DNA of 36,150 nucleotides from the NCBI GenBank assembly GCA_015494735.1, contig WGAQ01000164.1, positions 1-36,150 of the forward strand, in the 5' to 3' direction. Made by a program: the position numbers and the translations under genes. Of the stretch, positions 1 through 36,150 are shown in pieces. Below the pieces are notes generated by a model. The model did not search any database. It saw only the letters and a program-made list of their open reading frames with translations, and was not told the origin of the DNA. Each line of letters begins with the position of its first letter. Position 1 is the stretch's first letter. This DNA is from Caldifarciminota bacterium (GTDB taxonomy: Bacteria; Hydrothermota; Hydrothermia; LBFQ01; DSFT01).

Positions 1-944
1 ATAGTATATACGTGGGCAATCCTCTCCTTCGTGTCCTTGTTGACATTCAGGAGTTCCGTTCCGGGCACCACCTTTCCGGAGAAAACGCGGAACACGGACA
101 CCTCACCCATGTGGGGCTCCGCGTAGGTTTTGAAGACTAACGCCGCGGTACTCCCCGTGTCCTCCTGCCTCTCCTCGAAGGAGAGACCGTACTCTCCCAG
201 AAAGTCCAGTAACTCTTTGACTCCAATTCCCCTGGCTGCGTCCGTATAGAGGACCGGATAGAAGAGCCCCTCGTCTATGGCTCTGCGCATGGCATCGTGA
301 ATTTCATCCTTCGATATCTCCTCCCCCTCCAGGAACTTCTCCAGCAGGTTGTCGTCCGTTTCCACGACGGATTCGGTCAATTCGGTGTACTCCTCTTCGG
401 CGTGGGATTTCAACTCGTCTGGAAGGCTGCTCAGGTCTCCGGTGAACAGGTCGAATACGCCCTGAAAGTTCTCACCCTTTCCCATGGGAAGCTGGACGGG
501 ATGCACCTGCTTTCCGAATTTCTCCTTGAGCATCTGGAGCAATTCCTCCGGGTCCTTATCGTAAGATGCCACCTTGTTGATGACGAAGAAGGTGGGAAGG
601 TTATACTTCCTGGCCTCCTCGAAAGCCCTCTCTATGCCCACCTCGATGCCGGTGCTCACATCCACCACTATCAGCATGTTGTCGGCCACGCGGGTGGCGG
701 AGATGAGTTCACCCTCGAATTCGATGAAGCCGGGGGTGTCTATCACCTGGAAGTCGTACCCTCCGTACTTGAACTTGAAGGGCTTGAGCATCATAGTCAT
801 GCCCTTTTCCTTTTCCAGTTCATCGTAATCCAGAAGGGTCCTCTCCGCTCTATCGATTACACCGGCCAGTTTCAAAAATTGGGCTATCAGTGTGGTTTTG
901 CCGCTGCCGGTATGACCTGCCACAACGAAGGTTCTATCTTTCAT
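1..944 (-). CDS. Elongation factor G-like GTPase (translation factor paralogue), 5' portion only; runs off the left edge
   Basis: Reverse-strand translation begins MKDRTFVVAGHTGSGKTTLIAQFLKLAGVIDR (P-loop), ...EKEKGMTMMLKPFKFKYGGYDFQVIDTPGFIEFEGELISATRVADNMLIVVDVSTG..., consistent with an EF-G/FusA-type G domain. The frame stays open to the window edge. Confidence 0.85.
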   Translation of the reverse strand, partial: MKDRTFVVAGHTGSGKTTLIAQFLKLAGVIDRAERTLLDYDELEKEKGMTMMLKPFKFKYGGYDFQVIDTPGFIEFEGELISATRVADNMLIVVDVSTGIEVGIERAFEEARKYNLPTFFVINKVASYDKDPEELLQMLKEKFGKQVHPVQLPMGKGENFQGVFDLFTGDLSSLPDELKSHAEEEYTELTESVVETDDNLLEKFLEGEEISKDEIHDAMRRAIDEGLFYPVLYTDAARGIGVKELLDFLGEYGLSFEERQEDTGSTAALVFKTYAEPHMGEVSVFRVFSGKVVPGTELLNVNKDTKERIAHVYT

Positions 945-952
945 GCGGGTAA

Positions 953-2068
953 TTATAAAGGAGTGGACTTCGAGAATTCGGCGAATTTTTCCCTCACCAG
1001 TTGCTCGAACTGGCTCCTGAATCTTTCCGCAGAGAACCTGCGTGCATGACGGGATATGTACTCGGGGTCGAAGGTCAATTTTTCGAATTCCTCCACCGCC
1101 TGAATTATGGCCTCTGGGGTCTGGTAGTAGAAGAATATGCCGGTCCTGTTCTTCTCCACGGATTCCATGGCTCCCCCTCTGCCGTATGCTATCACGGGGG
1201 TTCCCGCCGCCTGCGCTTCAACCGGCACTATCCCGAAGTCCTCCTTGGCGGCGAATATCAGGGCCCTCGCCTTCTGTATGAGTCTCACGAGTTCCTCATC
1301 GGGAACGTATCCCAGAACCTCTATGTTGGAATGTCCCTTTGCAATGCGCCTGATTTCCCCCAGCTGGGGGCCTCCCCCTGCCACGATGAGTCTCTTCGAA
1401 GGCATCCGGGTGAAGGCCTGAACGATTATGTCCATCTTCTTGTATGGCACGAGACGGGAAACGGCTATGTAGTAATCTTCCTTCTGCTTTTCCAGAGGGA
1501 ATTTCTCCACATCGACCGGTGGATATATGACGGTGGCCTTTCTTCTGTAAACCTTTTCTATGCGCCGGGCCACGTATCTGGAATTGGAAACGAAGTGGTC
1601 CACCCTTATGGCTCCGGTGGCATCCCATATCCTGATTTTGTGGAGTTCCCGGCTCGCCCAGTGGCGCAGGAGGGGGTTGACCTGCTTCATATACTCGTGG
1701 AACATGTCCCATGCGTATCTCATCGGAGTGTGAACGTAGGAGATATGCAGTTGCTCCGCTGAGGTGAGGATGTTCTTCGCCACGGAGTGGGAGGAAGAGA
1801 TGACCAGGTCATAACCCGTTACGTCCAGACTTTCGATGGCATGCGGGAAGAGGGGAAGGAGTTTCCTGTAGAAGTTCTGAATCCCGGGAATTCGCTGGAG
1901 ATAAGAGGCGTTAACCTTGTAATGGGGAATGCCGAGTTTGTCCAGACTGCTTCTCCTGTAGAACATGGTGAAGACATCGGCATCGGGAAAGATTCGGAGG
2001 ATTTCCCGGAGGACCCTTTCGGAGCCGGCTATATCCACTATCCAGTCGTGGACGACTGCTATCTTCAT
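953..2068 (-). CDS. Glycosyltransferase family 4 (GT-B fold)
   Basis: 371 aa; MKIAVVHDWIVDIAGSERVL..., YIAVSRLVPYKKMDIIVQAF, FGIVPVEAQAAGTPVIAYGRGGAMESV (GT4 E-x7-E-like C-terminal motif). Confidence 0.9.
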   Translation of the reverse strand: MKIAVVHDWIVDIAGSERVLREILRIFPDADVFTMFYRRSSLDKLGIPHYKVNASYLQRIPGIQNFYRKLLPLFPHAIESLDVTGYDLVISSSHSVAKNILTSAEQLHISYVHTPMRYAWDMFHEYMKQVNPLLRHWASRELHKIRIWDATGAIRVDHFVSNSRYVARRIEKVYRRKATVIYPPVDVEKFPLEKQKEDYYIAVSRLVPYKKMDIIVQAFTRMPSKRLIVAGGGPQLGEIRRIAKGHSNIEVLGYVPDEELVRLIQKARALIFAAKEDFGIVPVEAQAAGTPVIAYGRGGAMESVEKNRTGIFFYYQTPEAIIQAVEEFEKLTFDPEYISRHARRFSAERFRSQFEQLVREKFAEFSKSTPL

Positions 2069-2311
2069 GAAAGTGGGGAAATTTTATAGGGGAGCGGGAT
2101 TTCAACCGGAGCAATCTCCGACCTTCGGACATGGTGGGGATGGTTAAGAAAAGCAGGGATAGAGGCAGAACTTTATCTACTGGCTAATCTCCATGTCTTA
2201 ACCTGATTGCGATTCAGTCCCTTCGTAAGCCTTCCTTTTTCAATACTGTCCGGATTTTTATCCGGAGTTGTCTCCCTACAGCTGATGCATCCATCGTTTA
2301 TACTTTTGGCC

Positions 2312-2473
2312 ATGCTGGGAACGCAGGAGCTTCTAATCATTCTTTTGATTATCCTGATTCTCTTCGGCTCCTCCAAACTTCCGCAACTAGCGAGGGGTCT
2401 GGGAGAAGCCATAAAGGAGTTCAGGAAGGCTTCCAGAGATGAAGGCGGTGATTCAGAGGGTAAAGAGGGCTAA
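2312..2473 (+). CDS. tatA: Twin-arginine translocase TatA/E-type subunit
   Basis: MLGTQELLIILLIILILFGSSKLPQLARGLGEAIKEFRKA: N-terminal TM, FG hinge and amphipathic helix typical of TatA. Start placed at ATG 2312, 7 nt after TATACT. Confidence 0.9.
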   Translation: MLGTQELLIILLIILILFGSSKLPQLARGLGEAIKEFRKASRDEGGDSEGKEG

Positions 2474-2861
2474 AGTGGGTCCGGAGGAAATCGGTGAGGG
2501 CCTCCTTGCTCTGGTGGGGCTGGAGGTGGGGGATGATGTCGAAAAACTCAGGAAGTTCGCAAGGAAACTGGTGAGGTTGAGAATCTTCGAGGATGAGAAT
2601 GGCAAACTCAATCTATCGGTGGGGGATGTGGGAGGGGAGATACTGGTGGTTTCCAACTTCACCCTCGCCGGAGATGTGAGGAAGGGCAACAGACCATCGT
2701 TTGCAAAAGCCATGCCGGCCGATGAAGCCCGTGGTATGTTCGAAAAACTGGTCGAAATGCTCCGGAGCGAATATCCCCATGTGAAGACGGGACAGTTTCG
2801 GACCTACATGGAGGTGGAACTGGTTAATGCGGGTCCGGTCACCATCATTTATTCTGATTAG
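2439..2861 (+). CDS. dtd: D-aminoacyl-tRNA deacylase
   Basis: 140 aa; MKAVIQRVKRAKV start, VVSNFTL motif, C-terminal NAGPVT motif. Confidence 0.92.
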   Translation: MKAVIQRVKRAKVGPEEIGEGLLALVGLEVGDDVEKLRKFARKLVRLRIFEDENGKLNLSVGDVGGEILVVSNFTLAGDVRKGNRPSFAKAMPADEARGMFEKLVEMLRSEYPHVKTGQFRTYMEVELVNAGPVTIIYSD

Positions 2862-3585
2862 TGTTTCTCTTATCCTCGGAGCGTGCTCCCGCGGAAATGC
2901 CCCCTTTTTCGAAGGCTATGGATGCTTCGTCAGTGTCGAAAAGGTGGACACCTTTTACTGCAGGTATGTGGATAGCCTCCGGCTGGACAGTTCAATGGTT
3001 TTCGGAGATGATTTGAAGATGCTCTATGTGTACTGCCTGGATGGAAAGAGCGTATTCGTAAAGGAGGGCTCCAGCTGGATGGTGGACTATGTCAATTCAT
3101 GCATATTTTCCAGGGGCAGGGCGATGGAGGCACCCGGATTTCCGGTAAAACCCCGATTCTACAGATTGCTGGAAGAAGCCCGCGGGAAAGAGGAATTGAT
3201 TTATCTGGCGGATATGCTGGAGAGGAAGTCCTACTGCAATTACTTCCACTTCTATTACCCGGACAGGGTGGATTTCTACAGGAGGGTTATACGCTTCAGG
3301 ATGGCTGTGGAGGAGATGAAGACGGGGAATTACAGCGAATCCCTGAGGATTCTTGCGTCCCTTTCCAGGAGTGAGGATTTCCGTATAAGATTCATCGCCG
3401 ATGTGCTCAGGGATACCATCATGAGAAGGCTGGGTCAGGAGGTCAAACCCAGACCGGTGAGGGTGAACATGGAAAAGGATACTCTGATCAGGGTTCCGGT
3501 GTGCGAGATGGATTTTCCCGAAACGCTGGTGGTCCACGATGGAATACTCGTCCGGTGGAAAACGCCCATAATTCCCGACTTCTGA
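2827..3585 (+). CDS. Predicted lipoprotein of unknown function
   Basis: MRVRSPSFILISVSLILGAC: basic n-region, hydrophobic core and LGAC lipobox; 252 aa. Confidence 0.7.
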   Translation: MRVRSPSFILISVSLILGACSRGNAPFFEGYGCFVSVEKVDTFYCRYVDSLRLDSSMVFGDDLKMLYVYCLDGKSVFVKEGSSWMVDYVNSCIFSRGRAMEAPGFPVKPRFYRLLEEARGKEELIYLADMLERKSYCNYFHFYYPDRVDFYRRVIRFRMAVEEMKTGNYSESLRILASLSRSEDFRIRFIADVLRDTIMRRLGQEVKPRPVRVNMEKDTLIRVPVCEMDFPETLVVHDGILVRWKTPIIPDF

Positions 3586-3763
3586 GAGTACTGACCCTTT
3601 CCCCTTCATAATTCCCTGGTTCCCCGCAGTTTTGCCCCTACATGCTTTCCTCTTATTCACCTACGTCGCAATCCATGGCTCTTTCCATCGCGTGAACGCG
3701 TGCGAAAACCCATCATGCCTGTGGGTTTATTTTCTCGTCTGGGGGTATAAACTTACCCGGTCC

Positions 3764-5077
3764 ATGAAAGGTGGAAAGATTGGCCTGTGGGAAGCAGTTT
3801 CCATGGCTGTGGGCACCATGATAGGTGCCAGCATATTCTCCATATTGGGCGTGGGGGCGGAGATATGCTCCAGCAATCTTCCGATAGCCTTTCTCCTGTC
3901 CGCTATTTTCTCCCTCTCCGTGGCTTACTCGTATGCCCATCTGGGCTCCCGATTCGTCTCCAATGCGGGTCCCATAGAATTCATCGTGAGGGGTATTGGT
4001 GATGGGGTGATTGCGGGGGCTCTGAGCCTTCTGATGTGGTTCAGCTATGTGGTTTCCATTTCCCTGTTTGCAAAAGCCTTTGCCGGATACTTCCTTGCCC
4101 TCGTGGGTCTGAAGATTTCTCCTCTGGCGATGGGGGTGGTGGAAGTCCTGGTGGTGGCCTTCTTTACAGTCCTCAACTTCTTCGGCTCCAGGGCCGTGGG
4201 TAGAGCAGAGTTCTGGATAGTGCTCGTCAAGCTGTCGATTCTCCTCTTCTTCGTCGTGGTGGGGATATGGAGCATAAATCCGGATTATCTGAAGCCCCTT
4301 ACGGATTCCGGACACGTGAGGGACACCTTCTATGCGGCATCGGTTCTATTCCTCTCCTATATGGGCTTCGGTCTGATAACCAATGCTTCCGAAAACATGG
4401 AGAATCCGGAAAAGAATGTGCCCCGGGCCATTTACATAAGCATAGGCATAGTTTCCCTCGTCTATATCTCGGTGGCCGTGGTATCTCTCGGAAATCTCGG
4501 AGTCGAGGGGCTGGTCAGGGCCAAGGAGTATGCGCTGGCCGAAGCCGCCAGGCCCTTTCTGGGGGAACTGGGTTTCGTTCTGGTGTCCATCGGTGCCCTC
4601 TTCTCCACTTCATCCGCCATCAACGCCACCCTCTACGGTGGAGCCAACGTGGCCTATGTTCTCGCCAAGAAGGGATACCTCCCCGATACCTTCGAGAGGA
4701 AGGTGTGGTTTCAGGAGCCCGAAGGCCTCTACATAACTTCCATTTTGAGCCTCTTCTTTGCCCTGTTCTTCGACCTGGGGGGCATATCCTCCATAATCAG
4801 TTTCACCTTCCTCATTCTCTACGTTTTCGTCATAGCATCCCATTACCGGCTTCGCGCACAGGCCGGAGGCAAATCCTTCCTGATACTCCTGAACTTCGTG
4901 GTCATACTTGCAGTCTTCTTCACCCTCATAGCCTACCAGTGGAATCAGAGCAGGGAGAGCTTCTACGCGAGTATAATCGTGACATTTCTGGCTCTGCTCA
5001 TCGAATTCATCTACAGGAAGACTTCGGGGAGAAGGATAAAGGGCCGGGTTGCCAGCAGGGAGACCGATTCCGGGTGA
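3764..5077 (+). CDS. APC superfamily amino acid permease
   Basis: MKGGKIGLWEAVSMAVGTMIGASIFSILGVGAE... glycine-rich TM1 of APC transporters; about 12 hydrophobic segments. Start placed internal to the 3632 ORF. Confidence 0.88.
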   Translation: MKGGKIGLWEAVSMAVGTMIGASIFSILGVGAEICSSNLPIAFLLSAIFSLSVAYSYAHLGSRFVSNAGPIEFIVRGIGDGVIAGALSLLMWFSYVVSISLFAKAFAGYFLALVGLKISPLAMGVVEVLVVAFFTVLNFFGSRAVGRAEFWIVLVKLSILLFFVVVGIWSINPDYLKPLTDSGHVRDTFYAASVLFLSYMGFGLITNASENMENPEKNVPRAIYISIGIVSLVYISVAVVSLGNLGVEGLVRAKEYALAEAARPFLGELGFVLVSIGALFSTSSAINATLYGGANVAYVLAKKGYLPDTFERKVWFQEPEGLYITSILSLFFALFFDLGGISSIISFTFLILYVFVIASHYRLRAQAGGKSFLILLNFVVILAVFFTLIAYQWNQSRESFYASIIVTFLALLIEFIYRKTSGRRIKGRVASRETDSG

Positions 5078-5144
5078 GGTGAGCGTATGCTCCATCTTCC
5101 ATTTCGCATCCTGCGTCCCTGTTGAAGCCCTTTAAACTTTGCTT

Positions 5145-5483
5145 ATGCGCTGGCCCAACTGGCAACATAGACATCAATTCAACGATTATCACATTAATCG
5201 GTTTGCCCCTGAAGAGGGCGGGGTATTCTACATATTCGTGGAAAATCCCGACTACGATACCTGCACGGACATCCTCTACGTCGGATACGCGGACAACATA
5301 AAGGAGGCCCTTCTGAAACTCTACGATGGCTCCGATAAGTGCGTGTATGCCAATCTGAAGGATGGAATAAGGCTGATGTTCTCGTACATGAAGGCCGCCA
5401 ATCCGGAGAGATTCTTCAATCAGGTCATGACCAGTTACTATTCCAGGTGCAACGATAATCCTCTGTGCATGAGGGATAGATGA
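5145..5483 (+). CDS. Small protein, possibly degenerate GIY-YIG-like
   Basis: GGVFYIFVEN...DILYVGYADNIKEALLKLY resembles the GIY...YVG core of GIY-YIG domains. TAAACT 6 nt before ATG 5145. Confidence 0.5.
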   Translation: MRWPNWQHRHQFNDYHINRFAPEEGGVFYIFVENPDYDTCTDILYVGYADNIKEALLKLYDGSDKCVYANLKDGIRLMFSYMKAANPERFFNQVMTSYYSRCNDNPLCMRDR

Positions 5484-6058
5484 AGAGGTTGATATTCATC
5501 TCCTTCCTGGCAGGATGTGCCTCCCTGGTGGACAGGGAGGCGTCCAACTACATACCCTTTCCCCGGTACGAAAGGTATATTTACCAGGACCCGGATAGCA
5601 ACATATTCGTGGTGAGCGTCTCCACCCCGGAGTCTCTCTATGCCGCTCTGGACTGGCAGGGGGTGGTGGAGTATCTGAAGTACGATGGGGACTGGGTCAG
5701 TGTGTACAGGAAGGTGGAGTACTCCCTCGGGGGAAGCAGGGTGGTGGCCTATGAGGGGTATATCCCGTACTATCCCTATCCATTCGTGGACAACTATCGC
5801 AATACTTTCTCCTACTCCGGGAACGGAGTAGATTTGCAGGTCGTGTGCAGCGTGTCCCTTCTCGATGACCTCAGGTATGGGGTGGAGGTTATGTACAGGG
5901 AATCCACTCCGGAAGGTAGAAGGAGCTTCTACCGCATGTTCGTCTTCGCTCCGGATACTGGAATAGTCGAGGCTGTTCTGGGACCGGACACCTCCGTGAT
6001 ATCCGGCGATACCATCGTGACCGATGTCAGGAATCTGCACCTCATCGGAATGGAATGA
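5480..6058 (+). CDS. Predicted lipoprotein of unknown function
   Basis: MKRLIFISFLAGCASL signal with AGC lipobox; 4-nt ATGA overlap with the preceding ORF. Confidence 0.65.
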   Translation: MKRLIFISFLAGCASLVDREASNYIPFPRYERYIYQDPDSNIFVVSVSTPESLYAALDWQGVVEYLKYDGDWVSVYRKVEYSLGGSRVVAYEGYIPYYPYPFVDNYRNTFSYSGNGVDLQVVCSVSLLDDLRYGVEVMYRESTPEGRRSFYRMFVFAPDTGIVEAVLGPDTSVISGDTIVTDVRNLHLIGME

Positions 6059-6702
6059 AATACCTGATAATTCAGCACGTGGATTACGAGTCTCCGGGTG
6101 TCATACTGGACTGGCTCCGGGAAGGGGGTCATGAATACCGCATCCTGCGCCCGGATGTGGAAGTGTTCCCCCCACCGGAGGAATTCCATCGTCTCATCGT
6201 GATGGGGGGCCCCATGGGGGCGAATGATGATGATAGATATTCGTGGCTCGGAAGGGAGAAGGAGTTCATCCGGGATTTTCTGAATTCGGGAGGGAAGGTC
6301 CTGGGTATATGTCTGGGGGCTCAACTGATTGCAGGTGTTCTGGGGGCGGAGGTCCATGGAGGGGTGTGCGATGAATTCGGATGGAAGGATGTGAAGCTCA
6401 CATCGGATGCCCTCCATTCCCGATACTTTCACGATTTTCCTGAATCGTTTCCCGCCTTTCACTGGCACTCGGATGCCTTCGATATTCCGGAGGGGGCATT
6501 GAACCCGGCATCCACGGACGAGTGTCCCAATCAGGTTATAGAGACCGAAAGGGCTCTGGGACTCCAGTTCCATCTGGAGATGACGCCCCGGATGGTGGAA
6601 GAGGCAATCGGAATTACCGGGAGGGACGCGGGTCCCATCCCCGATGGAAGTGTTTTCGAAAGGATGAGGGGATTGATGTTTAAAATTCTCGAGAGGTTAT
6701 GA
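6055..6702 (+). CDS. Class I glutamine amidotransferase (GATase1)
   Basis: MGGPMGAND, GICLGAQLIAGVLGAEV (nucleophile elbow Cys), LGLQFHLEMT (His-x-Glu). Confidence 0.92.
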   Translation: MKYLIIQHVDYESPGVILDWLREGGHEYRILRPDVEVFPPPEEFHRLIVMGGPMGANDDDRYSWLGREKEFIRDFLNSGGKVLGICLGAQLIAGVLGAEVHGGVCDEFGWKDVKLTSDALHSRYFHDFPESFPAFHWHSDAFDIPEGALNPASTDECPNQVIETERALGLQFHLEMTPRMVEEAIGITGRDAGPIPDGSVFERMRGLMFKILERL

Positions 6703-7172
6703 TGTGGATTTTTCTCCTCGCTCCGGATGATAGCATTCCGAAATTCGAGCAGATGCTCGTGAATTCCTACATCCTCTCCACCCATAAGGGTCATTACAGG
6801 TGGAAGATGGAAGCGGACACCATATACGATTACGGAAAGACCTATATGGTTTACGGATTGAAGCTCTTGTTCTTCGAGGGGGACAGGGTCAGCAGTACGA
6901 TAGTGGCGGATTCGGGCCTCATGGACAGGAATACCCGGAATATGAAGGCGATGGGAAACGTTCTGGTCGTGACCTACGACAGCATAAGTTTGAGCACCAA
7001 CTTGCTCATGTGGGATGAGCGAAGGGACAGGATATTTACGGATGATACCGTGGAAATCGTACAGGGGGACAGGCTCCTGCGGGGGATAGGATTCGAAAGC
7101 GACCCTTCCCTTCAACACATAGTCATAAGGAGACAGGTGTATGGAGAGGGAAGAGAAAGAATTTCTCGATAG
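6699..7172 (+). CDS. LptC/OstA-like LPS-export periplasmic protein
   Basis: Repeating beta pattern ...GHYRWKMEADTIYDYGKTYMVYGLKLLFFEGDRVSSTIVADSGLMDRNTRNMKAMGNVLVVTYDSISLSTNLLMWDERRDRIFTDDTVEIVQGDRLLRGIGFESD, characteristic of LptC/LptA beta-jellyroll proteins. Confidence 0.8.
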   Translation: MMWIFLLAPDDSIPKFEQMLVNSYILSTHKGHYRWKMEADTIYDYGKTYMVYGLKLLFFEGDRVSSTIVADSGLMDRNTRNMKAMGNVLVVTYDSISLSTNLLMWDERRDRIFTDDTVEIVQGDRLLRGIGFESDPSLQHIVIRRQVYGEGRERISR

Positions 7173-7401
7173 ACTGGCGCAGATGATAAAGAGCCGCGGG
7201 CTGGAGGTCCCGACGGTTCTGGTGGGGGAGAGCATCAAGCCCATATCCTTCATCCTGTCTCAGTTTCTGGTCTTCTTCCGTCCGTTCGTGACGGTGTTCG
7301 TGGCTCCTGAGAATTACGATAAACTGGTCTCCATCCTGGAGGACAGGGGAAAACTGGAGTATCTTTTAAAATTAGTGGAAGAAAAGGAGGACGTTAAATG
7401 A
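7141..7401 (+). CDS. Hypothetical protein, 86 aa
   Basis: Intact ORF in operon; 32-nt overlap with upstream and 4-nt overlap with downstream ORF. Confidence 0.55.
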   Translation: MEREEKEFLDRLAQMIKSRGLEVPTVLVGESIKPISFILSQFLVFFRPFVTVFVAPENYDKLVSILEDRGKLEYLLKLVEEKEDVK

Positions 7402-8615
7402 TGGGTATTCAACTGGTGCTGGCCGCTGCCGGTGGTATTACGTACGATGTTCTGGCAATAGTGAGCAGGAAGCCGGGGGCTGATGTCTATATAGTCGCCG
7501 ATGGCAGGAAGGTGGACCGGATAGATACCACCCGCAGCAGGCTCGTCAGGAATAAGATTCTCAGAGAACTGATTACGGGAAGGGATTTGAAGGTGGTTGC
7601 ACTGGAAGGGGTACCGGAAACCAGCAGGGTTTCCATAGTGGTCAGAAGCAGGGGAAGGGAGATAAGCATTCCCATGCCCCGATTCGTGAAACCTCCGATT
7701 ACCGTTCCCTCCGGCTCCCCCATTCAGGTGGAGGTGGAGTTGAAGGGGATGCCCCTGTCGGACTTCGACAATCCCAGGGTTTATCTGATCAGGGCCGATT
7801 CGTCGGGTGAGGCCTTTGCGCTGACGGAGGGGGAGAATGGAAACCTGAGAGGGGAAATCAGGGGGGATTTCCAGCCGGGAACTTACACCATCGCATTCGT
7901 GGTCAATAGCCGGAAATACGATTTCGAGTTGAGGGTTTACAGGAAACTGACCATTCTGTTCCCCCTGAAGTATCGCTTTACATCTGCGGCATCGGGATTC
8001 GAAAATCAGAAGATACATTACTGCCTGGAGGTGGAGAATTCGGAGAATATTTCCAGCGTCAATGCTTCGGTGGATGTGGAAAGGGATGGTATGCCCATCA
8101 TATCCCTGTCCCTGAACGGTCTCGAAAGGTACTGGTGCACCAGTATAGAAGCAGATGCTCCCGGTAAGTATGTGGGACGGATGACGGGAACGGTTCAGGG
8201 TTTCTTCGAGGGGACTCCTGTCGATATCCCCATTCAGGGGGAGGTGGTGGATGAGGTCATCTTCAGATTCGACAGCGCCCGTGTGGAGGAGGACAGGGGG
8301 GTGAAGTACGAGAAGCCCTATAGGGCATGGGTGTATATATCCAGCAGCAATGGGAGTGGTCTTCCCATCAGGGTCCTGGGAGTCGTTATGGATAATGATT
8401 CCATTCAAATCAGTACGGAAGTGGGAAGGGAAGTGATGGTGGAGCAGAGCACTCCTGTGGAGCTCACCATTCTCTTTCCGAAGGGCTCCGACAGGGACGG
8501 AGTATATCCCTTCCGTCTCCTGTTCAGGGATGCCACCGGTGGGAAGAAGTACTTCCTGGACCTGGAACTCCATGCGGGTAAATCCGGGTGGGAGATACTG
8601 AAGGGCAGGAAGTGA
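7398..8615 (+). CDS. Hypothetical, probably exported beta-rich protein
   Basis: 405 aa; hydrophobic Ala-rich N-terminus MMGIQLVLAAAGG; ATGA overlap with the upstream ORF; repeated beta-sandwich-like segments. Confidence 0.6.
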   Translation: MMGIQLVLAAAGGITYDVLAIVSRKPGADVYIVADGRKVDRIDTTRSRLVRNKILRELITGRDLKVVALEGVPETSRVSIVVRSRGREISIPMPRFVKPPITVPSGSPIQVEVELKGMPLSDFDNPRVYLIRADSSGEAFALTEGENGNLRGEIRGDFQPGTYTIAFVVNSRKYDFELRVYRKLTILFPLKYRFTSAASGFENQKIHYCLEVENSENISSVNASVDVERDGMPIISLSLNGLERYWCTSIEADAPGKYVGRMTGTVQGFFEGTPVDIPIQGEVVDEVIFRFDSARVEEDRGVKYEKPYRAWVYISSSNGSGLPIRVLGVVMDNDSIQISTEVGREVMVEQSTPVELTILFPKGSDRDGVYPFRLLFRDATGGKKYFLDLELHAGKSGWEILKGRK

Positions 8616-8622
8616 AAATCCT

Positions 8623-9225
8623 CTACCGGGAGCCGATTGCCCAGCCTATGACGCCGCCCAGGGCGGCTCCCATCAGTACATCGGAGAACCAGTGCCTGTC
8701 CTTGTATATGCGTGCCATTGCAACCCCGGTTGCCAGGGAATAGGATATAGCATAGACCGCCGGGCTGCGGAAGTTGGATGATATCACGGATGCGGCGGAG
8801 AATGCCACTATGGTGTGCCCCGATGGGAAGGAGTGGTAATCGTTGTCGAAATTCACGGGGTGAAACGACAGGGGGCCCTCGTTCATGTAGGGCCTGGCCC
8901 TTCCGAAGAGACTCTTCAGGGTGATAACCGTTATCCCGCTTATGACGAAACTCTGCAGTCCCTCTGTGGAAACTTCCGTGAGCTTTTCGTTTCTGGTTAT
9001 CCTGCCCGCGATGTATCCGGCTCCGAATGCCAGTATGTGGTATGTGCCGTCCCCCAGATGGTTTATGGCATCGAAGAATCTGTCGTAATTCTGATGCTGA
9101 AGGGCGAACTGCCGTATGTCATCATCCACAGTCCACATGCTTATGCCCGACAGAAGACCTGCGGCGGAGACGAGAGTGAGTTGCTCAGCGGTTAATCCTA
9201 ATGATGAGTACAGGAGAATGAGCAT
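8623..9225 (-). CDS. PAP2-family membrane phosphatase
   Basis: KSLFGRARPYM, FPSGHT, ARIYKDRHWFSDVL: the three PAP2 phosphatase motifs. Confidence 0.93.
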   Translation of the reverse strand: MLILLYSSLGLTAEQLTLVSAAGLLSGISMWTVDDDIRQFALQHQNYDRFFDAINHLGDGTYHILAFGAGYIAGRITRNEKLTEVSTEGLQSFVISGITVITLKSLFGRARPYMNEGPLSFHPVNFDNDYHSFPSGHTIVAFSAASVISSNFRSPAVYAISYSLATGVAMARIYKDRHWFSDVLMGAALGGVIGWAIGSR

Positions 9226-10006
9226 GGGACGCCACCTTTTCCGCAGTGCTTCCCAGGAACAATTTTTCGAAGAGGTTGTGTCCTCTGTTTCCCAGAATCA
9301 CGATGTCGAATTCTTTCGACTTTTCGATTATACCGGAAGACGCCTTCGGATAGTACTCCACTATGGCTTTCTCCCCCAGGAGATTTTCCAGTTTCTCCTC
9401 TATTTCCCTCTGGATGGCTTCTGGCAGAGGAGTGTCGGACTCTATTACGTGGAGCAGGGTGTAGTCCATTCCCATCTCTGATGCGAATCTCTTTCCCTTC
9501 TCCAGGACCGTTCTGGAATTCTCGGACAGGTCAACGCATATGAGGGCTCTGCTGTAACCCTTCTTCTTCCTCACGAGAAGGAGGTCTCTGTCGGATTTGG
9601 CCACCACCTTCCTGGCGGTGGAGCCTATGAGGAATTCCTCGATCTTCCCCCTGCCCCTGGAGCCCATCAGGATGAGGTCAACCCCCTTCCGCTTCGCATA
9701 CTCTATCACTTCCGCGTACGGGGAGCCCACCACCACGTCCCATCTCACGAATTTTATATCGAAACGGGACTTCAGTTCCTCCACCAGCTTCTTCAAATCC
9801 TCTCTGGTCTCGTTCACTATTTCCTCGAGCAATTCTGCATATATGGCGCTTTCTCCCAGGAGGGAGGAGTACAGGAATGGGGTGTAGGGAACCACGCTCA
9901 GCACGTACACCTCGGCCCCCATCTTTTCGATGATGGGAACAGCATATTCCAGAGCCTGAACCGATTCCTCGGAGAGGTCGGTGGCCCACAGAATCTTCTT
10001 ATACAT
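9185..10006 (-). CDS. Universal stress protein with two UspA domains
   Basis: MYKKILWATDLSEESVQALEYA..., GSRGRGKIEEFLIGSTARKVV..., second unit RALICVDLSENSRTVLEKG ... GNRGHNLFEKLFLGSTAEKVASHAHSPVLIIR. Confidence 0.93.
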   Translation of the reverse strand: MYKKILWATDLSEESVQALEYAVPIIEKMGAEVYVLSVVPYTPFLYSSLLGESAIYAELLEEIVNETREDLKKLVEELKSRFDIKFVRWDVVVGSPYAEVIEYAKRKGVDLILMGSRGRGKIEEFLIGSTARKVVAKSDRDLLLVRKKKGYSRALICVDLSENSRTVLEKGKRFASEMGMDYTLLHVIESDTPLPEAIQREIEEKLENLLGEKAIVEYYPKASSGIIEKSKEFDIVILGNRGHNLFEKLFLGSTAEKVASHAHSPVLIIRINR

Positions 10007-10009
10007 CTA

Positions 10010-10318
10010 CTATTCCTCCTCGAGGCCCTCTTCGAGCCTCTGCTCCATTTCCTCCTTGAACTCCATCAGGTCCTCCATGGGAATATCTGCCTCGAATGCC
10101 ACCTCATCATCGAAGCACGTCAGGTAAAGGGATTCCAGAGCCTCATCGTCGAGCCCTGCTATGATGTCCCCTATGCTCCCATCCACCACGGGGCGCATGA
10201 TGACCGTCACGTATGTCCCCTCGGTTTCATCCACCACGGTTTCGTAATCCACCAGTTCGAATTTCCCCAGCAGTCTGTCGTTTATGAACGTCTTGAGAAC
10301 TTCCTGCAGGTTTTCCAT
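10010..10318 (-). CDS. Hypothetical acidic protein, about 102 aa
   Basis: MENLQEVLKTFINDRLLGKFELVDYETVVDETEGTYVTVIMRPVVDGS...; TATAAT 6 nt before ATG; upstream of the USP gene. Confidence 0.6.
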   Translation of the reverse strand: MENLQEVLKTFINDRLLGKFELVDYETVVDETEGTYVTVIMRPVVDGSIGDIIAGLDDEALESLYLTCFDDEVAFEADIPMEDLMEFKEEMEQRLEEGLEEE

Positions 10319-10425
10319 GCGAAAATTATACACCGGATGGATGTGCGGAAGAATACCCGTTCCGTCTTTATCGCATGTTCATCCATCTGCAGGGATGGAA
10401 ATACCGCGCCCTTTAAAATTTGCCC

Positions 10426-10776
10426 ATGGCACACGGCGGGAATCATAAGGAAGTGGTCGAGCAGCTGGAGATCGACAATGTCATTCGTCTGGAGGAAGAG
10501 GAGGCCACGAGAATAATCGAGGAGGCCAAGAGGAGGGCCGAGGAAATCATCAAGGAAGCCCGGGAAGAAGCGAAGAGAATCATAGAGGAGGCCCATATCA
10601 GGGGCCAGAAGGAAGAGGAAGCGCTTAAGGAGAAAGCCGTAAGGGAGATTCAGGAGGAGGCCAGCAATCTTCTGGAAGAGGGGCTGAAGAAGGTGGAGGA
10701 ATTCAGGCAGAAGGCGATGGAGAGCGTCGACAGGGCCAGGAGCCTCGCTGTGGATATGATTCTGGGCAAGAAGTAG
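10426..10776 (+). CDS. Coiled-coil protein resembling V/A-type ATPase peripheral-stalk subunit H/G
   Basis: VEQLEIDNVIRLEEEEATRIIEEAKRRAEEIIKEAREEAKRIIEEAHIRGQKEEEALKEKA...: heptad/hendecad Ala/Glu-rich coiled coil. Confidence 0.65.
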   Translation: MAHGGNHKEVVEQLEIDNVIRLEEEEATRIIEEAKRRAEEIIKEAREEAKRIIEEAHIRGQKEEEALKEKAVREIQEEASNLLEEGLKKVEEFRQKAMESVDRARSLAVDMILGKK

Positions 10777-10782
10777 TGGTCT

Positions 10783-13098
10783 GTGCTTATTATCGATACC
10801 CTTCTCCTTCTGGGTGATACTTCCATAGGCTATCCACTTTTCATCTGGAATTCCATAGATGTCATCGGTGCGGTGAAGGTGGTTTACGGAGACAGAGTTG
10901 TACGTCTCTTCCCCCTTCAGGACTCCACCTATGCAATCGTCAGGAGGCTCCACATCTTTTCTCCTTCCGCGGAGCCATTCCGTGCCATTGTGGATAGCAT
11001 GGGGGATGGGCTCGTCTTCGGCGGGAGTGTCATTCTGGGGGTGGGAGTCTCCCGCGCCCTGTCCCAGAGGAGCGGTCTGGTGATAAATGTGGGTGGAAGG
11101 ATGGGGGATGCGAAAGTTGAGGGGGTGTTCAGGGCCCAGAACTTCGACCAGACTTACTACATAAACGACCTCGAGGAAAGTTATCTCCGTCTGGAGAGGA
11201 GGGGAGCCTATATGGAGGCGGGGACTTTCTATCACGGAAAGTACAGGGTGTTCGGAATGAGGGGAGGATATGGGGTTCTGAAGGGCATGTTTGGATACGA
11301 GAGGGCCGTCCTCCGGCGCAGGGAATTCGTTTACGGGGGAAATCCCGTTATTCCCTTTGCATCCATGGGGGAGGAAGTGATGTATGGGACTGTCAGGCTT
11401 ATGGTCAACGGCAGGGTGGTGAAGGAGGGGTGGCGGGTGGATTACGATTCCAGGAGTCTGTATCTGGAGCCGGGGATGGACATTCACCCCGGGGACATCC
11501 TCTCCGTGGAATACAGGTCCCTGTCTTCTGGCGTGAGACGGGATTTCGTTTCCTTTTCCATCGGGCCCGTTTCCTATTACCGCCGTGTGGAGAGTGTACG
11601 TTTTTCGAGCGACAGTTTGAAGAGGGCAACGGCTCCCGGCTACTATCCCTCCTACTACAGGGACACCCTTCGTGGCTCCTATATTCTGGAGGATTCCATC
11701 TTCCGGTACGTGGGGGAGGGCAGGGGACAATACGTGGTTTACTTTTCTCCATTCCCTTCCGGCGATTACGAATATGACCCGCATGGGGATTACTACTACT
11801 TTGTGGGCAGGGGAAGGGGCCATTACATGCCCCTGAAGTACATGAGTCCACCTTCCCGTCAGCAGTACATCTCTTTCGAGGGGGATTCCATGGAGGTCCT
11901 CCTGGCGGAGTACAACCCCAATTACTATCTGTATGGAATGGGCCGGGTGGATGTGGAGGGTTTCGTGTCCCGCAGGTGGGGACGATTGCGCCTCTTCGCT
12001 GTCAGGAAGAGGAGCGATTTGACGGATTTCTCCATGCCCCCCAATCCCATGGGCATTGCTGATGGCACTTTCATCACTTTTACCTTCGATGGTATGGGAT
12101 TCTTCCTCCTGGATTCCCTGTACGGCATCTATCTGGAGAGGAATGGGATGGTGGGGATGTTGTACCGTGGGGGGTGGATGGTGAGCGGGTCGTGGAGGGG
12201 CCGGTTCCATAATCTCTCCATTCGGAGCATCCGGTATTCGGATAGTCTGCGCAATACTGTAAATCTGGAGGCGGGAGGTGAGGTGTATGCCCTTGTAAAA
12301 CTCTTCATTTCGGATGATTCTCTGGATTACGGGGCTGGATTCGGCATAAATCTATCCGGTATCAGGGGAAATGTCCTCTACAATCCGATGAGAAATAGTG
12401 TGGAGGGGGTTCTGGACGTGTCCACAGGTGCCCTTTCCTCCTCCATCGTTCTGAGAAAGGCTCCCACTGTTGCCTATGTGGAGAAATACGTTTTCGTGGG
12501 GGAGGGGATGGGAGATTATTCGTACGATGCTGTTTCCGGCGCATATTACAGGGACCCGGGGGGGAGTTATGCCAGGGTGGCGATTCCCCTGTCCTCCGAT
12601 ACTGCAGGATATCTAATAAGGGGGAATCTCAGTTATCTGTCCGGGGATTTCCATCTGGAGGCGGGAATGGACAGATACTATCGCATTCTGTCCATGGGGT
12701 GGAGGGATTTCGAGGCATCCTACAGGTGGTTTCAGGGGAGCGAGTATGCTACATTTTCCGCAGAGCGGGAGCCCCTGTTCGTGGGTATGGACTACAGAAC
12801 GGAAATAGGGGTAAAACTCTGGGGTCTCGTCGGGAGAAAGCGATTCGCTGCCGGAGGGGGACTGTATCTGGGTGGAACCCCATTCCTCATGGCGAGGATG
12901 GATGGACCCATATCCCTGATGGTGGAGTACAGGTTCTTCGATTTCCCCCCGCACCTTTCTGAAGGTCTCGATATTTTGTCCAATTTCAGCGTTTCAAGAC
13001 AGATGGGAGATTTCTTATTGAACCTGTCAGGAATCCTGAACTACAAAAATGGTAAGGTTTACAAAAATTTATCCGCCCGTGTTTCTCATCAGTTCTGA
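10783..13098 (+). CDS. Large predicted outer-membrane/cell-surface beta-barrel protein
   Basis: 771 aa, GTG start; dense alternating aromatic beta-strands (YRYFD, GGYGVLKGMFGYER), C-terminus ...YKNLSARVSHQF ending in Phe as in many OMPs. Confidence 0.65.
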   Translation: MLIIDTLLLLGDTSIGYPLFIWNSIDVIGAVKVVYGDRVVRLFPLQDSTYAIVRRLHIFSPSAEPFRAIVDSMGDGLVFGGSVILGVGVSRALSQRSGLVINVGGRMGDAKVEGVFRAQNFDQTYYINDLEESYLRLERRGAYMEAGTFYHGKYRVFGMRGGYGVLKGMFGYERAVLRRREFVYGGNPVIPFASMGEEVMYGTVRLMVNGRVVKEGWRVDYDSRSLYLEPGMDIHPGDILSVEYRSLSSGVRRDFVSFSIGPVSYYRRVESVRFSSDSLKRATAPGYYPSYYRDTLRGSYILEDSIFRYVGEGRGQYVVYFSPFPSGDYEYDPHGDYYYFVGRGRGHYMPLKYMSPPSRQQYISFEGDSMEVLLAEYNPNYYLYGMGRVDVEGFVSRRWGRLRLFAVRKRSDLTDFSMPPNPMGIADGTFITFTFDGMGFFLLDSLYGIYLERNGMVGMLYRGGWMVSGSWRGRFHNLSIRSIRYSDSLRNTVNLEAGGEVYALVKLFISDDSLDYGAGFGINLSGIRGNVLYNPMRNSVEGVLDVSTGALSSSIVLRKAPTVAYVEKYVFVGEGMGDYSYDAVSGAYYRDPGGSYARVAIPLSSDTAGYLIRGNLSYLSGDFHLEAGMDRYYRILSMGWRDFEASYRWFQGSEYATFSAEREPLFVGMDYRTEIGVKLWGLVGRKRFAAGGGLYLGGTPFLMARMDGPISLMVEYRFFDFPPHLSEGLDILSNFSVSRQMGDFLLNLSGILNYKNGKVYKNLSARVSHQF

Positions 13099-13197
13099 GT
13101 TTTTACGGTGCCTCTTTATCTCTCAATTCGGCAATTTCATCAAATCCAGTCTATAAGGGCATTACAGATACCCCCCTTGACAAAAACGGCTCCCCAC

Positions 13198-13227
13198 TTG
13201 ACACGAATTCACTTTAGCCTTTAAAAT
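13198..13227 (+). promoter_or_regulatory. Candidate sigma70-type promoter for HU gene
   Basis: TTGACA (13198-13203), 18-nt spacer, TAAAAT (13222-13227); another TTGACA at 13177-13182. Confidence 0.6.
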
Positions 13228-13296
13228 TCATCACCGGATGGAGGGGGATGAAAAAGCCTTACTTTGGAGGAGAAAAAATAAAACAGGAGGTGTACT

Positions 13297-13569
13297 ATGA
13301 ATAAGACAGAACTGGTCGATGCCATTGCGAAGAAGACGGGCCTGACGAAGAAGCAGGCCAAGATGGCCGTGGATGCATTCATAGATGTGGTGAAGGGTGA
13401 GCTGATGCAGGGTGGTAAGGTTCGTCTCATCGGATTCGGAACCTTCGAGGTCAGGAAGAGGGCTGCAAGGAAGGGAATGAATCCCAGGACCAAGAAGCCC
13501 ATCACCATTCCCGCAAGGAAGGTCCCTGCATTCAAGCCTTCCAACGAGTTGAAGAAGTTGATAAAGTAA
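13297..13569 (+). CDS. HU family DNA-binding protein
   Basis: MNKTELVDAIAKKTGLTKKQAKMAVDAFIDVVKGEL...GFGTFEVRKRAARKGMNPRTKKPITIPARKVPAFKPSNELKKLIK; AGGAGG SD upstream. Confidence 0.97.
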   Translation: MNKTELVDAIAKKTGLTKKQAKMAVDAFIDVVKGELMQGGKVRLIGFGTFEVRKRAARKGMNPRTKKPITIPARKVPAFKPSNELKKLIK

Positions 13570-13606
13570 AGAACTTTGAAGTTCTTCTGGAGGGTTTCCC
13601 CCTCCA
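13569..13606 (+). terminator. Two tandem hairpins after HU gene
   Basis: AAGAACTT-tg-AAGTTCTT (13569-13586) and TGGAGGG-tttcc-CCCTCCA (13588-13606). No clear U-tract follows, so terminator function is uncertain. Confidence 0.45.
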
Positions 13607-13655
13607 TCCATCCCAAAAATTCTCCCCCGGATTCTCTCCTTAAGGGAAATGAGGG

Positions 13656-14597
13656 CTATTGTCTATCCCTTATGGGCTCCAGAAGAAAGAAGATGATACC
13701 CGGAGAGAAGGCCAGGATGGTGGTGAAGTAGTAGATGAGGGAAAGGGCTATCGCTGCCTCCCTCCCAATCTCCTGCCCTATCAGGAAGACGAAGGCCCCC
13801 TCCCGGATGCCTATTCCGCTGAAACTTATGGGAATCATGGTGATGAAGTTGACGGAGGCGGTGATGAAGATGGCCTTTACGGGGTCCAGATGGAAGCCCA
13901 TGGACAGGGCGATGAAATACACGCTCAATCCGAATAAGCTCTGCATGGTCAGGGATATGAGGAAGCACAGGAGGAGGGCGGGCTTGTTTTCCCTGTACAT
14001 GCTGAAAGTCTTCACGAATTTCTCTATCCGCTCCCCCAGTCGGAATGCCTGTATATTGCCGAAGATTTTCAGGGTAATCCGGTCGAAGGTTTCGGAGAGG
14101 AGGAAGAGGAGCGTTATGATAAACCCGGCGAGCACCACCCATATAACCTTCCTGAGGGCTTCCAGTCCCTTTATATCCATGTAGATTCCCACCAGAGCCA
14201 GGAATATGAGGGATGTGAGTCCGATGAACCTGTCCATGAAGATGGATGAGAGGAGCTGTGCCCTCATGTGGCGGTTCTTCTTCTGACCGTAGAGGAACCT
14301 CACCACGTCGGGTCCGGCCCCGGCCGGGAGGATTATGCCCACGGACAGGGCAATCATCACGAATTTGATGGCCTCCCAGATGCTGATATTGAGTCCGTAG
14401 GCCCGGATGAAGACGTACCACCGGATTGCGGATAGGATGAAGGCGGTCATGGCAATCAGGATGGCGGGGATGTAGAGCGGGATATTGATGGAGCGTATAT
14501 AGCCCCACAGTTTATGCAGGTCCACATTGTGAAGAACCAGCCAGAGCAGAAAGACACTTATGCCCAGTTTCAGCAGATTCTCCAGCAGTTTTTTCAC
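13656..14597 (-). CDS. Lysylphosphatidylglycerol synthase TM-region/UPF0104-type flippase-like membrane protein
   Basis: 313 aa polytopic protein; SVGIILPAGAGPDVVRFLYGQKKN..., ISFSGIGIREGAFVFL motif typical of LPG_synthase_TM/UPF0104. Confidence 0.85.
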   Translation of the reverse strand: MKKLLENLLKLGISVFLLWLVLHNVDLHKLWGYIRSINIPLYIPAILIAMTAFILSAIRWYVFIRAYGLNISIWEAIKFVMIALSVGIILPAGAGPDVVRFLYGQKKNRHMRAQLLSSIFMDRFIGLTSLIFLALVGIYMDIKGLEALRKVIWVVLAGFIITLLFLLSETFDRITLKIFGNIQAFRLGERIEKFVKTFSMYRENKPALLLCFLISLTMQSLFGLSVYFIALSMGFHLDPVKAIFITASVNFITMIPISFSGIGIREGAFVFLIGQEIGREAAIALSLIYYFTTILAFSPGIIFFLLEPIRDRQ

Positions 14598-14598
14598 C

Positions 14599-15780
14599 TC
14601 AGTCCTCCAGATTTACCCAGATGGCGAGCCGGTAGTAGTTCCCCTTCCATATACTGTCCAGGCCGGCGTTCCCCTCGTAGGCAAGGTCCAGAACCACTGC
14701 ATCGTAGAAGACGAATCTTCCCCCCGCCACGAGGTGGAACGTATGGGGTGATGGGGTGGAGGGGAACAGGTTTTCCCAGTAAATCGCCTCCATGTGGGGG
14801 ACAAATTTTACATGCTTCCAGGGACTCCAGGATTTCCACAGAGAAACCTTTGCTGAAACGGGTATTCCAGAAGATGGAATCCACAGGATGTTCACCCTGG
14901 CGCACTTCCAATCTACCGAGCCTTTGAGCGAGAAGAAGTCCCTCACCTCCCATCTGTTCGTATCCACGGGAAGGGGCTGATGTCCATATCCCGCTTCGAT
15001 GTACAGGGGACCGTACTCTATCCCGAAGGTGTGCATGTGGCTCCTCACGATAGTGTCCATCGTTTCCATGTAATAGGGCTCGAATCGAGAGGAAATCCGA
15101 ATTGCGGAAGGGGACAGACTCATGGAGTAGTAGGGCAGTATCCCTCCCCTGTAAGCGTAAATTCCCCCCTCTCCTCTGAGCCACCCCCTCTCGAAAGGGA
15201 GGAATGCATAGGCTTCCCACATGCGACTCATGAGGAATCCACGGAGGAAGGGGGTGTTAAGGGACAGAACCCTGAAGGTGTCCAATTCCTGGAGGGCGAT
15301 GAGGTAGGACTGGAAACCCGCGAATAATAGGCGCAGGTGATTTCCTCCCGCATACTGCCCGGTGGCATTTCTGTAGAGTTTGAATGTCTCAACGTATCCG
15401 GCATCGTAAGAATCCCACTGGAGGAGGACCGTGGCCTGCTTGAAATCGCCTGCGTAATCGTAGTGGAAGTGGAATTCCCCTTTCTTTATGGCGGGTTGCG
15501 ATGTGTCCTCCTGAATCATCAGGGGTTTGCTTATGGAGGCACCGAATACGTAGAATGTGTCTGCAATCTGGTAGGAGTATATGCGGCTGACTGCAAGGGA
15601 ATCCTCAATGGGATGGTACAGACCCCTGCGCAGGAGTATGCCGAAATCATCCGTTCCCCGCACCGGAAGTCTGATATTCCCCGCGTGGAACTCCGGTCTT
15701 TCGAATACAGGGAACAGATTTCTGCTGATGTGGGGGGAAATCCCCCACAGTTGAAAAGGCAGGAGCAGAAGGGTATCCAT
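14599..15780 (-). CDS. Predicted outer-membrane beta-barrel protein
   Basis: 393 aa; alternating aromatic beta-strand pattern (HTFGIEYGPLYIEAGYGHQPL..., HTFHLVAGGRFVFYDAVVLDLAYEGNAGLDSIWKGNYYRLAIWVNLED). Confidence 0.55.
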   Translation of the reverse strand: MDTLLLLPFQLWGISPHISRNLFPVFERPEFHAGNIRLPVRGTDDFGILLRRGLYHPIEDSLAVSRIYSYQIADTFYVFGASISKPLMIQEDTSQPAIKKGEFHFHYDYAGDFKQATVLLQWDSYDAGYVETFKLYRNATGQYAGGNHLRLLFAGFQSYLIALQELDTFRVLSLNTPFLRGFLMSRMWEAYAFLPFERGWLRGEGGIYAYRGGILPYYSMSLSPSAIRISSRFEPYYMETMDTIVRSHMHTFGIEYGPLYIEAGYGHQPLPVDTNRWEVRDFFSLKGSVDWKCARVNILWIPSSGIPVSAKVSLWKSWSPWKHVKFVPHMEAIYWENLFPSTPSPHTFHLVAGGRFVFYDAVVLDLAYEGNAGLDSIWKGNYYRLAIWVNLED

Positions 15781-16634
15781 TACTCGGGCTTGGCTATCGT
15801 GAACTCCGGAGGAACGTACTTCTCGGGTACCCTGTCCGTCGGGGCGCCCAGCGGGGCCTTCTGGGCCCTCTTCTTCTCCTTCTTCATCCCCACGCTCATA
15901 AGGACCAGGTCCCTCTTGAGGTACTGGATTGCCATGGCCGGGTCAACCCCCTTGGGACACACGAAAGTGCAGGACTGGGCGAAGTGACATCTCCAGCATC
16001 CCTGTGGATTGTCCACTATGGCATATCGTATTTCCTCCCCCTCATCCCTGGTATCGCTTATGTACCTGAATGCCTGGGCGAGGGCCTGGGGTCCATAGAA
16101 TTCGGGGTCGCTCTGGGATACGGGGCACGCGGATACGCACGCACCACACTTTATACAGTAAGAGAACTGTAGAAAGGCTTCCAGCTCCTCTGGGGATTGC
16201 AGGAATTCCTCCGTGGGATTTTCTTCCGTCAGTTCCTCCTCGTTCCTGCGTATGATATACGGCTTCACATGGGTGTGATGCCTGAACAGGTTCTGAAGGT
16301 CCGGAGTCAGGTCCTTTATGACGGGGAAGGACTTGAGGGGCTCTATGGTTATGACATCCGTGTCCAGTTTCAGAACCTGCGTTTGACATGCAAGCGCGGG
16401 CTTTCCGTTTATGACCATCGCGCAACTTCCGCACACACCCATGCGGCAGGACTGCCTCCAGGAGAGGGTGGGGTCCTGTTCTGCTTTTATCTCGTTCAGG
16501 GCATCCAGTACGCTCATGCCCTTCCAGGCTTCTAAGGTGTATTCGCTGTAATGGGGCCTATCATCCTTCTCCGGGTCGTACCTGAAGACCCTGAACCTGA
16601 CTTTCTTAACGGGTTTCCCCATATCGTATCCCAT
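15780..16634 (-). CDS. sdhB: Succinate dehydrogenase/fumarate reductase iron-sulfur subunit
   Basis: SCRMGVCGSCAMVINGKPALAC; CIKCGACVSACPV; CWRCHFAQSCTFVCPKGVDP. Confidence 0.96.
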   Translation of the reverse strand: MGYDMGKPVKKVRFRVFRYDPEKDDRPHYSEYTLEAWKGMSVLDALNEIKAEQDPTLSWRQSCRMGVCGSCAMVINGKPALACQTQVLKLDTDVITIEPLKSFPVIKDLTPDLQNLFRHHTHVKPYIIRRNEEELTEENPTEEFLQSPEELEAFLQFSYCIKCGACVSACPVSQSDPEFYGPQALAQAFRYISDTRDEGEEIRYAIVDNPQGCWRCHFAQSCTFVCPKGVDPAMAIQYLKRDLVLMSVGMKKEKKRAQKAPLGAPTDRVPEKYVPPEFTIAKPE

Positions 16635-16646
16635 TGTCTTCCTCCT

Positions 16647-16982
16647 TCACTTAAAGAAAGGTATCCAGGTGGTTGCCAGGGCGTACAGGAACCATATAAT
16701 TCCGGCAAAGGACAGGAGCCAGTTTATGACCTTCTGGGAGAAGGGGGTGTGGAATCTCTCGAAGAGTATCCCCCGGAGTCCATAGAGCCCGTGGTACAGA
16801 GCAGCAGCCACAAATATGGTGTACATCAGCGGAAAAGCGATATTCTTTGCTCTGGCGAAGGTCTCTTCCACGGAGAGAGGCTCTCCTCCCGCCATGTGCA
16901 TGAAGAATATGTGGCTTCCCAGGAGGAAGAACATGATAAACCCGGCGATTAAATGAAGGAGCCAGAGTTTGCCCTCACGCAT
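16647..16982 (-). CDS. sdhD: Succinate dehydrogenase membrane anchor subunit
   Basis: MREGKLWLLHLIAGFIMFFLLGSHIFFMHMAG ... LYHGLYGLRGILFE; three TM segments; between sdhC and sdhB. Confidence 0.85.
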   Translation of the reverse strand: MREGKLWLLHLIAGFIMFFLLGSHIFFMHMAGGEPLSVEETFARAKNIAFPLMYTIFVAAALYHGLYGLRGILFERFHTPFSQKVINWLLSFAGIIWFLYALATTWIPFFK

Positions 16983-17436
16983 GGTTTCCACCTCCCATGA
17001 AAAATGCAAAGATGCTCCATATCACGAAGATGCTGGCCAGAATCATCATAATCCAGGTGAATATCCTCTGCCTGTCGATGGAGGTTCTGTATGGATATAC
17101 GGGGCGGCTGGGCTTGCCAATGAAAAATCCCAGTTCCAGGAATATGAGCCTCATACCGTTGAACATGTGGAATATCACAGCTAGAACGAGCAACCATTCG
17201 AAGAAGAGTATGACGGGATTGGAGTGGCCGGATATTCTCCCCATGACCATTTCCCACATTTCGGGGCTGTAGGCCCTGAATCCCACCACTATTATGTGGG
17301 CGAATAGGTAGAATATGAGGGCCAGTCCCGTTATCCTGTGCAGGAGAAACAGGACCCTCTCGAAATTCAAATTTCCCCCGTAAATCCATCCCGGAACGCC
17401 GGGGAAGTTGGGGTAATACCTTTTCTTCTTCTCCAT
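16975..17436 (-). CDS. sdhC: Succinate dehydrogenase cytochrome b subunit
   Basis: LLHRITGLALIFYLFAHIIVVG ... FHMFNGMRLIFLELG. Confidence 0.88.
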   Translation of the reverse strand: MEKKKRYYPNFPGVPGWIYGGNLNFERVLFLLHRITGLALIFYLFAHIIVVGFRAYSPEMWEMVMGRISGHSNPVILFFEWLLVLAVIFHMFNGMRLIFLELGFFIGKPSRPVYPYRTSIDRQRIFTWIMMILASIFVIWSIFAFFMGGGNHA

Positions 17437-17448
17437 GATGGTCCTCCT

Positions 17449-19170
17449 TTAATACTTCCTTTCCACGGGCTTCCAGTAAAGGACCCTTACGGGTTTGTAA
17501 TCGAATCTGGGCTCATCCTTCTCGGAATCGTAGTATGCGAGGGTGTGCTTGAGCCAGTTCTCGTCGTCCCTCTTCGGAAAGTCTCTGCGGAAGTGGGCTC
17601 CCCTGGATTCCTCCCTGCGTAGGGCCCCCTCCGTGACAACCTCCGCCATATCCAGCAGATTCTTGAGTTCGAAGGCCATCATCAGGTCCGTGTTGTAGGT
17701 AAGGGATTTATCCTTCACGTGTATGTTGCGATAGCGCTTCTTCAACTCCTTTATGGTGTGGAGAGCCTCTTCCAGATTCTGCTTGTCCCTGAATACGCCC
17801 ACTTTGTTGTCCATCGTCCTGTTGAGTTCCCTCTTTATCTGGTACGGGCTTTCGGGACCGTCCTTTGCGAGCATGTCGGTTATCTTCCTGACCTCCGCAT
17901 CTGCCACTTCCTGGGGCAGTTCGCGCAGCTCCTTCTCCTTTGCATACCTTGCCACATCCTTACCCACGAAGTAGCCCCATGCCAGGCACTCCGCCGTGGA
18001 GTTGGAACCCAATCTGTTGGCACCGTGAACGGATACGCATGCGGCCTCTCCCGCGGCCCATATCCCTTCTATTATGGTCCTTCCATCCAGGTCCACATCT
18101 ATTCCGCCCATCGAATAGTGGGATACGGGTCTTATGGGAATGGGCTCCTCTATGGGGTCCACACCGGCGAATTTGATGGCCAGTTCTCTGATGAGGGGCA
18201 GTCTCCGGTTTATCTTCTCTGCGCCCAGGTGCCTCAGATCCAGAAGTACGTAGTCCAGTCCGTATGGTCCTTCGAAGCCCCTCCCTTCCTCGATTTCGGT
18301 CATGATGGAGCGGGAAACGATGTCTCTGGGAGCCAGCTCCATGAACTTGGGAGCATAGCGCTTCATGAATCTCTCGCCCCTGTTGTTGATGAGGTATCCT
18401 CCCTCGCCCCTCGCACCTTCCGTAATCAGTATTCCGCTCGGAATGAGTCCGCTTGGGTGAAACTGGATGAATTCCATGTCCTTGACGGGTATCCCCAGTC
18501 TGTACGCCATGGCCATTCCGTCGCCGGTGGAGGAGATGGATGTGGTGGTGAATCCGTACATCCTGTTCGCTGAACCGGTGGCTATAATCAGCGCTTTCCC
18601 GCGCAGTATGTAGATTTCCCCTTCGGGCATGCTGATGCCGACTAAAGCCCTGAATGTGTTGTCCTGAACCACTATCCCGGTGGCGTAGAATTCGTCGTAT
18701 CGGGTGTATCTGTCCGTGTACTTCTGGAGGGTGTCGTACAGGGTCTGCATCTCGAAGAAGCCGGTCTTATCGGCGGCGAATACGGTGCGGAAGAAGGTGT
18801 GGCCACCGAATGGGCGCTGTGCTATTTTCCCGTCCGGACGCCTGCTCCAGGGAATCCCCCATCTGTCCAGTAGGAGTATCTCGTGGGGCATGCGCTTGAC
18901 GAATTTCCATACGGCATCCTGGTCAGCCAGGAAATCGCTCCCCTTTATGGTATCCCATGCGTGCAGTTCGAAGGAGTCGCCCTCATCCTGCCGCAGCACG
19001 GCAGCAGTCCCACCCTCTGCCGATACCGAGTGGGACCTCATTATCTGAACCTTGGAAACGAGAGCTATGTTCAGCTCCCCCTTTGTCTCCATTGCGATTT
19101 GAAGGGCGGCTCGCAGTCCGGCGAGTCCGGTGCCTAAGATGATGATGTCGTGTTCGATGACTTTCGGCAT
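17449..19170 (-). CDS. sdhA: Succinate dehydrogenase/fumarate reductase flavoprotein subunit
   Basis: IILGTGLAGLRAALQIA, RSHSVSAEGGTAAV, FHPSGLIPSGILITEGARGEGGYLINNRGERFMKRY, SMGGIDVD. Confidence 0.97.
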   Translation of the reverse strand: MPKVIEHDIIILGTGLAGLRAALQIAMETKGELNIALVSKVQIMRSHSVSAEGGTAAVLRQDEGDSFELHAWDTIKGSDFLADQDAVWKFVKRMPHEILLLDRWGIPWSRRPDGKIAQRPFGGHTFFRTVFAADKTGFFEMQTLYDTLQKYTDRYTRYDEFYATGIVVQDNTFRALVGISMPEGEIYILRGKALIIATGSANRMYGFTTTSISSTGDGMAMAYRLGIPVKDMEFIQFHPSGLIPSGILITEGARGEGGYLINNRGERFMKRYAPKFMELAPRDIVSRSIMTEIEEGRGFEGPYGLDYVLLDLRHLGAEKINRRLPLIRELAIKFAGVDPIEEPIPIRPVSHYSMGGIDVDLDGRTIIEGIWAAGEAACVSVHGANRLGSNSTAECLAWGYFVGKDVARYAKEKELRELPQEVADAEVRKITDMLAKDGPESPYQIKRELNRTMDNKVGVFRDKQNLEEALHTIKELKKRYRNIHVKDKSLTYNTDLMMAFELKNLLDMAEVVTEGALRREESRGAHFRRDFPKRDDENWLKHTLAYYDSEKDEPRFDYKPVRVLYWKPVERKY

Positions 19171-19376
19171 TGCAAAATTATAAAGACGGTGGGGCAGTCA
19201 AAATGCACTTCTTATGTCCGAAATGCGGGATGTGCAGGCCTTTACCGGTATGTCAACTCGATTACATGTGAAATAATCTTCACACGCTGAGGTCGATGGT
19301 GGAAGGCACGTCCATGTTTTCGCAAAACTGGACTCCGATTCGAACACCATCCGGACGAAAGTGGTGATTGAGAGCT

Positions 19377-19646
19377 TCAGTACCTTATCTCGAAGTCGTC
19401 GAATTCCTCGTCCGGAGCCACTTCCTCTATATCCATATCTTCCACTATGGCCAGAGGGGGTCCCTCTCTGAGTTTTTCGATGAACTTATCGAGAGCTTCG
19501 GGGCTGCCCTCCGCCACCACCTCGACGATCCCGTCGGGCAGATTCCGGACATACCCCTTTATTCCCAGTTCCAGGGCGGTTCTGCGGGTGAAGAAGCGGT
19601 ATCCGACTCCCTGAACCCTACCCTTCACTATTATTCGGACCCGCAT
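19377..19646 (-). CDS. acyP: Acylphosphatase
   Basis: [47 protein letters not shown]. Confidence 0.96.
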
Positions 19647-20031
19647 TCAAATCCTCCGCATTCTCGTACCGGGAAGGACATTTGGTCATGAGGGTGTGGG
19701 CATTCACCACCATATGGTTTTTATCGAACTTCCCCTCCGCGATTACCTCGTTTTCCTCCGCAAATGCATCGGGAAGTATGCCCCTGTAAACCACCCTGAT
19801 TTCCTTTCCACCTTCGGTGAGTACGAATTCCACCCTGTCCATATCCTTCTGGACCGAGCCCTTTTTGACTATACCTGTCACCTTTACATCCGCGTTATTG
19901 CGGGGAGGGGATTGTACGATTTCGGAGACCGTGAAGTAATAGACGAAGGACTTCTGGAATCCCGCATATATGACATAGGTCATTCCCAGAAGTATTGCGA
20001 TACCCAGGAAGAGATACTTCAGTTTCTGCAT
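19618..20031 (-). CDS. ccmE: Cytochrome c maturation protein CcmE (heme chaperone), Cys-type
   Basis: N-terminal TM anchor, OB-fold pattern [13 protein letters not shown]...[37 protein letters not shown], and [11 protein letters not shown] with Cys in place of the usual heme-binding His. Confidence 0.88.
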
Positions 20032-20645
20032 TGGTCAAATTTTACAGGAAGGTTTTAAACATGCAATGCCTCTGCGTCCCACCTTCGGACATGAAATTGG
20101 ACATGCAGGGCTCTGGAAGGAGGATAGAGGCGAAGCTCAGTTCGTTTATCGTTGCAGATGTTTTCTCAACGCTCCATTTTTAGGATTCCTCAAAATTAAT
20201 TTCACGTGGGAGTTGAAAAGCAGGTAAACGGTCAAAGCTTTGAAATCTGGCATTATGGAAAAATGGAAAAAGTTAAAACAGTCGAAACTCCGCAGGAGAG
20301 GTTGGAATTGGCCGGAAGGTATCTGGAAGACGCAACGGAAATACTCCAGAAAGCAGGTATCGGCAGTGGGAAAACTTGCTCTCGCCAGGGGACCTGAGGA
20401 GCAAACTGAAAAAGGTCGATATGTATGACTGCTACTTGAAAAGACTGACGAGACCTGGAAAGGCATCCCTCAACCCATAACGGATATTGGAGATGGCAGT
20501 CAGCACCGGATTGTAGGACAGGCAATCTTATTTTTTATACTTGCAAGTGGCACGAACCCGGAGAAAACGATTGTACCTGCGGGATGATGGACTATTGGGG
20601 TCCGGGTCATGACTGGATATTTATCGTTTTACTGTCACCCTTCTC

Positions 20646-22424
20646 TCACGATGCTTCCTTCTTCCTGCGACGTTCTTTCCTTTCCCCCTTTTTCTTCCGG
20701 GTTTTGATGCGCACCATTCTTAATATTTCGTAAATGTCTTCATCGTCCGGATAGAGGAATGTCGTCCTGTCGCTGAGCGACGTTATTTCCATGAGGGGCA
20801 TTATCTTTTCTTCTTCCTCTTCAATTTCCACTTCCCCGGATGATCCCATGCATTTTTCCAGAGCGGATTTCACCTTTTCCTCCCCTTCTTCCACTATCAT
20901 TTCCATCCCCACTATGGTGAACTTCATCTCCGGAAAGTTCTTCAGGTCTTTGAACCGGACATACTTCACGGTAATATGCTTCTCGAGGCATTCCAGGAAG
21001 TTCTGCAACAGAAGCAAACCCTTTACCGTTCTGTAGAAATTGTTCCTGTCTATGCGGGAGCCTATCTCGTTTTCCGTGTGTCTCAGGAGGGCATTGATGT
21101 TGACCTTCTTCAGGGGGTCTGTAATGGTGAAATCCTCCCTGCGCGTTGACGATGCCATACTTATCAATTGCAGCACGATTGAGAGGCCCAGGGTCCTGTG
21201 GAGATTCTTCTTCAGAATTTCAAACATCTTCCTGTGGGACAGTATCCGGTAGTAAGAGTTTTCCAGAAATGTTCTTCCGCAATCCCTGCACCTGTATCTC
21301 TGTACCCCCTCCACTTTCCCGAATCTTATTATATTCGTACTTCCACAGTAGGGACATGTTTTGAGCGTTCCACCCTGCTTTCCGAACCTCTTCGAGAGGG
21401 GGTGGGATACCCATCCGGGCAGGTGATGGACATCGTTCAGATGGTACAGGATAGGCAGGTTGGTGAAGTGCAGGGCATCCGGAACGAAGGGGAATTCCTC
21501 TTTCAGCAGGTCCAGAAGGTCCAGACCTTTACTTTCCATCCACCTACTTGACTTCCTGAGCATGATTTTCAGATACTGATAGATGTACTTGGCTTTCTCC
21601 CCCTTTTCCTGGAGATATTCCTCTGCCCTGGAGAGTACATCGTCTTCCAGAGCGAAGAGCACGAACAGGAGCAGCGCCTCCATATAATAGGCATTCTTCC
21701 TCAACTTTTCCACCCCCATGTACAGGCTCCTGTTCTTTTCTCCGAATGAGGCCCATATACTGTTGACCCTTCCCCCTATCATCAAAGCATACCACAGGGT
21801 TGCCCTCGGAAGAGTGTCCACGACCTGGATTGCGTTTATGAGTTCCGAATAAAGAGACTCCGTATATAGTGAGATTTCAATTCCTGCATTTTGCAATGTG
21901 TAAATTTCATCTATACTTTCCTTTATGGACAGGAATCTGGAGTGCAGGTCTGCGTATTCCGGTTTCTCCTTCAGTATCTCAAGCCCTTTCCCGTCGTTGT
22001 CCATTACGTCATCCGGGTCTATGAGGTGATAGAATAACCGGGCCAGGGCATACCCTATTTCCGATTCCTTCCTGCGGGCCAGATCCATGGCCATTTCCAG
22101 CCACATGGTGGATTGTTCGAAGATGCCCCTGAGGAGGAGGGTGTAGTGAAATGCCCCTGGATTACGTCCGTAAGCGTTTCGCATAATAGGGTCAGCCATG
22201 GCTCGAAATTCCCTGAACCTCCCGGAAAGGCCTGCAAGGTGAAGTATTACGGGACCCAAGAGGGGTGAATCCCTTAGCATCCGGTCGAATATGTAGTGCC
22301 TTGGAGGATGGGCGAACTGGAACCTCCTGAAGGCCTGAATAAGAGGTTTATCAGTCGGGCCATCGCTCAGGAGGGAGTACTCGGCGTAGTACCTGTCTAT
22401 GAGATTGTTTTCCGTAGCGGCCAC
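20646..22424 (-). CDS. Large alpha-helical protein with an internal transposase-type zinc ribbon (InsA/IS1595-like)
   Basis: 592 aa, GTG start; TCPYCGSTNIIRFGKVEGVQRYRCRDCGRTFLENSYY zinc ribbon in the middle; highly basic C-terminal tail KTRKKKGERKERRRKKEAS. Confidence 0.75.
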   Translation of the reverse strand: MAATENNLIDRYYAEYSLLSDGPTDKPLIQAFRRFQFAHPPRHYIFDRMLRDSPLLGPVILHLAGLSGRFREFRAMADPIMRNAYGRNPGAFHYTLLLRGIFEQSTMWLEMAMDLARRKESEIGYALARLFYHLIDPDDVMDNDGKGLEILKEKPEYADLHSRFLSIKESIDEIYTLQNAGIEISLYTESLYSELINAIQVVDTLPRATLWYALMIGGRVNSIWASFGEKNRSLYMGVEKLRKNAYYMEALLLFVLFALEDDVLSRAEEYLQEKGEKAKYIYQYLKIMLRKSSRWMESKGLDLLDLLKEEFPFVPDALHFTNLPILYHLNDVHHLPGWVSHPLSKRFGKQGGTLKTCPYCGSTNIIRFGKVEGVQRYRCRDCGRTFLENSYYRILSHRKMFEILKKNLHRTLGLSIVLQLISMASSTRREDFTITDPLKKVNINALLRHTENEIGSRIDRNNFYRTVKGLLLLQNFLECLEKHITVKYVRFKDLKNFPEMKFTIVGMEMIVEEGEEKVKSALEKCMGSSGEVEIEEEEEKIMPLMEITSLSDRTTFLYPDDEDIYEILRMVRIKTRKKKGERKERRRKKEAS

Positions 22425-22604
22425 TGGAGAAAGTTTAATGGAACTGGATGTTCAACAACAAATAGTGAAAATTCATGTTTCGAATTCCGGGGCATGTTTT
22501 ATGATGGATTTCCGGCATGATGAAGTGTATGTTCTTGAGAAAGAGTAGTGCTATGAGTCCCGCTGGACGGTCTTTTTCCGCTTAACAACAAAATTATTCA
22601 TTTA

Positions 22605-22622
22605 TTGTCACATATTTGACAA
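22605..22622. promoter_or_regulatory. Inverted repeat TTGTCA-N6-TGACAA overlapping candidate -35 (operator-like)
   Basis: TTGTCA (22605-22610) / TGACAA (22617-22622). Overlaps TTGACA 22616-22621, which lies 18 nt upstream of TAAACT 22640-22645. Confidence 0.5.
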
Positions 22623-22651
22623 CAATCATGTTTAGACCTTAAACTTTGAGC

Positions 22652-24031
22652 ATGAGAATGGTGAAACGATTCGACCTGGAAGATGGATTATCGGTAGCAT
22701 TCGTGGAAGGGGATTCCCTGATACCGGATATGGTGGCGTATCCGTCGGTCAGGGACAGGGTCAGGATACTGGAAAGCGGTTCTGTCGGTCGCCTTTACCT
22801 TCTGAATGAAAACGACCTGCCGGTGATAATAATAGACGGAGAAGCGCTGAAGGGTGGAAAACAGAACAGAACCCTTCGATTTACCCTTGTTCTCGGGAAG
22901 GGCAGGCACGAGATTCCAGCCTTCTGTATAGAGAGGGGAAGGTGGGGGAGAAGGAACAGGTACGGGGATTATGAAGAGCGGGAATGGAGGGCAGGTGAGG
23001 AGCTGTGGAATCTGCAGAGGGCCATCGATACGATGGAGCATCTCCGGAGGGTCGTGGAGGAGCTCTGCGGACCTGTCCCTGATCCCCGCGAGCCCTATGC
23101 TTATCTATTCGAACTTTCCAGGCAACTCCGTGATGAAATCGCTTCCGGTGGAAGATACGTGGGGGACCTTGCTCTGCTGGTGAAGATACTCCACCTTCTC
23201 TTCATTTACAGGGGACTGGAAGATGCGACTTTCCTTTACTTTGCCAGCGATGTTCTCGATGAGGTGTTTTATCTGACTGCTGATGAGATGCGGGAAATCC
23301 TGCCCGGGGCCCCTGTACCCGATACGCAGAAGGAGACCATCCTGAGGATGCTGTCGAATGTAGATGATAGGGAGTTTCCGGAGGAGATGAAGAGGGTGAG
23401 GCAGATGCGAATCGAAAAGGACAGCCTGTGCCAGTATGCAAGGGAAGTCCTTGATAGATACAGGCGGTTCTACATGCGCAGAATCGATGAACTTCGTCTG
23501 GAAAGGGATTTGAGGGAAAGGCAATTCTCTCGTACCGGGGTCCTGCCCCATGCCTTCAGAATGATGTACATAGGAGCAGACCAGTCGGATGTGTGGGGGA
23601 CGGTCGACCACTTCATGAGAATGGAGAACGTAATCAACTCCACGGAGGACTTCCTGGAAGTATTCGAAAAGAGGAATAGAAAGGTGGAAATACCCGATGT
23701 GGAGGTCCCGTCCCCTGCCACTTCAGCAGTTTTCATGAAGAGCGGAATCCCTCTGGTCTTCGAGGAGATAGCCAATCCGGAGGCCTTCAGGGACTATTTC
23801 CCCTATCTCCTGCGGTCCTTCATCATGTTCGGGGATTACATGGAACCCGCTTCTGCTATGGGTGTGGAGGAATTCCTGGCGGGTGTGAATAAACCTCACG
23901 GTAATGGGGTTCGGACCTATGAAGTCTCCGGAAACAGGATAATGGAGGCGCCGGGCAGACGGGAGACCTACTACAACGGCACGCTGGCCCACAGGGTTGT
24001 GTACAATGTGAGAGCGGGGAGGATTTTATGA
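22652..24031 (+). CDS. ARPP-1 family domain protein (ARG/Rhodanese/Phosphatase-superfamily-associated)
   Basis: LPVIIIDGEALKGGKQNRTLRFTLVLGKGRHEIPAFCIERGRW: hallmark GE-x-LxGGKQNR...E.P..C.E.GRW signature; C-terminal ...GTLAHRVVYN. Confidence 0.8.
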   Translation: MRMVKRFDLEDGLSVAFVEGDSLIPDMVAYPSVRDRVRILESGSVGRLYLLNENDLPVIIIDGEALKGGKQNRTLRFTLVLGKGRHEIPAFCIERGRWGRRNRYGDYEEREWRAGEELWNLQRAIDTMEHLRRVVEELCGPVPDPREPYAYLFELSRQLRDEIASGGRYVGDLALLVKILHLLFIYRGLEDATFLYFASDVLDEVFYLTADEMREILPGAPVPDTQKETILRMLSNVDDREFPEEMKRVRQMRIEKDSLCQYAREVLDRYRRFYMRRIDELRLERDLRERQFSRTGVLPHAFRMMYIGADQSDVWGTVDHFMRMENVINSTEDFLEVFEKRNRKVEIPDVEVPSPATSAVFMKSGIPLVFEEIANPEAFRDYFPYLLRSFIMFGDYMEPASAMGVEEFLAGVNKPHGNGVRTYEVSGNRIMEAPGRRETYYNGTLAHRVVYNVRAGRIL

Positions 24032-24798
24032 TGCTCCTGCCACTGCTTTTTTCCTGGGAAGAGGTGACCGGCAGGTGGATATGGAACGATGTGGAGGTCA
24101 TATGGGTTTACAGGGAGGGAGAGAGGGAGGATGGCGTTTCCCTCCCCTGGCTGGAATTCATAGACAGAAAGACCGGAAGGGTGCTGATGAAGACGTATCG
24201 ATACGGGGAGGGCATGTCTGCCACGCTCATCGATAGTGTTCTGATAATGGATTTCGATGGGGATGGGGTGGATGAGATTCTCCTTACCTTTTCCTGGCTG
24301 GGCTCTGCGGGATACGAATCCACCTACATAATGGAGAGGAGTGGAGACGGTATAGAAGTGGTCTTCCATGAGGAAACCCATCCCCTGGATACGATAATGG
24401 ATATGGACGGGGATGGGGACCTGGAGCTGGTGATGTCCGGCGGGACCTTCTTCGTCATGACGTGCAATGCATGTAAACCGGTGTATTATCTCGTTTATGC
24501 CTACTCGAACGGAAGGTGGAGGTGCTCCCGCCAGCTGACGATGGATTACAATCTTCGTCATGCGAATGGAAATTATCGATTTTCCCCTTCGGATTCCGTC
24601 ATAGGTGGATACATGTCTCTGCGGGATTTGCAGAGGGTGGCGTTTCTTCTCTATGGAGGCAGGATGGGGGAGGCCAGGAGATTCTTCCTGAGCAGGTGGA
24701 GAGGGGATGGTGCAGAGGAGGGGTGGAGGAGGTTGATGGAAGATGTGGAGAGCAATAGGGTTCTAAGGTGCATCTATCCACAGCGGAGGGAGAGATGA
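24028..24798 (+). CDS. Predicted exported protein with FG-GAP/VCBS-like calcium-binding loops
   Basis: VLIMDFDGDGVDEILLTF and IMDMDGDGDLELVMSGG (DxDGDGxxE loops); ATGA overlap with the upstream ORF. Confidence 0.6.
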   Translation: MMLLPLLFSWEEVTGRWIWNDVEVIWVYREGEREDGVSLPWLEFIDRKTGRVLMKTYRYGEGMSATLIDSVLIMDFDGDGVDEILLTFSWLGSAGYESTYIMERSGDGIEVVFHEETHPLDTIMDMDGDGDLELVMSGGTFFVMTCNACKPVYYLVYAYSNGRWRCSRQLTMDYNLRHANGNYRFSPSDSVIGGYMSLRDLQRVAFLLYGGRMGEARRFFLSRWRGDGAEEGWRRLMEDVESNRVLRCIYPQRRER

Positions 24799-25022
24799 AG
24801 GATTATATATGCCGGAAGTTGCAGTACGAGCTGGAGCGCATGGGCAGGAAACCCCATTACTCGTGCGGGAAAGTGAAGCATTATCTGGAAAGGATTCGCC
24901 GGAGGGGTGAGCCCTGTCTTATGGCTTTTCTGAGGAGGATTCTAAATGCGTGCTCCCGCGGGGATTATGAGGAAGGGATATCTTTCGTAAAGCGTGCAGT
25001 TTCCGGGTGTTGTTTGCGGTAG
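24795..25022 (+). CDS. Small Cys-containing hypothetical protein (75 aa)
   Basis: MKDYICRKLQYELERMGRKPHYSCGKVKHYLERIRRRGEPCLMAFLRRILNACSRGDYEEGISFVKRAVSGCCLR; ATGA overlap with the upstream ORF. Confidence 0.5.
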   Translation: MKDYICRKLQYELERMGRKPHYSCGKVKHYLERIRRRGEPCLMAFLRRILNACSRGDYEEGISFVKRAVSGCCLR

Positions 25023-25034
25023 TAAAATTTCCCC

Positions 25035-27521
25035 GTGGCCGAAAAGACTTCCCCCATTTACAGGCAGTATAAGAGGCTCAAGGAAAAGTACAGGGACGCC
25101 ATACTCCTGTTTCGACTGGGGGATTTCTACGAGATGTTCTTCGAAGACGCATACAAGGCCTCGAAGGTCCTCAATCTAACCCTCACTTCCAAGCCCATGG
25201 GGAAAAATCTCCGGGTTCCCATGTGCGGAATTCCAGTCAAGGCCGCCAACTCCTACATAAAGCGCCTCCTGAATGCTGGATACAAGGTGGCCATCGCGGA
25301 GCAGATGGACGAGATGGAGACGAAGAGGCTCATGAAGAGGGAGGTGGTGGAGGTTCTCACTCCGGGGACCATCATGGATGAGGACTTTCTGAGCGATTCG
25401 GAAAACAATTACATCGCCGGTATATTCAGGGATGGGGGGAAAGTGGGTCTTTCTCTCCTGGATGTTTCCACGGGGGAATTCACCCTGTACGAGGGGAGGA
25501 TGGACGAGGTGGTGGACTTCCTGAACCGGATGGATGTGCGTGAAATCGTGGTGCCAGAGGGGATGGATTTCGCCCGCAGACTTTCCAGGAGTGTGCATCA
25601 GGTGGAGTTTCCTTCCGTGGAATTCGATTTCGTCTCTGCAAAGGAGGTTATAAAGGATTTCTTTGGAAGGGGTATCGAATCCTTCGTTGGTCTCAGGATT
25701 CCGGTGGCGTCGGTCAGGGCGGCAGGGGCCCTTTTGAGATACGTGCGGCAGAACAAAGGGGGTCTCGTAAAGCACATAAGGCACCTGAGGGTGGGTAAAC
25801 TGGGCAACTACATGATTCTCGACCCTCAGACCATACGCAATCTGGAACTGGTGGATAATATACGGGGAGATGCTTCTGGGATGACCCTCCTGCGGGTACT
25901 GGACAGGTGCGTTACCCCCGTGGGAAAGAGGGCTCTGCGCCGGGCCATACTGAATCCATACAGGAATCCCGACAGGATAGAAAGGCGTCTGGACAGGATA
26001 GAAGCGCTGATGGAGATGGACAGGAAACTCAGGAGTGTGAGGGATATACTGTCCCGCATGGGGGACCCGGAGAGGAAGATGGGGAAGGTGTCCATGGGCA
26101 GGATTTCCCCTGTAGAGATGCGGAATCTGGCCCTGTCCATGACCCTGTGGAAGGAGGTGAAGGAAGAGCTATCCCCCCTTGCCCCCTTTCAGGATTTCTT
26201 CAGGGAGTCCGAATCCCTCGAAGAGATAGCCGGAAAGATTCTGAGTACCCTGTCGGAGAATCCACCCTACAATATTTCGGAGGGAAATGTGGTCAGGGAG
26301 GGGGTGGATGAGAATCTGGACAGGTACAGGAAGGTGCTGGAGGATGCTGCCCGCAGGTTGAAGGAACTGGAGGAGAGGGAGCGGGAGGCCACGGGCATTC
26401 CCACCCTTCGCATAGGATATAACTCTGTCTTCGGTTATTACATAGAAATCACGAAACCCCACAGGGACAGGGTTCCGGACCACTGGGAAGGGGTCCAGAC
26501 GCTGGTTAACACCATCCGCTTCAAGAGTCCGGAGCTGGTCGAAATCGAAAGGGAAATCGTCGAGGCGAAGGAGCGCATCCTCTCGATAGAGAAGCTCATT
26601 TTCGACCAGTTGAGGAACCTTCTGCTCTCCAATGCCCCTGTTCTCAGGCGATTCTTCGAATACCTGGGGGAACTGGACCTGGATGCATCCATCGCCACCG
26701 TTTCCATAGAGAGGAAGTTCGTTCGTCCCACCTTCAATTCCGAAGGTCTTTACGAAATCAGAGGGGGGAGGCATCCGGTGGTGGAGGAGACTGCGGAGGA
26801 ATTCATACCCAACGATTTGCACCTGGACGATGAGCAGACCATAATAATCCTTACGGGTCCCAATATGTCAGGTAAGTCCACATATCTGCGTCAGAACGCC
26901 CTTATAGTGCTGATGGCCCATATGGGATTCTTCGTCCCGGCCGAATCGGCCAGGATAAATCTCACAGACAGGGTCTTCAGCAGGGTGGGGGCTTCCGATG
27001 ACATATCCCGGGGACTCTCCACCTTCATGGCGGAGATGGTGGAAACGGCCACCATTCTTAACAATGCCACCCGCAACAGTTTTGTTATCCTGGACGAAGT
27101 GGGCAGGGGCACATCCACCTTCGACGGGATGGCCATAGCGAGGGCGGTGGTGGAATACCTTTCCAGATTCGTGAGGGCCAGGACCCTCTTTGCAACCCAC
27201 TATTCGGAACTCGCTTCTCTGGAGGACGAACTGGACAACGTTTCCTCCTACACGATGGAGGTCAGGGAATTCGGGGATGAGGTCATATTCACCCGCAGGG
27301 TGGTGAGGGGAAGGAGCGACCGCAGTTATGGCGTGTACGTGGCCCGCATAGCAGGGCTGCCGGATTGGGTGGTGAAGAGGGCGCAGGAGTTGCTCCTGGA
27401 GTACGAGGCCAGCAGAGGGCCCGAATTCCTCCTGAATCTGGACCCGGATAATCTCACTCCCCGTCAGGCTCTCGAATTGCTGTACCGTCTGAAGGAGATG
27501 GCAGAAAAGAAGAACGATTAG
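25035..27521 (+). CDS. mutS: DNA mismatch repair ATPase MutS
   Basis: GDFYEMFFEDA mismatch-binding motif; TGPNMSGKSTYLRQ Walker A; VILDEVGRGTSTFDGMAIA; FATHY. GTG start. Confidence 0.98.
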   Translation: MAEKTSPIYRQYKRLKEKYRDAILLFRLGDFYEMFFEDAYKASKVLNLTLTSKPMGKNLRVPMCGIPVKAANSYIKRLLNAGYKVAIAEQMDEMETKRLMKREVVEVLTPGTIMDEDFLSDSENNYIAGIFRDGGKVGLSLLDVSTGEFTLYEGRMDEVVDFLNRMDVREIVVPEGMDFARRLSRSVHQVEFPSVEFDFVSAKEVIKDFFGRGIESFVGLRIPVASVRAAGALLRYVRQNKGGLVKHIRHLRVGKLGNYMILDPQTIRNLELVDNIRGDASGMTLLRVLDRCVTPVGKRALRRAILNPYRNPDRIERRLDRIEALMEMDRKLRSVRDILSRMGDPERKMGKVSMGRISPVEMRNLALSMTLWKEVKEELSPLAPFQDFFRESESLEEIAGKILSTLSENPPYNISEGNVVREGVDENLDRYRKVLEDAARRLKELEEREREATGIPTLRIGYNSVFGYYIEITKPHRDRVPDHWEGVQTLVNTIRFKSPELVEIEREIVEAKERILSIEKLIFDQLRNLLLSNAPVLRRFFEYLGELDLDASIATVSIERKFVRPTFNSEGLYEIRGGRHPVVEETAEEFIPNDLHLDDEQTIIILTGPNMSGKSTYLRQNALIVLMAHMGFFVPAESARINLTDRVFSRVGASDDISRGLSTFMAEMVETATILNNATRNSFVILDEVGRGTSTFDGMAIARAVVEYLSRFVRARTLFATHYSELASLEDELDNVSSYTMEVREFGDEVIFTRRVVRGRSDRSYGVYVARIAGLPDWVVKRAQELLLEYEASRGPEFLLNLDPDNLTPRQALELLYRLKEMAEKKND

Positions 27522-27829
27522 CTCTGTCCCAGTTTCTCCGCTATCCGGTGAAGCATTTCCCTGCAGAATCCGAATGGCCTGTCAGATGGAGCGACGCAGG
27601 TGAGGGCCCTTTCGGGACCGATGGACAATATCAACAGGGTTATACTCTTGCCGACGGCTATCAGTTCATTCATGTTCAGTTTCTCCATTCTGATGAGAAG
27701 GTCCTCTATCTGCCCGGTGCTCAGGAATTCCGTCATGTCCACATCCTCCACGTATTTTCGCGCTTTTCTATCGAATATGCCGATTGCGAGGATATCCTTA
27801 TACCTGCTTTTTAGTTCCCCTATGGACAT
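27518..27829 (-). CDS. Roadblock/LC7-like small protein
   Basis: 103 aa; ILAIGIFDRKARKYVEDVDM...NELIAVGKSITLLILSI pattern similar to Roadblock/LC7 folds; last gene of a Roadblock/DUF4388 cluster. Confidence 0.55.
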   Translation of the reverse strand: MSIGELKSRYKDILAIGIFDRKARKYVEDVDMTEFLSTGQIEDLLIRMEKLNMNELIAVGKSITLLILSIGPERALTCVAPSDRPFGFCREMLHRIAEKLGQS

Positions 27830-28415
27830 GCTTCTTCAACCTCCTCACCGATTGCCGTATGATTCCCAGGAATCTCTTTTCCATACAGTATCCCATCAAT
27901 ACCGTATCACCTTCCCTCATGATGTACAGGGCTCCCCCTTTACCGGTGCACATGAGTTCGGACAGCCCCTCCACTATTTTTCCGGCGGATTCCCACAGTT
28001 GCATGACCTCTTTTATCTTCTCATCCCTTACGTTCTGGCTCCCGATGATTCTGTCCCCCATCACCAGTGCGAACCAGCCGGTCTCCGGTGTGGGGCACGT
28101 GGATTCTTCCACCTCCGTCACCTCTTCCCGGGTCTGCCCTGAGGGACTCAGAAAAACTGCCTGGAGTATGGCATCTTCTATGGGAAGGGAAAATTCTTCC
28201 ATTACGGATGCGGTTTCCACCTGAACTTTACCCCTGTAGGACGCCACATACCGGATGCAGTCTTCGCTATCTCCCCGGGAGAACCAGGTTATGGTTCCGT
28301 CCTTTACGTGTATTTCCGCATCCTCCGTCTTTATTACATACGAGCCTTCCAGAACTTTGAGCATCTGAAGGGTATCCAGCAGCGACAAATCCCCCTTAAT
28401 CTCCAGCATTTTCAA
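27798..28415 (-). CDS. DUF4388 (PATAN-like) domain protein
   Basis: MLEIKGDLSLLDTLQMLKVLEGSYVIKTEDAEIHVKDGTITWFSRGDSEDCIRYVASYRGKVQVETA: DUF4388-type G-L-L-Q-x-L pattern. May start at 28409. Confidence 0.65.
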   Translation of the reverse strand: MKMLEIKGDLSLLDTLQMLKVLEGSYVIKTEDAEIHVKDGTITWFSRGDSEDCIRYVASYRGKVQVETASVMEEFSLPIEDAILQAVFLSPSGQTREEVTEVEESTCPTPETGWFALVMGDRIIGSQNVRDEKIKEVMQLWESAGKIVEGLSELMCTGKGGALYIMREGDTVLMGYCMEKRFLGIIRQSVRRLKKHVHRGTKKQV

Positions 28416-28788
28416 AACTCTCCAGTGCTCTCTTTATGGCGGCCCTCCAGAAGCCGAGGCTCGTTTCCCTCAATATCCCCGACGCCAGTACGTACCGGCT
28501 ATCGGGCAGGGCGGTAAATAGCACGTATCCCCTCTCCATCTCGAAGGTGAGACTTTTGAAGTCCTGGAGGGCTTTCCTTATGAATGGATTCCGTGCGTTC
28601 TTCTGCCTTTCCAGGACTGTGTAGTTGAATATGTGCAGGAGATTTTCCTTGACTTTATCTCTGGATTCGACTGCGTCTTTCCACATATCCAGCACCACCT
28701 TCCTGTCGATGGTATCTATCAGCACAAGGAACCTGCAACCCCTTACCTCATGGAACAGTTCTTCCAGCCTTCTTTTCAGTCTTTCCAT
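28396..28788 (-). CDS. Roadblock/LC7-like regulatory protein
   Basis: 130 aa; FLVLIDTIDRKVVLDMW ... YVLFTALPDSRYVLASGI; in cluster. Confidence 0.5.
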   Translation of the reverse strand: MERLKRRLEELFHEVRGCRFLVLIDTIDRKVVLDMWKDAVESRDKVKENLLHIFNYTVLERQKNARNPFIRKALQDFKSLTFEMERGYVLFTALPDSRYVLASGILRETSLGFWRAAIKRALESFENAGD

Positions 28789-28789
28789 T

Positions 28790-29161
28790 TCATTCCTCCA
28801 CTATCTTCAATATCTGGGGAGTTATTTCGTCTATTATCCTCCTCAGGGCCCCTATTCCCAGCTCGCTCGTCGTTGCGCCCATTATTCCATAATTCCCTAT
28901 TACCACCATCTGGAGGTGGGCGGCTTCCAGCTCCAGAACGACACTCCTTAAGGGACCGTCTATCTCCTCCGGCATGCTGGAGACGAACTTGTTTATTTCG
29001 TACCACAGGTCCGCATGAAAGGCCGCAGCCGCTTCCTCATCGTAATCGGGGACATCCATCAGGGATACGAGCATGAAACCATCCCTATCGAAGAGGGCAA
29101 GCCCGAGAATCTGGGGAACCTGTTCCTTTACTTTCTTAAATATTTCCAGAACCTCTTTCAT
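28790..29161 (-). CDS. Roadblock/LC7 domain protein (MglB-like)
   Basis: VPQILGLALFDRDGFMLVSLMDVPDYDEEAAAAFHADLWYEINKF...VVLELEAAHLQMVVIGNYGIMGATTSELGIGALRRIIDE: classic Roadblock pattern. Confidence 0.75.
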   Translation of the reverse strand: MKEVLEIFKKVKEQVPQILGLALFDRDGFMLVSLMDVPDYDEEAAAAFHADLWYEINKFVSSMPEEIDGPLRSVVLELEAAHLQMVVIGNYGIMGATTSELGIGALRRIIDEITPQILKIVEE

Positions 29162-29352
29162 ACGATCAGCCTTTCTCTCGAAAAAAATTTACATTCGTCG
29201 CTATACATATAATTTTAAATCCTGACTGCCCGGAGGCAAATTTCACACTTTAATACCTGTAGTGTTGCCTCTAATCAATCCAGCGAGGTTATGCCGACAG
29301 CATTCTTCATGCCCTGTTATCCATGAATATCTTCTTTAAACTTTTCGCCATC

Positions 29353-30567
29353 ATGTCCAATCTGAAGAAAATCGTTTCCGCATCCCTCTTCCTTTTTATG
29401 ATGGCTGCCCTGTATGGGTTCCTCATGCGCTGGTACAACGCCTTCGGCCTTCCGGGGTTCGACTACTTCCGGTTCCTGCAGGCCCATTCCCATGTGGCTT
29501 TTCTGGGATGGGGATTCGTGGCTGCATCCGCCCTCCACGTCCTGACATTCGGTGACGGTTGCAGGGGGCGCAGGGGAATCTTCGTTTCCCTGTGGATTAT
29601 GCTCTTTTCAATGGCTTCCATCCTCATAACATTTCCCCTCTACGGGTACAGGGGGCTGACCGTTGTGTTCCTTTCCCTCTTTGTTCTGGCCTCCTATGTG
29701 TATTCCTTCTGCTTCTTCCAGTGCATAAAGGGAAGGAAGGGCCTGACGTACAGATTCATCCGATTTTCCATACTCCTGTATCTGATTTCCACTTTCGCCA
29801 TCTGGGCCCTGGCTCCCATAATCATCCTCATAGGTAAGAATACGGCCCTTTACTTCAACGATATATATTTCTTTCTGCACTTCCTTTACAACGGATTCTT
29901 CGTCTTCGCGATTTCGGGACTCTTCTTCCACGTGTTCGGTGTGCGGGAGGATTACGTTTGGAAATTCTTCTACCTGAACGCAGTTGCCGTGTTTCCCGCG
30001 TACGCCCTTTCCCTGCTATGGAAGGCGGTTCCCGTATGGGTCAACGGTCTGGGACTTGCAGCGGCTATCCTGCAGTTGATTGCAGTTTACTGGCTCGTGA
30101 AGGGGTTTTCGGAGGCTGTGTCTGGATTGTCCCTTTCCTGTAAACTGGTCGTGGGTGCTGGAGTCCTCTCCTATGCTCTGAAGGTGGTGATTCAACTGTT
30201 CTCTGCTTTTCCTCCTGTGGTATCTGCTGCGGTTTCTCTCAAACCCTATCTGGTAATCGGCTACCTCCATCTCATAACTCTGGGCTTCATGAGCACCCTT
30301 CTGATATACTTCCTGGTGGATTCGGGTCTCGTACGGAGAAATGCTATCTTCGATGCGGGATTCTGGTCCTTCTTCTACAGCGGAGCCCTGAAGGTGACCC
30401 TTCTCATAACGGCTGGCCTTGCCATGTGGTGGATGGACATCAGGCTCCGGTACATCAATCAGATTCTCTTCTGGATAACCGTTTTCCTGTACTCGGGGGT
30501 GCTCCTCATGTGGGTGGGGAGCCTTCTGCCCGCGGATAGGGGGAAGGACATCAGAGATTCAGTATGA
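29353..30567 (+). CDS. Polytopic membrane protein, heme-copper oxidase subunit I-like/NnrS-like
   Basis: LQAHSHVAFLGWGFVAASALHVL, FFLHFLYNGFFVFAISGLFFHVF, LHLITLGFMSTLLIYFL: recurrent TM histidines. Start placed at M11 of the 29323 ORF. Confidence 0.6.
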   Translation: MSNLKKIVSASLFLFMMAALYGFLMRWYNAFGLPGFDYFRFLQAHSHVAFLGWGFVAASALHVLTFGDGCRGRRGIFVSLWIMLFSMASILITFPLYGYRGLTVVFLSLFVLASYVYSFCFFQCIKGRKGLTYRFIRFSILLYLISTFAIWALAPIIILIGKNTALYFNDIYFFLHFLYNGFFVFAISGLFFHVFGVREDYVWKFFYLNAVAVFPAYALSLLWKAVPVWVNGLGLAAAILQLIAVYWLVKGFSEAVSGLSLSCKLVVGAGVLSYALKVVIQLFSAFPPVVSAAVSLKPYLVIGYLHLITLGFMSTLLIYFLVDSGLVRRNAIFDAGFWSFFYSGALKVTLLITAGLAMWWMDIRLRYINQILFWITVFLYSGVLLMWVGSLLPADRGKDIRDSV

Positions 30568-31915
30568 CTTTTGCCATCAGGAAGTAGGATGTCAGGGTTA
30601 TGACGTCCCCCAGAGTGGTTATGAGGGGAGCCGATATGGTGGCGGGGTCCCACCCCAGTTTCTTCACCAGGAAGGGCAGAGAGAAGCCCACCATGTTGGC
30701 CACCACGGCCGATATCATGATGGCGCTGCTCACCACTATGGCGAGAGGGATGAATGAGGGTTCCCTCAGATAGGCGATTATACTCATTCCGGCCCCCACT
30801 ATGAGGGCTATGAGGAAGGATGTGGTGAGCTCCTTGAAGAAATACCTGAGGAAAGCCCTGAAGTTCAATTCGAATTCCCCTGTGGCTATGGCCCTTATGG
30901 CGAATGTGGCACTCTGAGAGCCCATGACCCCCGTGGTATTCATAAGGTTGGGAATGAAGAAGGAAAGGATGATGAGTTTCGCCAGTTCGTTCTGGAAGTA
31001 ATTGAGTATCATCCCTGATATGTTCCCCAGTATGAGCATGGCCAGTATGGTGGGAAGCCTCTTCTTCATCTTTTCCCACTGGGACAGGCGGAAGTACTGG
31101 TCTTCCGGGTCCACCACACCTGCGAATTTGTACATGTCTTCCGTGGCTTCCTCCTCCATGATGTCGATTACGTCGTCTATGGTGATGACTCCGAGGAGTT
31201 TGTTTTCGCTATCCACCACCGGTACTGCTATCATGTTGTAGTCCTGTATGATGCGGGCGGCTTTTTCCTGGTCATCCGTCGCACGGACATACCGGGGTAA
31301 AATCATGAGCTTCGTTATGGGCTCGTCCTTTTCTGCCTTGATGAGGTCTATCAATTCCACGATTCCATTGAGACGGCGCTTGTCATCCACCACATAGACC
31401 TGATACAGGACCTCGTCGGGCAACTCCTTGGCTTCCCGAATCAGTTTCTTCAGGGTTTCTCCGGCTGTGGTGTCCATGGTCACTTCGACGAATTCCGGTG
31501 TCATTATTCTGCCGCAGGAGTCTTCCGGATAGTTCAGGAGAATCATGGTCTTCTTCCGCTCTTCCGGGGAAAGGCCGGATAGAATCTTCCTGGCAATCTG
31601 CACCGGGAGTTCATCCAGGAGTTCTGCCCTGTCGTCGGGGTCCATGTCTTCGAATATGGATATAACCTCCTCGTCCTTCAGCTTTCTTACCAGTTTTTCC
31701 ACTTCCTCCGGGTCCATTTCCGACAGGAGTTCTGCGGCGTAATCCTTGGGGAGTACGCGGAAGATGACGGCCTTTTCCATATCCGTCAGGTCCTCGAAGG
31801 TTTCCAGAATGTCAACCGGATGAAACTGGGTTAGGAAGTTCTTGAGACCCTGGAGGTTCCCCGCTCTTATGAGTTCCTTTATTTCCGGGACCAGGAGACT
31901 CTTTATTACCAGCAT
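30551..31915 (-). CDS. mgtE: Magnesium transporter MgtE
   Basis: MgtE N-domain repeats (EDLTDMEKAVIFRVLPKDYAAELLSEMDPEEVEKLV), CBS pair, TM region MLILGNISGMILNYF...NLMNTTGVMGSQSATFAIRAIATGE. Confidence 0.96.
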   Translation of the reverse strand: MLVIKSLLVPEIKELIRAGNLQGLKNFLTQFHPVDILETFEDLTDMEKAVIFRVLPKDYAAELLSEMDPEEVEKLVRKLKDEEVISIFEDMDPDDRAELLDELPVQIARKILSGLSPEERKKTMILLNYPEDSCGRIMTPEFVEVTMDTTAGETLKKLIREAKELPDEVLYQVYVVDDKRRLNGIVELIDLIKAEKDEPITKLMILPRYVRATDDQEKAARIIQDYNMIAVPVVDSENKLLGVITIDDVIDIMEEEATEDMYKFAGVVDPEDQYFRLSQWEKMKKRLPTILAMLILGNISGMILNYFQNELAKLIILSFFIPNLMNTTGVMGSQSATFAIRAIATGEFELNFRAFLRYFFKELTTSFLIALIVGAGMSIIAYLREPSFIPLAIVVSSAIMISAVVANMVGFSLPFLVKKLGWDPATISAPLITTLGDVITLTSYFLMAKVILNL

Positions 31916-32020
31916 GGGGAACCTCCGCTTTCATGGGGTGTTCGAAAAGTTTAATGTTGATGCCGGAAGTACACAGTCCTCGCTGTATTTTTTCGCTCCC
32001 CGAGGTGTATAATTGAAACA

Positions 32021-32572
32021 TTGAAATTGGGCGGAATACGGGCTCCTGTGTGCGGTGTGGATGTGGGTATAAGAAGGAGTGCGGTGGCGGCCCTGAAGGG
32101 GCGGGACGTGATCTACGTGGGAACCCCGATGCGTATGGAATGCATCCTCTGCGGTGTGGATGCGCCCCTGACCCTTTCGGATGGGCCTTTCAGGGATTGC
32201 GACAGGGAGGTTTTGAAACTGGGAATACCCCTTTATCCTGTGAACATGGGATTTATGAAGGCCATACACGAAGAGGCCCTGGGACTGATTCTTGAACTGA
32301 AGTGCTCCTATGCGATGGAGGTGTATCCCCATGCAACCCGCAGGTTGCTCGGATTTTCCTTCAGCAAGAGGAATATCGATGGAAGGAGAAGAATCGAGGA
32401 GAATCTTAGGAGGTACCTGAATACGGGAATTCATGCGAATTTCGATGCCGATGAACTGGATGCCCTGACCGCTGCTCTGACGGTGGCACTCTTTTTGGAA
32501 GGAAGGTCATCGTTTCTGGGTCGCGAATGCAGAATCCTGGTTCCGGACCCCCCGGGGAGTGGCGAAAATTGA
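32021..32572 (+). CDS. DUF429-like (RNase H-fold) protein
   Basis: VCGVDVGIRRSAVAALKG ... GVDAPLTLSDGPFRDCDREVLKLGIPLYPVNMGFMKAIHEEALGLILELK...AMEVYPHATRRLLGF; TTG start. Confidence 0.75.
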   Translation: MKLGGIRAPVCGVDVGIRRSAVAALKGRDVIYVGTPMRMECILCGVDAPLTLSDGPFRDCDREVLKLGIPLYPVNMGFMKAIHEEALGLILELKCSYAMEVYPHATRRLLGFSFSKRNIDGRRRIEENLRRYLNTGIHANFDADELDALTAALTVALFLEGRSSFLGRECRILVPDPPGSGEN

Positions 32573-32592
32573 GGCTATAAAATTTTCAGACC

Positions 32593-32964
32593 ATGATAAT
32601 CTACGGGATACTGATGTTCGTGTATATACTGCTCGTGCTCATCCTCATAGGTATAGTGCTCATACAGGAGCCGAAGAGTGCTGGACTGGGGGGAATGTTC
32701 GGTGGTGGGGCTGAAACCGTATTCGGCGCAAAAGGAGCGGCCACATTCTTCACGAAACTTACCGCGGGTCTGGGTGCTGCTTATATGGTTCTTTCCCTCA
32801 TCCTTTCCATCCTCAACAGGCCTGCGGTGGGCGGCTCTGCCATAGAGAGGGCCATACAGAAGGATGAGGTGCTGAAGAAACTCAACATCCCCACTCAGCC
32901 CGCCCAGCCTGCTCAGCCATCCCAGCAGGCTCCCCAGAATCCCCAGCCGGTAGGCGGGCAGTAG
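32593..32964 (+). CDS. secG: Preprotein translocase subunit SecG
   Basis: LLVLILIGIVLIQEPKSAGLGGMFGGGAETVFGAKGAATFFTKLTAGLGAAYMVLSL. Confidence 0.95.
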   Translation: MIIYGILMFVYILLVLILIGIVLIQEPKSAGLGGMFGGGAETVFGAKGAATFFTKLTAGLGAAYMVLSLILSILNRPAVGGSAIERAIQKDEVLKKLNIPTQPAQPAQPSQQAPQNPQPVGGQ

Positions 32965-32997
32965 CAGGTGAATCCGCAAGCAAAGGAGGAATGGGTC

Positions 32998-33312
32998 ATG
33001 AAGGCTATAATAGAAGTGTCTGGAACGCAGATAGAGGTTAAGAAAGGGGATACCATAGTGGTGAATCGTCTTGCCGCCGACGAGGGGGAGAAGGTGGAAT
33101 TCGACAGGGTGGTCTTCGTGAAGGATGGGAATGAGAATCTCTTTGGAACCCCATACGTGGAGGGGGCGAAGGTGGTGGGGAAGGTCCTCCGTCATTTCAA
33201 GGGCAGGAAGATTCTCGTTTTCAAGTACAAGAGGAAGAAGAATTATCGCCGCAGGAGAGGGCACAGGCAGCACCTGACGGAGGTGGTGATAGAGGATATC
33301 ATCAGGGGATGA
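32998..33312 (+). CDS. rplU: 50S ribosomal protein L21
   Basis: [44 protein letters not shown]...[41 protein letters not shown]. Confidence 0.96.
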
Positions 33313-33313
33313 T

Positions 33314-34384
33314 ATGGAGGAATTTGCCTCTGTTATAGAAAGATATCGGAAATTGGAGGATGAAGTAACCCGCCTCAGTCAGGAAGGGAATTTCGACAAA
33401 CTGAAGGAGATTCTGCCCGAATACAATCGGTTGAAGGATGCGGTATCGAAGATCAGGGAACTGGAGGATGCTCTTTCTTATATGGAGGAGCTGGAGGGGA
33501 TGGCGGATGAAGACCCCTCCCTCAGGGATGAGGTGGAGGCGGAGATCGAAGAGACCCGCCTCAGGGTGGAGCGTTTGAGGAAGGAAATAAGGAGTCTTCT
33601 CATCCCCCGCGACCCCAATTACGATAGCAATGTCATACTGGAGATACGGGCCGGAGCGGGGGGAGAGGAGGCTGCCCTCTTCGCTGCTGACCTTCTGAGG
33701 ATGTACGTCAGGTATGCGGAGAAGAAGGGCTGGAAGGTTTCGATTACCCATGCCCACGAAACGGACCTGGGAGGATATAAGGAAGTGGCTGTTCTGATAG
33801 AGGGGAAGGGGGCATACGGAAGGTTGAAGTACGAGGGTGGAGTTCACAGGGTTCAGAGGATTCCCGTCACGGAGACCGGAGGCCGAATCCACACTTCGAC
33901 CGTGAGCGTCGTGGTGATGCCCGAGTATCAGGATACATCGGATGTGGAAATAAAGCCCGATGATTTGAGGATAGAAACCATGAGGGCTTCGGGGGCAGGG
34001 GGGCAGCACGTGAACAAGACGGAGTCTGCTGTCCGCATCACGCACATACCCACGGGTATAGTGGTTCATGTTCAGGATGAGAGGAGTCAGCATCAGAATA
34101 AGGCCAAAGCCCTCAGGATTCTGAAGTCCAAGTTGAAGGAACTCAGGGAGAGGGAGAAGAGGGAAAAACTGGGCCAGATTCGAAGGAGCATGGTGGGGAC
34201 GATGGAGAGGAGCGAAAAGATAAGGACTTACAACTGGCCTCAGAACAGGGTCACCGACCATCGACTTTCCGGGGATGAGAAAAATTACCCTCTGGACAGG
34301 ATTATGGAGGGGGACCTGGATCAGTTGCTGGACAATCTCGAGAAGATGGCGCTTTCCCGAATGGAAGAGGAGATGGTTGATTGA
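33314..34384 (+). CDS. prfA: Peptide chain release factor 1
   Basis: [21 protein letters not shown] (PxT motif), [25 protein letters not shown] (GGQ). Confidence 0.97.
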
Positions 34385-35100
34385 TGCGTATAACTCATGT
34401 AATGGCCCACTTTCCCTTTGAGGAATGTCATATAGAGCGTCTGGAGAAGGTCCTATCTGCTCTGGGCGAACCCCTCATAAAGGAGCCGTTTTTCAGGGGA
34501 AAGAACGTCCGGTTATATGCGAGCAAAAGGGGAATATTCTGGTTTGCTGGCATCGAGGATAATATGAATACGGATTGGGTTCCTTTCTGGACGGAAAGAT
34601 TTACACATAATTTCATGAATTTGCTAATTTTGTTTATAGAAGTGGAGAGGGATACTTTGAATAATATGACAAATTCGTTCCCCGGAGGGGTATCCGTTCA
34701 CGGGGGGATTATATCCTCCAGAAGGAGGAAATTTTTCGTAAGCGGGGAAAATAAATTGCCGCTCGAATTCGTATCTGTTCGGATTCCTCACAGCGGCATA
34801 GAGGTGGCCTTTTACAGCAAAAGTGGTGAGATTCCTGTCGATGGAAATGCGATAAGGGAGGTGGAACTTCGTCTTCTTCCTGAGGTCGTGTCCCTTTATG
34901 GGGATGTTTTTAAGAGCCTTTCTGTCCCTCTGAAGAGATTTGACGAGATTCTGGAAGTGGACCTGGGAGAGCAGACTGTACTGCTGGCGGGGAAGGAGCC
35001 ATATCACAGGGCTATAGTTCGATTCCGTCCTGATGAGAAGAGATTTGCGGGCAGGGGACTCAACATCCTGAGCCTCCGTATGGAAACTTCCTCTGTCTGA
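34384..35100 (+). CDS. Hypothetical protein, translationally coupled to prfA
   Basis: 238 aa ORF; TGATG stop/start junction with prfA; no family recognised by eye. Confidence 0.6.
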   Translation: MRITHVMAHFPFEECHIERLEKVLSALGEPLIKEPFFRGKNVRLYASKRGIFWFAGIEDNMNTDWVPFWTERFTHNFMNLLILFIEVERDTLNNMTNSFPGGVSVHGGIISSRRRKFFVSGENKLPLEFVSVRIPHSGIEVAFYSKSGEIPVDGNAIREVELRLLPEVVSLYGDVFKSLSVPLKRFDEILEVDLGEQTVLLAGKEPYHRAIVRFRPDEKRFAGRGLNILSLRMETSSV

Positions 35101-35124
35101 GGCTGTTCCCTATATACTTTACGC

Positions 35125-36000
35125 ATGGAAAGCTGGTCCATATTATTCAATTTCGAAATAATCACTCCCCTGATAATGGCGGGTGCCAGTCCGGCGGAGC
35201 CGGAGGTCAGAGAGCAATCCATAAACGGGATTTTCCGCTGGTGGTTTCGATTCATCAATGCCCATAAAGTGTCCAGTGTTAAGGAACTCTTCGATGAAGA
35301 AAGCAGGGTGTTCGGCTCACAGAAGGAGGCAAAGCCATTCAGGATGCGGGTGCTGGATAGGGATAAATTGAAGGGGAATTTCAAAGCATATCTCAGGATG
35401 AACGATGCTTCCAGGAAAAACATCTATAGATTGGCTTTCGAGCCGGAGCAGGCATTTATCCTGAATATTCAGGAGGATTTAAGGACAGGCATTGCGGATG
35501 AGCTGGAAAGTATTGTAAAGTTCCTTTCCCTCCTCGGAGGGGCTGGTGCCAGGTGGAGGAGGGGTTTCGGAAGCCTGATGGAAGCGGATTTTATTCCATC
35601 ATCCGATACACCCGAAGGACTGGTGGAGGAATATAAATCTGTCCTTCAACTGAACGGGAAATCGTTCAGGGCAACCTATGGGGATGCGGGGCTTTTCATG
35701 AACCTGACCAGCACCTCCATATTCCTGGTCTTCCCGGAAGGGGGCTTCTGGAGCGGATGGGAAGGAGCCATGAATAGTCTGAGGGACAGGATTTATAGAC
35801 CTTTGAAGGGTAAATCGAAAAGCATTACCATAAGGGGATACAGGGGCAGTCCCCTGATAATTCAGATAAAGAAGAACGGGAGCGGAAAATACTACGGAGT
35901 CATCATGGTCTTCCGCAGGTGGAAATCTGGAGCGGATTTTCTCAGAGATGTTTTGAAGTTGAAATCCGGACTTAGAGTTGTGGGTATCCATAAGGTATGA
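35125..36000 (+). CDS. cmr1: Type III-B CRISPR RAMP protein Cmr1
   Basis: FEIITPLIMAGASPAEPEVREQSINGIFRWWFRFI (N-terminal Cmr1 signature) and LSLLGGAGARWRRGFGSLM (glycine/arginine-rich RAMP loop). Confidence 0.9.
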   Translation: MESWSILFNFEIITPLIMAGASPAEPEVREQSINGIFRWWFRFINAHKVSSVKELFDEESRVFGSQKEAKPFRMRVLDRDKLKGNFKAYLRMNDASRKNIYRLAFEPEQAFILNIQEDLRTGIADELESIVKFLSLLGGAGARWRRGFGSLMEADFIPSSDTPEGLVEEYKSVLQLNGKSFRATYGDAGLFMNLTSTSIFLVFPEGGFWSGWEGAMNSLRDRIYRPLKGKSKSITIRGYRGSPLIIQIKKNGSGKYYGVIMVFRRWKSGADFLRDVLKLKSGLRVVGIHKV

Positions 36001-36150
36001 AAGGTCAATTCAGGATTTTAATCGGGGTGTGGGGTAACCCGGAAATATGGAAGGAGGTAAAGTATTCTTATAAGGGTGAAGAGGTTTCTTCCCCCAGCTC
36101 CTATGCTGTTATACATCGCCTGGATAAGCCGGATTTGAGCGTTGTTGTGA
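35997..36150 (+). CDS. Csx1-like (CARF) CRISPR-associated protein, partial, runs off the right edge
   Basis: Manual translation MKGQFRILIGVWGNPEIWKEVKYSYKGEEVSSPSSYAVIHRLDKPDLSVVV resembles the Csx1/MJ1666 N-terminus; ATGA overlap with cmr1. Confidence 0.75.
   Translation, partial: MKGQFRILIGVWGNPEIWKEVKYSYKGEEVSSPSSYAVIHRLDKPDLSVVV

Follow-up and report, generated by a model that had tools for sequence, protein, structure and literature searches.

In an uncultured bacterium, the genes for a variant ARPP-1 protein and a 592-aa zinc-ribbon protein stand back to back around a 227-bp gap, and their divergent order, together with a duplicated motif and a promoter in the gap, is conserved in the sister species. 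We give a probability of about one half to the reading that the pair forms a small genus-specific unit, made up of an autoregulated zinc-ribbon DNA-binding regulator and an ARPP-1 enzyme.

The window (the whole stretch of 36,150 nt analysed) is contig C164 of a 1.76-Mb genome in 182 contigs, and its nearest relative, G001 (candidate division WOR-3 bacterium, JALSOK010000145.1), is a sister species of the same genus. The locus is a property of uncultured WOR-3 bacteria, a little-known lineage. The genus is represented by these two genomes only, both of them MAG-type assemblies and each about 95% complete; the phylum set comprised 147 genomes and a wider set 390. The G001 locus (L043) was used for the comparison of gap and genes, which runs from the zinc-ribbon gene to mutS, as the G001 contig ends just past the zinc-ribbon gene and stops short of its far side. 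The open reading frames claimed by the earlier note are present at 20646-22424 (minus strand, 592 aa), 22652-24031 (plus strand) and, coupled to the latter by ATGA, 24028-24798. The features are as follows.

20646..22424, minus strand: zinc-ribbon protein, 592 aa, candidate DNA-binding regulator (NF050000, E 7.3e-15)
22425..22651, no strand: shared divergent control region, 227 bp (in L043 1768-1985, 218 bp, its ends and motifs corresponding)
22432..22438, minus strand: -10-like element of the zinc-ribbon gene, in the context ATTAAACTTT, 7-8 nt before the GTG (CCATTAAACTTT kept in L043)
22452..22462, minus strand: copy A of the repeated motif, TTTGTTGTTGA, occupying the zinc-ribbon -35 position (TTTGTTGCTAA at L043:1793-1803)
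22582..22592, minus strand: copy B of the repeated motif, TTTGTTGTTAA, its centre 65 bp before the ARPP-1 start codon
22616..22645, plus strand: predicted sigma-70-like ARPP-1 promoter, TTGACA-18 nt-TAAACT, 10/12 to consensus
22652..24031, plus strand: ARPP-1 protein, 459 aa (PF20208, 96.8 bits; 30-sequence alignment; AF2 pLDDT 85.6)
22973..23521, plus strand: predicted all-helical insertion within the ARPP-1 domain, about 185 residues (about 108-290; split PF20208 match and AF2 model)
24028..24798, plus strand: 256-aa protein with two DxDGDG loops (FG-GAP-like), overlapping ARPP-1 by ATGA
24795..25022, plus strand: Cys-containing ORF, 75 aa, absent from the sister species
25035..27521, plus strand: mutS, 88% identical in the sister species, a downstream neighbour kept within the genus

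Conservation of the gene neighbourhood

The order zinc-ribbon gene, ARPP-1, FG-GAP gene and mutS is identical in G001. From position, the earlier note had proposed a candidate system of genes acting together, and adjacency in related genomes was checked: the pair are divergent neighbours in G001 and the control region between them is conserved. What stands of that system is a conserved, probably co-regulated divergent pair; it is confined to one genus, and the 75-aa ORF is no conserved part of it. Over aligned residues, identity between the two species was 57% for the zinc-ribbon protein, about 61-62% for ARPP-1, about 40% (40-41%) for the FG-GAP protein and 88% for MutS, with dN of 0.34, 0.30, 0.57 and 0.08 respectively (synonymous sites being saturated). 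Thus the divergent order was kept although the paired proteins are only 57% and 61% identical, which argues for the unit. On the other hand, the pair occurs in two genomes only, and ARPP-1 elsewhere manages without the zinc-ribbon protein, which argues against it.

Across the phylum ARPP-1 is widespread, with 78 of the 147 genomes carrying it, and at the six loci inspected outside the genus its neighbours differ from those in the window: polysaccharide deacetylase (as in the literature), a racemase with relA/spoT, ndk with a carbamoyltransferase, and a VWA protein. The sister genus lacks ARPP-1, and its mutS has other upstream neighbours. The neighbourhood therefore gives functional context locally, within the genus, but not the general context hoped for in the earlier note, since the pair is confined to the genus and ARPP-1 keeps other company elsewhere. 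Outside the genus, two genomes of one family have ARPP-1 immediately upstream of relA/spoT (L045:5853-8833 and L046), and at L044:4056-6584 (G059:C28) an 842-aa open frame that combines a protein-kinase domain with a UvrD helicase, a putative fusion or artefact, is directly followed by ARPP-1 and polysaccharide deacetylase.

A somewhat unlikely reading is that the two are incidental neighbours, fast-evolving genes side by side since the genus ancestor, whose conserved intergenic elements are two ordinary promoters and whose repeated motif serves as an A/T-rich promoter element or as the site of an unrelated factor. The variety of ARPP-1 neighbours in the phylum and the count of two genomes favour it, and so does the downstream mutS, which is syntenic too, so that order is conserved generally over this distance. 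The evidence that tells against it lies in the gap itself.

A duplicated motif and promoters in the shared control region

The gap measures 227 bp, in agreement with the roughly 220-bp control region claimed before. In G001 an upstream ATG was rejected as the start of the zinc-ribbon gene; the conserved -10 element and GTG put the start at L043:1767, which gives the 218-bp length of the sister gap.

In both species the gap carries two same-strand copies of the motif TTTGTTGYTRA. Copy A is centred at -33 in the window and at -31 in G001, with unequal -35 spacing in the zinc-ribbon promoter (17 vs 15 bp), a difference that counts against the unit; copy B is identical in both sequence and distance in L043 (1916-1926; start codon 1986) and is followed by no recognisable -10 on its own strand. 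The motif matched twice in the 36-kb window, both times in the gap, against 0.04 matches expected, and 0 of 100 shuffles held two; these chance figures are optimistic, since the motif was defined after inspection of the gap. The stronger argument is that both positions are kept in a second species. Each whole genome holds three exact copies, two of them in the gap and the third inside an ORF, so the motif marked out no genome-wide regulon in either species. The two copies of G001 form part of a 21-bp repeat (19/21 identical), a length that 0 of 1000 shuffles reached; the exact repeat in the window is only 9 bp long and unremarkable alone (191 of 1000 shuffles), which, like the choice of the motif after inspection, weighs against the unit. 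Since copy B lacks a -10 on its own strand and keeps its distance of -65 from ARPP-1, and since the motif is nearly unique to the gap in both genomes, a global factor is disfavoured and the notion of two incidental neighbours with ordinary promoters loses ground.

The ARPP-1 promoter of the sister species reads TTGACA-18-TAAAAT (11/12), and in both species 6 bp separate the end of the promoter from the ATG, which makes a leaderless ARPP-1 transcript probable; sigma-70-like promoters arose at a chance rate of 0.6-0.9 per region in shuffles. The -10-like element of the zinc-ribbon gene was missed by the consensus scan. Six genes of the window (953-2068, 17449-19170 and 19618-20031 on the minus strand; ARPP-1 at 22652-24031, mutS at 25035-27521 and 35125-36000 on the plus strand) show a TATAAT-like hexamer a few nucleotides before the start and no obvious ribosome-binding site, and leaderless transcripts may therefore be common in this lineage.

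Operator-like sites are thus conserved in the gap, as for an autoregulated divergent regulator-target pair. In the unit that we favour, the zinc-ribbon protein would bind the TTTGTTGYTRA sites: from copy A, at the -35 of its own gene, it would exert autorepression, and from copy B, whose centre lies at -65 relative to ARPP-1, it would activate that gene (or repress it). That the zinc-ribbon protein is the motif-binding factor, and the sign of regulation, are what we infer.

The zinc-ribbon protein as a candidate regulator

The transposase-type zinc ribbon assigned earlier to the 592-aa protein proved real: the IS1/IS1595 N-terminal zinc-binding domain model NF050000 matched residues 357-388 (E 7.3e-15) over a ribbon of the form CPYCG-x18-CRDCG, IS1/IS1595 type. 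The ribbon (about 357-388) follows a largely helical N-terminal region (about 1-345, in a low-confidence model) and precedes a possible HTH and a basic tail. Full-length relatives occurred only within the genus (2 of the 147 phylum genomes; the G001 orthologue is 57% identical), and all other matches in the 147 phylum genomes and the 390-genome set cover the ribbon and adjoining residues only. Likewise, a two-sequence profile of the protein found the sister species as its sole match.

Given that its ribbon best matches IS1/IS1595 N-terminal domains, the 592-aa protein could be a transposase, exotic or in decay, and the locus the remains of a mobile element. We consider this highly improbable on several grounds: i) unlike IS1/IS1595 transposases, it carries its ribbon in mid-protein, not at the N-terminus, and the Pfam scan found no DDE or other transposase catalytic domain; ii) the IS1 model NF033558 scored 37.6 bits against a cut-off of 100 and matched at positions 1-52 of 199 only; iii) the gene is single-copy and intact at one site in two species; iv) the mobile-element collections held no match. 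The locus does not look mobile: searches of phages, plasmids and IMG/VR gave no relative of the zinc-ribbon protein.

Several of the ribbon-only matches are small ribbon and HTH proteins of the same order that lack a catalytic domain, and these related stand-alone proteins count in favour of the unit. Profile alignment of the 592-aa protein to them held up well over the ribbon but poorly over the HTH, so DNA binding is plausible from the sequence. Like the stand-alone proteins (L060, L061; L052), it has a homologous ribbon, then an HTH-like stretch and no catalytic domain; they differ in being 88-156 aa long (or 365 aa, 5'-truncated), in not being seen with ARPP-1 and in showing no detected N-terminal homology. 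Such zinc-ribbon and HTH proteins, 88-156 aa long and free of a transposase catalytic domain, form families that are seen repeatedly in genomes of that order (L053, L054, L058-L062). At L052:3-1100 (G006:C40), in a different family of the order, a 5'-truncated 365-aa protein has a zinc ribbon and HTH at its C-terminus behind a long N-terminal region, and a beta-propeller gene follows; the architecture of the truncated protein resembles that of the 592-aa protein, and no homology between the two was found outside the ribbon.

Structure prediction, suggested in the earlier note for both proteins, was usable for ARPP-1 (pLDDT 85.6) but not for the zinc-ribbon protein, whose AF2 model from two sequences was uninformative (pLDDT 38.7). 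This model gives DNA binding no structural support, which counts against the unit, and a solved-structure search with the protein returned weak matches only, mostly short zinc fingers. In the unit as proposed, the protein would act as a DNA-binding regulator by way of its transposase-type ribbon (and a possible degenerate HTH), with the large helical region as a putative sensor or partner-binding part.

An ARPP-1 variant with a predicted helical insert

The ARPP-1 assignment is firm: the match to PF20208, whose cut-off is 27 bits, scored 96.8 bits (E 1.9e-27). Across the 30 aligned proteins G63-E64, G68, Q71, R73, C92, E94, R97-W98, Q311 and W315 are invariant, and so are the motifs DGE-x3-GGKQNR (Q71) and FCIERGRW (C92). 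An absolutely conserved Cys and Gln is a described trait of the ARPP family (PMC9503650), and the window protein retains both (C92, Q71), which, with its family identity, speaks for the proposed unit.

The usual ARPP-1 form is one uninterrupted domain of ~300 aa. The window protein departs from it, with ~185 helical residues intervening: PF20208 matched in two pieces (profile 40-110 to residues 37-103, profile 141-228 to residues about 307-392) around them, and we therefore class the protein as a variant. In the AlphaFold model on the 30-sequence alignment (pLDDT 85.6, pTM 0.63), an all-helical block spans residues about 108-290, from helix H108-139 to helix H256-290, and separates two portions of a mixed, strand-rich core whose strand pattern fits a duplicated beta-meander core with an inserted beta-barrel in outline only. 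The block was missing from 28 of 28 canonical WOR-3 homologues aligned (282-392 aa long), to which the window protein is 17-25% identical. The insert is thus a confident structural prediction, and it and the duplicated motif of the control region are new here, being absent from the earlier note. A Foldseek search of the model against PDB and BFVD gave no match at E 0.001, and no solved-structure relatives of ARPP-1 were found; a single-sequence scan of the genome contigs gave no relatives of ARPP-1, and no homology was detected among the insert, the zinc-ribbon protein and the FG-GAP protein.

Compared with described ARPP-1 proteins (PF20208; PMC9503650), the window protein is alike in score, in its invariant Gln and Cys and in the beta-rich core of the model, and differs by the ~185 inserted helical residues and by its 17-25% identity. 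Iyer et al. 2022 (PMC9503650) predict ARPP function from gene context and structure models only. Within the proposed unit, ARPP-1 with its conserved Cys and Gln would presumably act on a sugar-bearing substrate (nucleotide- or glycan-linked), and the inserted helical domain may serve as a lid or docking platform; catalysis and substrate are here read from family context.

Two-gene neighbourhoods of ARPP and a WYL transcription factor (PMC9503650) provide a precedent, in which an ARPP gene likewise adjoins a candidate DNA-binding regulator gene. The window pair differs in being divergent, and in place of a WYL domain its candidate regulator combines an IS1-type zinc ribbon with a large helical part. 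A Pfam scan of the four locus proteins found no Nudix, WYL regulator or rhodanese-phosphatase partner. An ARG-centred ADP-ribose system was rejected, because ADP-ribosylglycohydrolase (PF03747) is found in neither the window genome nor G001 (about 95% complete).

The first description of ARPP comes from predicted antiviral systems centred on ARG (PMC9503650), and it is quite improbable, but conceivable, that the locus is a conflict or defence module, in which ARPP-1 would reverse or install a sugar-linked modification and the zinc-ribbon protein would be a nucleic-acid-binding effector or sensor instead of a regulator. Non-synonymous divergence of about 4-7 times that of mutS (dN 0.30-0.57 vs 0.08) fits such a module, but the comparator, mutS, is a slow one. 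A Cmr1 gene some 10 kb off fits it too, yet PADLOC matched none of the three main proteins and reached only a marginal E of 0.011 for the non-conserved 75-aa ORF. The absence of ADP-ribosylglycohydrolase, the stable presence beside mutS in both species and the lack of phage, plasmid and IMG/VR relatives of the zinc-ribbon protein also weigh against defence. The Cmr1 gene, at the contig end (35125-36000, plus strand), belongs to a type III-B/C CRISPR system (PADLOC, E 4.6e-44; RAMPs).

Genes downstream of ARPP-1

The loops of the 256-aa protein, described before as a DxDGDG-loop exported protein, are present (DFDGDGVDE and DMDGDGDLE), but export is doubtful, since the N-terminus has some 8 hydrophobic residues, lacks a positively charged n-region and is a weak signal-peptide candidate. 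Its FG-GAP match is weak (E 0.003, below the cut-off). A paralogue lies elsewhere in the genome (L127:6452-7273, G000:C182) beside queG- and def-like genes (named from their translations), with no ARPP-1 and no zinc-ribbon gene in the stretch read around it, so the FG-GAP gene need not be specific to the unit: it is probably co-transcribed with ARPP-1 and may be an unrelated passenger.

The small Cys-containing ORF noted earlier is there, starting at 24795 with a ribosome-binding-like GGAGG before its ATG, but it is not a conserved part of the locus: G001 has 30 bp only between the FG-GAP gene and mutS. The 75-aa protein had no family match in Pfam, NCBIfam or PHROG. One weak match (35%, E 5e-4) lies inside a 310-aa frame of a further genome of the order (G005:C49:20576-20740).

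Significance

The finding has limited effect, as a single uncultured genus accounts for every known case of the pair. Within that genus, the locus is a compact and testable unit: an enzyme candidate with a unique inserted domain and a candidate regulator, with two conserved sites in the 227 bp between their genes. A transposase-type zinc ribbon has apparently been reused here in a large non-transposase protein. A bolder reading, which we hold to be unlikely, is that the 592-aa protein represents a new class of one-component regulator, a large helical sensor joined to an IS1-derived zinc ribbon, that controls, and perhaps physically partners through the insert, an ARPP-1 enzyme acting on a sugar-nucleotide modification. 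In that case, its ligand or substrate would show what the ARPP family does biochemically.
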